Assembly (NCBI RefSeq): GCF_040907265.1
Contig: NZ_JBFOHP010000002.1
Coordinates: 6,944,001-7,008,000 of the forward strand
Length of the DNA stretch: 64,000 bases
Source of the DNA: Streptomyces sclerotialus
Lineage (GTDB): Bacteria; Actinomycetota; Actinomycetes; Streptomycetales; Streptomycetaceae
Direction: 5' to 3'
Made by a program: the position numbers and the translations under genes. Positions 1 through 64,000 of this stretch are shown piece by piece. Numbering within the stretch: position 1 is the stretch's first letter; each line of letters starts with the position of its first letter. The notes beneath the pieces were generated by a model. It was not told the origin of the DNA, did not search any database, and worked only from the letters and a program-made list of their open reading frames with translations.

Positions 1-1593
1 CTTCTCGAAGGACGCCTGCGTCCCGTCGAAGAGGTCGCGGTAGCCGGTGTGCTGGCCGGGCTTGCCGATGCCGGACTGGCGGGCCGCCCTGTTGATCGCC
101 CGGTACTCCCGCTTGTCGATCACGCCGTCCTTCCGGAGCTGGTCCGTCACCTCGGTGACGTGCTTGAGGAAGAGCGCCTGCGAGGACCAGTCCTTCTCGT
201 CCTCGATCAGCTCGTTGATCGTGCAGCGGTTGCCGGTGATCCGGTTCGGGACACCGGTGTCGACCGTGCCGACGATGACGGTCAGCCGCTCGTCGAACTC
301 GGGGCAGGGCGGTGCGGGCACTCCGCCGCCCGCGACGACGTCGAAGGAGACCGTACGGGCCGGCGAGGTGTTGCCCGCCTTGTCGGTCGCCCGGTGCGCG
401 AGCGAGTGGTGGCCGGTACGGTCCACGACGACCGGCGCCTCGTACGCGAGGTACGGGCCGCCGTCGAGGGAGTACTCGACCTTCGCCACGCCGCTCTCCG
501 CGTCGGTGGCGGTGACGGTCACCTTGGCGCTGCCGACGTACGCGCCGTCGGAGTTCTTCTGCCCTTCGGTCTTCGCCGCGGTCTCCGGGGGCGTGGTGTC
601 CTCGGCCGGCGGCTCGACGACCGTGAAGTCCACCGACTTCTCCGCCGCCGCGTTGCCCGCCTTGTCGGCGGCGCGGTAGCGGACCTTGTGCGCGCCCACC
701 TCGTGCACCATCACCGGCGCGGTGTACGGCTGCCACTCGCCGTCCCCGAGCGCGTACTCGATGGTGTTGACGCCGGACCCGGTGTCGGAGGCGGTGACCG
801 TCACCGTCGCCATACCGAGGTAGGCGCCGTCCGCGTTCTTCTCACCGGACACCGTCGCCGAGGTCTCCGGCGGGGTGGTGTCGTTCGTGTCCGGTGCGAC
901 CACCGTGAAGTCGGCGGACTTCTCCGCCGCGACGTTGCCCGCCTTGTCGGCCGCGCGGTACCGGATCTTGTGGGTGCCGGCCTGGTCGACGACGAGGGGC
1001 GCGGTGTACGGCTGGAAGCCGCCCTCGCCGACCGCGTACTCGATCCGGTCCACACCCGAGCCCGCGTCGGTCGCCGACAGGGTCACGGTGGCGCTGCCGA
1101 CGTACGCGCCGTCCGCGTTCTTCTGCCCCTCGACCTTCGCCGAGGTCTCCGGCGCCGTGGTGTCCTCGCCGCCGCCCTCGGTGACGACGAGGACGCCCTG
1201 CATCGTCTCGTGGCCGGGGATCGTGCAGTGGTAGCGGTACTTGCCCGGCGTGAGCGTGACCTCGGCGGTGTGCTTGCCGCCGGAGGAGTCACCGGGGTTC
1301 GCCAGGATGTTCAGGCTGACGTCCTGGTTGTACTCCGAGTCGGAGGTGACGAAGGTCAGCGTGTGCGGCATGCCCATGGTGTTGCCGGTGGCCTCGCTGT
1401 TCTCGAAGACGATGGTCGCCTTCCCGGCCACGGCGGTGGTGGGCGCCGAGGTGTACTTCGTGATGTCGTCGCCCGCCGTCCAGGTCAGCACCTGCTGCTC
1501 GGCGACGGGCGCCGGCTGCCCGTACGCCGCGGTGGCGCCGACGCCGAGCAGCAGGAGGAGGACGGACAGCAGAGCGGTCAGCCGCCGGTTCAT
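1..1593 (-). CDS. Exported cupredoxin / triple Ig-like repeat protein, probably DUF1080 at the missing end (partial)
   Basis: The 3' end lies outside the window; 531 codons are present. A signal peptide (about residues 1-26) is followed by a blue-copper domain (27-138) with all four type 1 ligands visible: His77, Cys123, His128 and Met131 (YHCTIPGHETM context). Three near-identical repeats of about 93 residues follow (from about 145, 237 and 331), each opening DTTxPET and containing YRAADKAGN, as in OmpL47-type or bacterial Ig-like domains. The last visible residues, YRDLFDGTQASFEK, look like the start of a DUF1080 (3-keto-disaccharide hydrolase or concanavalin-like) domain; that is inference. 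The ATG overlaps the stop of the upstream gene by one base (TGATG), so the two are translationally coupled. A role as electron carrier and carbohydrate binder next to a sugar dehydrogenase is plausible but unproven. Confidence 0.82.
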   Translation of the reverse strand, partial: MNRRLTALLSVLLLLLGVGATAAYGQPAPVAEQQVLTWTAGDDITKYTSAPTTAVAGKATIVFENSEATGNTMGMPHTLTFVTSDSEYNQDVSLNILANPGDSSGGKHTAEVTLTPGKYRYHCTIPGHETMQGVLVVTEGGGEDTTAPETSAKVEGQKNADGAYVGSATVTLSATDAGSGVDRIEYAVGEGGFQPYTAPLVVDQAGTHKIRYRAADKAGNVAAEKSADFTVVAPDTNDTTPPETSATVSGEKNADGAYLGMATVTVTASDTGSGVNTIEYALGDGEWQPYTAPVMVHEVGAHKVRYRAADKAGNAAAEKSVDFTVVEPPAEDTTPPETAAKTEGQKNSDGAYVGSAKVTVTATDAESGVAKVEYSLDGGPYLAYEAPVVVDRTGHHSLAHRATDKAGNTSPARTVSFDVVAGGGVPAPPCPEFDERLTVIVGTVDTGVPNRITGNRCTINELIEDEKDWSSQALFLKHVTEVTDQLRKDGVIDKREYRAINRAARQSGIGKPGQHTGYRDLFDGTQASFEK

Positions 1594-4070
1594 CAGGCGT
1601 CCTTCCGGGCCAGGTCCGCGGGGAGCGGAGTCGCCGGGCCGCCGTGGTACGTGATGTGCCACAGCGCGGACTTGTCGTCGGAGGTGAAGAAGCCGCGCCC
1701 GTAGTCCAGGACGTAGAGCGAGCCGTCGGGCGCGAACGTCCAGCCCATCAGGTTGCGGATGCCGTCGGCACCGACCGGCACGATCTTGTCGAGGGACTCG
1801 GCGTGCACGGGCAGCCCGCCCGAGCCCACGGTCTTCGGGTCCATCACGACCGCGTTCCGCGGCTGTTCACCGTCGTAGAAGTCGCCGACGAACCACTTGC
1901 CGTCCCAGTACGCGGGCCAGGCGTCCTCACCCGCCGTCTTCGCGTCGTAGCGGTAGACCGGGCCGTCCATCGCGGCCTGGCCGCCGCCCTTGAGCCAGGG
2001 CAGCAGGAACTTCTGCTCGGCCTTCTTGTAGCTGGGCACGCCGTCGGCACTGCGCGGGAAGTCGGGGCCGCCGCCGGCGGGGGAGTACCAGATGTTGTTG
2101 GGCTCGGCGGGCGGGATGTTGACCAGCCCGTCGTTGTTCGGCGACTCGTTCTTCAGGTTGTCGCAGTCGTACCAGCCCAGCGGCTTGCTCGGGTCCGGCA
2201 GACTGCGGTCGCGGTAGGGCTGCGCGTTGCCCATGCAGAACGGCCAGCCGCGGTTGGAGGCATGGGTGATCGCGGCGAACGTGTCGTACTTCGCCGGGCC
2301 CCAGGTCTCGCTCGGCTCGGTCGCGTCCGGGCCGACCCAGCCCGCGTAGAGCGTGTCGGTCTTCTTGTCGACGGAGATGCGAGAGGGGTTGCGGACGCCC
2401 ATGACGTAGATCTCGCCGCGGGTCTTGCCCCCGCCCTCGTCGGTCTCCTTGCCGGTGAAGAGGTTGCCCTCGGGGAGCGTGTACGTGCCGTCGTCCTCGG
2501 GGTGGATCCGCAGGATCTTCCCGTTGAGGTTGTTGGTGTTGCCCGCGGTGCGGCGGGCGTCGGCGAACGACACGCCCTTGAAGTCCGGCTCCGGGTTGTT
2601 GCCGGAGTAACCGTCGCTGAACTGGCTGGAGTTGTTGTCGCCGGTGGCGATGTAGAGGTTGTCCTTGGAGTCCCAGGCCATGCCGCCGCCCGCGTGGCAG
2701 CAGCTGTGGATCTGCACCGGCCACTTCAGCAGGACCTTCTCCGAGGACATGTCGAGCTTGTTCGTCTTCGGGTCGAGGTGGAAGCGGGAGACGCGGCGCT
2801 CGGCCATGTGCGTGTCGCGGTCGATCCGCGAGTGCGGCGTGTAGTGCAGGTAGACCCAGCCGTTGTCGGCGAAGTCGGGGTCCAGCTCGATGCCGAGCAG
2901 CCCCTCCTCGTTCTTGACCAGCTCGTCGCCGCCGCCCTTGTTGCCGAAGACGGTGACCTCGCCCGCGAGGGTGACCTGCTTCGTCTTCGGGTCGTAGACG
3001 TGGACGGTGCCCTTGCCCTTGCCGATGTCGGGGTTGTTCCAGTCGGTGATCACGGGCGCGTCCGAGCCCTCGCCGCCGCGGCCGATGTAGAACACCCGGC
3101 CGTCCTGCGCGGTCACCACGCCGTGCGGCTCGCCGATCTGGTCGTGCTGCCCCGGCTGGTTGGGCCGGGTGACCCGCTCCGCCTTGTAGTGCGAGGCGAT
3201 GGTGGCCTGGCAGTCGGCGCGCGCGAGCCGGGTGGTCCACAGCAGCGCGCCGCGCAGATGGGCCCGGAAGTCGGTCTCCTGGAAGCCGGCGGCGGTGCCG
3301 CCCATGCCGGTGTAGAAGGACCGTCCGCCGTCGTAGTCACGGCACCAGGAGATGGGGTGGTCGGCACCGTTGGCGCCGGTGCCCGGCCGGAAGGTGTTCT
3401 CCCGTACCCGGGCCACGGTGTGCACCGAACCGCTCGGGTTCTGCGCCCAGTTGAGCCACTTGTCGGGGCGCTTCCACTCCAGCGGGAGGCTCTTGGTGGC
3501 GGGGTGCTCGCGGTCGCCGACCTCGACGGTGGCGCGCTGGACGGTGCCCGTGCCGCCGGTGGGGCGGGCACCGATCAGGCCGGTGAACCAGTCGGAGTAC
3601 GGCTCGGCGCGGGCCGCGTCGTGGATGCCGACGAAGCCGCCGCCGGCCTTCATGTAGCTCTCCAGGCCGGCTTCCTGCTCGGGGTCGAGCACATCCCCGC
3701 CGCCGGTCAGGAAGACCACCGTGTTGTACCTTCCGAGCTTGGGCCTGGTGAAGACCGAGGCGTCGGCCGTGGCGTCGACGGTGAAGTGCTCAAGGGCCGG
3801 TCCCTGCCGGCCGATCTTCTCGATCGCCTCGATGCCGGCGTTCACCGTAGGCGGTTCCTCGCCGGCCGAGCCGTGGAACACCAGCACACGGACGTTCTCC
3901 CCGCCCGGCGGCGACGGCAGGGCGAGCTTGGGTACGGACGGTTCCGGCGGCACACCGGCCAGTGCGGGGGTACCGCCCAGCAGGGCCGCCGCGACGGCCA
4001 GGGCCGACAGGCCGGCCGTCCGTCTCCACCGTCCGGTGGTGGAGGTTTTCCGACGTGGTGCGCGACGCAT
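1593..4070 (-). CDS. Exported ThuA domain fused to PQQ-type glucose/sorbosone dehydrogenase
   Basis: 825 residues. The start chosen at 4070 follows a GAGGGGTGGG stretch and gives a basic signal peptide ending near ALAG (residue 39). Residues about 60-280 match the ThuA-like glutamine-amidotransferase fold (RVLVFHGSAGE, VVFLTGGGDVL, GGGFVGIHDAA). Residues about 300-810 match the glucose/sorbosone dehydrogenase beta-propeller family (GEPHGVVTAQDGRVFYIGR, CCHAGGGMAWDSKDNLYIATGD, then a Gly/Pro-rich second half). The family oxidises sugars outside the membrane with PQQ as cofactor, and ThuA proteins are linked to keto-sugar metabolism; the substrate here is unknown. It is the first gene of a coupled operon with the cupredoxin gene. 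A palindrome, ACAAACTTTGT, lies about 100 bases upstream. The fusion is recognisable in actinobacterial genomes, so the call is fairly sure and the chemistry is inference. Confidence 0.88.
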   Translation of the reverse strand: MRRAPRRKTSTTGRWRRTAGLSALAVAAALLGGTPALAGVPPEPSVPKLALPSPPGGENVRVLVFHGSAGEEPPTVNAGIEAIEKIGRQGPALEHFTVDATADASVFTRPKLGRYNTVVFLTGGGDVLDPEQEAGLESYMKAGGGFVGIHDAARAEPYSDWFTGLIGARPTGGTGTVQRATVEVGDREHPATKSLPLEWKRPDKWLNWAQNPSGSVHTVARVRENTFRPGTGANGADHPISWCRDYDGGRSFYTGMGGTAAGFQETDFRAHLRGALLWTTRLARADCQATIASHYKAERVTRPNQPGQHDQIGEPHGVVTAQDGRVFYIGRGGEGSDAPVITDWNNPDIGKGKGTVHVYDPKTKQVTLAGEVTVFGNKGGGDELVKNEEGLLGIELDPDFADNGWVYLHYTPHSRIDRDTHMAERRVSRFHLDPKTNKLDMSSEKVLLKWPVQIHSCCHAGGGMAWDSKDNLYIATGDNNSSQFSDGYSGNNPEPDFKGVSFADARRTAGNTNNLNGKILRIHPEDDGTYTLPEGNLFTGKETDEGGGKTRGEIYVMGVRNPSRISVDKKTDTLYAGWVGPDATEPSETWGPAKYDTFAAITHASNRGWPFCMGNAQPYRDRSLPDPSKPLGWYDCDNLKNESPNNDGLVNIPPAEPNNIWYSPAGGGPDFPRSADGVPSYKKAEQKFLLPWLKGGGQAAMDGPVYRYDAKTAGEDAWPAYWDGKWFVGDFYDGEQPRNAVVMDPKTVGSGGLPVHAESLDKIVPVGADGIRNLMGWTFAPDGSLYVLDYGRGFFTSDDKSALWHITYHGGPATPLPADLARKDA

Positions 4071-4172
4071 TGGTTCACCCACCCCTCTGAGGACACAGCT
4101 GTGAGCACACAGCAACAGCCGACGAAGCTAGACCTCTTTCGGCGGTCCGCCAATAGCTATGACCGCAAGTCA

Positions 4173-4183
4173 ACAAACTTTGT
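4173..4183. promoter_or_regulatory. Palindrome ACAAACTTTGT in the divergent promoter region
   Basis: A perfect 11-base inverted repeat (ACAAA-C-TTTGT) with partly matching flanks GTCA and TGAC sits between the ThuA-dehydrogenase gene and the laccase gene, in an AT-richer patch. Similar AACAAACT-type half sites are known for ROK/XylR regulators. The assignment to a regulator family is inference. Confidence 0.35.
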
Positions 4184-4238
4184 CCTGACCGTGGATAAAC
4201 GAAGATCACGGCGCTAGCGTTCCGGACGGCTCACTGCC

Positions 4239-4250
4239 GAGAGCGCTTTC
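4239..4250. promoter_or_regulatory. LacI-type operator GAGAGCGCTTTC upstream of laccase
   Basis: Nearly perfect palindrome (one mismatched pair) centred on GC, resembling the GGGAGCGCTCCC boxes bound by LacI-family sugar regulators such as CebR. It lies immediately upstream of the ribosome binding site (GAGGGGAGC) of the laccase, where a bound repressor would block transcription. The link to sugar control is inference. Confidence 0.35.
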
Positions 4251-4265
4251 TGCGAGGGGAGCACG

Positions 4266-5255
4266 ATGACCGAGAGAGACGGAACTTCCGCCGTGCAGGG
4301 GGCGTTGAGCCGCCGGCTGTTCGCCGGCGGAGCCGCGGTCGCGGCACTCGGCACGGTCGGCGTGGCCGTCGGGGCCACGGCCGCTCCGGCAGCCGCCCGT
4401 GCCGCCGGCTCCGTCCGCAGGGCAGGCGCCGGCGGCGAGGTCAGGCACATGAAGCTCTACATGGAGAAGCTCCCCGACGGGCAGCTCGGGTACGGCCTGG
4501 AGAAGGGCAAGGCCACCATCCCCGGCCCCCTCGTCGAACTGACCGAGGGCGACACCCTGCACATCGAGGTCACCAACACCCTCGACGTCGCGGCCAGCCT
4601 GCACGTGCACGGCGTGGACTACGACACCGCCAGCGACGGCACGAAGACGAACCGCAGCCACATCGAGCCCGGTGGCACCCGCACCTACACCTGGCGCACG
4701 CACAAGCCCGGCAGACGCAAGGACGGCACCTGGCGCCCGGGCAGCGCGGGCTACTGGCACTACCACGACCACGTCGTCGGCACCGAGCACGGCACCGGCG
4801 GCATCCGCAAGGGCCTCTACGGGCCGGTCGTGGTGCGCCGCGAAGGCGACATCCTGCCCGACCCGGACCGCCAGTTCACCATCGTCTTCAACGACATGAC
4901 CATCAACAACCTGCCGAAGGGGCCCGACTTCAAGGCCACCGTCGGCGACCGCGTCGAGATCATCATGATCACGCACGGCGAGTACTACCACACGTTCCAC
5001 GTCCACGGGCACCGCTGGGCCGACAACCGCACGGGCCTGCTGACGGGCCCCGACGACCCCAGCCAGGTCATCGACAACAAGATCACCGGCCCCGCCGACT
5101 CCTTCGGCTTCCAGTTCATCGCGGGCGAGGGCGTGGGCGCCGGTGCCTGGATGTACCACTGCCACGTCCAGAGCCACTCCGACATGGGCATGGCCGGCAT
5201 GCTGCTGATCGCCAAGCCGGACGGCACGGTTCCCGGCCACGACGGGCACCACTGA
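4266..5255 (+). CDS. Two-domain small laccase (multicopper oxidase), Tat-exported
   Basis: 329 residues, close in length to the S. coelicolor small laccase SLAC. The N terminus carries a twin-arginine motif (SRRLFAGG, Arg16-Arg17) and an Ala-rich signal, fitting Tat export as a folded copper enzyme. All copper ligands are visible: His113 and His115 (HVHG), His167 and His169 (HYHDH), His242, His245 and His247 (HTFHVHGH), and His298-Cys299-His300, His304 and Met309 ([12 protein letters not shown]). The family forms trimers and oxidises phenols and other donors while reducing oxygen to water. It diverges from the sugar dehydrogenase and cupredoxin operon, with a LacI-like box directly upstream. 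A strong GAGGGGAGC ribosome site precedes the ATG. No copper chaperone gene is seen nearby. Confidence 0.95.
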
Positions 5256-5326
5256 CGGGCCCGCCAGGGAGTGCTTCTCGGCACGCCCTGACCGGAGCGG
5301 GCGGCCCGGCGCGGCATGATCGGGGC

Positions 5327-6634
5327 ATGAGCCGACCCGTCAGCCGGGTGTCCCGGCGCACCGCCGCCCTGGCGGCGCTGCTCCTCGCGGCCGTCGCCGC
5401 CGCCGTGCTCGTCGCCGTACCGACGGGCGAGCACGCGGCCCCCTGCACCGCCCGGAAGATCGCCTCCTGGACCCCCGAACCCCGCTTCACGGACGCCTTC
5501 GCCCGCTACGGCGACGACAACTCCCGGTTCGACGACTGGACCGGCGGCGACGGCACCCACTCCGTACGCCTCCCGGACGGCCGCACCCTCTGGCTCTTCT
5601 CCGACACCTTCCTCGACCGCATCCAGCCCCCGCCCAACCCCAAAGGGCAGTCGCACTCCTGGCGGACCAGGGCCGACGGCAGCGGCCCGCCCGGCCTGAT
5701 CCGCAACTCCCTCGTCCTGTCGGGCGGACCGGGACGCCCGTACGACACGCTGATCCGCCGGACCCCGGCCGGGCCCGCCGGGTACTTCCCCGACCCGCCG
5801 CGCTCCCAGGGCCCCGCCGGGGCTTGGCGCTGGCCGGTGGCCGCGCGCGTCGAACCCCGCACACCCGGCTCGGCCGAACGCGTGCTCCGCGTCCTGCTGT
5901 GGAACCGCGCCCCCGGCGAAGGCCCCTGGCTCTTCGGCGAACCCCGCACCACCGAGGTCGCCACGCTCTCCCTGCCCCGGCTGCGCCTGGAACGCGTCAC
6001 CACGGTCGGCGACCGTACGCCGGCCGCCGACCCCGGTGCCCGCGTGCTGTACGGCACAGCGGCCGTACCGTACGGGCGGCACACCTACGTCTACGGCGGC
6101 GACGCCCCCACGGACCAGCCGGCGGCCCAGGCGTACCTGGCCCGCGTCCCCACCGGCCGGCTCGCCGACCACCGCGCCTGGCGCTACTGGGACGGCCACG
6201 GCTGGCGGGCCGACCCCGAGCGGGCCGCGCCCGTCCTGCGCAACGACGGCCGGCGCGGCGTCGGCAGCGCTTACACCGTCGTCCGGGACGGCGGCACCTG
6301 GGTGCTGTTCACCATGGACGCGGCGGGCGGCGGCGGTCACGGCCTGGCCACCTTCACCAGCTACTGGTCCTGTACCGCGCACGGCCCCTGGCACGGCCCG
6401 AACGGCGCGGTCACCCCGCCCCGGCCGCCCGACCCCGCCGGGTCCGCCGAGCGCACCGCGGTCTACAACCCGCAGGCGCACCCGGAGTTCACCGGCCGGA
6501 CCGGCCTGCTCCTCAGCTACGACGTCAACACCCTCGGCCCGCCCGGCACCCATGCGACCGGCGCGGTCAACGACGACGTGTCGCTGTACCGGCCGCGGTT
6601 CCTGCGGGTACGGATGACGACGGACCCCGGCTGA
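5327..6634 (+). CDS. Exported or membrane-anchored DUF5005/DUF4185-like protein
   Basis: 435 residues. A hydrophobic segment at about residues 11-31 follows a basic start, so it is a signal peptide or anchor. The mature part begins with a pattern I associate with DUF5005/DUF4185 five-bladed propeller proteins: YGDDNSRFDDWTGGDGTHSV, then LPDGRTLWLFSDTFL, and near the end AVYNPQAHPEF and LLLSYDVN. Proteins of this type often accompany carbohydrate-active enzymes, but no catalytic function is assigned to them. The gene starts 71 bases after the laccase on the same strand and converges with the GMC oxidoreductase, leaving only three bases between their ends. I would not propose a reaction. Confidence 0.72.
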   Translation: MSRPVSRVSRRTAALAALLLAAVAAAVLVAVPTGEHAAPCTARKIASWTPEPRFTDAFARYGDDNSRFDDWTGGDGTHSVRLPDGRTLWLFSDTFLDRIQPPPNPKGQSHSWRTRADGSGPPGLIRNSLVLSGGPGRPYDTLIRRTPAGPAGYFPDPPRSQGPAGAWRWPVAARVEPRTPGSAERVLRVLLWNRAPGEGPWLFGEPRTTEVATLSLPRLRLERVTTVGDRTPAADPGARVLYGTAAVPYGRHTYVYGGDAPTDQPAAQAYLARVPTGRLADHRAWRYWDGHGWRADPERAAPVLRNDGRRGVGSAYTVVRDGGTWVLFTMDAAGGGGHGLATFTSYWSCTAHGPWHGPNGAVTPPRPPDPAGSAERTAVYNPQAHPEFTGRTGLLLSYDVNTLGPPGTHATGAVNDDVSLYRPRFLRVRMTTDPG

Positions 6635-6637
6635 ACC

Positions 6638-8290
6638 TCACGCGCGCGCGACCTCGCCGTACCTGATCAGGTCCGCGGCGCGCTCGGCGATCATCACGGT
6701 CGGGGCGTTGGTGTGGCCCCGGGTGATGCGCGGCATCACCGACGCGTCCACCACCCGCAGGCCCGCGACGCCCCGCACCCGCAGCGCCGGATCGGTCACC
6801 GCGTCGTCGCCCGTCCCCATCCGGCAGGTCCCGACCGGGTGGTACAGCGTCTCCGCCAGCGCCCGCACCGTGGCCTCCGTAGCGGCGTCGTCCTCGCTCG
6901 CCCGCCACGGCGGCAGCGCCCCGCCGACATGCGGCCGCAGCGCCGCGCTGCCGAACAGCTCCTCGGCGAAGCGCACGCCCGCCACCATCCGCCGCAGGTC
7001 GGCCGGTGCGCTCAGATACGCGGGCTCGATGCACGGCGGCGCTGCCGGATCGGCGTCCGTCAGGGTGATCCGGCCGTGGCTCTCCGGCTGGAGCAGGATG
7101 ACCCCGATGGTCACGCCGTGCTCGGCCGGCGGCGTCAGGCCGTGCCGGACGAACGGCACCGGCGCGAAGATCAGCTCCAGGTCCGGCGCCGGCATCCCGG
7201 ACTCGCTCCGGATGAACGCCACGGCCTCACCGACGTTCGACGTCAGCGGCCCGCGCCGGGCCAGCAGATAGCGCGCGATGTTGGCGGGGGTGTCCGCGCC
7301 GGTGAGCGTCACCGGATGCACCGCGTACCGCAGTACCGGCACCGACAGGTGGTCCTGGAGATGCCGGCCGACCCCCGGCAGGTCGGCCACCGGTGTGATG
7401 CCCAGCGCCTTGAGCTCGTCGGCGTCCCCGACGCCCGAACGCAGCAGCAGCTGCGGCGAGCCGATCGCCCCGGCGCTCAGCAGCACCTCACGGCGGGCCC
7501 GCAGCACCCCGTCCGCCAGCTCCACCCCGCAGGCCCGGGCGCCGTCGCCGGCGCCGGCGAAGAGGACGCGGCGCGCCTCGCTGTCCGTGAGCACCGTGAG
7601 GTTGGCGCGCCGCAGCGCGGGCCGCAGGTAGCCGTCGGCCGTGCTCCAGCGCCGCCCGCGCCGCTGCGACAGCGGAGTCGCCGCACAGCCGCTGTGATCG
7701 GGCCCGTTGAGCTCCGGCAGCCGTGGCAGACCGGACTCCGCACACGCGTCGAGGAAAGCAGCGGAGAGCGGGTGCAGGTCACGCGCGGGGGAGATCCACA
7801 ACGGGCCTGCCGAGCCGTGCACCCGCTCCCGTCCCTCCACCACGTTGAGCGCGGGCGCCGGCGGGCCGGCCCACCGCTCGGCCCGCCGGAAGTAGCGCAC
7901 GACCTCGTCGTAGCCCCACCCCTCGCCGGCCTCCGCCGCCCAGGCGTCGTAGTCGTCTCGGTGGCCGCGCACCCACATCATCGCGTTCAGCGAGGACGAG
8001 CCGCCGAGCGTGCGGCCGCGTGGCCAGTACAGCTCCCGGCCGTTCAGCGCGGGCTGCGCGGTCGTGGTGAAGTCCCAGTCGTACGCCGTCTTGAACAGCT
8101 TCGGGAAGGCGGCGGGGATCCGGACCTCCTGCCGGCGGTCGGGCCCGCCCGCCTCGATCAGCGCGACCCGCACCGTCGGGTCCTCGGACAGCCGGGCGGC
8201 GAGCACACAGCCCGCCGAACCCGCCCCGACGACGATGTAGTCGTACGTTCCCGAAGCCGCGTTCCCGCGCGCCGCTGACCGCCGTACCAT
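6638..8290 (-). CDS. GMC-family FAD-dependent alcohol/choline dehydrogenase
   Basis: 550 residues. The ATG at 8290 is preferred to an in-frame TTG two codons earlier because AAGGGAG lies six bases upstream of it. The FAD-binding motif is near the N terminus (YDYIVVGAGSAGCVLAARL), followed by the GMC signature 1 region (GRTLGGSSSLNAMMWVRG), signature 2 (GAIGSPQLLLRSGVG) and the C-terminal catalytic region (YHPVGTCRMG, RGHTNAPT). The family oxidises primary alcohols such as choline, polyethylene glycol or aryl alcohols. There is no signal peptide, so it is cytoplasmic. No betaine-aldehyde dehydrogenase lies beside it, so a choline-specific role is not supported, although a BCCT transporter occurs 40 kb away. 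Confidence 0.93.
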   Translation of the reverse strand: MVRRSAARGNAASGTYDYIVVGAGSAGCVLAARLSEDPTVRVALIEAGGPDRRQEVRIPAAFPKLFKTAYDWDFTTTAQPALNGRELYWPRGRTLGGSSSLNAMMWVRGHRDDYDAWAAEAGEGWGYDEVVRYFRRAERWAGPPAPALNVVEGRERVHGSAGPLWISPARDLHPLSAAFLDACAESGLPRLPELNGPDHSGCAATPLSQRRGRRWSTADGYLRPALRRANLTVLTDSEARRVLFAGAGDGARACGVELADGVLRARREVLLSAGAIGSPQLLLRSGVGDADELKALGITPVADLPGVGRHLQDHLSVPVLRYAVHPVTLTGADTPANIARYLLARRGPLTSNVGEAVAFIRSESGMPAPDLELIFAPVPFVRHGLTPPAEHGVTIGVILLQPESHGRITLTDADPAAPPCIEPAYLSAPADLRRMVAGVRFAEELFGSAALRPHVGGALPPWRASEDDAATEATVRALAETLYHPVGTCRMGTGDDAVTDPALRVRGVAGLRVVDASVMPRITRGHTNAPTVMIAERAADLIRYGEVARA

Positions 8291-8366
8291 CCGCAACTCC
8301 CTTGCCCCGTCGGCATGGTGACCGGAGTGATCGCCGGAAGCAGCGTAGAGGAAGCGGGCCGCCGGG

Positions 8367-8999
8367 TCAGGAGCGCACGGACGGGGTGGCGGTGCCGGAC
8401 GGGGAGGCGGTGGGGGCGCCGGACGGCGTTTCCGTGGGGGAGGCGCTCGGGGACGCCGACCGCGGAGTGAGGTACGGGTAGGCGTTGTTGCCGCCGCAGA
8501 CCAGCGGGCCGACCTCCACGCCCTTGCCGCGCACGGTCACACCGATCTCCTCCGGCTGCCGGCCGCCCGGCACCTGGCCGTTGGCCGCCGTGCACACCAA
8601 CTGGCTGAGCGCGGGCTGGTCCAGCCGCTCCGGATCGGCCGGCACGGTGATCGTGATACGGCCGTCCCGCGGGGTGACGGTCACCCGGTCGCGCAGGTCC
8701 GGCAGCGCGGTCGTCAGGCCGCGCTGCCGCTCGGCGGCGTTCGGCCCGGCCAGCAGCAGGTCGACGGCGCGCTGCGGCGTGGCCGGGCGCTCGGCGGACC
8801 GGGCGGCGGCCCGCAGCCCGGTGGACGCGAGGAAGAACAGCTGCACGTCGGCGGGTTCCTGGCCGTCCGACTTCAGCCCGGTCGCCGGCTCCCCGGCGTC
8901 GATCACATCACTGGGCTCGATGCCGCATCCCGCGAGCGCACCGGCCAGCAGCGCGGCGAGGACGGCGGCCACGGCCGGCGTACGCGTGCTGCGGCTCAT
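8367..8999 (-). CDS. GerMN-domain lipoprotein of a two-component operon
   Basis: 210 residues. The lipobox LAGC places the lipidated cysteine at residue 25. A GerMN-like domain spans about residues 50-170 (VQLFFLAS, RAVDLLLAGP, ITITVPAD), and a Ser/Thr/Pro-rich tail occupies about 180-210. Its ATG overlaps the stop of the kinase gene by four bases (ATGA). The arrangement regulator, kinase, GerMN lipoprotein parallels MtrA-MtrB-LpqB, in which LpqB carries GerMN domains and modulates the kinase; here the propeller part of LpqB is absent. It probably acts at the outer face of the membrane as an accessory of the adjacent sensor. That role is inferred from the context. Confidence 0.85.
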   Translation of the reverse strand: MSRSTRTPAVAAVLAALLAGALAGCGIEPSDVIDAGEPATGLKSDGQEPADVQLFFLASTGLRAAARSAERPATPQRAVDLLLAGPNAAERQRGLTTALPDLRDRVTVTPRDGRITITVPADPERLDQPALSQLVCTAANGQVPGGRQPEEIGVTVRGKGVEVGPLVCGGNNAYPYLTPRSASPSASPTETPSGAPTASPSGTATPSVRS

Positions 9000-10537
9000 G
9001 CTTCCTCCTCACCGGACCGGTCCGCCTCGCTCATGTCGTCCAACTCATCCGTCTCGTCCGCCTCATCCGTCTCGTCCGCCTCGTCCGCCTCGTCCGTACG
9101 CAACGGCAGGTCGATGGTGAACACGGCGCCACCGTCCGGGGCGTTCGCGGCGCGCAGGGTGCCGCCGTGCAGCCGTACGTTCTCCCTCGCGATCGCCAGC
9201 CCCAGACCGCTGCCCTCGGACCGGGCCCGGGCCGAGTCGGCCTTGTAGAACCGGTCGAAGACGTGCGGGAGCACCTCCGGATCGATACCGGGACCCTGAT
9301 CCGCCACCTCGATCAGCAGCCGGCCGTCCGCCGGCGCGTGCAGCCGCACCGCGACCGGCTCGCCCCCGTGATGCAGCGCGTTGCCGACCAGATTGGCGAC
9401 CACCACGTCCAGCCGGCGCGCGTCCAGCCGTGCCCGCACGTCCGCCGTCAGGTCGGCCGTCACCCGGCCCTGCCAGGCCCTGGCCTGCAGCGTCTTGCGG
9501 ATCGCCTCGGCGACGTCCACCTCGTACGCATGGAGCGCCGCGGCCCCCGCGTCGAACCGCGAGATCTCCATCAGGTCCTCGACCATGCGGGCCAGCTTGC
9601 CGGTCTCCTGGCTGATCAGCCGTACCGCCGACGCGGTGTCCGGGTCCAGCGCGCCGGCCTCCGCGTCCTCGTCCAGCACGTCCGTCACCGCGGTCATCGC
9701 GGCCAGCGGTGTCCGCAGCTCGTGCGAGACGTCCGCCGCGAACCGCCGCGAGTTGGACTCCAGCCGGCGCAGCTCGGCGACGTTCTCCTCCAGATGGGCC
9801 GCCATGTCGTTGAACGTACGGGACAGCTCGGCCAGTTCGTCCTCGCCCTTGACCTCCAGCCGGGTGTCCAGCTTGCCCTGGGCGATGCGCCCGGCGGCCT
9901 GCCGCAGCTTGCGTACCGGCCGCAACACGCCACGCGCCGCGAACAGCGCGGGGACGAGGGCCAGCGCCAGCACCGGCAGCGCACCCCGCTGCGCGGCGCT
10001 CACCAGCTCCTCGACGTTGGCCTCCTCGGCCCGCAGCGGCAGCCGCGCGTACACCGAGAGCTTCGACGGGGCGTGGTCGTGCGCCCGGGTGACCGGCATG
10101 CCGATCAGCAGCCACGGCTCGCCGTCGCGCTCGACCCGCTGGAACGCCGGTACGTGGCGCCGCTCCACGGACTCGCGCAGCGCGTCGGGCACCGCGACCG
10201 CCGCGTCCGAGCCGTTGTCCGGTACGCCTTCGTAGTCCGCCTCGACGTCCCAGTCCCGGGCCTTACCGGACCGGTCCAGCTGCCGCGCGAACTCGTCCAG
10301 GTCGGCCCGGCTCGGCGGCACCGGCAGATCGGGCGCGAGCGAATTGATCTGCGCCCGCAGGTCGTTGATGGCGGTGTCCTGCGACCGTTCCAGGATCGCG
10401 TTCCGGGCCTCACGGTAGGTGAGCGCGGCAGTGGTCAGCGCACTGACCGCCGCGACCAGCAGGAACGCCACGACCAGCCGGGCCCGCAGGCCGCGCAGCA
10501 GCGGCCGCAGCCCGGCCCGGCCACGGACGCCCGTCAC
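8996..10537 (-). CDS. Two-component sensor histidine kinase
   Basis: 513 residues from a GTG that overlaps the regulator stop by four bases (GTGA); this coupling decides the start. Transmembrane segments lie at about 20-40 and 185-202, with an extracytoplasmic sensor region of about 145 residues between them. A HAMP linker (about 203-255) is followed by the phosphoacceptor His272 (VSHELRTP), the N box (VGNALHHG), and the G boxes (DQGPGI, GSGLGLAI). The C terminus ends in an acidic repetitive tail of about 30 residues rich in Asp, Glu and Thr. It resembles the AfsQ2/CseC group of Streptomyces kinases. The signal is unknown; the lipoprotein encoded next to it is a candidate partner. Confidence 0.93.
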   Translation of the reverse strand: MTGVRGRAGLRPLLRGLRARLVVAFLLVAAVSALTTAALTYREARNAILERSQDTAINDLRAQINSLAPDLPVPPSRADLDEFARQLDRSGKARDWDVEADYEGVPDNGSDAAVAVPDALRESVERRHVPAFQRVERDGEPWLLIGMPVTRAHDHAPSKLSVYARLPLRAEEANVEELVSAAQRGALPVLALALVPALFAARGVLRPVRKLRQAAGRIAQGKLDTRLEVKGEDELAELSRTFNDMAAHLEENVAELRRLESNSRRFAADVSHELRTPLAAMTAVTDVLDEDAEAGALDPDTASAVRLISQETGKLARMVEDLMEISRFDAGAAALHAYEVDVAEAIRKTLQARAWQGRVTADLTADVRARLDARRLDVVVANLVGNALHHGGEPVAVRLHAPADGRLLIEVADQGPGIDPEVLPHVFDRFYKADSARARSEGSGLGLAIARENVRLHGGTLRAANAPDGGAVFTIDLPLRTDEADEADETDEADETDELDDMSEADRSGEEEA

Positions 10538-11241
10538 AGCGGGCCGAAGCGGTAGCCGAAGCCGCGGACCGTCTGGACGTACCGCGGGCTGCGCGGAGTG
10601 TCCTCGATCTTCGTCCGGAGCCGCATCACACACGCGTCCACCAGCCGCGCGTCTCCGTGGTAGCCGTGCTCCCACACGTGCTCCAGCAGCTGCTGGCGGC
10701 TGAACACCTGCCCGGGCGCCGCCGACAGGAACAGCAGCAGCTTCATCTCCGAGGGCGCCAGTGCCAGGTCCTGACCATTCTTGGTCACCACCAGCCCGGC
10801 CCGGTCCACGACCAGTTCACCGTGTGCCTCCACCGGTGCGGGACCCGGCTCGTGCGGGCCCGGTTCACCGAGCGCGGGCGGCGCCGTACGCCGCAGCACC
10901 GCCCGGATACGGGCCTCCAGCACCTCGCCCCGGGCGGGCTTCACGATGTAGTCGTCCGCGCCGGCCTCCAGCCCGAGCACCACGTCGAGGTCGTCACCGC
11001 GCGCCGTGAGCATGATGATCGGCAGCTGCCGGTCGGCCCGGATGCGGCGGCACACCTCGAAGCCGTCCTTGCCCGGCAGCATCAGATCCAGCAGCACGAT
11101 GTCCGGCCGGAAGGCCGGCAGCGTGGTCAGCCCCTCCTCGCCGCTGGCCACGGCCGCCACGTCGTGCCCGCGCCGCCGCAGCGCGAGCGAGACCCCGTGC
11201 CGTACGGCGGCGTCGTCCTCGATGAGCAGTACTCGTGGCAT
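10534..11241 (-). CDS. OmpR-family response regulator
   Basis: 235 residues. The receiver domain has the acidic pocket (IEDD), the phosphorylatable Asp52 (VLLDLMLPGKDG) and the conserved Lys of VKPARGEV. The C-terminal winged helix ends in YVQTVRGFGYRFGPL. By eye it is close to AfsQ1/CseB-type regulators. It is the first gene of an operon with the kinase and the GerMN lipoprotein, all coupled by four-base overlaps. A four-unit 27-base tandem repeat lies just upstream of the start and may hold its promoter and regulatory sites, so autoregulation is possible. I leave the gene symbol empty because orthology to afsQ1 cannot be established by reading. Confidence 0.94.
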   Translation of the reverse strand: MPRVLLIEDDAAVRHGVSLALRRRGHDVAAVASGEEGLTTLPAFRPDIVLLDLMLPGKDGFEVCRRIRADRQLPIIMLTARGDDLDVVLGLEAGADDYIVKPARGEVLEARIRAVLRRTAPPALGEPGPHEPGPAPVEAHGELVVDRAGLVVTKNGQDLALAPSEMKLLLFLSAAPGQVFSRQQLLEHVWEHGYHGDARLVDACVMRLRTKIEDTPRSPRYVQTVRGFGYRFGPL

Positions 11242-11265
11242 GCGACCAGTATCGGTACGTTTCTT

Positions 11266-11373
11266 GACGGGTCGGTAACAGGGTCTGGTCCGGACGGGTC
11301 GGTAACAGTGTCTGGTCCGGACAGGCCGGCGACAGGGGCCGCTCTCGACCGGTCGGTGACGTACCCGCCGCGC
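11266..11373. repeat. Four-unit 27-bp tandem repeat upstream of the response regulator
   Basis: Units begin at 11266, 11293, 11320 and 11347. Units 1 and 2 differ at one position; units 3 and 4 are decayed but keep the core GACNGGTCGGTAAC (GCCGGCGAC in unit 3, GTCGGTGAC in unit 4). The array fills most of the 144-base gap between the SsgA-like gene and the regulator. Confidence 0.85.
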
Positions 11374-11385
11374 GACGCGTCCCGC

Positions 11386-11793
11386 TCAGCCCTCCCCGAG
11401 CAGTTCGGCGAGGCCGCTGTCCACGTCGAGCAGCTCCTCCCCGGCGGGCACCGCCTCGTACGCCCGCGCGAGGAACCGCCGGATGTCGGCGGAGCTCATC
11501 TGCACCATCGCGACACCGTCCGCCACGTGCAGCTCCAGTACGGTCCGGTCCTCGCCCAGCGGACGCACCCGCACGTCTCCCGTACCGGACCGTCCCCGCA
11601 GCCCCTCGGACAGGAGCTCCCGCGCGAACGTCCACTCCACCGCCGCGCCGTCCAGCGAGATCTCCGGCGGGAAGGACATCCGCACGGCCAGTGGATCGGC
11701 CGGGTGGTAGTGCAGGGTGGCGGGTACCGGACGCGACCCCGGCGCCGTCGCGATCAGACGGACCTGTACGGCGTGGTCGATGGCACTCTGCAT
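11386..11793 (-). CDS. SsgA-like sporulation/cell-division protein (SALP 1)
   Basis: 135 residues, the usual length of the SsgA/SsgB family (about 130-145). Recognisable features are the N-terminal DHAVQVRLIA, the central LDGAAVEWTFARELLSEGL and the C-terminal block with SADIRRFLARAYEAVPAGEE. SALPs occur only in morphologically complex actinobacteria, where they guide septum placement and peptidoglycan remodelling during sporulation. A second SALP lies about 280 bases upstream on the same strand, so the pair looks like a tandem duplication. An 11-base-arm inverted repeat lies 50-92 bases upstream of the start. Which of SsgA-G it matches cannot be decided by reading. Confidence 0.93.
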   Translation of the reverse strand: MQSAIDHAVQVRLIATAPGSRPVPATLHYHPADPLAVRMSFPPEISLDGAAVEWTFARELLSEGLRGRSGTGDVRVRPLGEDRTVLELHVADGVAMVQMSSADIRRFLARAYEAVPAGEELLDVDSGLAELLGEG

Positions 11794-11842
11794 CGCGGCT
11801 GCTCCCTTACGGCTGTCGGGTCATGGGCATGGCCGGGTCTGC

Positions 11843-11925
11843 GCACGGCTCACACAGTTAGACGCTGTGCCCGGGTGAGCCGTGCATGTGACAGGTGTGT
11901 GATCTATGTCATGTCAGGTGTGATC
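11843..11925. promoter_or_regulatory. Large inverted repeat and paired direct repeats upstream of SALP 1
   Basis: Perfect 11-base arms GCACGGCTCAC (11843-11853) and GTGAGCCGTGC (11875-11885) enclose a second small inverted repeat, CACAG and CTGTG. Next to it CAGGTGTG occurs twice, at 11892 and 11915, each followed by a GATC, about two helical turns apart. It could end the upstream SALP transcript, or form a leader hairpin plus a regulator site for SALP 1. Confidence 0.45.
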
Positions 11926-12053
11926 CCTGTCGTCTGCGGGGTAGGCGCCCTTCTTTGGACACCCGATGGTGAGGATGTTTCAGGTACGGGATATCAGGTA
12001 CACGTGAGGAACGTTCCTCCGGGGTGGCGGGTTCCTGCTGCGCGTTCCTCGCC

Positions 12054-12093
12054 TCACGCCTCGCGCAGCAGGGTCACGCCTCGCGCAGCAGGG
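12054..12093. repeat. Exact 20-bp duplication containing the SALP 2 stop codon
   Basis: Two identical 20-base copies (12054-12073 and 12074-12093). The second holds the last codons and TGA of the gene; the first repeats them, placing another TGA 20 bases downstream in a different frame. Confidence 0.9.
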
Positions 12094-12487
12094 CCGCGAG
12101 GTCGGCGTCCACGTCCAGGTAGTGGGTCTCGCTGCCCCGGGGCACCACCAGATACGTACTCGACAGGAAGCGACGCAGATCCGCCGAGGCGAACCGGACC
12201 ATCGCCACGCCTTCGGCGGCGTGGAACTCCAGCATCGTGTGGCGCGGCCCGCACGGCCAGGCGTGCACGTCGCCGTCCCCGGACGGCGACCGCATCCCCT
12301 CGGCCAGCAGTTCCCGGCCGAACGTCCAGCGGACCTCCGCGCCGTCCAGGGAAGCCGCGGCCGGGAAGATCGCCTGCACGGCGAACGGATCACTGCTCTT
12401 GTAACGCAGCCGAGCGAGGACGGCGCGCGACTGCGGTTCCGTCGCGATGAGGCCGGCCTGAACAGCGTGGTCGATGATGTCCGGCAT
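12074..12487 (-). CDS. SsgA-like sporulation/cell-division protein (SALP 2)
   Basis: 137 residues, clearly paralogous to the neighbouring SALP: the same N-terminal DHAVQAGLIATEPQSR pattern, LDGAEVRWTFGRELLAEGM in the middle and SADLRRFLSSTYLVVPRGSE near the end. It should act in sporulation-specific division or wall remodelling like other family members. Tandem SALP genes are uncommon, since family members are usually scattered. The 3' end is unusual: the last 20 bases including the TGA are exactly duplicated directly downstream. The ATG at 12487 follows CAGGGAGCC. It may share a transcript with SALP 1, although the inverted repeat between them could separate the two. Confidence 0.93.
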   Translation of the reverse strand: MPDIIDHAVQAGLIATEPQSRAVLARLRYKSSDPFAVQAIFPAAASLDGAEVRWTFGRELLAEGMRSPSGDGDVHAWPCGPRHTMLEFHAAEGVAMVRFASADLRRFLSSTYLVVPRGSETHYLDVDADLAALLREA

Positions 12488-12837
12488 CGTCGGCTCCCTG
12501 GTGTCCGGTGCGGTTCCTTGCCTCTACGACATCTATGACGGCGGCATCGTTACGGCAGTGCACCGGATTTCCGCGTGAGCTGCGTCACGGGCTCCTGAGG
12601 GGGTGGGCAACTGCGCCCCGCGGTTCCGCTCCGGCCCCTCCGCAGCACGGCAGCGGCCGCTCAGCGGCGCCGCGCCGCCGCCGGCCGGCCCCCTCTGCGC
12701 GCCGTCGGCCCGGAGCGGATCGACGTGTGCTCCGCTGCTTTCGGTAGGCGTGTGGCCACCCGCACCACGATCCGGTACGCAGAACGGACGGCACCTGTCG
12801 CCGTACGTGCGTAGACGTTGCGTAGGTCCGGCCCGTC
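12488..12837. other. Intergenic stretch without a convincing gene
   Basis: About 350 bases between SALP 2 and the DUF2630 gene. Both neighbours are on the minus strand, so this holds the SALP 2 promoter region and the DUF2630 3' flank. The open frames inside lack family-like motifs and ribosome sites. I see no strong terminator. Confidence 0.6.
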
Positions 12838-13083
12838 CTACGACCGGTACTGCTCCACCTGGGACGACGGGCGGACGGCCGCCTCGTCCGGGTTCTGCCC
12901 GAACTCGCTCTTGGCGCGCCGCTGCCGCAGCAGGTCCCAGCACTGGTTGAGCGCGCGTTCCAGCGCGGCCAGCTGAGCACGCTCCTCCTCGCCGCCGGTC
13001 TCCTCGGCGGCGATGCGCTCACGCAGCGCCCGCTCGGTCTCCACCATCGCCGAAATGCGCGTAAGGATCTCTTGCTGGTCCAT
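12838..13083 (-). CDS. DUF2630 family small protein
   Basis: 81 residues. The sequence matches the DUF2630 pattern: MDQQEILTRISAMVETE at the start, an acidic Glu-rich middle, then LERALNQCWDLLRQRRAK and a final PSSQVEQYRS. It is predicted to be two helices, probably a coiled hairpin, with no signal peptide or membrane segment. No function is established for the family. The ATG at 13083 follows GGAGTGACCC. It stands alone, facing away from the beta-propeller gene at 13243. Confidence 0.88.
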   Translation of the reverse strand: MDQQEILTRISAMVETERALRERIAAEETGGEEERAQLAALERALNQCWDLLRQRRAKSEFGQNPDEAAVRPSSQVEQYRS

Positions 13084-13242
13084 GGGTCACTCCTCACTGG
13101 CGGACAAGCCCCAGGGCCTTACGGCTCACTCTAGGAACCGGCGCCGGGCCCCGCGATTCGGCGCGGCCGGGCCCTGGACGCTGCTCCCGGAGGCGGCTAG
13201 CTTCCTGCGGGATCGTGGCAGCGGCAGGGGAGCGGGGGACTC

Positions 13243-14452
13243 ATGGGAAAAGTGCGGCGGACCGGTCGGTCCTTCCCTTCGGCCGCTGTGACGGCCGCCG
13301 TCTGCGGTGTGCTGCTCGCCGTGGCCGCGGCCACGGGGCCGTCCGCCGCGGCGCAGGCGTCACCACCGCCCGCCCCGCCCGGGAGCGGGGGAGGGAGCGG
13401 AAGCGCGAGTGCGGGGGGCGGGAGCGGGGGCGAGTGCCGCCGCGAGGCCGGGAGCCGGCGGCTGGGTCCTGCGCCCCACCGGTACGGACGCCCGTTTCCG
13501 CGGCCTCGCCGCGGTCAGCCGCCGCACCGCCTGGCTGGCCGGTACGGAAGGAACCGTGCTGCGCACCCGCGACGGCGGCGCGACCTGGCGGAACGTCTCA
13601 CCGCCCGGCGCGGAGGGGCTGGAGTTCCGGGACGTCGAGGCGTTCGACGGGCGGCGTGCCGTGGTGCTGGCGATCGGCGAGGGCGAGGCGTCGCGGATCT
13701 TCCGCACCGAGGACGGCGGCGCCACCTGGACGGAGAGCTTCCGCAACACCGATCCGCGTGCCTTCTACGACTGCATGGCCTTCTTCGACACCCGGCACGG
13801 CCTCGCGGTGAGCGACCCGGTCGACGGGAAGTACCGCATGCTCGCCACGGGCGACGGCGGCCGCAGCTGGCGCGTGCTGCCGTCGGGCGGCATGCCGGCG
13901 GCACAGCCCGGCGAGGCGTCCTTCGCGGCCTCGGGCCAGTGCCTGGTCACGGCGGGGAGCGCCGCCCCGGTGCGCCCCGGCGGTGGCCGGGACGTATGGC
14001 TCGCCACCGGCGGCGCGGCCACCGCGCGCGTCCTGCACTCCGCCGACCGCGGCCGTACGTGGAACGCCACCGGCACACCGGTCCCGGCCGGCGACCCGGC
14101 GCGCGGGGTTTTCGGCCTCGCCTTCCGCGGCCGTGCGCACGGCCTGGCCGTCGGCGGCGACTACCGCCCCGGTGAACCGTCCCCCGAGGCCGCCGCCGTG
14201 ACCGACGACGCGGGCGAGACCTGGCGTACGGCGAGCACCCCACCACCCGCGTACCGCTCGGGCGTGGCCTGGCTGCCCCACTCCCGGCACGCGGCGCTGG
14301 CGGTCGGCCCGACCGGCACCGACCTCACGACGGACGGCGGCCGCACCTGGCGCACGCTCGACACCGGCTCGTACGACACCGTGAGCTGCACGCGGGACCT
14401 GGCCTGCTGGGCGGCGGGGGAGCGGGGGCGGGCGGCGGTGCTGCGCGGCTGA
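13243..14452 (+). pseudogene. Exported Ycf48/BNR-type beta-propeller protein with an apparent frameshift
   Basis: The ATG at 13243 has a GGGGGA ribosome site and opens a good signal peptide (VCGVLLAVAAATGPSAAA), but that frame runs into unrelated sequence after a Gly/Ser-rich linker. The body, in the next frame to 14452, contains the repeated W-box motifs of Ycf48/BNR propellers: GGATWRN, GGATWTE, GGRSWRV, GRTWNA, GETWRT and GGRTWRT. Removing one G from the G6 run at 13413-13418 joins signal peptide, an Ala/Gly linker and propeller into one protein of about 400 residues. The gene may be truly disrupted, phase-variable at the G tract, or carry a sequencing error. Relatives are often labelled oxidoreductase, without visible cofactor motifs. 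Its role is unknown. Confidence 0.75.
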
Positions 14453-14473
14453 TGTCGCGGTCCCGCGGGCGGC

Positions 14474-14555
14474 GGTTCCGTGGACGGTGGTTCCGTGGCT
14501 GGTTCCGTGGACGGTGGTTCCGTGGCTGGGTTCCACGGACGGTGGTTCCGCGGTC
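14474..14555. repeat. 27-bp tandem repeat between convergent genes
   Basis: Two exact units (14474-14500, 14501-14527) built from GGTTCCGTGG blocks and a degenerate third. It lies between the propeller gene and the MarR gene, whose stop is at its right edge. No terminator hairpin is obvious. Confidence 0.85.
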
Positions 14556-15060
14556 AGGTCCGTGGGGCGCCCAGTCGGCCTTCGAGGTGGAGCAGCAGGT
14601 CGGAGAGGGCCGTGGAGAGGTGCCCCAGCTCCTCCCCGGACAGGCCGGACAGCAGGCTCGACTCGAACGACAGCTGATCGGGCAGCAGCCGGTCGATCAG
14701 CTCCCGGCCCTCGTCGGTGAGGCTGAGGTGGGCGACCCGGCGGTCACGGGCGTCGGGCCGCCGGGCGACCAGACCGCGCTCCTCCAGCAGCCGCAGCCGC
14801 TTGGTCACGGCGGCCCCCGAAGCGAAGGTCTCGCGGGCGAGCTGCCCCGGAGTGAGCTCACGTCCGGTACGCCGAAGGGTGCCGAGGATGTCGAATTCGG
14901 CCCGGGTCAGTCCCTCCTGCACGAGGGGCGCGTCCACCGCCTGCTGGAGCAGCGCGGAGCAGCGGTTGAGCCGGCCGATCACGGCCATCGGCCCGGTGTC
15001 GAGACCGGGATGCACCTGCTGCCACTGCCGCAGCACCCCTGCGACGATGTCCTCGGCCAC
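14554..15060 (-). CDS. MarR-family transcriptional regulator
   Basis: 168 residues from GTG at 15060, chosen because GAAGGAGAG lies eight bases upstream; an in-frame ATG at 15192 would add 44 Arg-rich residues with no counterpart in the family. The winged helix is clear: LTRAEFDILGTLRRTG, then LTPGQLARETFASGAAVTKRL and the wing PDARDRRVAHLSLTDEGREL. MarR proteins bind palindromes as dimers and are often released by phenolic ligands. It lies downstream of, and on the same strand as, an FUSC-family exporter, so it probably controls that gene. The gap between the two holds a stop-bearing 16-base repeat array. Confidence 0.9.
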   Translation of the reverse strand: MAEDIVAGVLRQWQQVHPGLDTGPMAVIGRLNRCSALLQQAVDAPLVQEGLTRAEFDILGTLRRTGRELTPGQLARETFASGAAVTKRLRLLEERGLVARRPDARDRRVAHLSLTDEGRELIDRLLPDQLSFESSLLSGLSGEELGHLSTALSDLLLHLEGRLGAPRT

Positions 15061-15212
15061 GCTCAGCTCTCCTTCGTCCGGCCGTTCCTCGCGCCCATTC
15101 CCCGCGCGACTTCCGCTCTTCCGCGCGCGCATCTTCCGCGCTCGCTCATTCTGCCCACCGGAGACCGGTACCTGTCCGTCCTGGCCGGGCAAAGCCCGCC
15201 GACGCCCTCACC

Positions 15213-15276
15213 GGCTCACCGGCCCATCGGCTCACCGGCCCATCGGCTCACTGCCCCATCGGCTCACTGATCCCCC
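15213..15276. repeat. 16-bp tandem repeat with TGA in every unit, after the FUSC stop
   Basis: Four units start at 15213, 15229, 15245 and 15261 (GGCTCACYGSCCCATC on the plus strand). Read on the coding strand each contains GTGA, starting 13 bases past the true stop (15279-15277). The 16-base period puts TGA codons in all three frames. Confidence 0.88.
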
Positions 15277-17220
15277 TCACGCCGCCAGGGTCGGTGCGGT
15301 GAGGTGCTGGACGAGGCGGGCGAGGGTGCGGTGGCCGTCGCGTTCGGTGAGGGTGACGCGCTCGGCGGGCAGCGCGCGCTGCCACCACTCGCCGGAGGCC
15401 ACCTCGACGGCCTCGCGCAGCTCGACCAGCGCCGCGGCGAGCCGGTCGCGTGCCCAGCCCGCCTCCTGGTCGTCCGGCTGCTCCGCCGCGAGCACCGCGT
15501 CCGCCGCGTCCTGGGCCGCGACGACGCGGCCCATCGCCGCCTCGATGCGGTCGGTGGCCCGCCGGTTGGTCACCAGCACGCAGCAGACCAGCCCGATGAC
15601 CCCGCCGACCACCGTGTCCACCCAGCGGTCGCGTACCAGGACGCTCGCGGGCAGAGCGTTGCCGAACGAGGTGAGCAGCAGCGCCATCGGTGTCACGCAG
15701 ACCGAGCCGAGCCAGTAGTTGCGGGGGATCCACGCCTCCGCGCCCACCTGGAAGAGGAGCACCAGCAGCACCATCGCGAGGTGTCCGGTGTGGATCACCG
15801 GCAGCAGCGCGGTGAACAGCAGCAGCCCGAGCAGGTTGCCCAGGGCACGCTGTACGGCGCGTTGCCAGGAGAGTGTGATGTTCGCCTGGAAGACGGAGGC
15901 CGCAGTGACGACCGCCCAGTACGGGTGCTCGGACCCGATGGCCATGGAGGCCCAGCCCGCCAACGTACAGCCGATCATGACGCGCGCCCCGACCGGCAAC
16001 AGCGGCGACCCGGGCCGCAGCTGCGCGAAGACGGCGCGGAAGCCGCGTGGATGATCGGGGGACGGATGCCGCAGATCCAGCTCGGCGCCCTCCTGGTCGG
16101 CGGCGATGCCGGCCAGCTCCGCGGCCTGTCCGGCGTCCAGCGCCACCTCAGGCAGCGGCCGCCCACGCCGCAGGTCCCGAGCCCAGGCCTCGAAACGCTC
16201 GGCATCCGCGGCACGGTCCCCGGCGGGCGCGTCCGCAGTACGGACCCCGGCGGGCGCGTCCGCAGTACGGACCCCGGCGGGCACGTCCGCAGTACGGACC
16301 CTGGCGGGCACGTCGTCGCTATGGCTGCCACCGGCGGGCGCACCCGCGGCGGCCAGGGTGGATTCGGCCTGGAGGAGCAGCCGTTCCAGGCGGGCCCTGG
16401 CGGTGTACTTGGCCGTGCTGCGAGCCGGTACGAGGAAGATCGTCTGCCAGGCGGCGTTGACCGCGGCGGCGGTGGCGTGGCGGGGGCCCGCGGTGGCGTC
16501 GGGCGCCGCACGCAGCAGCCCGGCCGCCGCCTCCAGGGCCCGCGCGGTGGCGATCCGCTGCGGTCCCTCCGGCCGTACGAGCCACGGCGCCATGCACACC
16601 AGCCAGGCGACGGCCCCGCCTCCGACGGCGAGCAGCAGATGGAACGGTATCTGGTCCGGCCGCTGCGGCACGAAGAAGGCCGAGGCCGAGATGAAGGTGA
16701 TGATGAGGTTGCCGGGCGGCCCGATACGGGTCGCGTCGCACATCATCCTGTGCACCGCCGCCAGCGCCGAGGCGATCAGGACCAGCAACAGCGTGTGGTC
16801 GATGAAGGACGAGCTGACCAGGCCGACGGCGAGGCTGGCGATCATGGCCAGGACCACCCAGGCGACGGTACGGGCGCGCGCGGCGTACGGCTTGCTGTGC
16901 CCGTACAGCGCGCACATCGCACCGGCCGAGGTGTAGAGGACCAGGTCCATCCGGTCCATGGCGAGCAACGCCAGATCGGGTACGGCGAGGGCGGCGGCCG
17001 CACTGAAGGCGGGCTTGTGCCAGTGCCGGGTCTCCAGCGGCCGGCGCAGCCGCACGGTACTCCTGACCGGCAGCGGCCGGGTCCGGATCGTCTGCCCGGG
17101 GCTGACGCTGGTGGTGCTTCCCGTGCGTGCCGCGCTCTGCGTGCTCTGCGTGCTCTGCGTGCTCTGCGTGCTCTTCGTGTCCCTCTGTCCCAGTCGTCTC
17201 GGTCTAGCGTGCTTGCCCAT
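15277..17220 (-). CDS. FUSC-family (fusaric-acid resistance/aromatic acid exporter-like) membrane protein
   Basis: 647 residues. An N-terminal membrane block (about 70-195) and a second one of FUSC type (about 430-570; PVGARVMIGCTLAGWASMAIG, LGNLLGLLLFTALLP, ARRYW-like NYWLGS) flank a cytoplasmic region. The family exports aromatic acids such as p-hydroxybenzoate or fusaric acid. Two low-complexity repeats are visible: a 9-base repeat coding Ser-Thr-Gln near residues 17-30, and a 27-base repeat of VRTADAPAG near 300-335 (DNA about 16210-16312). No Shine-Dalgarno precedes the ATG; a TAATAT hexamer ends six bases before it, pointing to a leaderless mRNA. A MarR gene follows on the same strand. 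Confidence 0.88.
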   Translation of the reverse strand: MGKHARPRRLGQRDTKSTQSTQSTQSTQSAARTGSTTSVSPGQTIRTRPLPVRSTVRLRRPLETRHWHKPAFSAAAALAVPDLALLAMDRMDLVLYTSAGAMCALYGHSKPYAARARTVAWVVLAMIASLAVGLVSSSFIDHTLLLVLIASALAAVHRMMCDATRIGPPGNLIITFISASAFFVPQRPDQIPFHLLLAVGGGAVAWLVCMAPWLVRPEGPQRIATARALEAAAGLLRAAPDATAGPRHATAAAVNAAWQTIFLVPARSTAKYTARARLERLLLQAESTLAAAGAPAGGSHSDDVPARVRTADVPAGVRTADAPAGVRTADAPAGDRAADAERFEAWARDLRRGRPLPEVALDAGQAAELAGIAADQEGAELDLRHPSPDHPRGFRAVFAQLRPGSPLLPVGARVMIGCTLAGWASMAIGSEHPYWAVVTAASVFQANITLSWQRAVQRALGNLLGLLLFTALLPVIHTGHLAMVLLVLLFQVGAEAWIPRNYWLGSVCVTPMALLLTSFGNALPASVLVRDRWVDTVVGGVIGLVCCVLVTNRRATDRIEAAMGRVVAAQDAADAVLAAEQPDDQEAGWARDRLAAALVELREAVEVASGEWWQRALPAERVTLTERDGHRTLARLVQHLTAPTLAA

Positions 17221-17245
17221 ACATAAATATTAGCCGGTGTTTTAC
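17221..17245 (-). promoter_or_regulatory. Putative leaderless promoter of the FUSC gene
   Basis: On the minus strand TAATAT is followed by six bases (TTATGT) and then the ATG at 17220, with no purine-rich ribosome site. In actinobacteria this spacing places the transcription start at the A of the start codon. The -35 element is not convincing. Confidence 0.4.
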
Positions 17246-17381
17246 CTGTGAAGGATTGGCGTCGCGAGGGCCTGGGGGTGTGGCGCCCGGGGCTCGGGGT
17301 CCGGGGGCGGGGTTCTCGGGGGCCGGGGCGGGGCGCCCGGGGTTCGGGGTGCCCCTGGCCCGGCGCGGCGGTGGGCTGGGC

Positions 17382-17702
17382 TCAGCAGGAGCGGTTCTTG
17401 ACGTACAGCGCCCGCGGATCGCGGTCCGTCCCGTAGCGGACGCTCTTCGTCGCACCCTTCTTCAGCCGGCCCCGCGTATCGGGACGCCAGGGAACGACGA
17501 CGGTGTAACAGGCACTCCGCTTGGCGCACAGGTTCTTCAGCCGGACGTACCGCTTGTGCTTCTTCGTGAAGTACTTCGTCACCTTGACGCACTGCGGCAC
17601 CCGGTGCTGCCGGGAAGCGGCCGAGGCGGACTCGGCCGACACGATGCCGAACGTGCCGCTCAGTATGGCCGCCGTGATGGCTATGGCCAGAAATCTACGC
17701 AT
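17382..17702 (-). CDS. Small secreted basic four-cysteine protein
   Basis: 106 residues with a clear signal peptide (hydrophobic 4-21, cleavage near ASA-AS at about residue 29). The mature part of about 77 residues is very basic (many Lys and Arg) and has four cysteines, Cys38, Cys59, Cys65 and Cys106, enough for two disulphides. I do not recognise a family. Size, charge and disulphides fit a secreted inhibitor, antimicrobial or matrix-binding protein, but nothing in the sequence selects one of these. The ATG at 17702 has GGGGGGACCC upstream. It stands alone, downstream of a TetR gene; a long intergenic region with repeats and a 17-base inverted repeat precedes it. Confidence 0.75.
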   Translation of the reverse strand: MRRFLAIAITAAILSGTFGIVSAESASAASRQHRVPQCVKVTKYFTKKHKRYVRLKNLCAKRSACYTVVVPWRPDTRGRLKKGATKSVRYGTDRDPRALYVKNRSC

Positions 17703-17854
17703 GGGTCCCCCCGTGATCTGTCCACTTGACTATCGCATTTTCCGCGAGCCGGACAAGGGGTGCCCCACCGTACAAGGGAGCACGCTGCGGCCGAGGGGGC
17801 ACGCGGGGCGCCCGCACCGGGAGCACATCGCCGACGGTGCCCCACTGCGCCGCA

Positions 17855-17923
17855 ACACTGTGCCGCGAGTGACCCGCGCCGCCACTGTGCCGCGACACTG
17901 TGCCGCGAGTGACCCCCGCCGCC
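17855..17923. repeat. 40-bp direct repeat upstream of the small secreted protein gene
   Basis: The block ACACTGTGCCGCGAGTGACC occurs at 17855 and again at 17895, with shorter CACTGTGCCGC copies between them. The 17703-17997 intergenic region otherwise shows no gene. Confidence 0.75.
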
Positions 17924-17955
17924 GGCGCAGCCAAGGTGACCACTCACACGCATGA

Positions 17956-17972
17956 CATAGGCAACACCTATG
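17956..17972. promoter_or_regulatory. Inverted repeat CATAGG-N5-CCTATG
   Basis: Perfect six-base arms around CAACA in an AT-richer patch just past the TetR stop. The stem is too AT-rich to be a typical Streptomyces terminator, so an operator is more likely. Its target would be the secreted-protein gene, but the distance (about 250 bases) weakens that. Confidence 0.3.
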
Positions 17973-17997
17973 CAATACATATGCCACGCGCATACCG

Positions 17998-18600
17998 TCA
18001 GCGGTTGTCGATCCGTAGATACCGCAGCGCCCGAGCGGTCAGCTCCAGGACGCCCTCCGGTTCGCCCTCCCGTGCCCAGCACTCCATCGCCACCGTGATC
18101 GCATCGATCAGCGCGGCGGCCAGCAGCCGGGTCTCCATGCTGTCGGGATCGCCGTCGGTACGCGGGGCGAGCACGGGCGCGAGCCGGTCCTGCAGCTCCC
18201 GGCCGGCCGCCAGCCAGCGCGTACGGACTGCCGGCACCGAACCCATCACGCGGAGCAACCGCCGGGCCCGGTCCGCATCGGCCAGGCGGTGCAGTGAAGG
18301 CGCGTCGGCCAAGGCCGCCCCGACGGCCTCGGCCAGCGGCTCGTCGACGGGACGCGCGGCCAGCCGGTCGGCGAGGCCGCTGACGCCGGCGGTGAAAACC
18401 GGGGTGAGCGCATCCTCCTTCGCCGGGCAGTACCGGTAGAAGGTGCGCAACGAGATGCCGGCCGCCGCGGCGATGTCCTCGACCGTCGTCGCCTCGTACC
18501 CGCGGTCGGAGAACAGCGTGGCCGCCGCCTCGGCGATCACCATCCGCGTCGCCTGCCGCCGGTCCTCGCTGAACGACGGTCGCCCACGCCTCACTGCCAT
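17998..18600 (-). CDS. TetR-family transcriptional regulator
   Basis: 200 residues from ATG at 18600 (MAVRRGRPS), which has AGGGAG upstream; a longer frame begins at 18672 but adds an unlikely N terminus. The TetR helix-turn-helix is textbook: AEAAATLFSDRGYEATTVEDIAAAAGISLRTFYRYCPAKEDAL at about 24-66, quoted here only as a pattern of GYEATTV, IAAAAGIS and TFYRY. The C-terminal ligand domain shows no clear subfamily. It is divergent from an SDR gene across about 230 bases that contain two inverted repeats, so it most likely represses itself and the SDR gene. Confidence 0.93.
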   Translation of the reverse strand: MAVRRGRPSFSEDRRQATRMVIAEAAATLFSDRGYEATTVEDIAAAAGISLRTFYRYCPAKEDALTPVFTAGVSGLADRLAARPVDEPLAEAVGAALADAPSLHRLADADRARRLLRVMGSVPAVRTRWLAAGRELQDRLAPVLAPRTDGDPDSMETRLLAAALIDAITVAMECWAREGEPEGVLELTARALRYLRIDNR

Positions 18601-18656
18601 ACGACGTCGCTCCCTCGCAGTCACCTCACAGCGCAGTGTCAACCGTTCCCCCTTAT

Positions 18657-18687
18657 TGGCATGCCATGCCACTTAACCTAAGTTGGC
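18657..18687. promoter_or_regulatory. Inverted repeats in the TetR/SDR divergent promoter region
   Basis: TGGCATGCCA (18657-18666) is a perfect ten-base palindrome. Directly beside it ACTTA-ACC-TAAGT (18671-18683) forms a second inverted repeat that extends roughly to GCC and GGC. Both lie 57-84 bases upstream of the TetR start. They are candidate TetR operators. Confidence 0.4.
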
Positions 18688-18745
18688 CGTCAGCAAGGCG
18701 AGTTGCCTCCTCACCCACCCTCCCGCCGCACGCGTCACCGAGTCC

Positions 18746-18789
18746 GGGAGTCCGAGCCCGGGAGCCCGGGAGTCCGAGCCCGGGAGCCC
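18746..18789. repeat. Exact 22-bp tandem duplication upstream of the SDR gene
   Basis: Two identical units of GGGAGTCCGAGCCCGGGAGC plus CC lie 45 bases before the SDR start. The sequence can also fold on itself, since CCCGGG recurs. Function unknown. Confidence 0.85.
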
Positions 18790-18833
18790 GAGCCCTGACC
18801 TGAGATCGTCCCCGAGCCGCAAGGAGACCGGTC

Positions 18834-19616
18834 ATGCCCCGCGCCTACCTCGTCACCGGAGCCGCCTCAGGTATCGGCAAGGCCACCGCGGCCCGCCTCC
18901 GCGCCGAAGGGCACACCGTCATCGGAGCCGACCGGGCCGCCGACGCCGACGGTGTCGGGATAGCGGCCGATCTCGCCACGGAGCAGGGCCGCGCCCAACT
19001 GGCCGACCGCGCCCGGGAACTCACCGGTGGCCGACTCGACGCCGTCATCGCCTGTGCCGGTCTCGCACACTTCGTGCCCGCCGCCGTCAAGGTCAACTAC
19101 TTCGGCGCGGTCGTCACACTGGAGCGCCTGCGCCCGCTGCTCGCCGCCGGCACCGACCCCCGCGCGGTCGTCGTCGCCTCCGTCGCCGCGGCCCACCCCG
19201 CCGACCCGGCCATCGTCGATGCCGCCCTGGCCGGTGACGAGCAGGCGGCGACCGCCGCGGCGCAGCACGCCATCGACCGGGGCGAGGGGCACCTCATCTA
19301 CGGGGCCTCCAAGGCCGCCGTCGCCCGCTGGGTACGGCGCGCGGCGGTCACCGCCGACTGGGCGGGTGCGGGCATCCCGCTGAACGCCGTCGGTCCCGGC
19401 ACCGTTCTGACCCCGATGACCGAAGGCATGCTCGCCGACCCCGAGATGCGCAAGGTCGTCGACACCGCCGTCCCGATGCCGCTCAACGGCCACGCCCACC
19501 CCGAACAGGTCGCCGCCCTCCTGACCTGGCTCACCTCGCCCGAGAACACCCACGTCACCGGCCAGCTCCTCTTCATGGACGGCGGCGCGGACGCCGTCCT
19601 CCACCCCACGCCCTGA
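18834..19616 (+). CDS. Short-chain dehydrogenase/reductase (SDR)
   Basis: 260 residues, classical SDR length. The cofactor motif TGAASGIG is near residue 8, the active-site pair YGASK is present (Tyr and Lys), and the C-terminal TGQLLFMDGGAD closes the fold. Compared with most SDRs the substrate loop after residue 95 carries an insertion (HPADPAIVDAALAGDEQ), as in 3-alpha-hydroxysteroid dehydrogenase/carbonyl reductase relatives. The substrate is unknown. It has a strong ribosome site (AAGGAGACC). A divergent TetR gene probably regulates it. The stop codon is followed by a 13-base tandem array in which TGA recurs. Confidence 0.92.
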   Translation: MPRAYLVTGAASGIGKATAARLRAEGHTVIGADRAADADGVGIAADLATEQGRAQLADRARELTGGRLDAVIACAGLAHFVPAAVKVNYFGAVVTLERLRPLLAAGTDPRAVVVASVAAAHPADPAIVDAALAGDEQAATAAAQHAIDRGEGHLIYGASKAAVARWVRRAAVTADWAGAGIPLNAVGPGTVLTPMTEGMLADPEMRKVVDTAVPMPLNGHAHPEQVAALLTWLTSPENTHVTGQLLFMDGGADAVLHPTP

Positions 19617-19659
19617 CCCGACGCCCTGATCCAACGCCCTGACCTGACGCCCTGACCCG
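19608..19659. repeat. 13-bp tandem repeat beginning at the SDR stop codon
   Basis: Four units of ACGCCCTGACCYR; the first contains the true stop (TGA at 19614). Further TGA codons lie at 19627, 19640 and 19653, giving stops in all three plus-strand frames. Confidence 0.9.
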
Positions 19660-19757
19660 ACGCCCGGCCGGTCGGACCGGCTCCCGGAAGAAGTGCGTCA
19701 GTCCGAAGCAGCAGAAGTCCTTGAAGCGGTCGAGGCGATCGTGGCGGTCGTGGCGGT

Positions 19758-20570
19758 CTAGGCGGTCGAAGCGGTGGGAGTGGTGGGAGCGGTGATGACG
19801 TGCAGGCCTCGGTCGGTGAACTCCTGACGGACCGCTTCCTCCGCTCGGTCGTCGGTGATGAAGGTGTCGAAGACATCGGCGTCGCCGACCCGCGCGAAGC
19901 ACCGTTCGCCGATCTTCGAGGAGTCGGCGACGATCACGGCCCGCTCGGAACGCTCGGCCATGAGGCGGTTGATACGAGCCTCGGCCTCGTCGTGCACCGT
20001 GGCCCCCATCCGCGGGTCCACGCCGTTCGCGCCGATGAACGCGATGTCGACGGAGATCTGCTGCAGCACCAGTTCACTGAACGGCCCGACCAGCTCGAAC
20101 GACCGCGAGTGCGCCACCCCTCCCGTCAGCACGATCTTGATCTGCGGCCGTACGGCCAGTTCATTGGCGATGTTGAGCGAGTTCGTGACGATCGTCAGAT
20201 GCGGCTGCGGCCCGGCCTCCGCGAAGTCCGGCCGCGTCGCCAGCACCCGGGCGATCTCCGTGGTGGTCGTACCACCGCTGAGCCCGACCACGTCACCACG
20301 CTCGACCAGCTTGGCCGCCGCCTGTGCCACCGCCTCCTTCTCCGCCGCGCGATGAGCGTGCTTGTAACGGATGGGCAGGTCGTACGCCACGGAGCTCAGT
20401 ACCGCACCACCACGGGTCCGGGTAAGCAGTTGCTGCTCGGCCAGCGCGTCCATGTCACGGCGCATGGTCGCGGCCGACACCTCGAGCGCGGTCGCCGCCT
20501 CGTCGACATCCACCCTGCCGCGTTCCCCGAGCAGCTCCAGCAGGGCATTCATCCGTTCATGGCGCTTCAT
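19758..20570 (-). CDS. DeoR-family transcriptional regulator of sugar catabolism
   Basis: 270 residues. The N-terminal helix-turn-helix has the DeoR form (RHERMNALLELLGERGRVDV, EVSAATMRRDMDALAE), followed by the sugar-phosphate-binding DeoR C domain (GLSGGTTTTEIARVL, TIVTNSLNIANELA, VLTGGV). DeoR proteins sense phosphorylated sugars. It lies at the end of a same-strand set with a class II aldolase and an SIS isomerase, so it probably controls that set. The C terminus is Thr/Pro/Ala-rich, and its TAG stop is followed by a 9-base ACCGCCACG repeat. The ATG lies only 47 bases after the aldolase stop, so co-transcription is likely. Confidence 0.94.
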   Translation of the reverse strand: MKRHERMNALLELLGERGRVDVDEAATALEVSAATMRRDMDALAEQQLLTRTRGGAVLSSVAYDLPIRYKHAHRAAEKEAVAQAAAKLVERGDVVGLSGGTTTTEIARVLATRPDFAEAGPQPHLTIVTNSLNIANELAVRPQIKIVLTGGVAHSRSFELVGPFSELVLQQISVDIAFIGANGVDPRMGATVHDEAEARINRLMAERSERAVIVADSSKIGERCFARVGDADVFDTFITDDRAEEAVRQEFTDRGLHVITAPTTPTASTA

Positions 20571-20616
20571 GCGAAGACCCTAACCGTGGCGGAACCACCT
20601 CCCTCATCGCGTGCTC

Positions 20617-21498
20617 TCATCCGCAGGCCGGCGCCGCGGGGGAGTACTGACCGGGGAGTGCCGTCGCCGCGCTGAGCGCCCCCAGCAGCCGGGCCGCCTC
20701 CTCGGTCACCGCTTCCCGTGCGGGCTTGAGGTACTTGCGTGAGTCCACCAGGTCCGGCTCCGCGGTCAGCGTCTCCCGGATGGAACGGGTGAAGACCGAG
20801 ACCAGATGGGTCGAGATGTTGATCTTCGTCATGCCGGCGGCTATCGCCCGGCGCAGCTCGTCGTCCGGTACGCCCGAGGAACCGTGCAGCACCAGTGGCA
20901 CCGGCAGCTTCTCGTGCAGTGCCGCGATCAGCTCCTTGTCCAGTACGGCCGTACGCTCCCGCATGGCGTGTGACGACCCGACCGCCACCGCGAGCGCGTC
21001 CACCTCCGTGGCCGTGACGTACGCCAGCGCCTCGTCCGGATCGGTACGCACCCCCGGTGCGTGGACACCGTCCTTGCCGCCCACTTCGCCGAGTTCCGCC
21101 TCGACGTACACTCCTCGCTCATGGCACCAGGCGGCCAGTTCCGCCGTCGTCGCGACGTTCTCCTCGTACGGGAGGGCGGAGGCGTCGACCATCACCGAAC
21201 TCACTCCGGCCTCCACCCCCTCGTACACGAACCGACGCTGGGTGATGTGGTCCAGGTGCACCGCCATCCGTGCGGGGGAGGCCTCCGCGAGCGCGAGTGT
21301 GGCGCGGGTGATCGGAAGCAGGCTGCCGTGATACCGGATGCAGTTCTCGCTGATCTGGAGGATGAGCGGAACCCCCGTCCGCTCGGCGGCGGCCACCAGC
21401 GCCTCCGCGGTCTCCAGATGAATGACGTTGAACGACACCGCACCGACGCGTGCCTCATCGGCGGCCCGGACTATCTCTGACGTGGGGACGAGGGGCAT
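20617..21498 (-). CDS. Class II ketose-bisphosphate aldolase (fructose/tagatose-type)
   Basis: 293 residues from ATG at 21498, which has GGGAGG eight bases upstream. Class II aldolase signatures: VHLDH with His81, Asp83 and His84 (zinc and catalytic region), AELGEVGGKD, VGSSHAM and LVLHGSSGVPD (further zinc and phosphate ligands). It cleaves ketose-1,6- or ketose-1-phosphates to dihydroxyacetone phosphate and an aldehyde. The operon partners, an SIS sugar-phosphate isomerase and a DeoR regulator, suggest amino-sugar or hexitol catabolism of the Aga/Gat type (tagatose-bisphosphate aldolase) rather than glycolysis. No kinase, deacetylase or transport gene is adjacent, so the substrate stays open. 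A long tandem array fills the upstream gap. Confidence 0.92.
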   Translation of the reverse strand: MPLVPTSEIVRAADEARVGAVSFNVIHLETAEALVAAAERTGVPLILQISENCIRYHGSLLPITRATLALAEASPARMAVHLDHITQRRFVYEGVEAGVSSVMVDASALPYEENVATTAELAAWCHERGVYVEAELGEVGGKDGVHAPGVRTDPDEALAYVTATEVDALAVAVGSSHAMRERTAVLDKELIAALHEKLPVPLVLHGSSGVPDDELRRAIAAGMTKINISTHLVSVFTRSIRETLTAEPDLVDSRKYLKPAREAVTEEAARLLGALSAATALPGQYSPAAPACG

Positions 21499-21869
21499 GG
21501 AGCCGGCCTCCCTGGCGTAGGGACGGATGGGGCGGGTGGTTGACGTGCGCTGGAGGACAGGCGGTCGACGTGCGTTGGGTGTGGGGGAGGGGAAGGGGGG
21601 AGGGTGCGATAGGGACGGCTCGGGGACCGGGGCCGGGGCCGGAGCCGGGGGGCGGGGACTGGGACCACGCCCAGGGCTACGGGCCAGAGCTACGGGCCAG
21701 GGCCACGGGGCAGAGCTGCGAGTTAGAGCCACGGGCCAGAGCTGCGGGTTAGAGCCACGGGCCAGAGCTGCGAGTTAGAGCCACGGGCCAGAGCTGCGGG
21801 TTAGAGCCACGGGCCAGAGCTGGGCGGCAGGGCGCGGGGAGCTGAAGCCAGAGGCCACTCGCCAGTCAG
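21499..21869. other. 371-base gap dominated by a minisatellite
   Basis: Between the aldolase start and the SIS stop. It holds the 26-base array plus further low-complexity GGGGCC-rich sequence. No credible gene is present. If the genes are one transcript, the array is transcribed. Confidence 0.65.
21676..21831. repeat. 26-bp tandem repeat array with TAA in each unit on the coding strand
   Basis: Units starting at 21702, 21728, 21754, 21780 and 21806 share GCCACGGGCCAGAGCTGCG and then GTTAGA; a degenerate unit precedes them. On the minus (transcribed) strand the full units carry CTCTAAC, so TAA recurs every 26 bases and falls in all frames. Confidence 0.9.
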
Positions 21870-22775
21870 TCAGGAGGCCCGTGCCGTGTCGAGCATGACC
21901 GAGCGGGTGAGGCTGCGTGGGTTGTCGGGGTCCAGACCGCGGGCGTGGGCACGGGCCAGCGCGACGCGGTGGATGAGTACGAGGTCCGCGAGCGGGTCAC
22001 GGTCGTGGGACACGAACCGGGCGCCGGTACGCGTGACCTCCCTGGCCAGGCCCTCCGGCGCTGCACCGAACAGCCAGGTGACGCGGCCGGGCGCGGCGAT
22101 GGATATCGGGCCGTGCCGGTATTCCATGGCGGGATAGGACTCGGTCCAGCTCTGCGAGGCCTCGCGCATCTTGAGCGCCGCCTCGTTGGCCAGGCCGACG
22201 GTCCAGCCGGTGCCGAGGAAGGAGAACTGCTCGGCGTCGACCCATTCCTGGTCGACGGGCGCTGTCAGCGCTTCCTCGGCGCCGCCTATCGCGGCGGAGA
22301 GGTCTTCGCCCAGGTGTGCGCGGAGCAGAGCCAGGGCCGTGGTGGCGAACCGCGTCTGCACCACGGAGCGTTCGTCGGCGAAGGGCAGGGCGACGGTCTC
22401 GTCGGAGAGCTCCCTCGCAGGGGTGTCCGGGGCTCCGAGCACCGTCACCGTGGGGATCCGGCCCCGTACGGCTTCGAGTATGCGGAGGACTTCCGTGGTG
22501 GTGCCGGAGCGGGTTATGGCCACCACGGCGTCGTAACCGCGGTCGTCGCCGAGGAACGCCTCGGAGGCGGGGAAGGCGTCGGTGACACCGGCACCCGCGG
22601 CCTCGCGCAGCGCGGCGTAGGACTGCGCCATGAACCATGAGGTGCCGCAGCCGATGACGGCTACTCGCCGGCCGGCTTTCGGCAGGGCGCCGTTCTCGCC
22701 GCCCAGGCGCGCGGCCTCGCGCCATGTCTCCGGCTGGCTGTTCAGCTCCTGCTCCATGTGCGACGTGCCGCTCAT
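21870..22775 (-). CDS. SIS-domain sugar-phosphate isomerase (AgaS/GlmS-C-like)
   Basis: 301 residues made of two SIS domains. The first has VIGCGTSWFMAQS and ITRSGTTTEVLRI (phosphosugar-binding Ser/Thr loop). The second has LGTGWTVGLANEAALKMREAS and ESYPAMEYRHGP, which match the isomerase half of glucosamine-6-phosphate synthases and AgaS. It should interconvert ketose and aldose phosphates or deaminate an amino-sugar phosphate; the glutaminase half of GlmS is absent, so it is not a synthase. It is the first gene of a minus-strand set with the aldolase and DeoR. The ATG at 22775 follows GGAAGGGCGGG. Substrate assignment is inference. Confidence 0.88.
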   Translation of the reverse strand: MSGTSHMEQELNSQPETWREAARLGGENGALPKAGRRVAVIGCGTSWFMAQSYAALREAAGAGVTDAFPASEAFLGDDRGYDAVVAITRSGTTTEVLRILEAVRGRIPTVTVLGAPDTPARELSDETVALPFADERSVVQTRFATTALALLRAHLGEDLSAAIGGAEEALTAPVDQEWVDAEQFSFLGTGWTVGLANEAALKMREASQSWTESYPAMEYRHGPISIAAPGRVTWLFGAAPEGLAREVTRTGARFVSHDRDPLADLVLIHRVALARAHARGLDPDNPRSLTRSVMLDTARAS

Positions 22776-22951
22776 GGCTGATCCCGCCCTTCCGTCCGCC
22801 GATCGGTGCTGTGTGCTTGCGTGAATCCCTCAGTCGTCAGTCGGCGCTCGATGCGCAAAGCTGCAAGTTTTTCCTTGACTGCAATCAACTGTACGCAGAA
22901 CGACGCTCGGTCGCCATCCCTCGAACGAGTGAGCGGCGGGATGGGAGGCGC

Positions 22952-22990
22952 AAAAAAAGGGGGTGCGGCCGAAGATCGGTCGCACCCCCC
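22952..22990 (-). terminator. Rho-independent terminator after the YciI gene
   Basis: Thirteen-base arms GGGGGTGCGGCCG and CGGTCGCACCCCC (one G-T type mismatch) with loop AAGAT, followed on the minus strand by a run of seven T. It is the clearest factor-independent terminator in the window. Confidence 0.93.
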
Positions 22991-23010
22991 GGCCGGAGCC
23001 GGACGGCCGG

Positions 23011-23310
23011 TCAGGCCGGCAGCTGCTGGCGGTAACTCTCCAGGCCCGGGACGGTCTTGGTGGCGATGAACTCCGTGATGCGGTACTCGCACACGCCGGC
23101 CGTGACGAACGGGTCCTCCTTGGTGATCCGCTCCGCCGTGGCACGGTCGTCGACCGAGGCGATGATGATGCCGCCGTCGCGCGGCTCCTTGCGGCCGGAG
23201 GCGAGGAAGTGCCCGGCGGCGTAGTGCTGCTCCAGCCAGGCGATGTGCCCGTCGAGCGCGGCTTCCACGCGGTCGAGAGGGGCGGTGTAGGTCAATTCAA
23301 GTACGAACAT
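23011..23310 (-). CDS. YciI-family protein
   Basis: 99 residues from ATG at 23310. The YciI/ferredoxin-like fold is recognisable: FVLELTYTAPLDRVEAALDGHIAWLEQHYAAG at the start, quoted by its key parts LDRVEAALDGH and WLEQHY, then LASGRKEPRDGGII and the DDRATAERITKEDPFVTAGV segment. The conserved His of the DGH motif and the Asp of KEDPF are present, as in the putative YciI catalytic dyad. Family members include dehydrochlorinases, but most have no known substrate. No Shine-Dalgarno is present; TATATT ends six bases before the ATG, which suggests a leaderless transcript. A strong terminator follows the gene. Confidence 0.92.
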   Translation of the reverse strand: MFVLELTYTAPLDRVEAALDGHIAWLEQHYAAGHFLASGRKEPRDGGIIIASVDDRATAERITKEDPFVTAGVCEYRITEFIATKTVPGLESYRQQLPA

Positions 23311-23330
23311 CCTTGCAATATATGGCAGGT
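23311..23330 (-). promoter_or_regulatory. Putative leaderless promoter of the YciI gene
   Basis: On the minus strand TATATT (23322-23317) is followed by GCAAGG and the ATG at 23310. The only purine-rich bases, AAGG, touch the start codon and cannot act as a normal ribosome site. Confidence 0.45.
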
Positions 23331-23501
23331 GCCGCAGGCGCCTGTTGGCGGTGCGAGGCGTGAACGGCGGGGACGGCAGGGACGGCGGGGACGGCGGGGA
23401 CGGTGGTCCGTTCGCAGCAGCGGGTGGGGCGTCGCGTGGCGGGCGGTTCGCGGGCGGCCGAAGATGGAGCCGCACTGGTTTCCGCACGGGAAGGAACAGC
23501 C

Positions 23502-23705
23502 ATGATGCGTCGATTCACTGTCATGCTCACCGCCCTCTTCGCCGCCGGACTGCTCGCCACCGGGTCCGCCGTCGCGGCACCCGCTGACGAGCCGGAGCAG
23601 CTGACCTCGCAAGAGCAGCCGGAGCAGCTGACCCCGCGGGAGCAGGCGGGGCTGGAGTTCGCCGGTGACGTCCTCAGCGGACTCTTCGGAGGCGGGCGGG
23701 TCTGA
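23502..23705 (+). CDS. Small secreted protein of unknown function
   Basis: 67 residues starting MMRRFTVMLTALFAAGLL, a clear signal peptide with likely cleavage after AVA near residue 26. The mature part of about 40 residues is acidic, with a short internal duplication (EQLTSQEQP, EQLTPREQ) and a Gly-rich end (GLFGGGRV). I recognise no family. The ribosome site AAGGA lies six bases before the first of two consecutive ATG codons. Small exported proteins of this kind are frequent in Streptomyces and usually uncharacterised. Confidence 0.65.
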   Translation: MMRRFTVMLTALFAAGLLATGSAVAAPADEPEQLTSQEQPEQLTPREQAGLEFAGDVLSGLFGGGRV

Positions 23706-23774
23706 CGCCGCCGTCGGCGTCCCCCTTCATTCACCTGCGGCCATTCACACCGTCGTCAGCGGCGCGCTTCTTCC

Positions 23775-24281
23775 TCAGTGGCGCACTTCGTTCGCGATGT
23801 GATGAGCCCAGTCGCGGACCCGGGTCATGGTCCGGTGGTCGTCCGGGAAGTCCTCAGCGGCTGTCGAGCGGGTGAACAGGCCGCGGGGGAGACGGTCAGG
23901 GCGGCCGCCGACCGTGATGTGCCCGTGGGCGCCGGCCCGGTCCATGGCCCGGCGTGCGCCGGGAACAGGGGGTACGTCGGAGCCGTCGCCCTCCGACGCG
24001 TCCGGGGTGCCGCCGCTGAAGGCCCACACCGGGCGGGAGCGCAGTTGCGCGGAGTGCCGGCGGGCGAAGCGGCGGGCGTCGCGGTGCCAGCGGTTCCCGT
24101 GCAGTTCGCCACCGAGGACGACGGCGTCGTACGGGCCCACGCTGACGATCTCCGCCGCGGGGCGCACTTCGGTGTCGAAGCCGTCCTCACGGAGCGCGGC
24201 GGCTATCTCCTCCGCGATGGCCTGGGTGAACTCGGCCTTGCTTCCGTAGGCGATCAGGACGCGGTACTTGGCCATGGCCAT
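23775..24281 (-). CDS. Flavodoxin-domain protein
   Basis: 168 residues. The N-terminal FMN phosphate loop is visible (RVLIAYGSKAEFTQAIAEEI) together with YDAVVLGGELHGNRWH, as in the flavodoxin/HemG-like long-chain group, and SRPVWAFSGGTPDASEGDG. It should bind FMN and carry electrons or act as a menaquinone-dependent oxidase. A conserved protoporphyrinogen-oxidase role cannot be asserted. The gene sits next to a DosR-like orphan regulator on the same strand, and in mycobacteria and streptomycetes flavodoxin-like genes are typical of DosR regulons; that link is inference. Two ATG codons are possible; the first has AGGGA five bases upstream. Confidence 0.88.
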   Translation of the reverse strand: MAMAKYRVLIAYGSKAEFTQAIAEEIAAALREDGFDTEVRPAAEIVSVGPYDAVVLGGELHGNRWHRDARRFARRHSAQLRSRPVWAFSGGTPDASEGDGSDVPPVPGARRAMDRAGAHGHITVGGRPDRLPRGLFTRSTAAEDFPDDHRTMTRVRDWAHHIANEVRH

Positions 24282-24465
24282 GGGATTCCCTGATGTTCTG
24301 CGCCTGTTCTGCGCCGCTGTAGTGGTGCTCGGCGGGCGCGGTGCGGTGTGCCGGCCGAACGGGTGCCCCTTCGGGGACGACGGGTGGCCCCCTCAGAGGC
24401 GACCGGTGAACCTGAAGGGCCGACCGGGGCGTTGACCGGGCGACCGGCCCTCTCGGCTACTGGTA

Positions 24466-25242
24466 CTACGGGGTGCGGAGTTGCCGGAAGCCGGGTGGCG
24501 GCTCCTCGCGGCCCCGTGCGCGCTCGGCGATGACCGCCGCCTGGATGCGGCGGCGGACCTTGAGCTTGGTCAGGATCGTGGAGACCCGGTTCTTCACGGT
24601 CTTCTCGGCGAGGTAGAGCCGCTCGGCGATCTGGCGGTTGGTCAGGCCCTCCCCTACGAGGTCGAGGATCTGCCGCTCCCGTGGGGAGAGACGGGCCAGT
24701 TCGGGCGGGCCGGAGGGGGCGTCCGGCCCTCGGACACGGGCCAGTACGCGGGCGGTGGCCCCGGGGTCCAGCATCGACTGTCCCGTAGCCACGGTCCGTA
24801 CGGCCGTCACCAGGTCGGAGCCTCTGATCTGTTTGAGCACGTAGCCGGCGGCGCCCGCCATGATGGCGTCGAACAGGGCCTCGTCGTCATCGAAGGAGGT
24901 GAGTATCAGGCAGGCCAGTCCGGGGAGCGCGACGCGCAACTCCCGGCACACACCGATGCCTTCGTGGTCCCCGCCGTCGCCGCTGGAGCCGAGGCGTACG
25001 TCGAGCACCGCGACGTGCGGCCGCAGCGCTGGGGCGCGGGCCAGGGCCTGACGGGCGTCGGCCGCGTCACCCACCACGGTCATGTCCGGCTCGGCGGCCA
25101 GGAGATCGCGCAGACCCCGGCGGACGACTTCGTGGTCGTCCAGCAGGAAGATCCGTACGGGTGGCCTTCCGGTGAGCCCCCCGCCATCGGATGCCGCGCC
25201 CATGCCCTCGGCCGTCCCCGGCTCCGTCGTCGTCCGTTCCAT
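24466..25242 (-). CDS. NarL/LuxR-type response regulator, DosR/DevR-like
   Basis: 258 residues with an N-terminal extension of about 28 residues. The receiver domain has the DD pocket (IFLLDDHEVVRRGL), phosphorylatable Asp81 (VAVLDVRLG) and Lys in GYVLKQIRG. The C-terminal LuxR helix-turn-helix is LSPRERQILDLVGEGLTNRQ, then AERLYLAEKTVKNRVS. By eye the closest known protein is DosR/DevR, the hypoxia and nitric-oxide regulator of actinobacteria. No kinase gene is next to it, so the partner (a GAF-type DosS/T-like kinase) is elsewhere or absent. The neighbouring flavodoxin gene is a candidate target. A GGGGGGAGA ribosome site precedes the ATG. Confidence 0.92.
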   Translation of the reverse strand: MERTTTEPGTAEGMGAASDGGGLTGRPPVRIFLLDDHEVVRRGLRDLLAAEPDMTVVGDAADARQALARAPALRPHVAVLDVRLGSSGDGGDHEGIGVCRELRVALPGLACLILTSFDDDEALFDAIMAGAAGYVLKQIRGSDLVTAVRTVATGQSMLDPGATARVLARVRGPDAPSGPPELARLSPRERQILDLVGEGLTNRQIAERLYLAEKTVKNRVSTILTKLKVRRRIQAAVIAERARGREEPPPGFRQLRTP

Positions 25243-25454
25243 GGTCTCCCCCCGGCCGTCCCTCCACCCCGCCCCGTCCCCTATCAGCCTCGTGCACCGC
25301 CGCGCCCACCACCATGGCCGGACAAGCCTCTTCGGGGCCGGAGGTCCGCTCGCCCTGAGGGGCCACCGTGGTCTCCTACAGGGCCGGTTACCCGGTCCGG
25401 TGAATCGGGCGGGTTCGGCTGCGTAGGGCTGCGCCGCGTGAGCATGCTGTGCGC

Positions 25455-26600
25455 ATGGCTGAGCAAGGCGATCATGGTGATTCCGGCGACCGTACTGCCC
25501 GGCAGGACGACGTTCCGGCGTACCGGACGATCAGAGTGACAGCCCTGGAGCAGCCGGTCGCCGCGCTGGCGGACGTGGAGGCGTGGCGGGCGCGTGACAC
25601 GTACCCGGACATCCGCTTCGCCGGCGGGCCGGTCTTCGGTGTCGCGCGGGAGCGCGAGGAAGGCGGCTGGGAGCTGCACCCGTACTTCTGCGGGCTCACG
25701 CCCCAGGACGCCCGTGACAGCCTCGGGTCGCACTTCCGGATGCTGGCGCGGGAAGCCGAGCGGGCCGGTGACGGCGTGGCGCGGGAGGCGGCGGCATGGG
25801 CCGTGGAGCGGATGGACCGGGAGCCGCTGGACGAGCTGACCGTACGGGGCGACCGGTACCGCGTGGTGCGCGCGGAGCGGTTCATCCGCACGGGGCCGGA
25901 CGGGCCCGAGCCGCCGCGCCCCACGGACCTCGACCCGGGAGAGGTGGGGCGGGCGCGTGAAGTGCCGGACCCCACGGCGGGTTTCGTCGTCGACCCGGTC
26001 AACGCCACCGGCATGTCCGAGGGCATCCTCAAGCTGGAGCTGCTGGGCGGCCTCCGCCCGAAGGACTCGGTGCCTCCGGAAGTCCGTGCCGACGCTCTGC
26101 GGGCCGCGGAGACGCATCCGGGAGGCGTGCTCCTGCCGGCCACGTTCATGACCGCCGAGTACGAGGAAGGGCGCTGGCGGCCGGAGTCCAGCGGCATCTC
26201 CACCACACCGCAGGACTCCCGCGACGGGCTGGCGCTCGCCCTGCGCGTCATGATGCCGTGGCAGCTGGGGCTCGGCCCTGAGGCGCAGCGGGAGTACGCC
26301 CGCGCCGCGGACCGTCTGGACGCGGAGCGCGCCGACGAACTGGAGGTGGCGGGGCGCCGCTTCCGTACGGTGCGTGTCGAGCGTCTGGTGCGCATCGGGG
26401 CCGATGGGCCCGAGGGGCCGCGGCCGTCCGACCCCGACCCGGACCCGCCGCCCGGTGTGCACGCCGAACAGCTGCGTGCGCAGGGGCTGCTGGACGACGA
26501 CGAGGACGAGCCGCTGGAACTGGACGAGCAGACCCAGGAACTGGCCCGCCGCTTCGAGGAGGAGGCCCTCAGGCGCCGGAAACTGCTCGGGGAGGCCTGA
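25455..26600 (+). CDS. DUF5954 family protein
   Basis: 381 residues from ATG at 25455. The N terminus (VPAYRTIRVTALEQPVAALA, then VEAWRARDTYPD) matches DUF5954, a family found almost only in Streptomyces. The protein is an internal duplication: PQDARDSLGSHFRML and RVVRAERFIRTGPDGPEPPRP in the first half recur as PQDSRDGLALALRVM and RTVRVERLVRIGADGPEGPRP in the second. The C terminus is acidic and ends in a predicted helix. It has no signal peptide or membrane segment. No function is known, and the neighbours offer no clue. Confidence 0.88.
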   Translation: MAEQGDHGDSGDRTARQDDVPAYRTIRVTALEQPVAALADVEAWRARDTYPDIRFAGGPVFGVAREREEGGWELHPYFCGLTPQDARDSLGSHFRMLAREAERAGDGVAREAAAWAVERMDREPLDELTVRGDRYRVVRAERFIRTGPDGPEPPRPTDLDPGEVGRAREVPDPTAGFVVDPVNATGMSEGILKLELLGGLRPKDSVPPEVRADALRAAETHPGGVLLPATFMTAEYEEGRWRPESSGISTTPQDSRDGLALALRVMMPWQLGLGPEAQREYARAADRLDAERADELEVAGRRFRTVRVERLVRIGADGPEGPRPSDPDPDPPPGVHAEQLRAQGLLDDDEDEPLELDEQTQELARRFEEEALRRRKLLGEA

Positions 26601-26842
26601 CCCGCCGAGGCGCGGCCGGCCGCGGACACCCGGCCGTGTGCCACCGCCGAACCGGTGAAACTCCGGCCGCAGGACCGGTCCGGGCCTGCTCCGTCACGGT
26701 GGCCGGGGAGCGGCAGGGCATCGTGGGCACGGACGAGCCACCGGCGGCCGGAGCGCCCGGCCCGTTGCCTGCCCCGTCCCGGCCCGTTACCCGTCCGCCC
26801 CGGCCCGTACGTGTCCGGCCTGTCCCGCCCCGGAGTGATGCC

Positions 26843-28216
26843 ATGACCGTGTCCGTCGCCCTGTTCACCGCCGACCTGCGGCTGCACGACCAGCCGACGC
26901 TGCGCGCGGCCTTGGAACGGGCACGGGAGGTCGTGCCGCTGTTCGTACGGGACGACGCCATCGCGGCGGCCGGGTTCGGCACACCCAACCGCACCGCGTT
27001 CCTCGCCGACTGCCTCGCCGACCTGGACGCGGCGCTGCGGGACCGCGGCGGCCGGCTGGTGGTGCGCTCGGGCGAGGTGGCCGAGGCCGTGTGCGCGGTC
27101 GCCGCGGAGGCGGGCGCCGACGATGTGTACATGTCGGCCGACGTCAGCGGCTACGCGCAGCGCCGGGAGGACCGGTTGCGCACGGCGCTGGCCGCCGACG
27201 GCAGGCGGCTGCACGTGCACGACGGAGTCGTGACGGCCGTACCGCCCGGCGCGGTCGTCCCGCAGGCGAAGGACCACTTCGCGGTCTTCGGCGCGTACGC
27301 CAGGCGGTGGGAGCAGGAGCGGCTGCGCAAGCCGCTCGGCGCGCCGCGGACCGTCCGCGTGCCGGACGGCGTCGGCTCCGAGGAGATTCCTTCCCGGGCG
27401 GCGCTGCGGGACGTCTCGGCGGGCCTGACGAGCGGCGGCGAGACCGAAGGGCGTGCGCGGCTGGCCGCCTGGGGACGCGGCGGTCTGGCGGACTACGCGG
27501 ACCGGCACGACGACCTCGCGGGCGACGCGACCTCCCGGCTCTCCCCGCACCTGCACTTCGGGACGGTGTCGGCGGCGGAGGCGGTGCACCGGGCGCGCAA
27601 GAAGGGCAGCCCCGGAGCGGAGGCCTTCGTACGGCAGCTGTGCTGGCGGGATTTCCACCATCAGGTGCTGGCCGCCCGGCCCGAGGCGGCGGCGCACGAC
27701 TACCGGACCAAGCACGACCGGTGGCGCACCGAGGAGGCGGCGCGGGCGGAGGTCGAGGCCTGGCAGCAGGGGCGGACGGGCTATCCGGTCGTCGACGCCG
27801 CCATGCGCCAGCTGGCCCACGAGGGCTGGATGCACAACCGCGGGCGGCTGCTCACCGCGAGCTTCCTGGCCAAGACGCTGTACGTGGACTGGCGGGTGGG
27901 CGCCCGGCACTTCCTCCGCCTGCTGGTCGACGGGGACCTGGCCAACAACCAGCTCAACTGGCAGTGGGTGGCCGGCACCGGCACGGATTCCCGGCCCAAC
28001 CGGGTCTTCAACCCCGTCACCCAGGGCAAGCGGTACGACCCGGACGGCGCCTACGTACGCCGCTGGGTGCCCGAGCTCGCGGGGATCGAGGGGGCCGCGG
28101 TGCACGAGCCGTGGAAGCTGCCGGCCCGCGAGCGCGCGCGGTACGACTACCCCGACCCGCTGCTCGACCTCGCGGACGGCCTGGCGCGCTTCCGGCACGC
28201 GCGTGGCAAGGAGTGA
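26843..28216 (+). CDS. phr: Deoxyribodipyrimidine photolyase (CPD photolyase class I)
   Basis: 457 residues. The N-terminal antenna domain opens VALFTADLRLHDQPTLRAAL, and the C-terminal FAD domain has the diagnostic LSPHLHFGTVS, RQLCWRDFHHQVLA, GYPVVDAAMRQLAHEGWMHN, NQLNWQWVAGTGTDSRP and FNP...KRYDPDG blocks. These include the Trp and Asn residues around FAD seen in CPD photolyases. The enzyme splits cyclobutane pyrimidine dimers with blue light. The start is the ATG with GGAG seven bases upstream; an open frame continues upstream but lacks homology. It stands alone; endonuclease V, another DNA-repair gene, is 1.5 kb away beyond a carboxylesterase. Confidence 0.96.
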   Translation: MTVSVALFTADLRLHDQPTLRAALERAREVVPLFVRDDAIAAAGFGTPNRTAFLADCLADLDAALRDRGGRLVVRSGEVAEAVCAVAAEAGADDVYMSADVSGYAQRREDRLRTALAADGRRLHVHDGVVTAVPPGAVVPQAKDHFAVFGAYARRWEQERLRKPLGAPRTVRVPDGVGSEEIPSRAALRDVSAGLTSGGETEGRARLAAWGRGGLADYADRHDDLAGDATSRLSPHLHFGTVSAAEAVHRARKKGSPGAEAFVRQLCWRDFHHQVLAARPEAAAHDYRTKHDRWRTEEAARAEVEAWQQGRTGYPVVDAAMRQLAHEGWMHNRGRLLTASFLAKTLYVDWRVGARHFLRLLVDGDLANNQLNWQWVAGTGTDSRPNRVFNPVTQGKRYDPDGAYVRRWVPELAGIEGAAVHEPWKLPARERARYDYPDPLLDLADGLARFRHARGKE

Positions 28217-28291
28217 CCGCCGGCCCCGCTTCTGAAGGTGCGCATGCGCTGCCCCTGGAAGTACGCGAGCGCCGTCCTTGAAGTGCCGTCC

Positions 28292-29692
28292 TCAGAAGCG
28301 CTTGACTTCCTGAGACGGGCCGGCGAGCCACGGGCCCCAGGGGCTGGTCCCGGGGACGTCGGGGGAGCCGGTGGCGGTGAAGGCGGCGAGGGCGCCACCG
28401 AAGGCGCGGGCCAGCGCGCGGTCGTCGGCGTCCACGGGGCCGAGCATGGGCGCTTCGGGGTACGCGTCGAACGTGCCGAAGAGAAAAGGCAGCTCGGCAC
28501 AGTGCGTCGCCCCGAGGCCGTGCGGGTCGGGATCCGGGCGGCGGGTGAAGCGGTACACGTAGGCCGGGACGCCCTGGGCGGCGCGGAGCGCGGCGATCTC
28601 GCCGATGCCGTCGCCGAAGAGCCGGTCGGTGAGCGGGCCGACGCGGGACCGGTCCGCTCCGCCGAACGCCAGGAACGCCGTCATCTCGTCCTCCGTGGCG
28701 CCGATCAGCAGCTCCTTGTCGCCCAGCGCGCCGTCGGCGACGGCCTCCTGCCAGGCGCGCGGCACGCCGGGCCCGCCGAGTACCGGATACATCGGCGGCG
28801 CCACCTCGCCCGGAGGGGTGGACATGGCTGCCAGTTGCCCGTACGCGGTGACCAACTGCTCCGCCGGCAGCGTGCGCAGCGCCGTACCGAGGGCGGCCGG
28901 GTCGCCCTCGGGCTCGATACCGAGGATGCGCAGGTACGCGGCGGTGCTCTCCGCGGCGTCCGCCGGGTTCTGCGGGTGCAGCCCCCACGGCCCCGACTGG
29001 GCGATGACCCGGTGCACCAGGCCGCCGGTGTCCGGTGCGAGGGCGAGGGAGAGGGCCGCGTACGCGCCTGCCGACTGGCCGCCGACGGTGACGCGCCCGG
29101 GGTTGCCGCCGAACGCCGCCACGGTGTCCCGTACCCAGCGCAGCACGGCGGCCTGGTCCTGGTTGCCCAGGTTCGCGGCACCGATGGCGGGCAGGTGGAG
29201 GAAGCCCAGCGGGCCCAGCCGGTAGTTGGCGGTGACCACGACGATGTCGCCGAGCGCGGCGAGCCGGGCGCCGTCGTACCAGTCCCAGCCGCCCGAACCG
29301 CTCGTCCAGCCGCCGCCGTGGAACCACACGAGTACCGCCCGGGCCGGCGCTCCGGGAGCCAGTGCCGCGGCCGGTGTCCACACGTTGAGGTTCAGGCAGC
29401 CCTCCTCGTCCCAGTCCGCGGCGCGCGGCCCCATCACGGCCTCCAGCCGCGAAGCGGCCTGCGGCGCCGAAGGCCCGGAGCGCGCCGCGTCGCGGACACC
29501 GGACCACCCGGGGTGGGGGAGGGGCGCGGCGAACCGCCGCTCGCCCACGGGAGAGGCCGCGTACGGGATGCCCCGGAAGGCCGCGACCGGTACCGCGGCC
29601 TCCCCGGAGGCGGGAGTCGGCGCTTCCTGTATGCCGCGCACCGCGCCCCTGTGTGTGCCCACCACCGGCCGCGCTTCTTCGGGCATCGTCAT
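28292..29692 (-). CDS. Type B carboxylesterase/lipase
   Basis: 466 residues. Alpha/beta-hydrolase of the carboxylesterase type B group: FRGIPYAASPVGERRF, CLNLNVWTP, VWFHGGGW (oxyanion hole), the nucleophile Ser in GGQSAGAYAA, a Glu/Asp in ATEDEMTAF, and the catalytic His in ATHCAELPFLF. There is no signal peptide, so it is cytoplasmic. The substrate range cannot be predicted; actinobacterial members hydrolyse p-nitrobenzyl and other aryl esters. The start has GGAGGAG upstream. It is divergent from endonuclease V with a gap of only 68 bases, so their promoters probably overlap. Confidence 0.94.
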   Translation of the reverse strand: MTMPEEARPVVGTHRGAVRGIQEAPTPASGEAAVPVAAFRGIPYAASPVGERRFAAPLPHPGWSGVRDAARSGPSAPQAASRLEAVMGPRAADWDEEGCLNLNVWTPAAALAPGAPARAVLVWFHGGGWTSGSGGWDWYDGARLAALGDIVVVTANYRLGPLGFLHLPAIGAANLGNQDQAAVLRWVRDTVAAFGGNPGRVTVGGQSAGAYAALSLALAPDTGGLVHRVIAQSGPWGLHPQNPADAAESTAAYLRILGIEPEGDPAALGTALRTLPAEQLVTAYGQLAAMSTPPGEVAPPMYPVLGGPGVPRAWQEAVADGALGDKELLIGATEDEMTAFLAFGGADRSRVGPLTDRLFGDGIGEIAALRAAQGVPAYVYRFTRRPDPDPHGLGATHCAELPFLFGTFDAYPEAPMLGPVDADDRALARAFGGALAAFTATGSPDVPGTSPWGPWLAGPSQEVKRF

Positions 29693-29760
29693 CGCTGCTC
29701 CTCCTGTCCACGGGTCCGTCGCTCACCTCGCCACGGGGGCCCGGTAGCGTGGGCGGGACC

Positions 29761-30465
29761 ATGACGATCGACGGAACCGTCTCCCGCGACGACGAACTGC
29801 GCAACTGGCCCGCCGACGAGGCCACGGCCCGCGCGGCCCAGGACCGGCTGCGCCGCCACGTGATCCTGGACGACCCCGGGCCCGAGCCCGGGTTCGCGGG
29901 CACGGTGGCCGGGGTGGACGTGGCGTACGACGATGAGCGGGGCGTCGTCGCCGCCGCCGCGGTCGCGCTGGACGCCCGTACGCTCCGCGTCGTGGACGAG
30001 GCGACGGCGGTCGGCCCGGTGTCCTTCCCGTACGTCCCCGGGCTGCTGGCCTTCCGGGAGATCCCGACCGTGCTCGACGCGCTCGACCGGCTCGCGCGCG
30101 TCCCGGACCTGGTGGTCTGTGACGGTTACGGGCTCGCCCACCCACGGCGCTTCGGGCTCGCCTGCCACCTCGGGGTACTCACCGGGCTGCCCGTGATCGG
30201 CGTCGCGAAGAACCCGTTCACCTTCACGTACGAGGCGCCGGGCCCGGAGCGTGGCGCCACCTCGCCACTGCTGGACGGCGGCGAGGAGGTCGGCCGGGCC
30301 CTGCGGACACAGCCGGGCGTGAAGCCGGTCTTCGTGTCCGTGGGCCACCGCGTCGGCCTGGACCGCGCCTGCGCCCACACGCTGCGGCTGGCGGCGTCGT
30401 ACCGGCAGCCGGAGACCACCCGGGCCGCCGACGCGCTGTGCCGTCGGGCCCTCGCGGAGGCCTGA
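29761..30465 (+). CDS. nfi: Endonuclease V (deoxyinosine 3'-endonuclease)
   Basis: 234 residues, the usual size. Motifs: VAGVDVAYDDE with the catalytic Asp53, SFPYVPGLLAFREIP with the catalytic Glu, VVCDGYGLAHPRRFGLACHLG (the second Asp plus the base-recognition region), GVAKNPF, and GHRVGL near the end. It nicks DNA one base 3' of hypoxanthine or other deaminated bases. The start was chosen at ATG 29761. It is divergent from the carboxylesterase and convergent with a reductase gene; a nine-base hairpin with a CGAA loop follows it. Confidence 0.95.
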   Translation: MTIDGTVSRDDELRNWPADEATARAAQDRLRRHVILDDPGPEPGFAGTVAGVDVAYDDERGVVAAAAVALDARTLRVVDEATAVGPVSFPYVPGLLAFREIPTVLDALDRLARVPDLVVCDGYGLAHPRRFGLACHLGVLTGLPVIGVAKNPFTFTYEAPGPERGATSPLLDGGEEVGRALRTQPGVKPVFVSVGHRVGLDRACAHTLRLAASYRQPETTRAADALCRRALAEA

Positions 30466-30503
30466 GGCGGTGCCCGAGTACGCGCGCCTTCCAGGGCATG
30501 CGC

Positions 30504-30525
30504 CCGCGCGCCCGAAGGCGCGCGG
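30504..30525. terminator. Bidirectional hairpin between nfi and a reductase gene
   Basis: Perfect nine-base stem CCGCGCGCC/GGCGCGCGG closed by a CGAA loop, 38 bases after nfi and 18 bases past the stop of the convergent gene. It has no T run, as is common for Streptomyces. Confidence 0.75.
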
Positions 30526-30542
30526 CACCCGCCCCCTTCGGG

Positions 30543-31727
30543 TCAGTCCTGCTCCACCACCCGGAAGCGCAGCCCCGCCCGCCTCAGCCGGTCCGTGAGC
30601 GCTTCCCCCATCGCGACCGCCGTCGTCACCTGGCCCGCGGTCTCCGGGAGTGCGTCGTACGCCAGGCAGAGAGCCGACTCGGCGAGCATCTTCGCCGTCT
30701 CGTCGTACCCGGGGTCGCCGCCCGACACCTCGGTGACGACCCGGCGGCCGCCGCCCTCACCCACGAAGCGGATCTTGAACCAGCTGCCGGCGCGGCGCTC
30801 CTCGTCCGGGCCCTGCCCCGGCGCGAGCCGCCCCGACAGCCACCGGCGCGCGGGCGGGAGCTGAGCCAGCCCGAACGCGGTGCCCGCGCCCAACGCGCCG
30901 CCGACCGCCACGGGAAGCCGCTTGACGCCGGCGTAGTGGCGGTAGCGGAAGTCCGGCCCGTACCGTTCGAGGGCCGCCGCGGAGCGGGCGATCACCTGCG
31001 GGTCGAGGGTCGGCAGCGGAACGCCCCAGACGCCCTGCTCACGGGTGGGCGGGCCGGCGGTGGCGCGCACCGTGCGGCCCGCCGGGCGCGGCTCCATGCG
31101 CTCCCGCTCCCGGGCGGCGCGCACCATGCCGAGCGGCCGCGACATGACCGTGAGCGCGGAGGCCAGGGTGCCGCCGGAGAAGGTGGCGTTCGTGCGGACG
31201 ATGCCGGCCACCCGCAGCGGTACACCTTCGGGCAGCAGCCCTACCGTGTAGAGCGCACCGAGGTCGTGCGGGACGGAGTCGAAACCGCTGGCGTGCACCA
31301 GGCGCGCGCCCGAAGCGCGCGCCGTCTCGTGGTGGCGGACGTACATCCGGTCGATGAACTCCGACTCACCGGTGAGGTCCAGATAGTCCGTGCCCGCCTC
31401 GGCGCAGGCCGCCACCAGGGGCTCCCCGTACGTCAGGTACGGGCCGACGGTGGTGGCCAGCACCCGGGTGGCGGCGGCCACGGTGCGCAGCGACTCGGGG
31501 TCGGCGGCGTCGGCGTGCAGCAGCGGCAGCTCGGCGCAGGCCGGGTGATCGGCCGCCAGATCGGCACGGAGCCGCTCCAGCTTGGCCTTGTCGCGCCCGG
31601 CCAGCGCCCAGCGGCAGCCTTCAGGGGCGTGCGCGGCCAGGTAGGCGGCGGTGAGCCGGCCCGCGAAGCCCGTCGCGCCGAAGAGGACGACGTCGTACGT
31701 CCGCCCCGCGTCGCCCTGTCGTCCCAT
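30543..31727 (-). CDS. Saccharopine-dehydrogenase-like/trans-acting enoyl reductase family protein
   Basis: 394 residues from ATG at 31727 (AAGGGG upstream). The Rossmann start YDVVLFGATGFAGRLTAAYLA is typical, as are ALAGRDKAKLERLR, ATTVGPYLTYGEPLVAACAEAGTDY (key part VGPYLTYGEP) and YLDLTGES. Mycobacterial relatives act as stand-alone enoyl reductases in lipid biosynthesis, while fungal and plant relatives are called saccharopine dehydrogenase-like. No lysine-pathway gene is nearby, so a lipid or unknown redox role is more likely. It converges with nfi and is divergent from a DapA-like gene. Confidence 0.9.
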   Translation of the reverse strand: MGRQGDAGRTYDVVLFGATGFAGRLTAAYLAAHAPEGCRWALAGRDKAKLERLRADLAADHPACAELPLLHADAADPESLRTVAAATRVLATTVGPYLTYGEPLVAACAEAGTDYLDLTGESEFIDRMYVRHHETARASGARLVHASGFDSVPHDLGALYTVGLLPEGVPLRVAGIVRTNATFSGGTLASALTVMSRPLGMVRAARERERMEPRPAGRTVRATAGPPTREQGVWGVPLPTLDPQVIARSAAALERYGPDFRYRHYAGVKRLPVAVGGALGAGTAFGLAQLPPARRWLSGRLAPGQGPDEERRAGSWFKIRFVGEGGGRRVVTEVSGGDPGYDETAKMLAESALCLAYDALPETAGQVTTAVAMGEALTDRLRRAGLRFRVVEQD

Positions 31728-31895
31728 GCTGCGGCCCCTTCGGTGTGCTTGCTCGATGTGCTCGTTCGATGTGCGCGCGTGTTCACGGTCAGCGTGATCG
31801 CGTCGGTAAGCATCGCACGCTAGGGACGAGTTGTACGTGGCGTCAACACGTCCCTGCGGGCGCCGCGTCACCCGGCACGGTGGCAGGATCGCCGC

Positions 31896-32825
31896 ATGTC
31901 CCTCCCAGCGCTCCTCCGCGGTGTCGTACCGCCCCTGTGCACCCCGCTCACCCCGGACGGTGAGGTCGACACCCGGTCGCTGGCCGCGCTCACCACCCGG
32001 CTGGTCGACGCGGGGGTGCACGGCCTCTTCGCACTCGGGTCCAGCGGCGAGGCGGCGTACCTCACGGACGCGCAGCGGTGCACGGCCCTGGACACGGTCG
32101 TCGAGACCGCTGCGGGACGCGTCCCGGTACTGGCCGGGGCCATCGACATGACGACCGCCCGGGTGCTGGAGCACGCCCGTGCCGCCGAGGCGCTGGGCGC
32201 CGACGCCGTCGTGGCCACCGCGCCGTTCTTCACGCGCACCCACCCGGCCGAGATCACCGAGCACTTCACGCGGCTGCGGACGGCGCTGGGCGTACCGCTG
32301 TTCGCGTACGACATCCCGGCGTCGGCGCACACCAAGCTCCCTGCCGACCTGTTGCTGTCGCTGGCCGCCGACGACGTGCTGGCCGGGCTGAAGGACAGCA
32401 GCGGGGACGACGGGGCGCTGCGCCGCCTGCTGGTGCGGGTACGGGAGCTGAGCGGCGGCTTCTCCGTGCTGACCGGATCGGAACTGGCCGTGGACGGCGC
32501 CCTGCTGGCCGGCGCGCACGGTGTCGTCCCCGGGCTCGGCAACGTCGACCCGGAGGGCTATCTGCGGCTGTACGAGCACGCGAGCGCCGGGCGGTGGCGG
32601 GAGGCCGCGGCGGAACAGGACCGGCTGGCGGCGCTCTTCGCCCTCACCGACGCCGGCGACGAGAACATCATGGGACGCAGTTCCTCCGCGCTCGGCGCCT
32701 TCAAGGCGGCGCTGCACCTCCTGGGCGTCATCGACTGCCCGGCCACCGCAGCGCCCCAGCTGCCGCTCGGCCCGGCGGCCGTGAAGACCGTCCGCCGCCT
32801 GCTGGAGGACGCGGAGCTGCTCTAG
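31896..32825 (+). CDS. DapA-family aldolase (dihydrodipicolinate synthase-like)
   Basis: 309 residues, TIM-barrel class I aldolase. The Schiff-base Lys166 is in GLKDSSGD and the catalytic Tyr138 in FAYDIPA; the pyruvate-binding loop FALGSSGEAAYLT replaces the GTTGE form of true DapA. That change, together with DENIMGRSS near the end, suggests a sugar-acid or N-acetylneuraminate-lyase-like aldolase rather than lysine biosynthesis. The substrate is unknown. It is divergent from the saccharopine-dehydrogenase-like gene across 168 bases and convergent with an MgtC-like gene. Confidence 0.92.
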   Translation: MSLPALLRGVVPPLCTPLTPDGEVDTRSLAALTTRLVDAGVHGLFALGSSGEAAYLTDAQRCTALDTVVETAAGRVPVLAGAIDMTTARVLEHARAAEALGADAVVATAPFFTRTHPAEITEHFTRLRTALGVPLFAYDIPASAHTKLPADLLLSLAADDVLAGLKDSSGDDGALRRLLVRVRELSGGFSVLTGSELAVDGALLAGAHGVVPGLGNVDPEGYLRLYEHASAGRWREAAAEQDRLAALFALTDAGDENIMGRSSSALGAFKAALHLLGVIDCPATAAPQLPLGPAAVKTVRRLLEDAELL

Positions 32826-32842
32826 GCAGCCCCGTGGGGCGC

Positions 32843-32859
32843 GCCCGCGGCCCGCGGGC
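32843..32859. terminator. Short GC hairpin between DapA-like and MgtC-like genes
   Basis: Arms GCCCGCG and CGCGGGC with a three-base loop, filling the 34-base gap between convergent genes. Confidence 0.5.
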
Positions 32860-33603
32860 TCACTCCGTGCGGTCCGACTCCCGGCCCAGTGTGATGCCGC
32901 GGACGCCCTCCAGTTGGGCGAGGCGTTCCACCAGTTCATGTGCTGAGGCGCTGCCTTCCAGGCGGAGCAGTACTTCGGAGGGCACGCGGTCGGGGGCTTC
33001 GGGGTCGGTCTCGACCTGGACGTCGGTCACCTGGAAGCCGTGGCCGGTGCACATCTCCAGCATCCGCCCCAGAAGGCCGCGCTGCGCCCGGTAGGCGAGC
33101 CGGAGTTCGAAGCTCTCGACGGACGGTGCCAGCGTCATCCGGTCGGTGACCTTGGGGAAGCCGCGGACGACGAGGAAGTGCACGGCCGTCGAGGCGAGCG
33201 CGAGCAGTGGCAGCCCGCCGCCGCAGGCCATACCGATGGCACAGGTCAGCCAGACGGTGGCGGCCGTGGTCAGCCCGCGTACGGCGTCCTTCTTCACGAA
33301 GATCAGGCCGCCGCCGATGAAGCCGATGCCCGAGACGACCTGCGCGGCGACCCGGGACGGGTCGAGCCCGATGCCGTCGATGCCCGTGACCGCCCCGAAG
33401 CCGTGGATCGACACCTCCATGAAGAGCGCGCTGCCGACGCCTACGAGGGTGTGGGTGCGCAGGCCCGCACTCTTCTGCCGCGCCTCGCGTTCCAGCCCGA
33501 TCAGGGAGGACAGCAGCAGCGCGATGGACAGCTCGGCGATCTGGCGCCAGCCCTGGCCGGTGCCGGGGTCGAACAGTGCGGCGGCGAGGTGGGTGGAAGG
33601 CAT
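32860..33603 (-). CDS. MgtC/SapB-family membrane protein
   Basis: 247 residues. The N-terminal membrane half contains the family hallmarks: AIALLLSSLIGLEREARQKSAGLRTHTLVG (key parts LIGLERE and AGLRTHTLVGVGSAL), QVVSGIGFIGGGLIF, and RGLTTAATVWLTCAIGMACG. The C-terminal half (about 145-247) is a soluble ACT-like domain, as in the longer MgtC proteins. MgtC proteins affect magnesium homeostasis and the F-ATPase during magnesium starvation or intracellular life; in soil actinobacteria the role is not established. It converges with the DapA-like gene. Upstream lies a 12-base tandem repeat region. Confidence 0.94.
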   Translation of the reverse strand: MPSTHLAAALFDPGTGQGWRQIAELSIALLLSSLIGLEREARQKSAGLRTHTLVGVGSALFMEVSIHGFGAVTGIDGIGLDPSRVAAQVVSGIGFIGGGLIFVKKDAVRGLTTAATVWLTCAIGMACGGGLPLLALASTAVHFLVVRGFPKVTDRMTLAPSVESFELRLAYRAQRGLLGRMLEMCTGHGFQVTDVQVETDPEAPDRVPSEVLLRLEGSASAHELVERLAQLEGVRGITLGRESDRTE

Positions 33604-33660
33604 CCGGCCATTGTCACCAAGGCCGGCCGACAGGCAATGGCGGCGGGCCGCGCCGTCCGC

Positions 33661-33750
33661 GAAGACCCCCGCAAAGACCCCGCAAAGACCCCCGCGAAGA
33701 CCCTCGCAAAGACCCTCGTGAAGCCGCCCGTGAAGCCGCCCGTGAAGCCC
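33661..33750. repeat. Degenerate 12-bp tandem repeats
   Basis: About seven units of the form AAGACCCYCGCA, changing to AAGCCGCCCGTG at the right end, where two units are exact. The period is close to 12 bases with small indels. Confidence 0.75.
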
Positions 33751-33851
33751 CGCACCACGCTTCGGGGGTGGGGCGGTGGCTGTCGGTGGAAGTGCCGCCC
33801 CGACACTCCCGCACCGTCTCCCGAACCTCCCGGCAGGGCTTGTGGAAAGTG

Positions 33852-33880
33852 GAACACGTTCTTAACATCACGAGTGTTAC
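33852..33880. promoter_or_regulatory. Inverted repeats in the promoter region of the beta-oxidation operon
   Basis: GAAC-AC-GTTC (33852-33861) is followed at once by TAACA-N7-TGTTA (33863-33879) in an AT-rich patch 45-70 bases before the racemase start. They are plausible operator sites for a fatty-acid-responsive repressor or the nearby MerR protein. Confidence 0.4.
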
Positions 33881-33922
33881 AGCGTTGGTGTCACAAGGAA
33901 CCGCTCTTGACCTGGGGGCTCG

Positions 33923-35359
33923 ATGGCGCAGACAGGGAACGGCCCGCTGAGCGGAGTGCGCGTGGTGGAACTCGCCGGTATCGGGCCGGGCCCGTTCGCC
34001 GCGATGCTCCTCGCCGACCTCGGCGCCGACGTCGTGCGCGTGGACCGCCCCGGCGGCTCCGGCATCAGCATCGACCCGGCGCACGACCTCACCAACCGCG
34101 GCAAGCGTTCGGTGCTGGTCGACCTGAAGTCCCCGGACGGGCCGGGCCAGGTGCTGGACCTGGCCGAGCGGGCCGATGCGCTCATCGAAGGCTACCGGCC
34201 GGGCGTCGCCGAACGGCTGGGCGTCGGCCCGGAGGCGTGCCTGGCCCGCAATTCCCGGCTCGTCTACGGGCGGATGACCGGCTGGGGCCAGGACGGCCCG
34301 CTCGCCGACACCGCGGGCCACGACATCGGCTACATCGCGCTCACCGGCGCGCTCGGCATGACCGGCACCGCCGACGGCCCGCCCGTCGCCCCCGCCAACC
34401 TCCTCGGCGACTACGCCGGCGGCTCGCTCTACCTCGTCATCGGCATCCTGGCCGCGCTCCGGCACGCGCGTACCGAAGGCGGCAGCGGACAGGTCGTGGA
34501 CGCCGCGATCGTCGACGGCACCGCGCACCTCACCACCATGATCCGCGGCATGCTGGAGGCCGGCGCCTGGCAGGACCGGCGCGCCGCCAACCTCCTGGAC
34601 GGCGGGGCGCCCTTCTACGGCACGTACGAGACGGCCGACGGCGGCCACATGGCCGTCGGCGCGCTGGAGCAGCGGTTCTACGCCGAGTTCCTGCGGCTGC
34701 TCGGCATCGCGGACGAGGTGCCCCCGAGGGAGGACCTCGCCAGGTGGGGCGAGCTGCGTACGGCCATCGCCGACCGGTTCCGTACCCGCACCCGCGAGGA
34801 GTGGACGGCCGTCTTCGACGGGTCCGACGCCTGCGTGGCGCCCGTCCTGTCGCTGCGCGAGGCGCCCGGGCACCCCCACCTCGCGGCCCGCGGCACGTTC
34901 GTCGAGCACGCCGGCCGTACCCAGCCCGCGCCCGCGCCGCGCTTCTCCCGTACGCCGGGCGCGGTGCGCGGCGGCCCTGCCCTGCCCGGTGCGGACACCG
35001 ACGCGGTGGCCCGCGACTGGAACGTCCCGTCCCTGACCACCGCGCGCCCCGAAGCCCCGACCGCCGCTGGCTCCGAAGGCCCAGCCACCGCGCGCCCCGA
35101 GGGCCTGACCACCGCTGGCCCCGAGGCCCTGACCACCGCGCGCCCCGAAGCCCCGGCCACCACTGGCCCCGAGGGCCCGACCGCCGCTGGCTCCGAAGGC
35201 CCGGCCACCCCGCGCCCCGAAGCCCCGGCCACCGCGCGCCCCGAAGGCCTGACCACCGCGCCCCCCGAAGGCCCGGCCACCGCCGGCCCCGAGGGCCTGA
35301 CCACCGCACACCCCGAGAACCGGCCCGGAGCCGGCGCCGAGGAAGGCCCGCAGCGATGA
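33923..35359 (+). CDS. Alpha-methylacyl-CoA racemase/CaiB-type protein with an octapeptide-repeat tail
   Basis: 478 residues. Residues 1-370 form a class III CoA-transferase fold; the acid-base residues of alpha-methylacyl-CoA racemases are present as His133 (AGHDIGYIALTG), Asp163 (GDYAGGS) and Glu249 (GALEQRFY), so racemase is preferred over CoA-transferase. It would convert (R)- to (S)-2-methylacyl-CoA, the form accepted by beta-oxidation. Residues 372-466 are an unusual tail of about twelve octapeptides such as TTARPEAP, TAAGSEGP and ATARPEGL, encoded by a 24-base tandem repeat. The stop overlaps the ATG of the acyl-CoA dehydrogenase by four bases (ATGA). It is the first gene of the operon. 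Confidence 0.9.
   Translation: MAQTGNGPLSGVRVVELAGIGPGPFAAMLLADLGADVVRVDRPGGSGISIDPAHDLTNRGKRSVLVDLKSPDGPGQVLDLAERADALIEGYRPGVAERLGVGPEACLARNSRLVYGRMTGWGQDGPLADTAGHDIGYIALTGALGMTGTADGPPVAPANLLGDYAGGSLYLVIGILAALRHARTEGGSGQVVDAAIVDGTAHLTTMIRGMLEAGAWQDRRAANLLDGGAPFYGTYETADGGHMAVGALEQRFYAEFLRLLGIADEVPPREDLARWGELRTAIADRFRTRTREEWTAVFDGSDACVAPVLSLREAPGHPHLAARGTFVEHAGRTQPAPAPRFSRTPGAVRGGPALPGADTDAVARDWNVPSLTTARPEAPTAAGSEGPATARPEGLTTAGPEALTTARPEAPATTGPEGPTAAGSEGPATPRPEAPATARPEGLTTAPPEGPATAGPEGLTTAHPENRPGAGAEEGPQR
35036..35323 (+). repeat. 24-bp coding tandem repeat in the racemase gene
   Basis: About twelve in-frame 24-base units starting at residue 372. Units vary by substitution (CGCGCCCC and CTGGCCCC alternate), but the length is kept exactly, so the reading frame is under selection. 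Confidence 0.93.
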
Positions 35360-36519
35360 CCCAGCAAGTGGCGCAGATGCAGCGCCAGATCTTCACCGAG
35401 GACCACGACGCCTTCCGCGAGACCGTGCGCACCTTCCTCAGGAAGGAGGTCGAGCCGCACTACGAGCAGTGGGAGAAGGACGGCGTGGTCAGCCGGGAGG
35501 CATGGCGCGCCGCCGGCCGTCAGGGGCTGCTGGGGCTCGCGGTCCCCGAGGAGTACGGCGGCGGGGGCAACGCGGACTTCCGCTACAGCGCGGTACTGGC
35601 CGAGGAGTTCACCCGGGCCGGCGCCCCTGGCCTGGCCATCGGCCTGCACAACGACATCATCGGGCCGTACCTCACCTCGCTGGCCACCGAGGAGCAGAAA
35701 CGGCGCTGGCTGCCCGGCTTCTGCAGCGGCGAGATCATCACGGCCATCGCGATGACCGAGCCGGGCGCGGGCTCCGACCTCCAGGGCATAAGAACCGCCG
35801 CCGAGGACCGCGGCGACCACTGGGTGCTGAACGGCTCGAAGACCTTCATCTCCAACGGCATCCTGGCCGACCTGGTCGTCGTGGTCGCCAGGACGACCCC
35901 CGAAGGGGGCGCTCACGGACTCAGCCTGCTGGTCGTCGAGCGCGGTATGGAGGGCTTCGAGCGGGGCCGCAACCTCGACAAGATCGGGCAGAAGGCCCAG
36001 GACACCGCCGAGCTGTTCTTCAATGACGTGCGCGTGCCCAAGGAGAACCTGCTCGGCGAGCTGAACGGCGCGTTCATCCACCTGATGACCAACCTCGCGC
36101 AGGAGCGGATGGGCATCGCCGTCGCCGGCATCGCCGCGGCCGAGCACCTGCTGGAGATCACCACCCAGTACGTCAAGGAGCGCGAGGCGTTCGGGCGGCC
36201 GCTCGCCAAGCTCCAGCACGTCCGGTTCGAGATCGCCGAGATGGCCACCGAGTGTGCCGTCACCCGGACGTTCCTGGACCGCTGCATTGTGGACCACTCG
36301 GACGGGCAACTGGATGCCGTACACGCCTCGATGGCCAAGTGGTGGGCCACCGAGCTGCAGAAGCGGGTGGCCGACCGTTGTCTGCAACTGCACGGCGGGT
36401 ACGGCTACATGAACGAGTACCGCGTCGCCAAGGCGTTCACCGACGGCCGCATCCAGACGATCTACGGCGGCACCACAGAGATCATGAAGGAGATCATCGG
36501 CCGCTCGCTGCTCGGCTGA
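35356..36519 (+). CDS. Acyl-CoA dehydrogenase
   Basis: 387 residues. N-terminal helical domain, then the FAD and substrate signature AMTEPGAGSDLQGI, the FISNGILADL segment, and the C-terminal LQLHGGYGYMNEY and IYGGTTEIMKEIIGRSLLG with the catalytic Glu region. It introduces the first double bond in acyl-CoA beta-oxidation, passing electrons to ETF. Its ATG overlaps the racemase stop, so the two proteins should be made together. The specificity is unknown; the adjacent racemase favours 2-methyl-branched substrates (inference). A thiolase and a FadB-like gene follow. Confidence 0.95.
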   Translation: MTQQVAQMQRQIFTEDHDAFRETVRTFLRKEVEPHYEQWEKDGVVSREAWRAAGRQGLLGLAVPEEYGGGGNADFRYSAVLAEEFTRAGAPGLAIGLHNDIIGPYLTSLATEEQKRRWLPGFCSGEIITAIAMTEPGAGSDLQGIRTAAEDRGDHWVLNGSKTFISNGILADLVVVVARTTPEGGAHGLSLLVVERGMEGFERGRNLDKIGQKAQDTAELFFNDVRVPKENLLGELNGAFIHLMTNLAQERMGIAVAGIAAAEHLLEITTQYVKEREAFGRPLAKLQHVRFEIAEMATECAVTRTFLDRCIVDHSDGQLDAVHASMAKWWATELQKRVADRCLQLHGGYGYMNEYRVAKAFTDGRIQTIYGGTTEIMKEIIGRSLLG

Positions 36520-36591
36520 CGGTGGCACCGGCCCGGCCCCGACCCTCTGTTACGCACGGCTCACCCTCATCTTCCCGAAAGGCTCCACACC

Positions 36592-37806
<1,215 letters not shown>

Positions 37807-37839
37807 CCGTCCGTCCCGACCCCTTACGGAGAACGCACC

Positions 37840-40011
37840 ATGAGTGAAGCCAGCACCATCCGCTGGGAGCAGGACGAGACCGGCGTCGTCACCCTCGTCC
37901 TCGACGACCCGAACCAGTCCGCGAACACCATGAACGAGGCCTTCAAGACCTCCCTCGCCGCGGTCGCCGACCGCCTGGAGGCCGAGCAGGACAGCGTCCG
38001 CGGCATCATCTTCACCTCCGCGAAGAAGACCTTCTTCGCCGGCGGCGACCTGCGCGACCTGATCGCCGTCACCCCCGAGCACGCCCAGCGCGCCTTCGAG
38101 GCGGGCCAGGGCATCAAGCGCGACCTGCGGCGCATCGAGACGCTCGGCAAGCCGGTCGTCGCGGCCATCAACGGCGCGGCGCTGGGCGGCGGTTACGAGA
38201 TCGCGCTCGCCTGCCACCACCGCGTCGCGCTCGACACCCCCGGCACCAAGATCGGCCTGCCCGAGGTCACCCTCGGCCTGCTCCCGGCCGGCGGCGGCGT
38301 CGTCCGTACCGTACGGCTGCTCGGCATCGCCGACGCGCTCCTGAAGGTCCTCCTCCAGGGCACGCAGTACAACGCTACGCGGGCGAAGGACAACGGGCTG
38401 ATCCACGAGGTCGCCGAGAGTCCCGAGGAGCTGATCTCCAAGGCGCGGGCTTTCATCGACGCGAACCCCGAGTCGCAGCAGCCCTGGGACGTCAAGGGAT
38501 ACCGGATCCCCGGCGGCACGCCCGCCAACCCCAAGTTCGCCGCGAACCTCCCGGCGTTCCCCGCCAACCTCAAGAAGCAGCTGAACGGCGCACCGTACCC
38601 GGCCCCGCGCAACATCCTCGCGGCCGCCGTCGAGGGCTCCCAGGTCGACTTCGAGACCGCGCAGACCATCGAGGCGCGCTACTTCGTGGAGCTGGTCACC
38701 GGCCAGACCTCCAAGAACATGATCCAGGCCTTCTTCTTCGACCTCCAGGCCGTCAACTCCGGTGCCAACCGCCCGAAGGGCATCGAGGAGCGCAAGGTCA
38801 CCAAGGTCGCGGTGCTCGGCGCCGGCATGATGGGCGCGGGCATCGCGTACAGCTGCGCCCGTGCGGGCATCGAGGTCGTGCTCAAGGACGTCTCCCAGGA
38901 GGCGGCCGAGAAGGGCAAGGCGTACAGCGCAGGGCTGCTCGCCAAGGCGCTGGCCAAGGGCCGGACGACCGAGCAGAAGCGGGACGAACTGCTGGCCCGG
39001 ATCACCCCGACCGCCGACCCGCAGGACCTGACCGGCTGCGACGCGGTCATCGAGGCGGTGTTCGAGGACACCAAGCTCAAGCACAAGGTGTTCCAGGAGA
39101 TCGAGGGCATCGTCGCGCCGGACGCGCTGCTCTGCTCCAACACCTCCACCCTCCCGATCACCGGCCTCGCCGAAGGCGTCCAGCGGCAGCGGGACTTCAT
39201 CGGCCTGCACTTCTTCTCGCCGGTCGACAAGATGCCGCTGGTCGAGATCATCAAGGGGAAGGAGACCGGCGACGAGGCGCTGGCCCGCGCCTTCGACCTG
39301 GTACGCCAGATCCGCAAGACCCCGATCGTGGTGAACGACAGCCGCGGCTTCTTCACCTCCCGCGTCATCGGCCACTTCATCAACGAGGGCGTGGCGATGG
39401 TGGCCGAGGGCATCGACCCGGCCTCCGTCGAGCAGGCCGCGGGCCAGGCCGGCTACCCGGCCAAGGTGCTCTCCCTGATGGACGAGCTGACCCTCACCCT
39501 GCCGCGGAAGATCCGCGACGAGACCCGCAAGGCGATCGAGGAGGCGGGCGGCAGCTGGACGCCGCACCCCGCCGACGCGCTGATCGACCGCATGGTGGAC
39601 GAGTTCGGGCGGCCGGGCCGCAGCGGCGGCGCCGGCTTCTACGAGTACGGCGAGGACGGCAAGCGGGCCGGGCTGTGGCCGGGGCTGCGCGAGCACTACA
39701 CGAAGCCCGACGCCTCGATCCCGTTCAAGGACATGCAGGAGCGGATGCTCTTCTCCGAGGCGCTGGACACCGTGCGCCTCTTCGAGGAGGGCGTCCTCAC
39801 CTCCGTCGCCGACGCCAACATCGGCTCGATCTTCGGCATCGGCTTCCCCGGCTGGACCGGCGGCGTGATGCAGTACATCAACGGTTACGAGGGCGGCGTC
39901 GCCGGCTTCGTGGCCCGCGCCAAGGAGCTCCAGGCGGCCTACGGGGAGCGGTTCGCGCCCTCCCCGCTGCTGCTGGAGAAGGCCGAGAAGGGGGAGGCCT
40001 TCAGCGACTGA
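37840..40011 (+). CDS. FadB/FadJ-type enoyl-CoA hydratase - 3-hydroxyacyl-CoA dehydrogenase
   Basis: 723 residues. The N-terminal crotonase part has AGGDLRDL (oxyanion hole), GAALGGGYEIALACHHRVA and PEVTLGLLPAGGG. The dehydrogenase part begins near residue 323 with the NAD motif VAVLGAGMMGAGIAYSCA, followed by SNTSTLPITGLA and IGLHFFSPVDKMPLVEII with the catalytic His, then the C-terminal HCDH domain (GRSGGAGFYEY). It carries the hydration and oxidation steps of beta-oxidation and is the last gene of the operon. A nine-base hairpin follows the stop. The start has ACGGAGAACGC upstream. Confidence 0.96.
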   Translation: MSEASTIRWEQDETGVVTLVLDDPNQSANTMNEAFKTSLAAVADRLEAEQDSVRGIIFTSAKKTFFAGGDLRDLIAVTPEHAQRAFEAGQGIKRDLRRIETLGKPVVAAINGAALGGGYEIALACHHRVALDTPGTKIGLPEVTLGLLPAGGGVVRTVRLLGIADALLKVLLQGTQYNATRAKDNGLIHEVAESPEELISKARAFIDANPESQQPWDVKGYRIPGGTPANPKFAANLPAFPANLKKQLNGAPYPAPRNILAAAVEGSQVDFETAQTIEARYFVELVTGQTSKNMIQAFFFDLQAVNSGANRPKGIEERKVTKVAVLGAGMMGAGIAYSCARAGIEVVLKDVSQEAAEKGKAYSAGLLAKALAKGRTTEQKRDELLARITPTADPQDLTGCDAVIEAVFEDTKLKHKVFQEIEGIVAPDALLCSNTSTLPITGLAEGVQRQRDFIGLHFFSPVDKMPLVEIIKGKETGDEALARAFDLVRQIRKTPIVVNDSRGFFTSRVIGHFINEGVAMVAEGIDPASVEQAAGQAGYPAKVLSLMDELTLTLPRKIRDETRKAIEEAGGSWTPHPADALIDRMVDEFGRPGRSGGAGFYEYGEDGKRAGLWPGLREHYTKPDASIPFKDMQERMLFSEALDTVRLFEEGVLTSVADANIGSIFGIGFPGWTGGVMQYINGYEGGVAGFVARAKELQAAYGERFAPSPLLLEKAEKGEAFSD

Positions 40012-40018
40012 CGGCACC

Positions 40019-40044
40019 GGGGCGGGCGCTGCGGGGCCCGCCCC
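40019..40044. terminator. Hairpin between the beta-oxidation operon and merR
   Basis: Nine-base arms GGGGCGGGC and GCCCGCCCC with an eight-base loop, between convergent genes; it can serve both directions. Confidence 0.65.
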
Positions 40045-40051
40045 TTCCCGC

Positions 40052-40780
40052 TCACTCCCCGCCGAACCACTTCCGCAGCTCTTCCTTCATCGACCGCTGG
40101 AAGGCCGTGACCAGGGCCTGCACCACCAGCGGCTGCATGTGGGCGGAGAGCGACTTGCGCCGCGCCACCTCGGCGGCGTCCGGGCCGTCGTCCTCCTGCG
40201 CCGCCCCCACCTCGTCCCGGAACAGCCGGCTCAGCTCCCGGGCCGCCGAGCGGGTGTGCTCCATGACGACCGTACGGGCCGCGATGATGGTCTCCAGTGC
40301 GACCGGTACGTCCAGCAGCCGCACGCCCAGCTGGAGCAGGCCCGGGTCGACCTGGAGGACGCCCGGCTCGGCCGTCCGCACCAGCACGCTCATCGCCGCC
40401 AGCCGGTCCAGGTCCTGCTCCGTCAGCGAGCGGCCCACCCGCCGCTCCAGCTGGGCCAGCGTCTGTTCCTCGGCCCGGTCCGGGAGCCAGCTGGCCACGA
40501 GGGCGCGGTGGATGGCCAGGTCCTGGGCGCTGAGGTCCGGCGGCAGCTGCTCCAGATAGCGCTCGATGGCCGACAGGGTCATGCCCTGGTGCTGGAGCTC
40601 CTCGATCAGCGCCAGCCGCGAGAGGTGGTCCGGGCCGTACCGGCCGACGCGGCGCGGGCCGATCTCGGGCGGCGGGAGCAGCCCGCGGGTGCTGTAGAAC
40701 CGGATCGTGCGGACCGTGACACCGGCCCGGGCGGCCAGCTCGTCGACGGTCAGGCTCTGGTCGGCAGCGGACTCCATCAT
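40052..40780 (-). CDS. MerR-family transcriptional regulator
   Basis: 242 residues (ATG at 40780, or the next ATG at 40777). The MerR DNA-binding domain is clear: LTVDELAARAGVTVRTIRFYSTRGLLPPPE, read as AARAGVTVRTIRFY and GLLPPP, then RVGRYGPDHLSRLALIEELQHQGMTLSAI. The long C-terminal region (about 90-242) has no metal-binding cysteines, so a metal role is unlikely. It converges with the beta-oxidation operon, and relatives beside such operons control fatty-acid catabolism; that is inference. It lacks a Shine-Dalgarno, and its -10 hexamer ends five bases before the first ATG, suggesting a leaderless mRNA. Confidence 0.93.
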   Translation of the reverse strand: MMESAADQSLTVDELAARAGVTVRTIRFYSTRGLLPPPEIGPRRVGRYGPDHLSRLALIEELQHQGMTLSAIERYLEQLPPDLSAQDLAIHRALVASWLPDRAEEQTLAQLERRVGRSLTEQDLDRLAAMSVLVRTAEPGVLQVDPGLLQLGVRLLDVPVALETIIAARTVVMEHTRSAARELSRLFRDEVGAAQEDDGPDAAEVARRKSLSAHMQPLVVQALVTAFQRSMKEELRKWFGGE

Positions 40781-40815
40781 GTTGGACAGTATTGCTGTCT
40801 CACCACAATTGTCAC
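40781..40815 (-). promoter_or_regulatory. Leaderless promoter of the merR gene with overlapping inverted repeats
   Basis: On the minus strand GTGACA, 18 bases and TACTGT (40791-40786) form a good vegetative promoter, with the start codons five and eight bases beyond. GACAG-N5-CTGTC (40785-40799) overlaps the -10, and the palindrome ACAATTGT (40805-40812) lies in the -35/spacer region, fitting autoregulation. Confidence 0.5.
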
Positions 40816-40998
40816 CACTCCGTACGCGGGAGCGGCCCCCTGTGGCGGGCGCCGGCGGGAAACCCTGGAGACGGTATGTGATCTCTTTCACAGACGGATG
40901 GCCGTCCTTCGGGGAAGGTGTGCCGTCGGCCCGGCTCGCGCGATCCGCAGCAGCCGACCGTGGCTCCATCGCCCTCCCGAAAGCGAGATGACCCACCC

Positions 40999-42516
40999 GT
41001 GAGCACGCATACCGTCCAGGAAGACGCCTACCGGCCGCCGGACGGGGGGAACGGCACCGCCCCGCACGACGCGGGCGACGCCGGATACAACAAGGGCCTG
41101 AAGGCCCGGCACATCAACATGATCGCCATCGGCGGCGCGATCGGCACCGGCCTGTTCCTCGGTGCCGGCGGCCGGCTGGCGGCCGCGGGCCCCGCGCTCG
41201 CCATCGCCTACGCCGTCTGCGGTCTCTTCGCGTTCTTCGTCGTGCGCGCGCTGGGCGAGATGGTGCTGCACCGCCCCTCCTCCGGCTCCTTCGTCTCCTA
41301 CGCCCGTGAGTTCCTGGGCGAGAAGGGCGCCTACGTGGCGGGCTGGATGTACGTCGTGAACTGGTCGACCACCGGTATCGCCGACATCACCGCCATCGCG
41401 CTCTACACGCACTACTGGAGCCTCTTCACCGACGTGCCGCAGTGGGTGATGGCGCTGATCGCGCTCGCGGTCGTGCTCGCCGTGAACCTGATCTCGGTGA
41501 AGATCTTCGGCGAGCTGGAGTTCTGGTTCGCGATCATCAAGGTCGCCGCCCTGGTGGTCTTCATGCTGATCGGCATCTTCCTGCTGGCCACCCAGCACCC
41601 GGTGAGCGGCCACACTCCCGGTTTCGACCTGATCAGCGACAACGGCGGCCTCTTCCCGACCGGCCTGCTGCCCGTCGTGGTCGTCCTCCAGGGCGTCGTC
41701 TTCGCGTACTCCGCCGTCGAGATGGTCGGCGTCACCGCGGGCGAGACCAGCGAGCCGCACAAGGTCGTCCCGAAGGCCGTCAACTCGATCATGTGGCGGG
41801 TGGGCATCTTCTACGTCGGCTCGGTCGTGCTGCTGACGCTGCTGATGCCGTGGGACAAGTACACCGGCGGCGAGAGCCCCTTCGTCACCGTGCTCTCCAA
41901 CGTCGGCGTGCCGGCCGCGGGCGACGTGATGAACCTCGTCGTGCTCACCGCCGCCATGTCCAGCCTGAACTCCGGCCTGTACTCCACGGGCCGCATCCTG
42001 CGCTCGATGGCGGCGGCCGGCTCCGCGCCGAAGTTCACCGGCCGGATGAACCGCCACCAGGTGCCGTACGGCGGCATCCTGCTCACCTCGGCGGTGTGCG
42101 TGCTGGGCGTCGTGCTGAACTACGTCGTGCCGGGCAAGGCCTTCGAGATCGTGATCAACATCGCGGCGCTCGGGGTCATCAGCACCTGGTGCGTGATCAT
42201 GATCTGCCACATGGTGTTCGTCCGCCGGACCAAGGAGGGCGTCCTGCAGCGCCCCACGTTCCGGCTCCCGGGCACTCCGGTCACCGACATCGTCACCATC
42301 GCGTTCCTGCTCGGCGTCATCGTCCTGATGTGGTTCGACGGCGGCGTCGGCCGGGACACGGTCATGCTGGCCCCGGTGATCGCCGTAGCCCTGATCGCCG
42401 GCTGGTTCGTCGTCCGTGGCCGCGTCAACCGCATCGCCGCGGAACGCGCTTCGGGCGGTGGCCTGGAGGGCCCGTCCGCGCCTGAGGCGCCGAAGGTGCC
42501 GGGCCCGCGCCGCTGA
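40999..42516 (+). CDS. Amino acid permease (APC superfamily, AnsP/GabP-like)
   Basis: 505 residues from GTG at 40999. About 12 membrane segments. The APC signature opens YNKGLKARHINMIAIGGAIG with GTGLFLGAGGRL, then VVRALGEMVLHRPSSGSF, GWMYVVNWSTTGIADITA and SAVEMVGVTAGETSEP. By eye it is closest to asparagine, GABA or D-serine/alanine permeases; the exact substrate cannot be read. No strong Shine-Dalgarno precedes the GTG. It is divergent from the MerR gene across 218 bases and is followed by an 18-base hairpin. Confidence 0.94.
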   Translation: MSTHTVQEDAYRPPDGGNGTAPHDAGDAGYNKGLKARHINMIAIGGAIGTGLFLGAGGRLAAAGPALAIAYAVCGLFAFFVVRALGEMVLHRPSSGSFVSYAREFLGEKGAYVAGWMYVVNWSTTGIADITAIALYTHYWSLFTDVPQWVMALIALAVVLAVNLISVKIFGELEFWFAIIKVAALVVFMLIGIFLLATQHPVSGHTPGFDLISDNGGLFPTGLLPVVVVLQGVVFAYSAVEMVGVTAGETSEPHKVVPKAVNSIMWRVGIFYVGSVVLLTLLMPWDKYTGGESPFVTVLSNVGVPAAGDVMNLVVLTAAMSSLNSGLYSTGRILRSMAAAGSAPKFTGRMNRHQVPYGGILLTSAVCVLGVVLNYVVPGKAFEIVINIAALGVISTWCVIMICHMVFVRRTKEGVLQRPTFRLPGTPVTDIVTIAFLLGVIVLMWFDGGVGRDTVMLAPVIAVALIAGWFVVRGRVNRIAAERASGGGLEGPSAPEAPKVPGPRR

Positions 42517-42548
42517 CCCGCGGCACCGGCGAGGACACCTGCTCGCAG

Positions 42549-42588
42549 AACCGGCGCGGGCGGCCTGGAGAGGCCGCCCGCGCCGGTT
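42549..42588. terminator. Strong bidirectional hairpin after the permease
   Basis: Perfect 18-base stem, AACCGGCGCGGGCGGCCT with its complement, and a GGAG loop, between convergent genes. It has no T run. Confidence 0.88.
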
Positions 42589-42608
42589 CGTCGTCGGCGG
42601 AGCCTGGC

Positions 42609-43604
42609 TCAGCCCGTCGTCACCGGGTAGTGGTCGGAGAGGTTCGTGTACGTGTAGGTCCTGCCGCCACTGGTGACGGTCCAGGGCGCGGACTGCTCCT
42701 TGACGACCTCGTTGCGCCAGTCGGCCGGGCGGGCATGGCCGGTGCGGTGCAGGACGTGGTCCAGGTCCTCACGGGGATCGGTGGGGTAGCGGTCCCTGGC
42801 GACGGAGTTCTCCTGGGTGTCGAAGGAGTACGGGTGCCCGGTGCGGGCATCGGCGGCCACGAGGCCGGCGTCGTCCAGCATCGTCGCGTACTCCGCGCTC
42901 CGTGAGTCGACATTGAGGTCGCCCGCCACCATGACCTGCTCGCCCGCCGGGATGTGCCGGGCGTCGAGGAAGGCGTCCAGCTCCTTGAGCTGCTTCGCGC
43001 GCGTCGCGGCGGCCTCGCCCGCGCCGCAGCCGGGGTCCGTGGACTGCGTGTGGGTGCCGACGACATGCACCTTCGTGCCGTTCACGTTCAGTACGGCGTA
43101 GACGAAGCCCTTGTTGGACCAGTAGTCCGAGCCGCAGGCGTCCTTGTAGACGTACTGCTCCTTGCGGAGCACCGGCCACTTGCTGAGGACGGTGACGCCC
43201 CCGTCCTCCGGGGTGAGCGAGGAGTACGCGCCGCCGGTGGCATCCCAGCCGTCCTTGCCGCGGCCCAGCACCGGGGTCTGGTACGGGTAGGCCGCCGCGG
43301 CGTTCGCCTTGAGGGCTTCGGAGGAGGAGTTGTCGAACGCCTCCTGGAGGACGACGACGTCCTTGCCCTGGAAGAAGTCCGCGGCCGGTATCTCCTTGGC
43401 GCGGTGGTCCTGGCCCCAATTGGGGTACAGCGTCTTGCTGAACAGGAAGGCGTTGTACGTGAGGACCTTGAGGGCGGGGGCGTCCGCTGTCGGGGCCGGT
43501 GCGGCCGCCGCGGTGGCGGCCATGAGGAGCGGCGACGACGCGACGGCGAGCGCGGTGGCCACGACGGCGGCGGCCCGTGCGCGTCGCTGCTTGGAGTGCG
43601 GCAC
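42609..43604 (-). CDS. Secreted sphingomyelinase C-like phosphodiesterase
   Basis: 331 residues from GTG at 43604 with CAGGGAG six bases upstream. The signal peptide ends near AAAAAPA (about residue 33). The endonuclease/exonuclease/phosphatase fold shows LKVLTYNAFLFSKTLYPNWG, the metal Glu in VVLQEAFDN, VVGTHTQSTD, the Asp-Asn pair in VAGDLNVDS and the terminal catalytic His in YTNLSDHYPV. The family (sphingomyelin phosphodiesterase, Mg-dependent neutral) splits sphingomyelin to ceramide and phosphocholine. In a soil organism it would be a scavenging phospholipase. It is followed by a strong bidirectional terminator and lies downstream of the M1 peptidase on the same strand's direction of transcription order. 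Confidence 0.93.
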   Translation of the reverse strand: MPHSKQRRARAAAVVATALAVASSPLLMAATAAAAPAPTADAPALKVLTYNAFLFSKTLYPNWGQDHRAKEIPAADFFQGKDVVVLQEAFDNSSSEALKANAAAAYPYQTPVLGRGKDGWDATGGAYSSLTPEDGGVTVLSKWPVLRKEQYVYKDACGSDYWSNKGFVYAVLNVNGTKVHVVGTHTQSTDPGCGAGEAAATRAKQLKELDAFLDARHIPAGEQVMVAGDLNVDSRSAEYATMLDDAGLVAADARTGHPYSFDTQENSVARDRYPTDPREDLDHVLHRTGHARPADWRNEVVKEQSAPWTVTSGGRTYTYTNLSDHYPVTTG

Positions 43605-43696
43605 TGAATCTCCCTGTGGGGGTGTGGGGTTGATCCGGCGCCGCACATCCAATCAGGCGCGATTACCTTCTGGTAACCGCCGGCCGACGGGAAGAT

Positions 43697-45223
43697 CTAC
43701 TCCGGCCGGTGCCCGTCCTGCGTGTGGACGTCTCCGTGTGCGTGGACGTCGTTCGTCGCCGCGATGGACTTCCAGGACTTCGGCTGCTTCGCCGCGGTCT
43801 TCGCGGCCGCTACGGACGCGCCCTTCGCCGCCGGTGCCGACGGCTTGGCGGCCTGGTACAGCCAGGTGTCGAAGAAGCCGGCGAGCGGCTTGCCGGACTT
43901 CTCCTCGGCGAACTTCACGAAGTCGGCGACCGAGGCGTTGCCGTACTTGTTCGCCGTCGGCCAGGACTTGAGGATCGAGAAGAAGGTCTTGTCGCCGAGC
44001 TTGTTGCGCAGCGCCTGGAGGGCCAGCGCGCCCCGGTCGTAGACCGCTATGTCGAACTGGTTCTCCGGGCCCGGGTCGCCCGGCTTCACCGTCCAGAAGG
44101 CGTCGTCGGCCGGGTGCCGGTCGTAGACGTAGTCCGCCAGCTCCTGCGCGGTGCCCTCGCCCTCCTTCTCCGACCACAGCCACTGGCTGTAGCGCGCGAA
44201 GCCCTCGTTGACCCAGATGTCCTTCCAGTCCTTCAGGGACACGCTGTCGCCGTACCACTGGTGGGCCAGCTCGTGCACGACGACGGAGACGTTGGTGCCC
44301 GCGTCGAACGCCTTCTTGCCGTAGAACGGGCGGGTCTGGGTCTCCAGCGCGTAGCCCGCCGGGACGTTCGGCACGTACCCGCCGAGCGCGTTGAAGGGGT
44401 ACGGGCCGAAGACGGTCTCCAGCCACTCCGCGACCTCGGTGGTGCGCTCGATGCTGGCCTTCGCGGCGCCCTCGTTGCTGCCGAGGTCCTTGCTGACGGC
44501 GTTGATGACCGGCAGGCCGTTCGCCGTGGTGTCCTTGGTGATGTCGAACTTGCCGACCGCGAGCGTCGTCAGGTACGTCGCCTGCGGCTTGTCCGAGCGC
44601 CAGTTGTAGCGCGTCCAGCCGAGCTTGGAGGACTGCGAGAGCAGGACGCCGTTGCTGAGTGCCTGGGTGCCGTCCGGCACGGCCACCGAGATGTCGTACG
44701 TGGCCTTGTCGGTGGGGTGGTCGTTGCTCGGGTACCACCACACCGCCGCGTCCGGCTCCTGCGCGACCACGCCGCCGTCGGGGGTGCGGGCCCACGCCGT
44801 GAAGCCGTCGATCTTCAGCTCGGAGGGCTTGCCCGCGTACCGCACGACGACGCTGACGTCCTTGCCCTTGGGCAGCGGCGCGGCCGGCGTCACCTCCAGC
44901 TCGTGCTTGCCGGAGGCCTTGAAGGCCGCCTTCTTGCCGTTGACGCGTACCTCGCTGACCTTCAGGCCGAAGTCGAGGTTGAAGCGGGAGAGGTCCTGGG
45001 TGGTCTTCGCGAGCAGCGTCGCGGTGCCCTCCAGCAGGTCCGTCTTCGGCTGGTACTTCAGGCGCAGGTCGTAGTGCGAGACGTCGTACCCGCCGTTGCC
45101 GCTCTCGGGGTAGTAGGAGTCGCCCGCACCGGGCGCGCCGGGGGAGTAGTCGGCAGCCGATGCCGGGATCGCCAGCAGCAGGCTGAGCGCGGCCGCGCCC
45201 GGCACGAGGAGTCTGTGACGCAC
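43697..45223 (-). CDS. Secreted M1-family metallopeptidase
   Basis: 508 residues from GTG at 45223 (TTGGAGGACTC upstream). A signal peptide (1-23) precedes the aminopeptidase-N-like N domain. The zinc site is complete: His317, Glu318 and His321 (HELAHQWYGD) and Glu340 (WVNEGFA). The exopeptidase motif GAMEN is replaced by YALETQ near residue 291, as in a subgroup of actinobacterial M1 proteins. It lacks the long C-terminal domain of PepN, and ends with an Ala/Lys-rich linker and a His/Asp-rich tail (VHAHGDVHTQDGH). It should release N-terminal residues from peptides outside the cell. A 20-base inverted repeat lies in its leader. Confidence 0.93.
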   Translation of the reverse strand: MRHRLLVPGAAALSLLLAIPASAADYSPGAPGAGDSYYPESGNGGYDVSHYDLRLKYQPKTDLLEGTATLLAKTTQDLSRFNLDFGLKVSEVRVNGKKAAFKASGKHELEVTPAAPLPKGKDVSVVVRYAGKPSELKIDGFTAWARTPDGGVVAQEPDAAVWWYPSNDHPTDKATYDISVAVPDGTQALSNGVLLSQSSKLGWTRYNWRSDKPQATYLTTLAVGKFDITKDTTANGLPVINAVSKDLGSNEGAAKASIERTTEVAEWLETVFGPYPFNALGGYVPNVPAGYALETQTRPFYGKKAFDAGTNVSVVVHELAHQWYGDSVSLKDWKDIWVNEGFARYSQWLWSEKEGEGTAQELADYVYDRHPADDAFWTVKPGDPGPENQFDIAVYDRGALALQALRNKLGDKTFFSILKSWPTANKYGNASVADFVKFAEEKSGKPLAGFFDTWLYQAAKPSAPAAKGASVAAAKTAAKQPKSWKSIAATNDVHAHGDVHTQDGHRPE

Positions 45224-45244
45224 GAGTCCTCCAACTCGTCGGTG

Positions 45245-45264
45245 AGGCCGGAAGGTTCCGGCCT
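45245..45264. promoter_or_regulatory. Inverted repeat AGGCCGGAA-GG-TTCCGGCCT upstream of the M1 peptidase
   Basis: Perfect nine-base arms with a two-base centre, 22-41 bases before the peptidase start. It could be an operator or, in RNA, an eight-base stem close to the ribosome site. Confidence 0.45.
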
Positions 45265-45438
45265 TCGTGGGGGGTGGTGCCGCCCCTGGTCGGGGTCGCC
45301 TCCGACCCTATGTACTGGCGCGTCTCACGTCAGGTGCATGGCCATATCTGACACATGACCGACATCAGGCCGTCATGGTCACTTCCGTCCCCGCCACACC
45401 CTTACGCGTCCCCAGGACCCCGCGCTACGGTCCGGCGG

Positions 45439-47448
45439 GTGACCATACGCACGCGGCTGGGCCGCATACCGTGGCAAGCGTTCGTCGTGGCGGCCACCGC
45501 CGCTCTCCTGGCCGTGCTGCTGCCGCCCGGAGGCACCGCGCAGGCCGCCCCCGAAGGGCCGCGGGCCGCCGCACCCGGAGGGCCGCGGGCCGCAGTCCCC
45601 GGGGAGAGCAGACCCGTCTACTCCTACGACCGCGCCATCCGCGAATCGGTGTGGGTGGACACGAAGCTGGACGGCGACTCGGACGGCAGGACCGACCGGG
45701 TCGCCGTCGACATCGTCCGGCCGCGCGGACCGGCCGAGCAGGGCCGCCGGATACCCGTGATCATGGACGCGAGCCCGTACTACTCCTGCTGCGGCCGCGG
45801 CAACGAGAGCCAGAAGAAGACCTACGACGCCGACGGCCGCCCCGTGCAGTTCCCGCTCTTCTACGACAACTACTTCGTGCCGCGCGGTTACGCGACGGTC
45901 CTGGTCGACCTGGCCGGCACCAACCGCTCCGACGGCTGCGTGGACGTCGGCGGCCGTTCCGACGTGCAGTCCGCCAAGGCCGTCGTGGACTGGCTGGCCG
46001 GCCGTGCCCGCGCCTACGACGCCCCCACGGGCGGGAAACGGGTCATCGCGGGCTGGTCCAACGGCAGGACCGGCATGATCGGCAAGAGCTACGACGGCAC
46101 CGTGGCCAACGGCGTGGCCGCCACCGGCGTGCCGAACCTCAGGACCATCGTGCCCATCGGCGCCATCTCCTCCTGGTACGACTACTACTTCTCCCAGGGC
46201 GCCCCGCTCTACGACTCCGGCCCCGAGTGGCTGTCCGACCACGTCGAGAGCCCCGCGGCCCGTACGCGGTGCGCCGCCGTACAGAAGGAGCTCGTCGACG
46301 GCGCCCCCCGAAGCGGCGACCGGACCGGCCTGTGGGACGCGCGCGACTACGTGAAGGACGCGCACAAGGTGAAGGCGAGTGTCTTCGTGGTGCACGGCAT
46401 GCAGGACCTCAATGTCCGCACCAAGCACTTCGGGCAGTGGTGGGACGCGCTCGCGAAGCACGGCGTCGAGCGAAAGATCTGGCTCTCGCAGACCGGCCAC
46501 GTCGACCCCTTCGACTTCCGGCGGGCCGACTGGGTGCCGACGCTGCACCGGTGGTTCGACCACTACCTGTTGGGCTACGAGAACGGCATCGACCGCGCTC
46601 CGATGGCCGACGTCGAACGCGCCCCGGGGAAGTGGTCGACGGACCGCGTCTGGCCCGCGGCCGGCACGGCCGTCCGTACGACCCTGCGGCCCGGCAAGGG
46701 CGAGCAGCCCGGTGTCGGGGTGCTCGGGACCAGGCCGGCGCCGTCCGGTGCCACCGAGACCTTCACCGACGACCCGAAGCTGAGCGAGACCGACTGGGCG
46801 GCGCACGCCGACGAACCGACCGCGGCCAAGGTCGCGTTCAGTACCGCGCCGCTGGCCGCACCGCTGCGCCTCTCCGGCGCTGGACAGGTCACCGTGACCG
46901 CCACGCCCTCCACCGGCACGGCCCACCTCTCGGCCGTCCTGGCCGACCTCGGGCCCGCCGCCATCCGCGACTACACGGGCCCGGGCGAAGGCATCGTGAC
47001 ACTGGACCGGCGCACCTGCTGGGGCGCGAGCCGGGACGGTGACAGCGCCTGCTACAAGGAGACCGCGGCCGACACCGCGAAGGTGCAGCAGACCGTCCTC
47101 AGCCGCGGCTGGGCCGACCTCGGTACGTACGCCGATCCCGACAAGGGCCGCCGGCTGACACCCGGGAAGCCGTACACGATCACCCTGGACCTGGCCGCTA
47201 CCGACCACGTCGTACCCGCCGGGCACCGGCTCGCGCTGATCGTCGGGGGCACCGACGCCGGGCTCATCGACCCGCCGTCCACGAGGCCGACCCTCACTCT
47301 CGACCTGTCCCGCACCAAGGCCGAGCTGCCCCTCACGGGTGCCGCGCACGCCCTCTCCGGGGAGCCGCGCGCACCGCGCACCGGGGCGGGGCCGCTCGAC
47401 GGCCTGGAGGCGCCGCGCCCGGGCCGTCCCGTGCCGGCCGCCCGCTGA
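45439..47448 (+). CDS. Secreted X-Pro dipeptidyl-peptidase (CocE/NonD, S15-like)
   Basis: 669 residues from GTG at 45439, which gives a good signal peptide (WQAFVVAATAALLAVLLPP, cleavage near AQA at about 36); the ribosome site is weak, and an ATG at 45355 is an alternative. The S15 hydrolase domain has the nucleophile Ser217 in GKSYDG, Asp in VHGMQDLNV and His in SQTGHVDPF. The C-terminal part (about 430-620) is the jelly-roll domain typical of the family. The enzyme removes X-Pro dipeptides from peptides. It is divergent from the M1 peptidase and followed by an M14 carboxypeptidase. The short N-terminal EGPRAAAP, GGPRAAVP pair is a small repeat. Confidence 0.93.
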   Translation: MTIRTRLGRIPWQAFVVAATAALLAVLLPPGGTAQAAPEGPRAAAPGGPRAAVPGESRPVYSYDRAIRESVWVDTKLDGDSDGRTDRVAVDIVRPRGPAEQGRRIPVIMDASPYYSCCGRGNESQKKTYDADGRPVQFPLFYDNYFVPRGYATVLVDLAGTNRSDGCVDVGGRSDVQSAKAVVDWLAGRARAYDAPTGGKRVIAGWSNGRTGMIGKSYDGTVANGVAATGVPNLRTIVPIGAISSWYDYYFSQGAPLYDSGPEWLSDHVESPAARTRCAAVQKELVDGAPRSGDRTGLWDARDYVKDAHKVKASVFVVHGMQDLNVRTKHFGQWWDALAKHGVERKIWLSQTGHVDPFDFRRADWVPTLHRWFDHYLLGYENGIDRAPMADVERAPGKWSTDRVWPAAGTAVRTTLRPGKGEQPGVGVLGTRPAPSGATETFTDDPKLSETDWAAHADEPTAAKVAFSTAPLAAPLRLSGAGQVTVTATPSTGTAHLSAVLADLGPAAIRDYTGPGEGIVTLDRRTCWGASRDGDSACYKETAADTAKVQQTVLSRGWADLGTYADPDKGRRLTPGKPYTITLDLAATDHVVPAGHRLALIVGGTDAGLIDPPSTRPTLTLDLSRTKAELPLTGAAHALSGEPRAPRTGAGPLDGLEAPRPGRPVPAAR

Positions 47449-47453
47449 CCCTC

Positions 47454-47488
47454 GGGGCGGGCCGCACCGCACAGGGACGGCCCGCCCC
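47454..47488. terminator. Hairpin after the X-Pro peptidase gene
   Basis: Eleven-base arms GGGGCGGGCCG and CGGCCCGCCCC around a 13-base loop, starting six bases after the stop. Confidence 0.7.
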
Positions 47489-47528
47489 GGAGAACCGTGT
47501 CCGAACCGCTCAAGGGAGACACCGCTTC

Positions 47529-48842
47529 GTGAGGTACAGATTCCGCACCGTGCTGCTCGGCGCCGTCACCACGGCGCTCACCGCGACCTTCCTCGCCGGC
47601 CCGGCCCCGGCCGTCGCCGCCGCCCAGGAAGGGCCGCGTACCGGCTTCGAGGAGAGCGACGGCGCCCGCTGGACCACCCAGGCCGAGGAACAGGACCTCC
47701 TCGCCCGCGCCGACCGGGAGAGCGCGCGCCTGCGCGTCGACCGCATCGGCTCGACGAAGCAGGGCCGGCCGCTCCAGCTCGTCCGCATCGGCGCCGCACA
47801 GCCCCCCTCCGCCGACCGTGTACGGCACGGCAACTCCGTCCTGCTGATCTGCTCCCAGCACGGCAACGAGCCCTCGGGCCGCGAGGCGTGCCTGTCCACC
47901 GTCCGTGACCTCGCCTACGCCACCGACGACGCGACCCGCCGCTTCCTGGCCCGTACCAGCGTCCTGGTGATCCCTACCGCCAACCCCGACGGCCGCGCCG
48001 CGAACACCCGCGGCAACTCCGACGGCGTGGACATCAACCGCGACCACCTCGCCCTGAAGACGGCCGAGGCCCGCACCATGGCCCGCGTGATCCGCGACTA
48101 CCGTCCGGACACCGTGTACGACCTGCACGAGTACGGTGCCACCCCGCCGTACTACGACAAGGATCTGCTGTCCCTGTGGCCGCGCAACCTCAATACCGCG
48201 CACGCGGTGCACGAAGAGGCCGGCACGCTGTCCGAGCGGTACGTACGCCCCACCGTCGAGGACAGCGGCTTCAGCACCGGCATCTACGGCATCTGGACCG
48301 ACCCGGAGACCGGGGAGCCGGTCAAGCAGGTGGCGGGGGACGGCCAGGCGCGCATCCTGCGCAACACGTCGGGGGTGAAGAACTCCGTCGGCCTGCTCGT
48401 CGAGACCCGTACCACGCCGCTCACCCAGGCCGAGAAGGACGACCCCGCCGTCAACAACCGGCGCCGGGTGGAGTCCCAGCTCGCCGGGCTGAAGGGCGCC
48501 TTCGCCTTCCTCGGGGAGCGCCGTGGCCGGATCGAGACGGCCACCACCACGGCGCGGCTGGCGGGCTACGCCGACCGCGGACCTGTGTACCTCGGCGGTG
48601 CCGACAACGACCCGGCAACCGACGAGGAGGTCATCCAGGACCCGCCGTGCGGCTACCGGCTGGACGGCGAGGCGTACGCGGAAGCCGGGGACGAGCTGGC
48701 GCTTCACGGGGTGCGGGTGGAACGCGACGGTGCGGGTGCTTTCGTCCGGCTGCGGCAGCCCCTGAGGGCGCTGGTGCCCCTGCTGCTGGACGGGCGGTCC
48801 GCAGATCACCTTACGGTCGCGAAGCCCTCATCCAGGTGTTGA
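47529..48842 (+). CDS. Secreted M14-family zinc carboxypeptidase
   Basis: 437 residues from a GTG start. The signal peptide ends near AVAAAQ (about residue 32). Zinc ligands His111 and Glu114 (SQHGNEPSGREA) and His200 (YDLHEYGA) are present, with the substrate-binding NPDGRAANTRG and DINRDH and the catalytic Glu in LLVETRT. It would remove C-terminal residues from peptides. The N-terminal linker RIGSTKQGRPLQLVRIG is typical of the bacterial M14 group. It lies 80 bases after the X-Pro peptidase, separated by a hairpin, and 54 bases before the BCCT gene. Together with the M1 and X-Pro enzymes it forms a set for extracellular peptide breakdown. Confidence 0.93.
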   Translation: MRYRFRTVLLGAVTTALTATFLAGPAPAVAAAQEGPRTGFEESDGARWTTQAEEQDLLARADRESARLRVDRIGSTKQGRPLQLVRIGAAQPPSADRVRHGNSVLLICSQHGNEPSGREACLSTVRDLAYATDDATRRFLARTSVLVIPTANPDGRAANTRGNSDGVDINRDHLALKTAEARTMARVIRDYRPDTVYDLHEYGATPPYYDKDLLSLWPRNLNTAHAVHEEAGTLSERYVRPTVEDSGFSTGIYGIWTDPETGEPVKQVAGDGQARILRNTSGVKNSVGLLVETRTTPLTQAEKDDPAVNNRRRVESQLAGLKGAFAFLGERRGRIETATTTARLAGYADRGPVYLGGADNDPATDEEVIQDPPCGYRLDGEAYAEAGDELALHGVRVERDGAGAFVRLRQPLRALVPLLLDGRSADHLTVAKPSSRC

Positions 48843-48896
48843 AGCGTGGTAAGGGGTAATGGCTAGGGGAAATCCAGCCCATCGAAAGGTCACCAC

Positions 48897-50657
48897 GTGA
48901 CGGACAGAGAGAACGAACCGGAGGGCGGGAGCGGGGCGACGCCCCTGATCGACCTGCCCACGGAGTCGCAACGTGCCCGCCCCGCCCGGACCGACCGTGT
49001 GGTCTTCGGCGTCACGGCACTGCTCACCCTGGCCTTCATCGTCTGGGGTGCCACCTCCACCAAGTCACTCGAGAACGCATCGAGCACGATGCTCGACTGG
49101 CTCATCAAGAACGGCGGATGGGCCTTCGTCCTGGCCGCGTCCGGCTTTGTGATCTTCGCGATCTGGCTGGCCATCAGCAAGTACGGGCGCATCACCCTCG
49201 GAAGGGAGGGCGAACAGCCCGAGTTCCGCACGGTCTCCTGGATCGCGATGATGTTCAGCGCCGGCATGGGCATCGGCCTGATGTTCTACGGCGTGAGCGA
49301 GCCGCTGGGGCACTTCACGACCCATCCGCCGGGCACCCACCCCCGGGACGCCGCGCAGGCCATGGACACGGCGATGGCCACCACGCTGTTCCACTGGACG
49401 CTGCACCCGTGGGCGATCTACGCGGTGGTCGGTCTCGGCATCGCCTACAGCACCTTCCGGCGGGGCCGCAGACAGACCATAAGTGCCGTGTTCACCCCGC
49501 TGATCGGGAAGCGGCGGGCCAACGGCGCGGGCGGCCGGGTCATCGACATCCTCGCGATCTTCGCGACGCTCTTCGGCTCGGCCGCCTCGCTGGGTCTGGG
49601 GGCGCTGCAGATCGGCAGCGGCATCAAGGTGCTCGGCTGGAAGGAGAGCGTCAGCACGACCCTGCTGGTCGTCATCATCACCGTGCTGACGATCGCCTTC
49701 ATCCTCTCCGCGGTCTCCGGCATCGCCAAGGGCATCCAGTGGCTGTCCAACATCAACATGGTGCTGGCGCTGATCCTGGCCGTCTTCGTGTTCGTCGCGG
49801 GGCCGACCATCCTCATCCTGAACATGGTGCCCACCGGTGTGGCCACGTTCTTCGACGAACTGCCGCAGATGGCCGGCCGTACGGGCGCCAGCAGCGGTGA
49901 GGGCGTCGACGCCTGGCTGCGCAGCTGGACGGTCTTCTACTGGGCGTGGTGGATCTCCTGGACGCCCTTCGTGGGCATGTTCATCGCGCGCATCAGCCGG
50001 GGCCGGACGATCCGTCAGTTCGTCGGCGGCGTCATCCTGGTGCCCAGCGTCGTGAGCCTCATCTGGTTCGCGATCTTCGGGCAGTCCGCGATGTTCCTGA
50101 AGGAGCACAAGAAGCTGTCGGACGCCTCCTCCGTGGAGGGCCAGCTCTTCGACGTGCTGCACCAGTACCCGGTCGCCACGCTCATGAGCGTGCTTGTCAT
50201 GATCCTGGTCGGCATCTTCTTCGTGTCCGGCGCGGACGCCGCGTCCATCGTCATGGGCACCCTGTCGCAGAAGGGCACGATGGAGCCGACCCGGCCCGTC
50301 GTGATCTTCTGGGGCACGGTCACCGGCGCGGTGGCCGCGATCATGCTGCTCATCGGCGGCGGCAGCGGCGACGCGCTCACGGGTCTGCAGAACCTCACGA
50401 TCCTGGTGGCCGCACCGTTCACACTAGTCATGATCATGATGTGCTGGGCGTTGCTGAAGGACCTGCGGAGCGACCCGCTCATCGTCCGCGGGCAGATCGG
50501 CGAGGAGGTCATCGAGGCCGCGGTCGTGGCCGGACACGAGAAGTACGAGGGCGACTTCGAGATCCGGATCGGACCGGCCAACGGCGGTTCGGGACAGGAG
50601 GCGACGGTCGTCACGGACAAGGACGGACCCGGGCCGGCGGGCACGGGGAAGGACTGA
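48897..50657 (+). CDS. BCCT-family betaine/carnitine/choline transporter
   Basis: 586 residues from GTG at 48897 (GAAAGG upstream). About 12 membrane segments. The BCCT signatures are present: MMFSAGMGIGLMFYGVSEP, the Trp-rich FYWAWWISWTPFVGMFIARIS and the GTLSQKGTMEP segment near the end. The Gly-Met-Gly-Ile-Gly form suggests a sodium-coupled transporter for betaine-type solutes, as in BetP or OpuD. A C-terminal soluble tail of about 70 residues is acidic to neutral and ends in a Gly-rich stretch. Osmoregulation is probable. A 15-base hairpin follows the gene. Confidence 0.95.
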   Translation: MTDRENEPEGGSGATPLIDLPTESQRARPARTDRVVFGVTALLTLAFIVWGATSTKSLENASSTMLDWLIKNGGWAFVLAASGFVIFAIWLAISKYGRITLGREGEQPEFRTVSWIAMMFSAGMGIGLMFYGVSEPLGHFTTHPPGTHPRDAAQAMDTAMATTLFHWTLHPWAIYAVVGLGIAYSTFRRGRRQTISAVFTPLIGKRRANGAGGRVIDILAIFATLFGSAASLGLGALQIGSGIKVLGWKESVSTTLLVVIITVLTIAFILSAVSGIAKGIQWLSNINMVLALILAVFVFVAGPTILILNMVPTGVATFFDELPQMAGRTGASSGEGVDAWLRSWTVFYWAWWISWTPFVGMFIARISRGRTIRQFVGGVILVPSVVSLIWFAIFGQSAMFLKEHKKLSDASSVEGQLFDVLHQYPVATLMSVLVMILVGIFFVSGADAASIVMGTLSQKGTMEPTRPVVIFWGTVTGAVAAIMLLIGGGSGDALTGLQNLTILVAAPFTLVMIMMCWALLKDLRSDPLIVRGQIGEEVIEAAVVAGHEKYEGDFEIRIGPANGGSGQEATVVTDKDGPGPAGTGKD

Positions 50658-50704
50658 ACCGCGCGGACGCGCCGGCGGTGCCCGTGCCACCGCCGTCCGC
50701 GTCA

Positions 50705-50739
50705 CCGGAGCGGAGGGCCGCCACGGCCCTCCGCTCCGG
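50705..50739. terminator. Strong bidirectional hairpin after the BCCT gene
   Basis: Perfect 15-base stem (CCGGAGCGGAGGGCC and complement) with loop GCCAC between two convergent genes. Confidence 0.88.
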
Positions 50740-50754
50740 CGCGTCCGGGGAGGC

Positions 50755-51705
50755 TCAGGCCGCCGCGTCCAGCAGCCGCACCACCTCGTCCGCGCAGCCC
50801 CACGCCACGGTGACGCCCGCGCCGCCGTGCCCGTAGTTGTGCACGAGCAGACCGCCACCGGGCAGCCGCTCGGCCTCCAGGCGCACCGCGGGCCGGGCCG
50901 GACGCAGCCCCACCCGGTGCGCGAGGATCCGCGCCTCGGCCAGCGCGGGGTGGATGCGGGCACAGCGCGCCACGATCGCGTCGGCGACCGCCGGATCGGG
51001 CTCGGTGGACCACGCGCCCTCCACGGCGGTCCCGCCGAGCACCACACCGTACGGCTGCGGCAGCACGTACGTCGTGGTGTCCGCGTGGCCGTCGGCATCG
51101 ACGAACCACTCCTCGACGCCGGGGTTCTCGACGACCACGAGCTGGCCCTGTACGGGGCGCACGGACGGGTCGGGCACCAGCTCCCGGGCGCCCAGGCCCG
51201 AGCAGTTCACCACCGCTCCGGCCTCCCGCGCGAGGGCCTCCAGGGAGCCGGCCGGACGCCGCTCCACCGTGCCCCCGGCCGCGGCCAGCCGCCGCTCCAG
51301 GTACGCGAGGTGCGCGTCCATCGCCACCAGAGGGGTACGGGCCCGCAGACCCTCGGATATGCCGGCGGGCAGCTCCTCGGGGCGCGCGGCGCGCAGCCCC
51401 GGTACGGCCGTCCGCCAGCGCTCCGGTACCGACGCCGCCGCCATCGTGCCCGTCGCCATCCGCACGCCCGTGCCGTCGGTCCCGGCGAGCTCGCTCAGCG
51501 CCTCGTAGCCGCGCACCGACCATGCGACAGCGGACTCCTCCGGGAGGATGCGGTACGGCCAGCACAGCCCGCCCGCCACCGAGGACGTCGTTCCCTCCGC
51601 CCGGTCCCGGCTGCGCACCCGTACCGTCCGGCCCGCCTCGGCGAGCCGGACGGCGCAGGTCAGCCCGGTGACCCCGGCCCCGATCACGATCACGTCGTTC
51701 GTCAT
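50755..51705 (-). CDS. D-amino-acid oxidase-type FAD enzyme
   Basis: 316 residues. The FAD motif opens the protein (VIVIGAGVTGLTCAVRLAEAG), followed by GGLCWPYRI, VVNCSGLGARELV, LVVVENPGVEEWF and the C-terminal VHNYGHGGAGVTVAWGCA typical of D-amino-acid oxidases. It would oxidise D-amino acids to 2-oxo acids, ammonia and hydrogen peroxide. It has no signal peptide. The arginine and tyrosine of the substrate pocket cannot be assigned with certainty by reading. It is divergent from the second FUSC gene. Confidence 0.93.
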   Translation of the reverse strand: MTNDVIVIGAGVTGLTCAVRLAEAGRTVRVRSRDRAEGTTSSVAGGLCWPYRILPEESAVAWSVRGYEALSELAGTDGTGVRMATGTMAAASVPERWRTAVPGLRAARPEELPAGISEGLRARTPLVAMDAHLAYLERRLAAAGGTVERRPAGSLEALAREAGAVVNCSGLGARELVPDPSVRPVQGQLVVVENPGVEEWFVDADGHADTTTYVLPQPYGVVLGGTAVEGAWSTEPDPAVADAIVARCARIHPALAEARILAHRVGLRPARPAVRLEAERLPGGGLLVHNYGHGGAGVTVAWGCADEVVRLLDAAA

Positions 51706-51893
51706 ACGAGGACCGTATCCGGAGCCCGTACGGCATTTTGTGATCTTGGGTTAACCCTCTGGCAGTGACCAGGACAAACCGGGACCTTAGGCTGGTAGCA
51801 GCACACCGTCGGCCGACGACGCCCCACGGACCGTCCGCACCCGTACGCGGCGAAACCTCGCCCCATTCGTACGCAGCCGACTCGAGGAGGCCC

Positions 51894-53996
51894 ATGCCCC
51901 GCGCCGTACCCGTCTGGCTCGCCCACCCCTTCCGCTGGCAGCGGCTGCCCGTCCCCTGGGCCGCGGTGGTCAGAGGGGCGCTGTGCGCCGGACCGCTGCT
52001 GGGCGCCGGCGTCGCCACCGGCCACCCGGCCGCAGGGGTGCTCGCGGGTCTGGGCTCGATGCTCGCCGGCGTCAACGACCGGCCGGGCACCCGGCGCAAG
52101 GGCATCCTGCACATCGGGCTGCCCGCGCTGGCCGTGGCCCTGGGCATGCTCGTCGGCGCCTCGCTGTCGGGCGTCGGCTGGTGGCTGGTGCTCGCCCTCT
52201 TCGGCATCGGTTTCGTCTCCGGCGCCGGCAGCGTCGCCGGGCCCGTACGCTCCACCGCCGGCATGCAGATGCTCGCCGCCGCGATCCTCGGTGCGGGCAT
52301 GCCGCTGCCCCAGCTGGAGCCGTGGACCAAGGCCCTGCTGACGCTGGTCGGCGCCGGCTGGCTGCTCCTGCTGCGGCTGGTGCTGCGCTCGCCCCGGCCG
52401 CCGGGCGGCTCGCTCAGCGGCGAGCGCGCGGCCGTCGCCACCGTCTTCGACGCGCTGGCCGAGGCGCTGACCGCGGTCGGCACGCCGGGCGCCGAACCGG
52501 CCAGGCGCCGGCTGACCACGGCCCTGGACCGGGCCGACGAGGCCATGCGGCTGCGCCGGTTGCTGCGCCGCAGGCCCCGCACGGACGAACGCCGGCTCAT
52601 CGAGCGCTTCGCCGCCGCCACCACGCTGTGCGAGGCCAGCGTCGCCCTGCTCTGGGAGGCGAAGCCGCTGCCCGCCCGGGTGACCGAGGGGCCGCGGGCC
52701 CTCGCCACCGCACTGCGGACCGGGCGGCCGCCCGGCCGGCTGCCGGCGCCCGAGAGCTCCACGCCCGCGCGCAGCGCCTTCGACCGGGCGCTGCTGGACG
52801 CGGCGGTGGTCTTCGCCCGTACCCAGCCGCCGGCCGGCGGGAGCCCTGCGGGAGCGGCGGACGAGCGGCTCCTCCGGGGGGTGCGCCCGGCCCTCGGGGG
52901 GCCCGGCGCGCCTGCGGAGGAGGACGCGGACACCGGCGAGCGCACGGCACCGGAGGAGAGCGGTGCCTGGGCCTCCTCCGGGTCGCGCGCGGCCTTCGAC
53001 ACCGGACGCTGGGCCTCCTTCGCGCGGGGCGTCGCGGGCGTGTTCGCGTGGCGCCGCGGTCCCGGCCGCCGCGTCTTCGGGCCGGCCGGGCGCGACTACG
53101 GGCTGCGGGTCGGCCTCTGCATCGCGGCCTGCACCGCCATGGCGCTCGCGCTGCGTGCCGAGCACTGGTACTGGCTGCCCGCCACCGCGACGTTCCTCGT
53201 CAAGCCCGACCTCGGACCGCTGTTCTCCCGTACGGTCAACCGGTTCGCCGGTACCGCCTGCGGCGTGCTGGTCTTCGCCGCCGCCGGGCTGGTGCTGCCC
53301 GGCGCGTGGTGGCCGGTGGTGATGGCCACGGCGGGCGGCGCGCTGCTGCCGTTCGCGACCCGGCACTTCGCCCTGCAGACCGTGGCCATCACGCTGATGG
53401 TCCTGTCGTTCGTCCACGTCAGCGGCGCGCCGGAGGCGGCGCCCGAGCGGATCGTCGACACCTCGATCGCCTGCCTCATCGTGCTCGTCGTCGGTCATCT
53501 GCCGCGGCTGGCCGATCCCCGCCGCCGGGTCGGGCCGCGCGTGGGCGCCGCGCTGCGCTGCACGGAGGAGTATCTGCGGCAGGTGCTCGCCACCGAGCCC
53601 GGTACGGACACGGGGGAGCGGCTGGCCCTCCGCCGGGCCGCGTACCGGGCGCTGGGCGAGGCGCGTACGGCCGCCGAGACCGCGGCGGCCGAGCTGCTGG
53701 CGCACCGCAGCGGCGCCCCCGACTGGCCGACCGTCGTCAAGGCCGCCGAGCGCATCGTGGACGCGACCACCGCGGCGGCCGTCCGGCTGGACCAGGGGGC
53801 GCAGCGGCCCAGCGAGGAGGACGCCCAGCGGCTGTGCGCGGTGCTGACGGACATGGCGGCGGCGCTGGACGCACCGCGCCGCCACCGCCCCCGCCCGCTG
53901 GCACCGCCCACCCTGGACTCCGCACCGGACTGCGCCACCCTCAGCGACGTGGCGTCCGAACTGGACCGCTTGCGGGGGTACGCGGGGGCGGTCTGA
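51894..53996 (+). CDS. FUSC-family membrane protein (second copy)
   Basis: 700 residues from ATG at 51894 (GAGGAGG six bases upstream). An N-terminal membrane block (about 20-165), a cytoplasmic helical region (about 175-390) and a second membrane block beginning GPAGRDYGLRVGLCIAACTA, with the motif HWYWLPATATFLVKPDLGPLF (key part YWLPATATFLVKP) and FAGTACGVLVFA, as in the FUSC-2/YccS group. A C-terminal soluble helical part of about 170 residues follows. The role is probably efflux of small aromatic or other organic acids. It is unrelated in position and only distantly related in sequence to the FUSC gene at 15277. Its region downstream (53997-54223) holds degenerate GATNNGG repeats and no gene. 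Confidence 0.87.
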   Translation: MPRAVPVWLAHPFRWQRLPVPWAAVVRGALCAGPLLGAGVATGHPAAGVLAGLGSMLAGVNDRPGTRRKGILHIGLPALAVALGMLVGASLSGVGWWLVLALFGIGFVSGAGSVAGPVRSTAGMQMLAAAILGAGMPLPQLEPWTKALLTLVGAGWLLLLRLVLRSPRPPGGSLSGERAAVATVFDALAEALTAVGTPGAEPARRRLTTALDRADEAMRLRRLLRRRPRTDERRLIERFAAATTLCEASVALLWEAKPLPARVTEGPRALATALRTGRPPGRLPAPESSTPARSAFDRALLDAAVVFARTQPPAGGSPAGAADERLLRGVRPALGGPGAPAEEDADTGERTAPEESGAWASSGSRAAFDTGRWASFARGVAGVFAWRRGPGRRVFGPAGRDYGLRVGLCIAACTAMALALRAEHWYWLPATATFLVKPDLGPLFSRTVNRFAGTACGVLVFAAAGLVLPGAWWPVVMATAGGALLPFATRHFALQTVAITLMVLSFVHVSGAPEAAPERIVDTSIACLIVLVVGHLPRLADPRRRVGPRVGAALRCTEEYLRQVLATEPGTDTGERLALRRAAYRALGEARTAAETAAAELLAHRSGAPDWPTVVKAAERIVDATTAAAVRLDQGAQRPSEEDAQRLCAVLTDMAAALDAPRRHRPRPLAPPTLDSAPDCATLSDVASELDRLRGYAGAV

Positions 53997-54223
53997 GGCG
54001 TACGGGGACGCGGCGCCCGAGGCCTACGAGGTGCGGCGCCGCTCGCTTCACCGGGGCGGCCCCGCTCGCCTCTTCGGGTATGCGCGTTCCTCACGCCCCT
54101 GGGGTGCCGCGCCCGTCGCCTCATCGAGGCGCCGCGCCCCGTGCCTCATCGGGCGCGGTGCCTGTCCCCGTATCGGGCGCGGTGCCCGTCTCCCCATCGG
54201 GTGGCGAGCGCGTTGCGTCGGCC

Positions 54224-54943
54224 TTATCGGGTGGTGAGCGCGCCGCCGTTGACGTGCAGTACCTGTCCCGTGATGTGCCGCGCCGCCGGGGAGGCGAGGA
54301 ACGCCACCGCGCCCGCCACGTCGGCGGGGGAGCCGGGCCGGGCGACGGCGGTCTCCGTCACCAGCTGGGTACGCCGCTCGTCGGTGAGCCGGTCCCGGAA
54401 GAACTCGGTGCCGGCGATGTAGCCGGGCGCGACCACGTTGGCGGTGATCCCGCGCGCCCCCAGGGCGCCGGCCAGATCGATGTTCCACGTCGCCAGCCCG
54501 GCCTTGGCCGCGCCGTACGAACCACCTCCGCGGGCAGCGGCGATCGACCCGATGTGCACCACCGCGCCGCCCTCGGCGAGCCGTTCCTCCACGGCCTTCG
54601 TCGTCAGCGCGGCGCTGACCAGGTTGGCGTCGAGGTTGGCGCGGAAGTCCCGGGCGTACGACGCCAGGTCCGACGACGCGTCGGTGTCGAAGTCGGTGTT
54701 TCCGCCCGCGTTGTTGACCAGCACGTCGATGCTGTCGGGCAGCTCGGTGAGCAACCGGGTGAGCGCGTCGGGATCGGTGTGGTCGCAGACCACGGCCCGC
54801 GCGCCGGTACGGTCCGCCGCCTCCTTGAGCGGACCGGGGCGGCGGCCGGTGACGACGACCGTCTCCCCCTGCTCGGCGAAGTGCTGCGCGATCGCGCAGC
54901 CGATGCCCGTGCTGCCGCCCGTGACCAGGACGTTGCGTGTCAT
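54224..54943 (-). CDS. Short-chain dehydrogenase/reductase
   Basis: 239 residues, classical SDR. Cofactor motif TGGSTGIG, VLVNNAGGNTDF, active-site Ser in GSIAAARGG, YGAAK (Tyr/Lys) and the C-terminal ITGQVLHVNGGALTTR. An arginine after the second beta strand (TGRRPG) favours NADPH. The ribosome site GAGGAG is eight bases before the ATG. It is divergent from a MarR gene with only 67 bases between them, which contain two inverted repeats, so the MarR protein very probably controls it. The substrate is unknown. The TAA stop is followed by degenerate repeats. Confidence 0.94.
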   Translation of the reverse strand: MTRNVLVTGGSTGIGCAIAQHFAEQGETVVVTGRRPGPLKEAADRTGARAVVCDHTDPDALTRLLTELPDSIDVLVNNAGGNTDFDTDASSDLASYARDFRANLDANLVSAALTTKAVEERLAEGGAVVHIGSIAAARGGGSYGAAKAGLATWNIDLAGALGARGITANVVAPGYIAGTEFFRDRLTDERRTQLVTETAVARPGSPADVAGAVAFLASPAARHITGQVLHVNGGALTTR

Positions 54944-54971
54944 AAGCTGAACTCCTCACAGTCATTCAGAG

Positions 54972-54988
54972 CTAAATTTAGAGCTAAA
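54972..54988. promoter_or_regulatory. MarR-type operator between SDR and MarR genes
   Basis: CTAAATTTAG (54972-54981) is a perfect palindrome that overlaps TTTAG-AG-CTAAA (54977-54988). Such TTTAG/CTAAA arms are characteristic of MarR sites and stand out in this GC-rich DNA. The site covers both divergent promoters. Confidence 0.6.
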
Positions 54989-55010
54989 CGTAGCAGGAGG
55001 AAGGGGCGCC

Positions 55011-55592
55011 GTGGCAAGGGAGAACGAGACGCCGACCGAGGACGGCCGGCAGGAGGGCAGGGTTCCGTCCGACCCCGTACGCGACATCGCCGCCGCTTGG
55101 GAGCGCGAGCGCCCGGGTACGCCCGTGTCCTCCATCGGCATCGTCACGAGCATCTGGCAGCTGGCCAAGCTCTTCGGCGACGACCGCCGCCGCACCCTCG
55201 CCGCCGCCGGGGTGGACACCGCCACCCTGGACCTGCTCAGCGTGCTGCGGCGGAGCGGCCCGCCCTACACCCTCAGCACCCGCGAGATCGGCCGCCGCAG
55301 CATGATCACGGCCGGCGCCGTCTCACAGCGGGTGGCCCGTGCCGAACGGGAGAACCTGGTGTCCCGCGGGCCCGCGCAGGGGCGTCCGCGCACCGTCGAG
55401 GTCACGCTGACCGCGACCGGACACGAGGTCGTCGAGGCGACCGTGGACCAGGTGCTCCACCGGGAGGCCGAGTTGCTCGACGGGCTGTCGCCGGAGCGGC
55501 AGGAACGGCTGACGGAGCTGCTCCGCGACCTCCTCCAGGACGTCCAGCACCGCCTCGGGGACGACCGGCTGACGCACGTCGGCGAGGACTGA
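55011..55592 (+). CDS. MarR-family transcriptional regulator
   Basis: 193 residues from a GTG start with AGGAGGAAGG upstream. The winged helix is visible: AGVDTATLDLLSVLRRSGPP, then LSTREIGRRSMITAGAVSQR and the wing GRPRTVEVTLTATGHEVV. The N-terminal 40 residues are charged and less conserved. It is divergent from an SDR gene and a TTTAG/CTAAA operator lies between them, so the MarR protein most likely represses both until a ligand binds. Such MarR/SDR or MarR/oxidoreductase pairs often respond to phenolic or quinone compounds. Confidence 0.93.
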   Translation: MARENETPTEDGRQEGRVPSDPVRDIAAAWERERPGTPVSSIGIVTSIWQLAKLFGDDRRRTLAAAGVDTATLDLLSVLRRSGPPYTLSTREIGRRSMITAGAVSQRVARAERENLVSRGPAQGRPRTVEVTLTATGHEVVEATVDQVLHREAELLDGLSPERQERLTELLRDLLQDVQHRLGDDRLTHVGED

Positions 55593-55688
55593 CGCCGGTC
55601 ACCGCGCCTGCCCACGGGCGCGGCGCGGGCTGGACGCGCGGGCGCGACATACGGGGCGGGCGGTCGGAGCGTACGTATGCCCCGACCG

Positions 55689-55792
55689 CCCGCCGTCCAC
55701 GGGTTCAGTGCCCGCCGTCCACGGGTTCAGCGCCCGCCGTCCACGGGTTCAGCGCCCGCCGTCCACGGGTTCAGCGCCCGCCGCCTACGGGT

Positions 55793-55798
<6 letters not shown>
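55689..55798. repeat. 22-bp tandem repeat starting at the tex stop codon
   Basis: Five units of CCCGCCGTCCACGGGTTCAG plus two bases. On the coding strand each carries TGA (first bases of the plus-strand copies at 55793, 55771, 55749, 55727 and 55705); the first is the real tex stop. The 22-base period puts stops in all three frames. Confidence 0.93.
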
Positions 55799-58261
<2,463 letters not shown>

Positions 58262-58373
58262 GATGCTCCCGACCTGCCTTCTCGCGCTGTGCTTGAGCCT
58301 GCATTGTGCAGGGTCGCGGTACGGCCTGTCGCGTGACCCGGGCAGGACCGCACAGGTGTGACAAGAGGCACGG

Positions 58374-58404
58374 CCTCCGGGGGCGGGCGGCTCGCCCCCG
58401 GAGG
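58374..58404. terminator. Hairpin downstream of the SCO6745-family gene
   Basis: Perfect 12-base stem CCTCCGGGGGCG/CGCCCCCGGAGG with a seven-base loop, eight bases past the stop on the minus strand. It lies upstream of tex. Confidence 0.82.
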
Positions 58405-58411
58405 CGGCGGC

Positions 58412-59296
58412 TCAGCCCGCGCCGAACAGGTCGGCGGGGAACGCCCCGTTGCCGACAGCGGTGGTGGTGAACTCCGTGGCCAGCTCGGTCAGCCGGGCCA
58501 CGCCCTCGGCACCGAGGTGCTCGTACGGGGCCGCGTCCAGCCGGTCGGTGGCGTCCTCCAGGTCGGCGCGGAGCTTCGTACCGGCCTCGGTCAGGCCGAA
58601 ATCGGCGTCCAGAAGGCCGCGGTCGCGCAGCTCCTCGCGCGCCTTCTGCCACTCCTCGGCCGACCAGCCGCGGGTCGCCAGGATCCACTTGGTGCTCATG
58701 CCGCGGCCGCTGGCGGTGTGCGAGGCCAGCGCCTCCAGGGGGCCGAGGCCCGCGTCGGCGAGCGCGATGAGGTGGCCGTCGCCGCGGTGCTCACGCAGCA
58801 GCGTCGCGGCGTGCCAGTACGCCAGGTGCGGCGCCTCGGGGACCGGGAGATCGGCGTGGGCGGCGTAGAGCGGGCGCGCGTGCCGGGAGCAGGCCTCGGC
58901 GGCGCGCAGCGCGAGCCGGGCCGCCTCGGCCATCTTGCCGGACTCCACCAGCTCGTCGCCCAGCAGCCGGCGCAGCGTGCTGTCGGCCGCGCGCAGCCGC
59001 GCGTCGAGCACCTGCTCCGGCGTGACGACCGACCAGGCGTCCGGGATGTGCCGGGCGATCAGCTCGTACTTGAAGTTGTAGAACGTCGCGGCGATGACAC
59101 CGGGGCCCACCGGGCCCATGGCGGCGGCCCTGCCGAGGAAGTAGGCGGCGCTGCGGTCCTCGATGCCGAGCTTCGCCATCTCGGCGGGGAAGTCGGGGGC
59201 GAAGTACACCGTGGAGTGCAGCGGGTTGACGACGTTGTGACAACGGCGTCCGGCGCGGTCGGGCAGTGCGGTGCTGTCCTGAGGGGTGGTGGTCAT
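58412..59296 (-). CDS. SCO6745-family (helix-turn-helix) protein
   Basis: 294 residues. The sequence follows the actinobacterial SCO6745-type pattern: PLHSTVYFAPDFPAEMAKLG near the start, YFLGRAAAMGPVGPGVIAATFYNF, then a C-terminal winged-helix-like part (EEWQKAREELRDRGLLD, LTEAGTKLRADLEDATD). The function is unknown; the C-terminal half resembles MarR-type DNA-binding folds. No Shine-Dalgarno is seen; TAACGT ends six bases before the ATG, suggesting leaderless mRNA, and a perfect TetR-type palindrome overlaps the promoter. It is divergent from the GlxA-type regulator. Confidence 0.85.
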   Translation of the reverse strand: MTTTPQDSTALPDRAGRRCHNVVNPLHSTVYFAPDFPAEMAKLGIEDRSAAYFLGRAAAMGPVGPGVIAATFYNFKYELIARHIPDAWSVVTPEQVLDARLRAADSTLRRLLGDELVESGKMAEAARLALRAAEACSRHARPLYAAHADLPVPEAPHLAYWHAATLLREHRGDGHLIALADAGLGPLEALASHTASGRGMSTKWILATRGWSAEEWQKAREELRDRGLLDADFGLTEAGTKLRADLEDATDRLDAAPYEHLGAEGVARLTELATEFTTTAVGNGAFPADLFGAG

Positions 59297-59306
59297 GGCA
59301 GCACGT

Positions 59307-59322
59307 TACCGACCCGTCGGTA
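59307..59322. promoter_or_regulatory. TetR-type operator TACCGAC-CC-GTCGGTA
   Basis: Perfect 16-base inverted repeat (seven-base arms, two-base centre) located between the likely -35 and -10 of the SCO6745-family gene and 115-131 bases before the GlxA-type gene. TACCGAC/GTCGGTA half sites are typical of TetR-family regulators. No tetR gene is adjacent. Confidence 0.6.
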
Positions 59323-59437
59323 TGTCTGGTAGGCCGGGGACGGGAAGGCGGCCCGGAAGACCGCGACGGCACGCGGTGGCAGGAAAGGTGGGGAAAGCGT
59401 CATTGCCGCCGCTCCCCGTCCGGCCCACGATGGGGCC

Positions 59438-60421
59438 ATGCCCCCGCACGACGTACTGGTCGTCCTCTTCGACGACGTCCAGAGCCTGGACGTCACCGGC
59501 CCGCTGGAGGTCTTCACGGGCGCGGCGTACCGCACGCCCGGCGCCTACCGGGTCCGTACCGCCACGCTCGACGGCGGCCCCGTCCGCAGCTCCAGCGGGC
59601 TGCGGATCACCCCGGACCTGGCGCTGCCCGACGTGGCGCCGCCGGACACCCTCCTCGTGCCCGGCGGGCAGGGCACCCGCGACCCCGACCCGCGGCTCGT
59701 CGACTGGCTGCGCACGCACGCGCCGCGGGCCCGCCGCAAGGTCTCGGTCTGCACCGGTGCGTTCCTGCTGGCCGCGGCCGGGCTGCTGGACGGCCGCCGC
59801 GCCACCACGCACTGGGCGATGTGCGACACGCTGGCGAGCCGCTTCCCCCGCGTCGACGTCGACCCCGAGCCGATCTTCATCCGGGCGGGCGACCTGGCGA
59901 CCTCCGCCGGCGTCACCGCGGGCATCGACCTCGCGCTGGCGCTGGTGGAGGAGGACCTGGGCCGGGACGTCGCGCTGACCGTGGCCCGCCACCTCGTCGT
60001 CTACCTGCGCAGGCCCGGCAACCAGACGCAGTTCAGCGCCCAGCTCGCCGCGCAGACCGCGGAGCGCCCGCCGCTGCGCGAGCTGCAGCACTGGATCACC
60101 GAGCATCCGGCCGCCGACCTGTCCGTCGAGGCGCTCGCGGCCCGGTCCGGGCTCTCGCCGCGCCACTTCGCACGCGCTTTCCGCGACGAAGTCGGTATGA
60201 CGCCAGGTCGTTATGTCGACAGGGTCCGGCTGGAGGCCGCCCGCCGGCTCCTGGAGGACACCACGAACGGCATCGAACGCATCGCCCGCCGCTGCGGTTA
60301 CGGCACCCCCGAAAGCATGCGCCGGGCCTTCCTGCGCACCCTCGGCACCGGCCCGGCGGAGTACCGGCGCCGGTTCCGGCCGCACTGCCCGACGGCCCCT
60401 CAGCCGTCGGCGTCCCGCTGA
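59438..60421 (+). CDS. GlxA-family AraC-type regulator with a DJ-1/PfpI domain
   Basis: 327 residues. The N-terminal DJ-1/PfpI domain (VLVVLFDDVQSLDVTGPLEVF, VPGGQGTRDPDP, VSVCTGAFLLAAAGLLDGRRAT) retains the nucleophile-elbow Cys in VCTGAF. The C-terminal AraC domain has two helix-turn-helix units (LAARSGLSPRHFARAFRDEVGMTPGRYV, read as SGLSPRHFARAF, and IARRCGYGTPESMRRAF). Such regulators sense small molecules and activate adjacent genes. The next gene, 14 bases downstream, is a DJ-1/PfpI enzyme-like protein, so the two should be co-transcribed. Confidence 0.95.
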   Translation: MPPHDVLVVLFDDVQSLDVTGPLEVFTGAAYRTPGAYRVRTATLDGGPVRSSSGLRITPDLALPDVAPPDTLLVPGGQGTRDPDPRLVDWLRTHAPRARRKVSVCTGAFLLAAAGLLDGRRATTHWAMCDTLASRFPRVDVDPEPIFIRAGDLATSAGVTAGIDLALALVEEDLGRDVALTVARHLVVYLRRPGNQTQFSAQLAAQTAERPPLRELQHWITEHPAADLSVEALAARSGLSPRHFARAFRDEVGMTPGRYVDRVRLEAARRLLEDTTNGIERIARRCGYGTPESMRRAFLRTLGTGPAEYRRRFRPHCPTAPQPSASR

Positions 60422-60435
60422 CGAAAGGCCATCCC

Positions 60436-61080
60436 ATGCAGATCGCGATCCTGCTCTACGACCGCTTCACGGCGCTGGACGCCGTCGGCCCGTACGACAC
60501 GCTCGGGCGGCTGCCCGGCGCGGAGACGGTCTTCGTCGCCGAGCGCACCGGGCCCGTACGCAACGACAGCGGCAGCCTCGCGATGGTCGCCGACGCGACC
60601 CTGGAGGAGGTCACCGCGCCCGACATCCTGGTCGTGCCCGGCGGCCCCGGCCAGAGCGACCTGATGGCCGACGGCCCGCTCCACGAATGGCTGCGCGCCG
60701 CCGACGCCGCCACCACCTGGACGACCTCCGTGTGCACCGGCTCGCTGCTGCTGGCCGCCGCCGGACTGCTGACGGGCCGCCGCGCCACGTCCCACTGGCT
60801 GGCGCTGGACCAGCTCAAGGAGTACGGCGCCGAGCCCACGGGGGAGCGGGTCGTCCTCGACGGCAAGTACGTCACGGCGGCCGGCGTCTCGTCCGGCATC
60901 GACATGGGCCTGACGCTGCTGGGCCGGCTCCAGGGCGACGAGCTCGCGCAGACCGTGCAGCTGGCCGTCGAGTACGACCCGCAGCCGCCGTACGACAGCG
61001 GCTCGCCGGAGAAGGCGCCCGCAGCGATCGTGGCGGCACTGCGCGACCGCGGCCGCTCCCTCCTGAAGGGCACCTCGTGA
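60436..61080 (+). CDS. DJ-1/PfpI-family protein (isonitrile hydratase-like)
   Basis: 214 residues. A stand-alone DJ-1/PfpI domain: IAILLYDRFTALDAVGPYD, DILVVPGGPGQSDLMADG, the elbow Cys in TSVCTGSLLLAAAGLLTGRRAT, and TAAGVSSGIDMGLTLLGRL. By eye it is close to isonitrile hydratase (InhA) and to related amidase-like proteins. It directly follows the GlxA-type regulator, with AAAGG upstream. Its substrate is unknown. A ten-base-arm inverted repeat ends the transcript. Confidence 0.93.
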   Translation: MQIAILLYDRFTALDAVGPYDTLGRLPGAETVFVAERTGPVRNDSGSLAMVADATLEEVTAPDILVVPGGPGQSDLMADGPLHEWLRAADAATTWTTSVCTGSLLLAAAGLLTGRRATSHWLALDQLKEYGAEPTGERVVLDGKYVTAAGVSSGIDMGLTLLGRLQGDELAQTVQLAVEYDPQPPYDSGSPEKAPAAIVAALRDRGRSLLKGTS

Positions 61081-61085
61081 CGGCT

Positions 61086-61129
61086 CCTCCCGGCGACCGC
61101 CGCCCCTCCGTGGGCCCGGCGCCGGGAGG
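61086..61129. terminator. Inverted repeat between convergent genes
   Basis: Ten-base arms CCTCCCGGCG and CGCCGGGAGG separated by 24 bases, between the DJ-1 and enoyl-CoA hydratase genes. The long loop makes it a weaker candidate. Confidence 0.55.
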
Positions 61130-61134
61130 GTGAC

Positions 61135-61902
61135 TCACACCGTCCACTCGAAGCGCGGCGCCCGGCGCTCCAGGAAGGCGGCGACGCCCTCGGCCGTGTC
61201 GCCGCTGCCGCGCGCCTGCTCCTCCCAGTACGCGCTCCGCTCCGCACCCGTGTCCGTGTCCGCGTCCGCCAGGTTGTCGGCGAATTCCTTCGCCGCCGCC
61301 TGGGTCAGCTGCGACCGGCTCGCCAGCACCGCCGAGAAGTCGGCGACCCGCTTGTCCAGTTCACCCTCCGGCAGTACCTCGTCCACCAGCCCGGTCCGCA
61401 GCGCCCGGGCGCAGTCGATCAACTCGCCCGAGAAGAGCAGGTACTTGGCGGTCGCCGGGCCCACGAGCCGGACCAGGCGCCGGGTGGCGGCGGCCGGGTA
61501 GACGATCCCCAGCTTCGCCGGCGTGATGCCGAAGAGCGCGCCTTCCTCGGCGAACCGCAGGTCGCAGGCGGCCGCCAGCTGGCTGCCGCCGCCCACGCAG
61601 TAACCGCGGACCGCGGCCAGCGATGGCTTGGGGAAGGCGGCGAGCGCCTCCTCGGCGGCCTGTGCGAGCCCGCGGTTCTCGTCGCCCGACTCCCGCAGCG
61701 ACCCGATGTCGGCCCCCGCGCAGAAGGTGTTCCCCTCGCCGGTCAGCACCAGTACGCGTACGGACCGGTCAGCGGCCAGCCGGTCCACCAGCTCCGGGAC
61801 CGCCCGCCACATGTCGCCCGTCATGGCGTTCCGCTTGGCGGGGTTGCTGATCGTGACGGTCGCGGTACCGCCGCTGACACGCGTGCTGAGCCCAGGGTTC
61901 AT
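61135..61902 (-). CDS. Enoyl-CoA hydratase/isomerase family protein
   Basis: 255 residues, crotonase fold. Oxyanion-hole residues are in TFCAGADIGSL and VRGYCVGGGSQLAAACDLRFA; the PAKLGIVYP segment follows, but the Glu expected in the hydratase PE(I/V) motif at this place is not obvious (ITPAKLGIVY), so the reaction may not be a simple hydration. It has no signal peptide. It is isolated from the beta-oxidation operon 24 kb away. ATG at 61902 is followed by MNPGLSTRVSGGTATVTI. Confidence 0.92.
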   Translation of the reverse strand: MNPGLSTRVSGGTATVTISNPAKRNAMTGDMWRAVPELVDRLAADRSVRVLVLTGEGNTFCAGADIGSLRESGDENRGLAQAAEEALAAFPKPSLAAVRGYCVGGGSQLAAACDLRFAEEGALFGITPAKLGIVYPAAATRRLVRLVGPATAKYLLFSGELIDCARALRTGLVDEVLPEGELDKRVADFSAVLASRSQLTQAAAKEFADNLADADTDTGAERSAYWEEQARGSGDTAEGVAAFLERRAPRFEWTV

Positions 61903-62061
61903 GGTGGGGATCGTAGAACCGCGCCGAGGGCCGCGTCCCGGCCCGGAGCCCGTGATCACGGCCACGCGGGCCGCGGGGTTCCGGAAGCGTGCATGCCGGG
62001 GCGGCGGCCTCGAAAATTCTCGCGACCGCCCGACCCGGCCCCGGCTACGATCGTCGGTCTG

Positions 62062-63714
<1,653 letters not shown>

Positions 63715-63786
63715 CTGGAAGCCGCCGGTCCGGCCGGTAATGGATTTGGCCCTGCCGGACGGAACCCGTAAGGTGGTGTTCACCGA

Positions 63787-63860
63787 CGCGGGGTGGAGCA
63801 GCTCGGTAGCTCGCTGGGCTCATAACCCAGAGGTCGCAGGTTCAAATCCTGTCCCCGCTA
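63787..63860 (+). tRNA. Initiator tRNA-Met (CAT), CCA not encoded
   Basis: 74 bases fold to a cloverleaf with anticodon CAT at 63821-63823. The anticodon stem ends in GGG...CCC (GGGCTCATAACCC), the hallmark of initiator tRNA. Position 1 is C and position 72 is T, so the first pair is unmatched, as needed for formylation. The 3' CCA is absent from the DNA. Confidence 0.95.
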
Positions 63861-63877
63861 CTGACGCAACAGTGCGT

Positions 63878-63913
63878 GCCAGAGGCCCCTTCCTCCAGGA
63901 AGGGGCCTCTGGC
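63878..63913 (+). terminator. Hairpin after the initiator tRNA
   Basis: Seventeen-base stem of GCCAGAGGCCCCTTCC type with its exact complement and a small loop. It lies 17 bases after the tRNA. Nothing else is recognised in the last 86 bases. Confidence 0.82.
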
Positions 63914-64000
63914 GTGTGTGCGGCCGGTTCCCGAGAAGTCGCCCGGGCCGGCCGACCCGGGGCGAAGCGGGAGAAACGCATCTCTTCCCGGCAGTTCTTC

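What the first reader, a model, noticed from the sequence alone, without database searches (positions are those of the whole stretch)
1..5255. Possible extracellular sugar-oxidising chain: PQQ dehydrogenase, cupredoxin and laccase
The sequence shows, back to back, an exported glucose/sorbosone-type dehydrogenase fused to ThuA, an exported type 1 copper domain protein, and a divergent Tat-exported two-domain laccase with all copper ligands. Known chemistry allows PQQ enzymes to pass electrons to cupredoxins, and laccases to reduce oxygen using such donors. I infer a complete periplasm-less electron route from a sugar to oxygen at the cell surface. I do not know this arrangement to be described.
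Basis: partly seen in the sequence, partly recalled or inferred. Interest (0 to 1): 0.72.

Follow-up and report, generated by a model that had tools for sequence, protein, structure and literature searches.

The report
Streptomyces laccase with conserved sugar-oxidising partners
A much-studied soil-bacterium laccase is usually encoded beside two other apparently exported proteins, a sugar-dehydrogenase-like enzyme and a copper electron carrier joined to a sugar-cleaving domain, which suggests that together they oxidise and cut sugars outside the cell and pass the electrons to oxygen.

Summary
The window has a ThuA-GSDH fusion, a translationally coupled cupredoxin gene running off the window edge, and a divergent SLAC-type laccase. 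Outside the window the cupredoxin protein ends in a PF06439 3-keto-glycoside hydrolase/hydratase domain. The genes form a conserved cassette: laccase upstream of the fusion in 91 of 92 Streptomyces carriers (the miss is a contig end), in 45 of 45 carriers among 345 genomes of the class, and five modules together in 74 of 80 named loci. Strand and domain fusions vary between lineages; the window's flanking genes recur in 1-5 of 60 loci. Type 1 copper ligands are invariant where covered. PQQ dependence is not established: fold, catalytic His and Arg-Asn are kept, other PQQ-clamping residues were not identified, and PqqC is not over the cut-off in 74 of 92 Streptomyces carriers nor in the 23 carriers outside the genus. 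Best reading: an exported oxidise-and-cleave glycoside module whose electrons leave by cupredoxin and laccase to oxygen. Linkage is near certain; substrate and electron path are inferred, and a published laccase mutant with a lignin defect favours a phenol-linked rival. The searched open papers did not describe this set.

The parts
1593..4070 (-). ThuA-GSDH fusion protein, 825 aa, signal-like N-terminus (ATG at 4070, stop TGA 1595-1593)
3234..3890 (-). ThuA domain (PF06283)
1638..3206 (-). GSDH six-bladed propeller domain (approximate extent of the model match)
   Evidence: catalytic His aligned to sGDH His144 and Arg-Asn to sGDH Arg228-Asn229; both invariant in 61 of 61
1..1593 (-). 5' part of the cupredoxin / OmpL47 x3 / PF06439 gene; the last 585 bases, with nearly all of the PF06439 domain, lie left of the window (whole gene L004:9416-11593)
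   Evidence: genome G000:C2:6943419-6945593
1183..1398 (-). type 1 copper (plastocyanin-like) domain; ligand codons His 1363-1365, Cys 1225-1227, His 1210-1212, Met 1201-1203
   Evidence: PF00127; ligands in 60 of 60 proteins covering them
337..1104 (-). three OmpL47-type repeats (left limit by eye)
   Evidence: NF047446, 278.8 bits, 3 stretches, best at residues 165-232
1591..1595 (-). TGATG stop-start overlap of fusion and cupredoxin genes
   Evidence: sequence read
4266..5255 (+). SLAC-type two-domain laccase, 329 aa, twin-arginine-like signal
   Evidence: copper ligands invariant where covered
4071..4265 (.). shared divergent intergenic region with a footprint conserved in Streptomyces
   Evidence: 9-mer AACTTTGTC in 58 of 61 sequences of the Streptomyces set; best 9-mer of 10 shuffles reached 5
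4176..4185 (+). conserved box AACTTTGTCC (operator- or activator-like; function unknown)
   Evidence: 55 of 61 sequences; best 10-mer of 10 shuffles reached 4
4125..4153 (-). promoter-like TTGGCG-N17-TAGCTT upstream of the fusion
   Evidence: pattern found in 55 of 61 intergenic sequences, always with N17; 50 shuffles mean 0.04, max 1

Best explanation
The locus encodes one exported functional unit made of two separable modules. The sugar module (ThuA, a GSDH-fold dehydrogenase, and a PF06439 domain) oxidises a hydroxyl of a glycoside outside the membrane and then cleaves or hydrates the resulting keto-glycoside. The copper module (a type 1 cupredoxin, in Streptomyces on the same polypeptide as the PF06439 domain, and the SLAC-type laccase) takes the electrons and reduces oxygen. 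Shown: the genes, their domains, their invariant copper ligands, their conserved neighbourhood and, in Streptomyces, a conserved shared intergenic region. Inferred: export from signal-like sequences, the substrate, the keto-glycoside chemistry, the direction of electron flow, and the cofactor of the dehydrogenase.
For: Linkage: laccase directly upstream and divergent in 91 of 92 Streptomyces carriers, cupredoxin gene directly downstream in 91 of 92, both misses at contig ends; laccase upstream in 45 of 45 carriers among 345 class genomes, 8 genera, 4 families; 74 of 80 named loci hold all five modules within 10 kb, and in the 75 with a close GSDH it lies within 4 kb of a laccase (60 opposite strand, 15 same strand). 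The named set and the unnamed samples overlap in strains. Linkage survives rearrangement: divergent or co-directional laccase, cupredoxin gene moved in Peterkaempfera (L159), PF06439 at the end of the ThuA-GSDH protein in L106-L108. Own flanking genes recur in only 1, 5, 1 and 4 of 60 loci. Shared C-terminal domains: a Microbispora laccase and the neighbouring cupredoxin protein share a 93-residue end, 86 identical; in L108 a laccase and the ThuA-GSDH-PF06439 protein both match FIMAH. Separable modules: laccases + cupredoxin without the sugar module (L134, L135, L138); ThuA/GSDH/PF06439 genes without copper proteins noticed in the own genome (L005). PF06439 domain resembles solved 3-keto-glycoside eliminase/hydratases 8v31, 9fbe, 8rr2, 8tda and BT2157 3osd. 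A periplasmic dehydrogenase + PF06439 route is supported genetically in Caulobacter (PMC9007349, passages).
Confidence: 0.38

Rival explanations
1. Phenol-linked unit: the sugar module removes sugars from plant phenol glycosides (or lignin-carbohydrate material) by oxidation and elimination; the laccase oxidises the phenols, and the resulting radicals or quinones, not the laccase itself, accept electrons from the dehydrogenase or the cupredoxin (redox cycle as proposed for fungal dehydrogenase-laccase pairs; recalled).
For: Small laccases of Streptomyces oxidise phenols (PMC3527528, passages) and loss of SilA cuts lignin solubilisation 5-fold (PMC5675413, abstract). Elimination of 3-keto phenol glucosides is a known bacterial reaction (PMC10628242, abstract). 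Explains the same linkage without a docking step that the T1 tunnel would hinder.
Against: Does not explain why laccases and a cupredoxin stand together without the sugar module (L134, L135, L138) or share a near-identical C-terminal domain.
Confidence: 0.29
2. Copper supply: the cupredoxin domain stores or donates copper for the apo-laccase outside the cell; the sugar module is linked for another reason.
For: Laccase-cupredoxin loci without the sugar module exist; shared C-terminal domain.
Against: The four ligands are the classic electron-transfer set H, C, H, M, invariant in 60 of 60; in Streptomyces the copper domain is fused to a PF06439 sugar domain.
Confidence: 0.1
3. Non-catalytic propeller: the GSDH domain binds a surface glycan as HHIP-type propellers bind partners, and the cluster is a cell-surface developmental apparatus with a phenol oxidase.
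Against: Catalytic His and Arg-Asn invariant in 61 of 61 and in all 10 rows of A3, though the His is kept in HHIP too (PMC4133262, passages); the gene stands beside two copper redox proteins.
Confidence: 0.13
4. Ordinary synteny: the genes are neighbours only because the genomes are related.
For: All carriers seen are Actinomycetes; counts are not corrected for phylogeny.
Against: Own flanking genes recur in 1-5 of 60 loci while the three genes recur in 60 of 60 (the loci had been chosen for carrying them); order, strand and domain fusions differ between lineages with the linkage kept.
Confidence: 0.03

Closest known systems
SLAC / EpoA / Ssl1 / SilA small laccases of Streptomyces (type B two-domain multicopper oxidases)
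   Same: The laccase is a plain member: 3cg8 E=1.4e-166, copper ligands, twin-arginine-like signal.
   Different: In the passages of laccase papers read and a word search of one more I saw no mention of a conserved neighbourhood; roles are called unknown or poorly understood (PMC3527528, PMC13151041), with one mutant study pointing to lignin (PMC5675413).
Caulobacter LacABC + PF06439 periplasmic 3-keto-lactose route (PMC9007349, passages)
   Same: Exported dehydrogenase followed by an exported PF06439 protein.
   Different: Here the dehydrogenase is a GSDH-fold protein fused to ThuA, electrons would leave by copper proteins, and the host is Gram-positive.
PQQ-dependent aldose sugar dehydrogenases (3a9g, 3das, 2ism, sGDH)
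   Different: Other PQQ-clamping residues not identified; invariant CysCys before the His; fused to ThuA; most hosts lack PqqC over the cut-off.
Fungal pyranose dehydrogenase AA12-AA8 (PMC6881789, PMC4133262, passages)
   Same: Extracellular six-bladed dehydrogenase domain joined to an electron carrier domain, in organisms with no reported PQQ synthesis.
   Different: Carrier is cytochrome b on the same chain; here a cupredoxin on the neighbour gene.

Membership tests
SLAC-type two-domain laccase (type B) | two cupredoxin domains, T1 ligands in domain 2, trinuclear-site histidines | tested here: met
   the HxH, HxH, HxHxH and HCHxxxH motifs in 60-61 of 61 (motif roles recalled)
SLAC-type two-domain laccase (type B) | homotrimer and phenol oxidase activity | not testable with these tools
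   needs protein
Type 1 copper cupredoxin | His, Cys, His, Met ligands | tested here: met
   H78, C124, H129, M132 in 60 of 60 proteins covering them; one row of 61 is a gap, presumably L073, whose gene is split
Type 1 copper cupredoxin | family score | tested here: met
   PF00127 21.3 bits against cut-off 21.2, barely
PQQ-dependent GSDH / aldose sugar dehydrogenase | six-bladed propeller of this family | tested here: met
PQQ-dependent GSDH / aldose sugar dehydrogenase | catalytic His and Arg-Asn of sGDH 144, 228, 229 | tested here: met
PQQ-dependent GSDH / aldose sugar dehydrogenase | PQQ carboxylate clamp (sGDH Lys377, Arg406, Arg408) | tested here: inconclusive
   not identified, but the C-terminal alignment is weak and AA12 enzymes use other residues (PMC6881789)
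PQQ-dependent GSDH / aldose sugar dehydrogenase | binds PQQ and oxidises a sugar | not testable with these tools
   needs protein; PqqC not found in the own genome
PF06439 3-keto-glycoside hydrolase / hydratase | family score and fold | tested here: met
   116.2 bits, cut-off 26.8; Foldseek on a 95% identical homologue: 3h3l 2.3e-9, 8v31 1.8e-8, 9fbe and 3osd 2.8e-8, 8rr2 5.9e-8
PF06439 3-keto-glycoside hydrolase / hydratase | catalytic residues | not tested
   no paper passage that I saw gave them
ThuA | family score and fold | tested here: met
Caulobacter-type LacABC 3-keto pathway | LacABC as the oxidising enzyme | tested here: not met
   the linked dehydrogenase is ThuA-GSDH; the nearby GMC gene at 6638-8296 recurs in only 5 of 60 loci

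The most novel reading that the evidence does not exclude
The SLAC family of laccases is, in nature, often the terminal oxidase of an extracellular glycoside-oxidising chain of Actinomycetes: a PQQ-independent (or PQQ-scavenging) ThuA-GSDH enzyme oxidises surface-bound or polymeric glycosides, a cupredoxin (in Streptomyces on the same chain as the keto-glycoside-cleaving domain) carries the electrons, and the laccase passes them to oxygen, with shared C-terminal domains in some lineages placing the partners on one surface.
Probability: 0.2. Interest if true: 0.85.

Novelty: new variant of a known kind. Interest (0 to 1): 0.68.

Why it matters
SLAC-type laccases are among the best-studied bacterial laccases (the first 50 distinct solved sequences, down to E=7e-110, are mostly named laccase or copper oxidase), yet the physiological role of such enzymes is described as unknown or poorly understood (PMC3527528, PMC13151041), apart from one lignin-defective mutant (PMC5675413). 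A near-invariant partner set makes the question directly testable: delete or purify three named genes in a laboratory Streptomyces and look for a shared glycoside substrate and O2-linked electron flow. If right, it would be a route from a sugar to oxygen outside the membrane of a Gram-positive bacterium.

Tried and rejected
Synteny as the cause: made unlikely by the flank control (60 of the 91 other Streptomyces carriers were given, 39 chosen by hand for diversity and 21 next in the list; flanks seen to at most 4 kb). PQQ dependence as a settled fact: rejected. In one search three carriers (G047, G050, G105) have PqqC matches under the cut-off and are counted as without it. The PqqE-like hit in the own genome turned out to be the mycofactocin maturase MftC (629 bits, cut-off 265).

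Exceptions to the linkage. Genus sample: 4 of 95 laccase genomes have no fusion. G116 lies beside LigD-type ligase and polymerase genes, G147 has look-alike neighbours (by eye), G058 shows no cassette match but the laccase, and G048 keeps only C-terminal parts of laccase (residues 180-323) and cupredoxin protein (599-726), as if the interior had been deleted. G144 has a second laccase outside the cassette. Class sample: 1 of 46 laccase genomes (G165; its contigs have the lengths of the Microbispora amethystogenes contigs) has no close fusion, and 8 of 56 laccase copies are not beside one. Named loci: the six of 80 without all five modules are L198 (contig end cuts off PF06439), L134, L135, L138 (two laccases + cupredoxin only), L133 (no other module in 10 kb on one side and 3.3 kb to the contig end on the other) and L136 (only 38-39% paralogues of ThuA and GSDH).

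Other. The conserved promoter box was not seen as an exact CTTTGTCC between the genes of the other families (one hit in the Streptomyces locus L124, and stray hits far from the genes in L132, L137, L141, L159). Rows dropped before counts: 19 weaker rows (38-43% identity) set aside as paralogues, rows under 67% identity likewise, and that list was cut by the tool. The output was cut, so parts of L116, L122 and L123 were unseen. In a laccase tree of 42 chosen rows of 114 the solitary laccases of G058, G116, G147 and G144 fall inside a Streptomyces cassette clade, as if they were relics or moved copies; many forks are open. Paper searches for the neighbourhood listed nothing that by title and abstract start describes it, only the best rows being shown where there were more; some searches concerned the 3-keto side and PQQ. 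This covers only the open papers held.
Full report
What is there. The window comes from a Streptomyces chromosome (G000:C2:6944001-7008000; the best homologues are Streptomyces proteins). On the minus strand a fusion of ThuA (PF06283) and GSDH (PF07995) occupies 1593-4070. Its stop codon overlaps the ATG of the next gene as TGATG. That gene leaves the window; read whole from the genome (L004:9416-11593) it codes for a signal-like start, a plastocyanin-like domain, three OmpL47 repeats and a C-terminal PF06439 3-keto-disaccharide hydrolase domain (2.3e-33). Divergently, at 4266-5255 (+), lies a SLAC-type two-domain laccase (3cg8, E=1.4e-166). Signal sequences and the laccase twin-arginine motif are read by eye.

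Conservation in the genus. In 150 genomes of the genus, full-length orthologues of the fusion (67-100% identity) are in 92 (rows), laccases in 95 and matches of the cupredoxin protein in 97, some of them to its PF06439 end only. By coordinates, the laccase lies divergent and directly upstream in 91 of 92, and the cupredoxin gene directly downstream on the same strand in 91 of 92. The two misses are contig ends: G073's contig ends 305 bases past the fusion, G120's 3 bases past it. Fisher's test for fusion against laccase gives p=9e-35, not corrected for phylogeny. Four laccase genomes lack the fusion: G048, G058, G116, G147.

Conservation in the class. In 345 genomes of the class, 126 genera, laccases at E<=1e-60 are in 46 genomes of 8 genera. 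Close fusion matches (57-100%) are in 45 (19 paralogue rows at 38-43% set aside; eight further genomes have only such rows). All 45 have a laccase within 4 kb upstream, 28 on the opposite and 17 on the same strand. Eight of 56 laccase copies are not beside a fusion, and G165 has laccases but no close fusion. Strand does not follow family strictly: f28 has both kinds. In L106 (f19), L107 and L108 (f28) the PF06439 domain sits at the end of the ThuA-GSDH protein, with PKD and F5/8 domains; the L106 cupredoxin protein has no PF06439 match. Cupredoxin-type proteins of some Micromonospora do carry PF06439 themselves (P0128-P0130), so the domain's place varies.

Named loci. In 80 named loci (best matches to laccase alignment A2), 74 hold laccase, ThuA, GSDH, cupredoxin and PF06439 within 10 kb; where a close GSDH exists (75 loci) it is within 4 kb of a laccase, on the opposite strand in 60 and the same strand in 15. 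They include Streptomyces griseus BIG105 (L160), S. viridochromogenes (L197), Actinacidiphila, Peterkaempfera, Nonomuraea, Sphaerisporangium, Planotetraspora, Microbispora, Microtetraspora and Streptosporangium. These loci overlap in strains with the unnamed samples. The L197 laccase is a close relative of the crystallised oxidase 4m3h. I did not locate the gene of S. coelicolor SLAC itself. The six exceptions are told under Tried and rejected; two of them (L133, L136) seem to be laccases without the cassette.

Controls. The window's own flanking genes recur within 4 kb in 1 (DUF4185), 5 (GMC), 1 (YedE-like) and 4 (YchJ) of 60 loci, against 60 of 60 for each of the three genes (the loci had been chosen as carriers). 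So the cassette, not the region, is conserved.

Regulation. The intergenic region between the two transcription units carries a strong footprint in Streptomyces: AACTTTGTC in 58 of 61 sequences (of the other three, L060 had no intergenic stretch extracted and L078 and L079 have a variant), best shuffled 9-mer 5, and TTGGCG-N17-TAGCTT-like promoters for the fusion in 55 of 61, always with N17 (shuffles mean 0.04). An exact CTTTGTCC was not seen between the genes of the other families. That the region co-regulates both sides is inferred.

PQQ supply. PqqC (TIGR02111) was not found in the own genome; the search is sensitive in the genus, over the cut-off in 32 of 150. It is over the cut-off in 18 of 92 carriers and 14 of 58 non-carriers (p=0.54). 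In the class sample it is over the cut-off in 6 of 345, 4 of the 45 carriers and none of the 23 carriers outside Streptomyces. So either PQQ is taken from outside, as is presumed for fungal AA12 enzymes (PMC6881789), or the cofactor is another one.

Why two modules. Microbispora has loci with two laccases and a cupredoxin protein but no ThuA, GSDH or PF06439 match (L134, L135, L138). In M. catharanthi (L111) a laccase and the divergent cupredoxin protein end in the same 93-residue domain, 86 identical, and in L108 a laccase and the ThuA-GSDH-PF06439 protein both match FIMAH (the laccase just under the Pfam cut-off, 24.4 against 24.8 bits; 32 identical of 74 aligned residues). Conversely the own genome has GSDH-PKD-CBM6 and ThuA-PF06439 genes near a Gfo/Idh dehydrogenase and a sugar-type ABC transporter (by eye), with no copper protein noticed (L005). 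The cassette couples the two modules.

How it most likely works. Oxidation of a glycoside by the GSDH domain, cleavage or hydration of the keto-glycoside by PF06439 with ThuA in an unknown step, electrons to the cupredoxin and on to laccase and O2. Every step after the gene map is inferred. Two objections weigh most. The T1 copper of type B oxidases faces a central tunnel (PMC13151041, passages), which hinders docking. And a laccase-negative S. ipomoeae mutant yields 5-fold less solubilised lignin than wild type (PMC5675413, abstract), which fits phenol oxidation; a search of that paper for neighbourhood words found none. The main rival therefore keeps the linkage but lets phenols or their radicals connect the two halves.

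Verdict. A real conserved partner set, not described in the papers searched, for a much-studied enzyme family; mechanism open but directly testable.

Noticed in passing
L111:5110-6342 and 7056-8435 (Microbispora catharanthi): Laccase and divergent cupredoxin protein share a 93-residue C-terminal domain, 86 identical, to which no Pfam family was assigned at E<=0.001 in the laccase; a possible surface-sorting domain.
   Followed up: partly
L043:7291-8067 (G048): Only C-terminal parts of the laccase and cupredoxin genes remain, abutting, as if the interior of the cassette had been deleted at once.
   Followed up: partly
L041, L042, L044 (G116, G147, G144): Solitary SLAC-type laccases beside LigD-type ligase and polymerase genes (named by profile in L041, by eye in the others), without the cassette.
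   Followed up: partly
L133 (Microbispora amethystogenes), L136 (Nonomuraea pusilla): Laccases of the cassette type with no close cassette module on the examined sides; possible losses.
   Followed up: partly
L005:7270-11265 (own genome): GSDH-PKD-CBM6 and ThuA-PF06439 genes near an ABC transporter (by eye), a Gfo/Idh dehydrogenase and a TatD-like hydrolase: a likely sugar-catabolic relative of the cassette.
   Followed up: partly
L006 (own genome, C2:6650988-6652001): Mycofactocin radical SAM maturase MftC, 629 bits; the genome without detected PqqC may make another peptide-derived redox cofactor.
   Followed up: no
window 4176-4185: AACTTTGTCC box almost invariant between the divergent genes in Streptomyces; regulator unknown.
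   Followed up: partly
window 6638-8296: GMC oxidoreductase close to choline dehydrogenase, below the cut-off for mycofactocin MftG (319.5 of 387.45 bits); not part of the cassette.
   Followed up: no
window 5327-6634: DUF4185 protein with a signal-like start, next to the laccase here but found beside it in only 1 of 60 relatives.
   Followed up: yes
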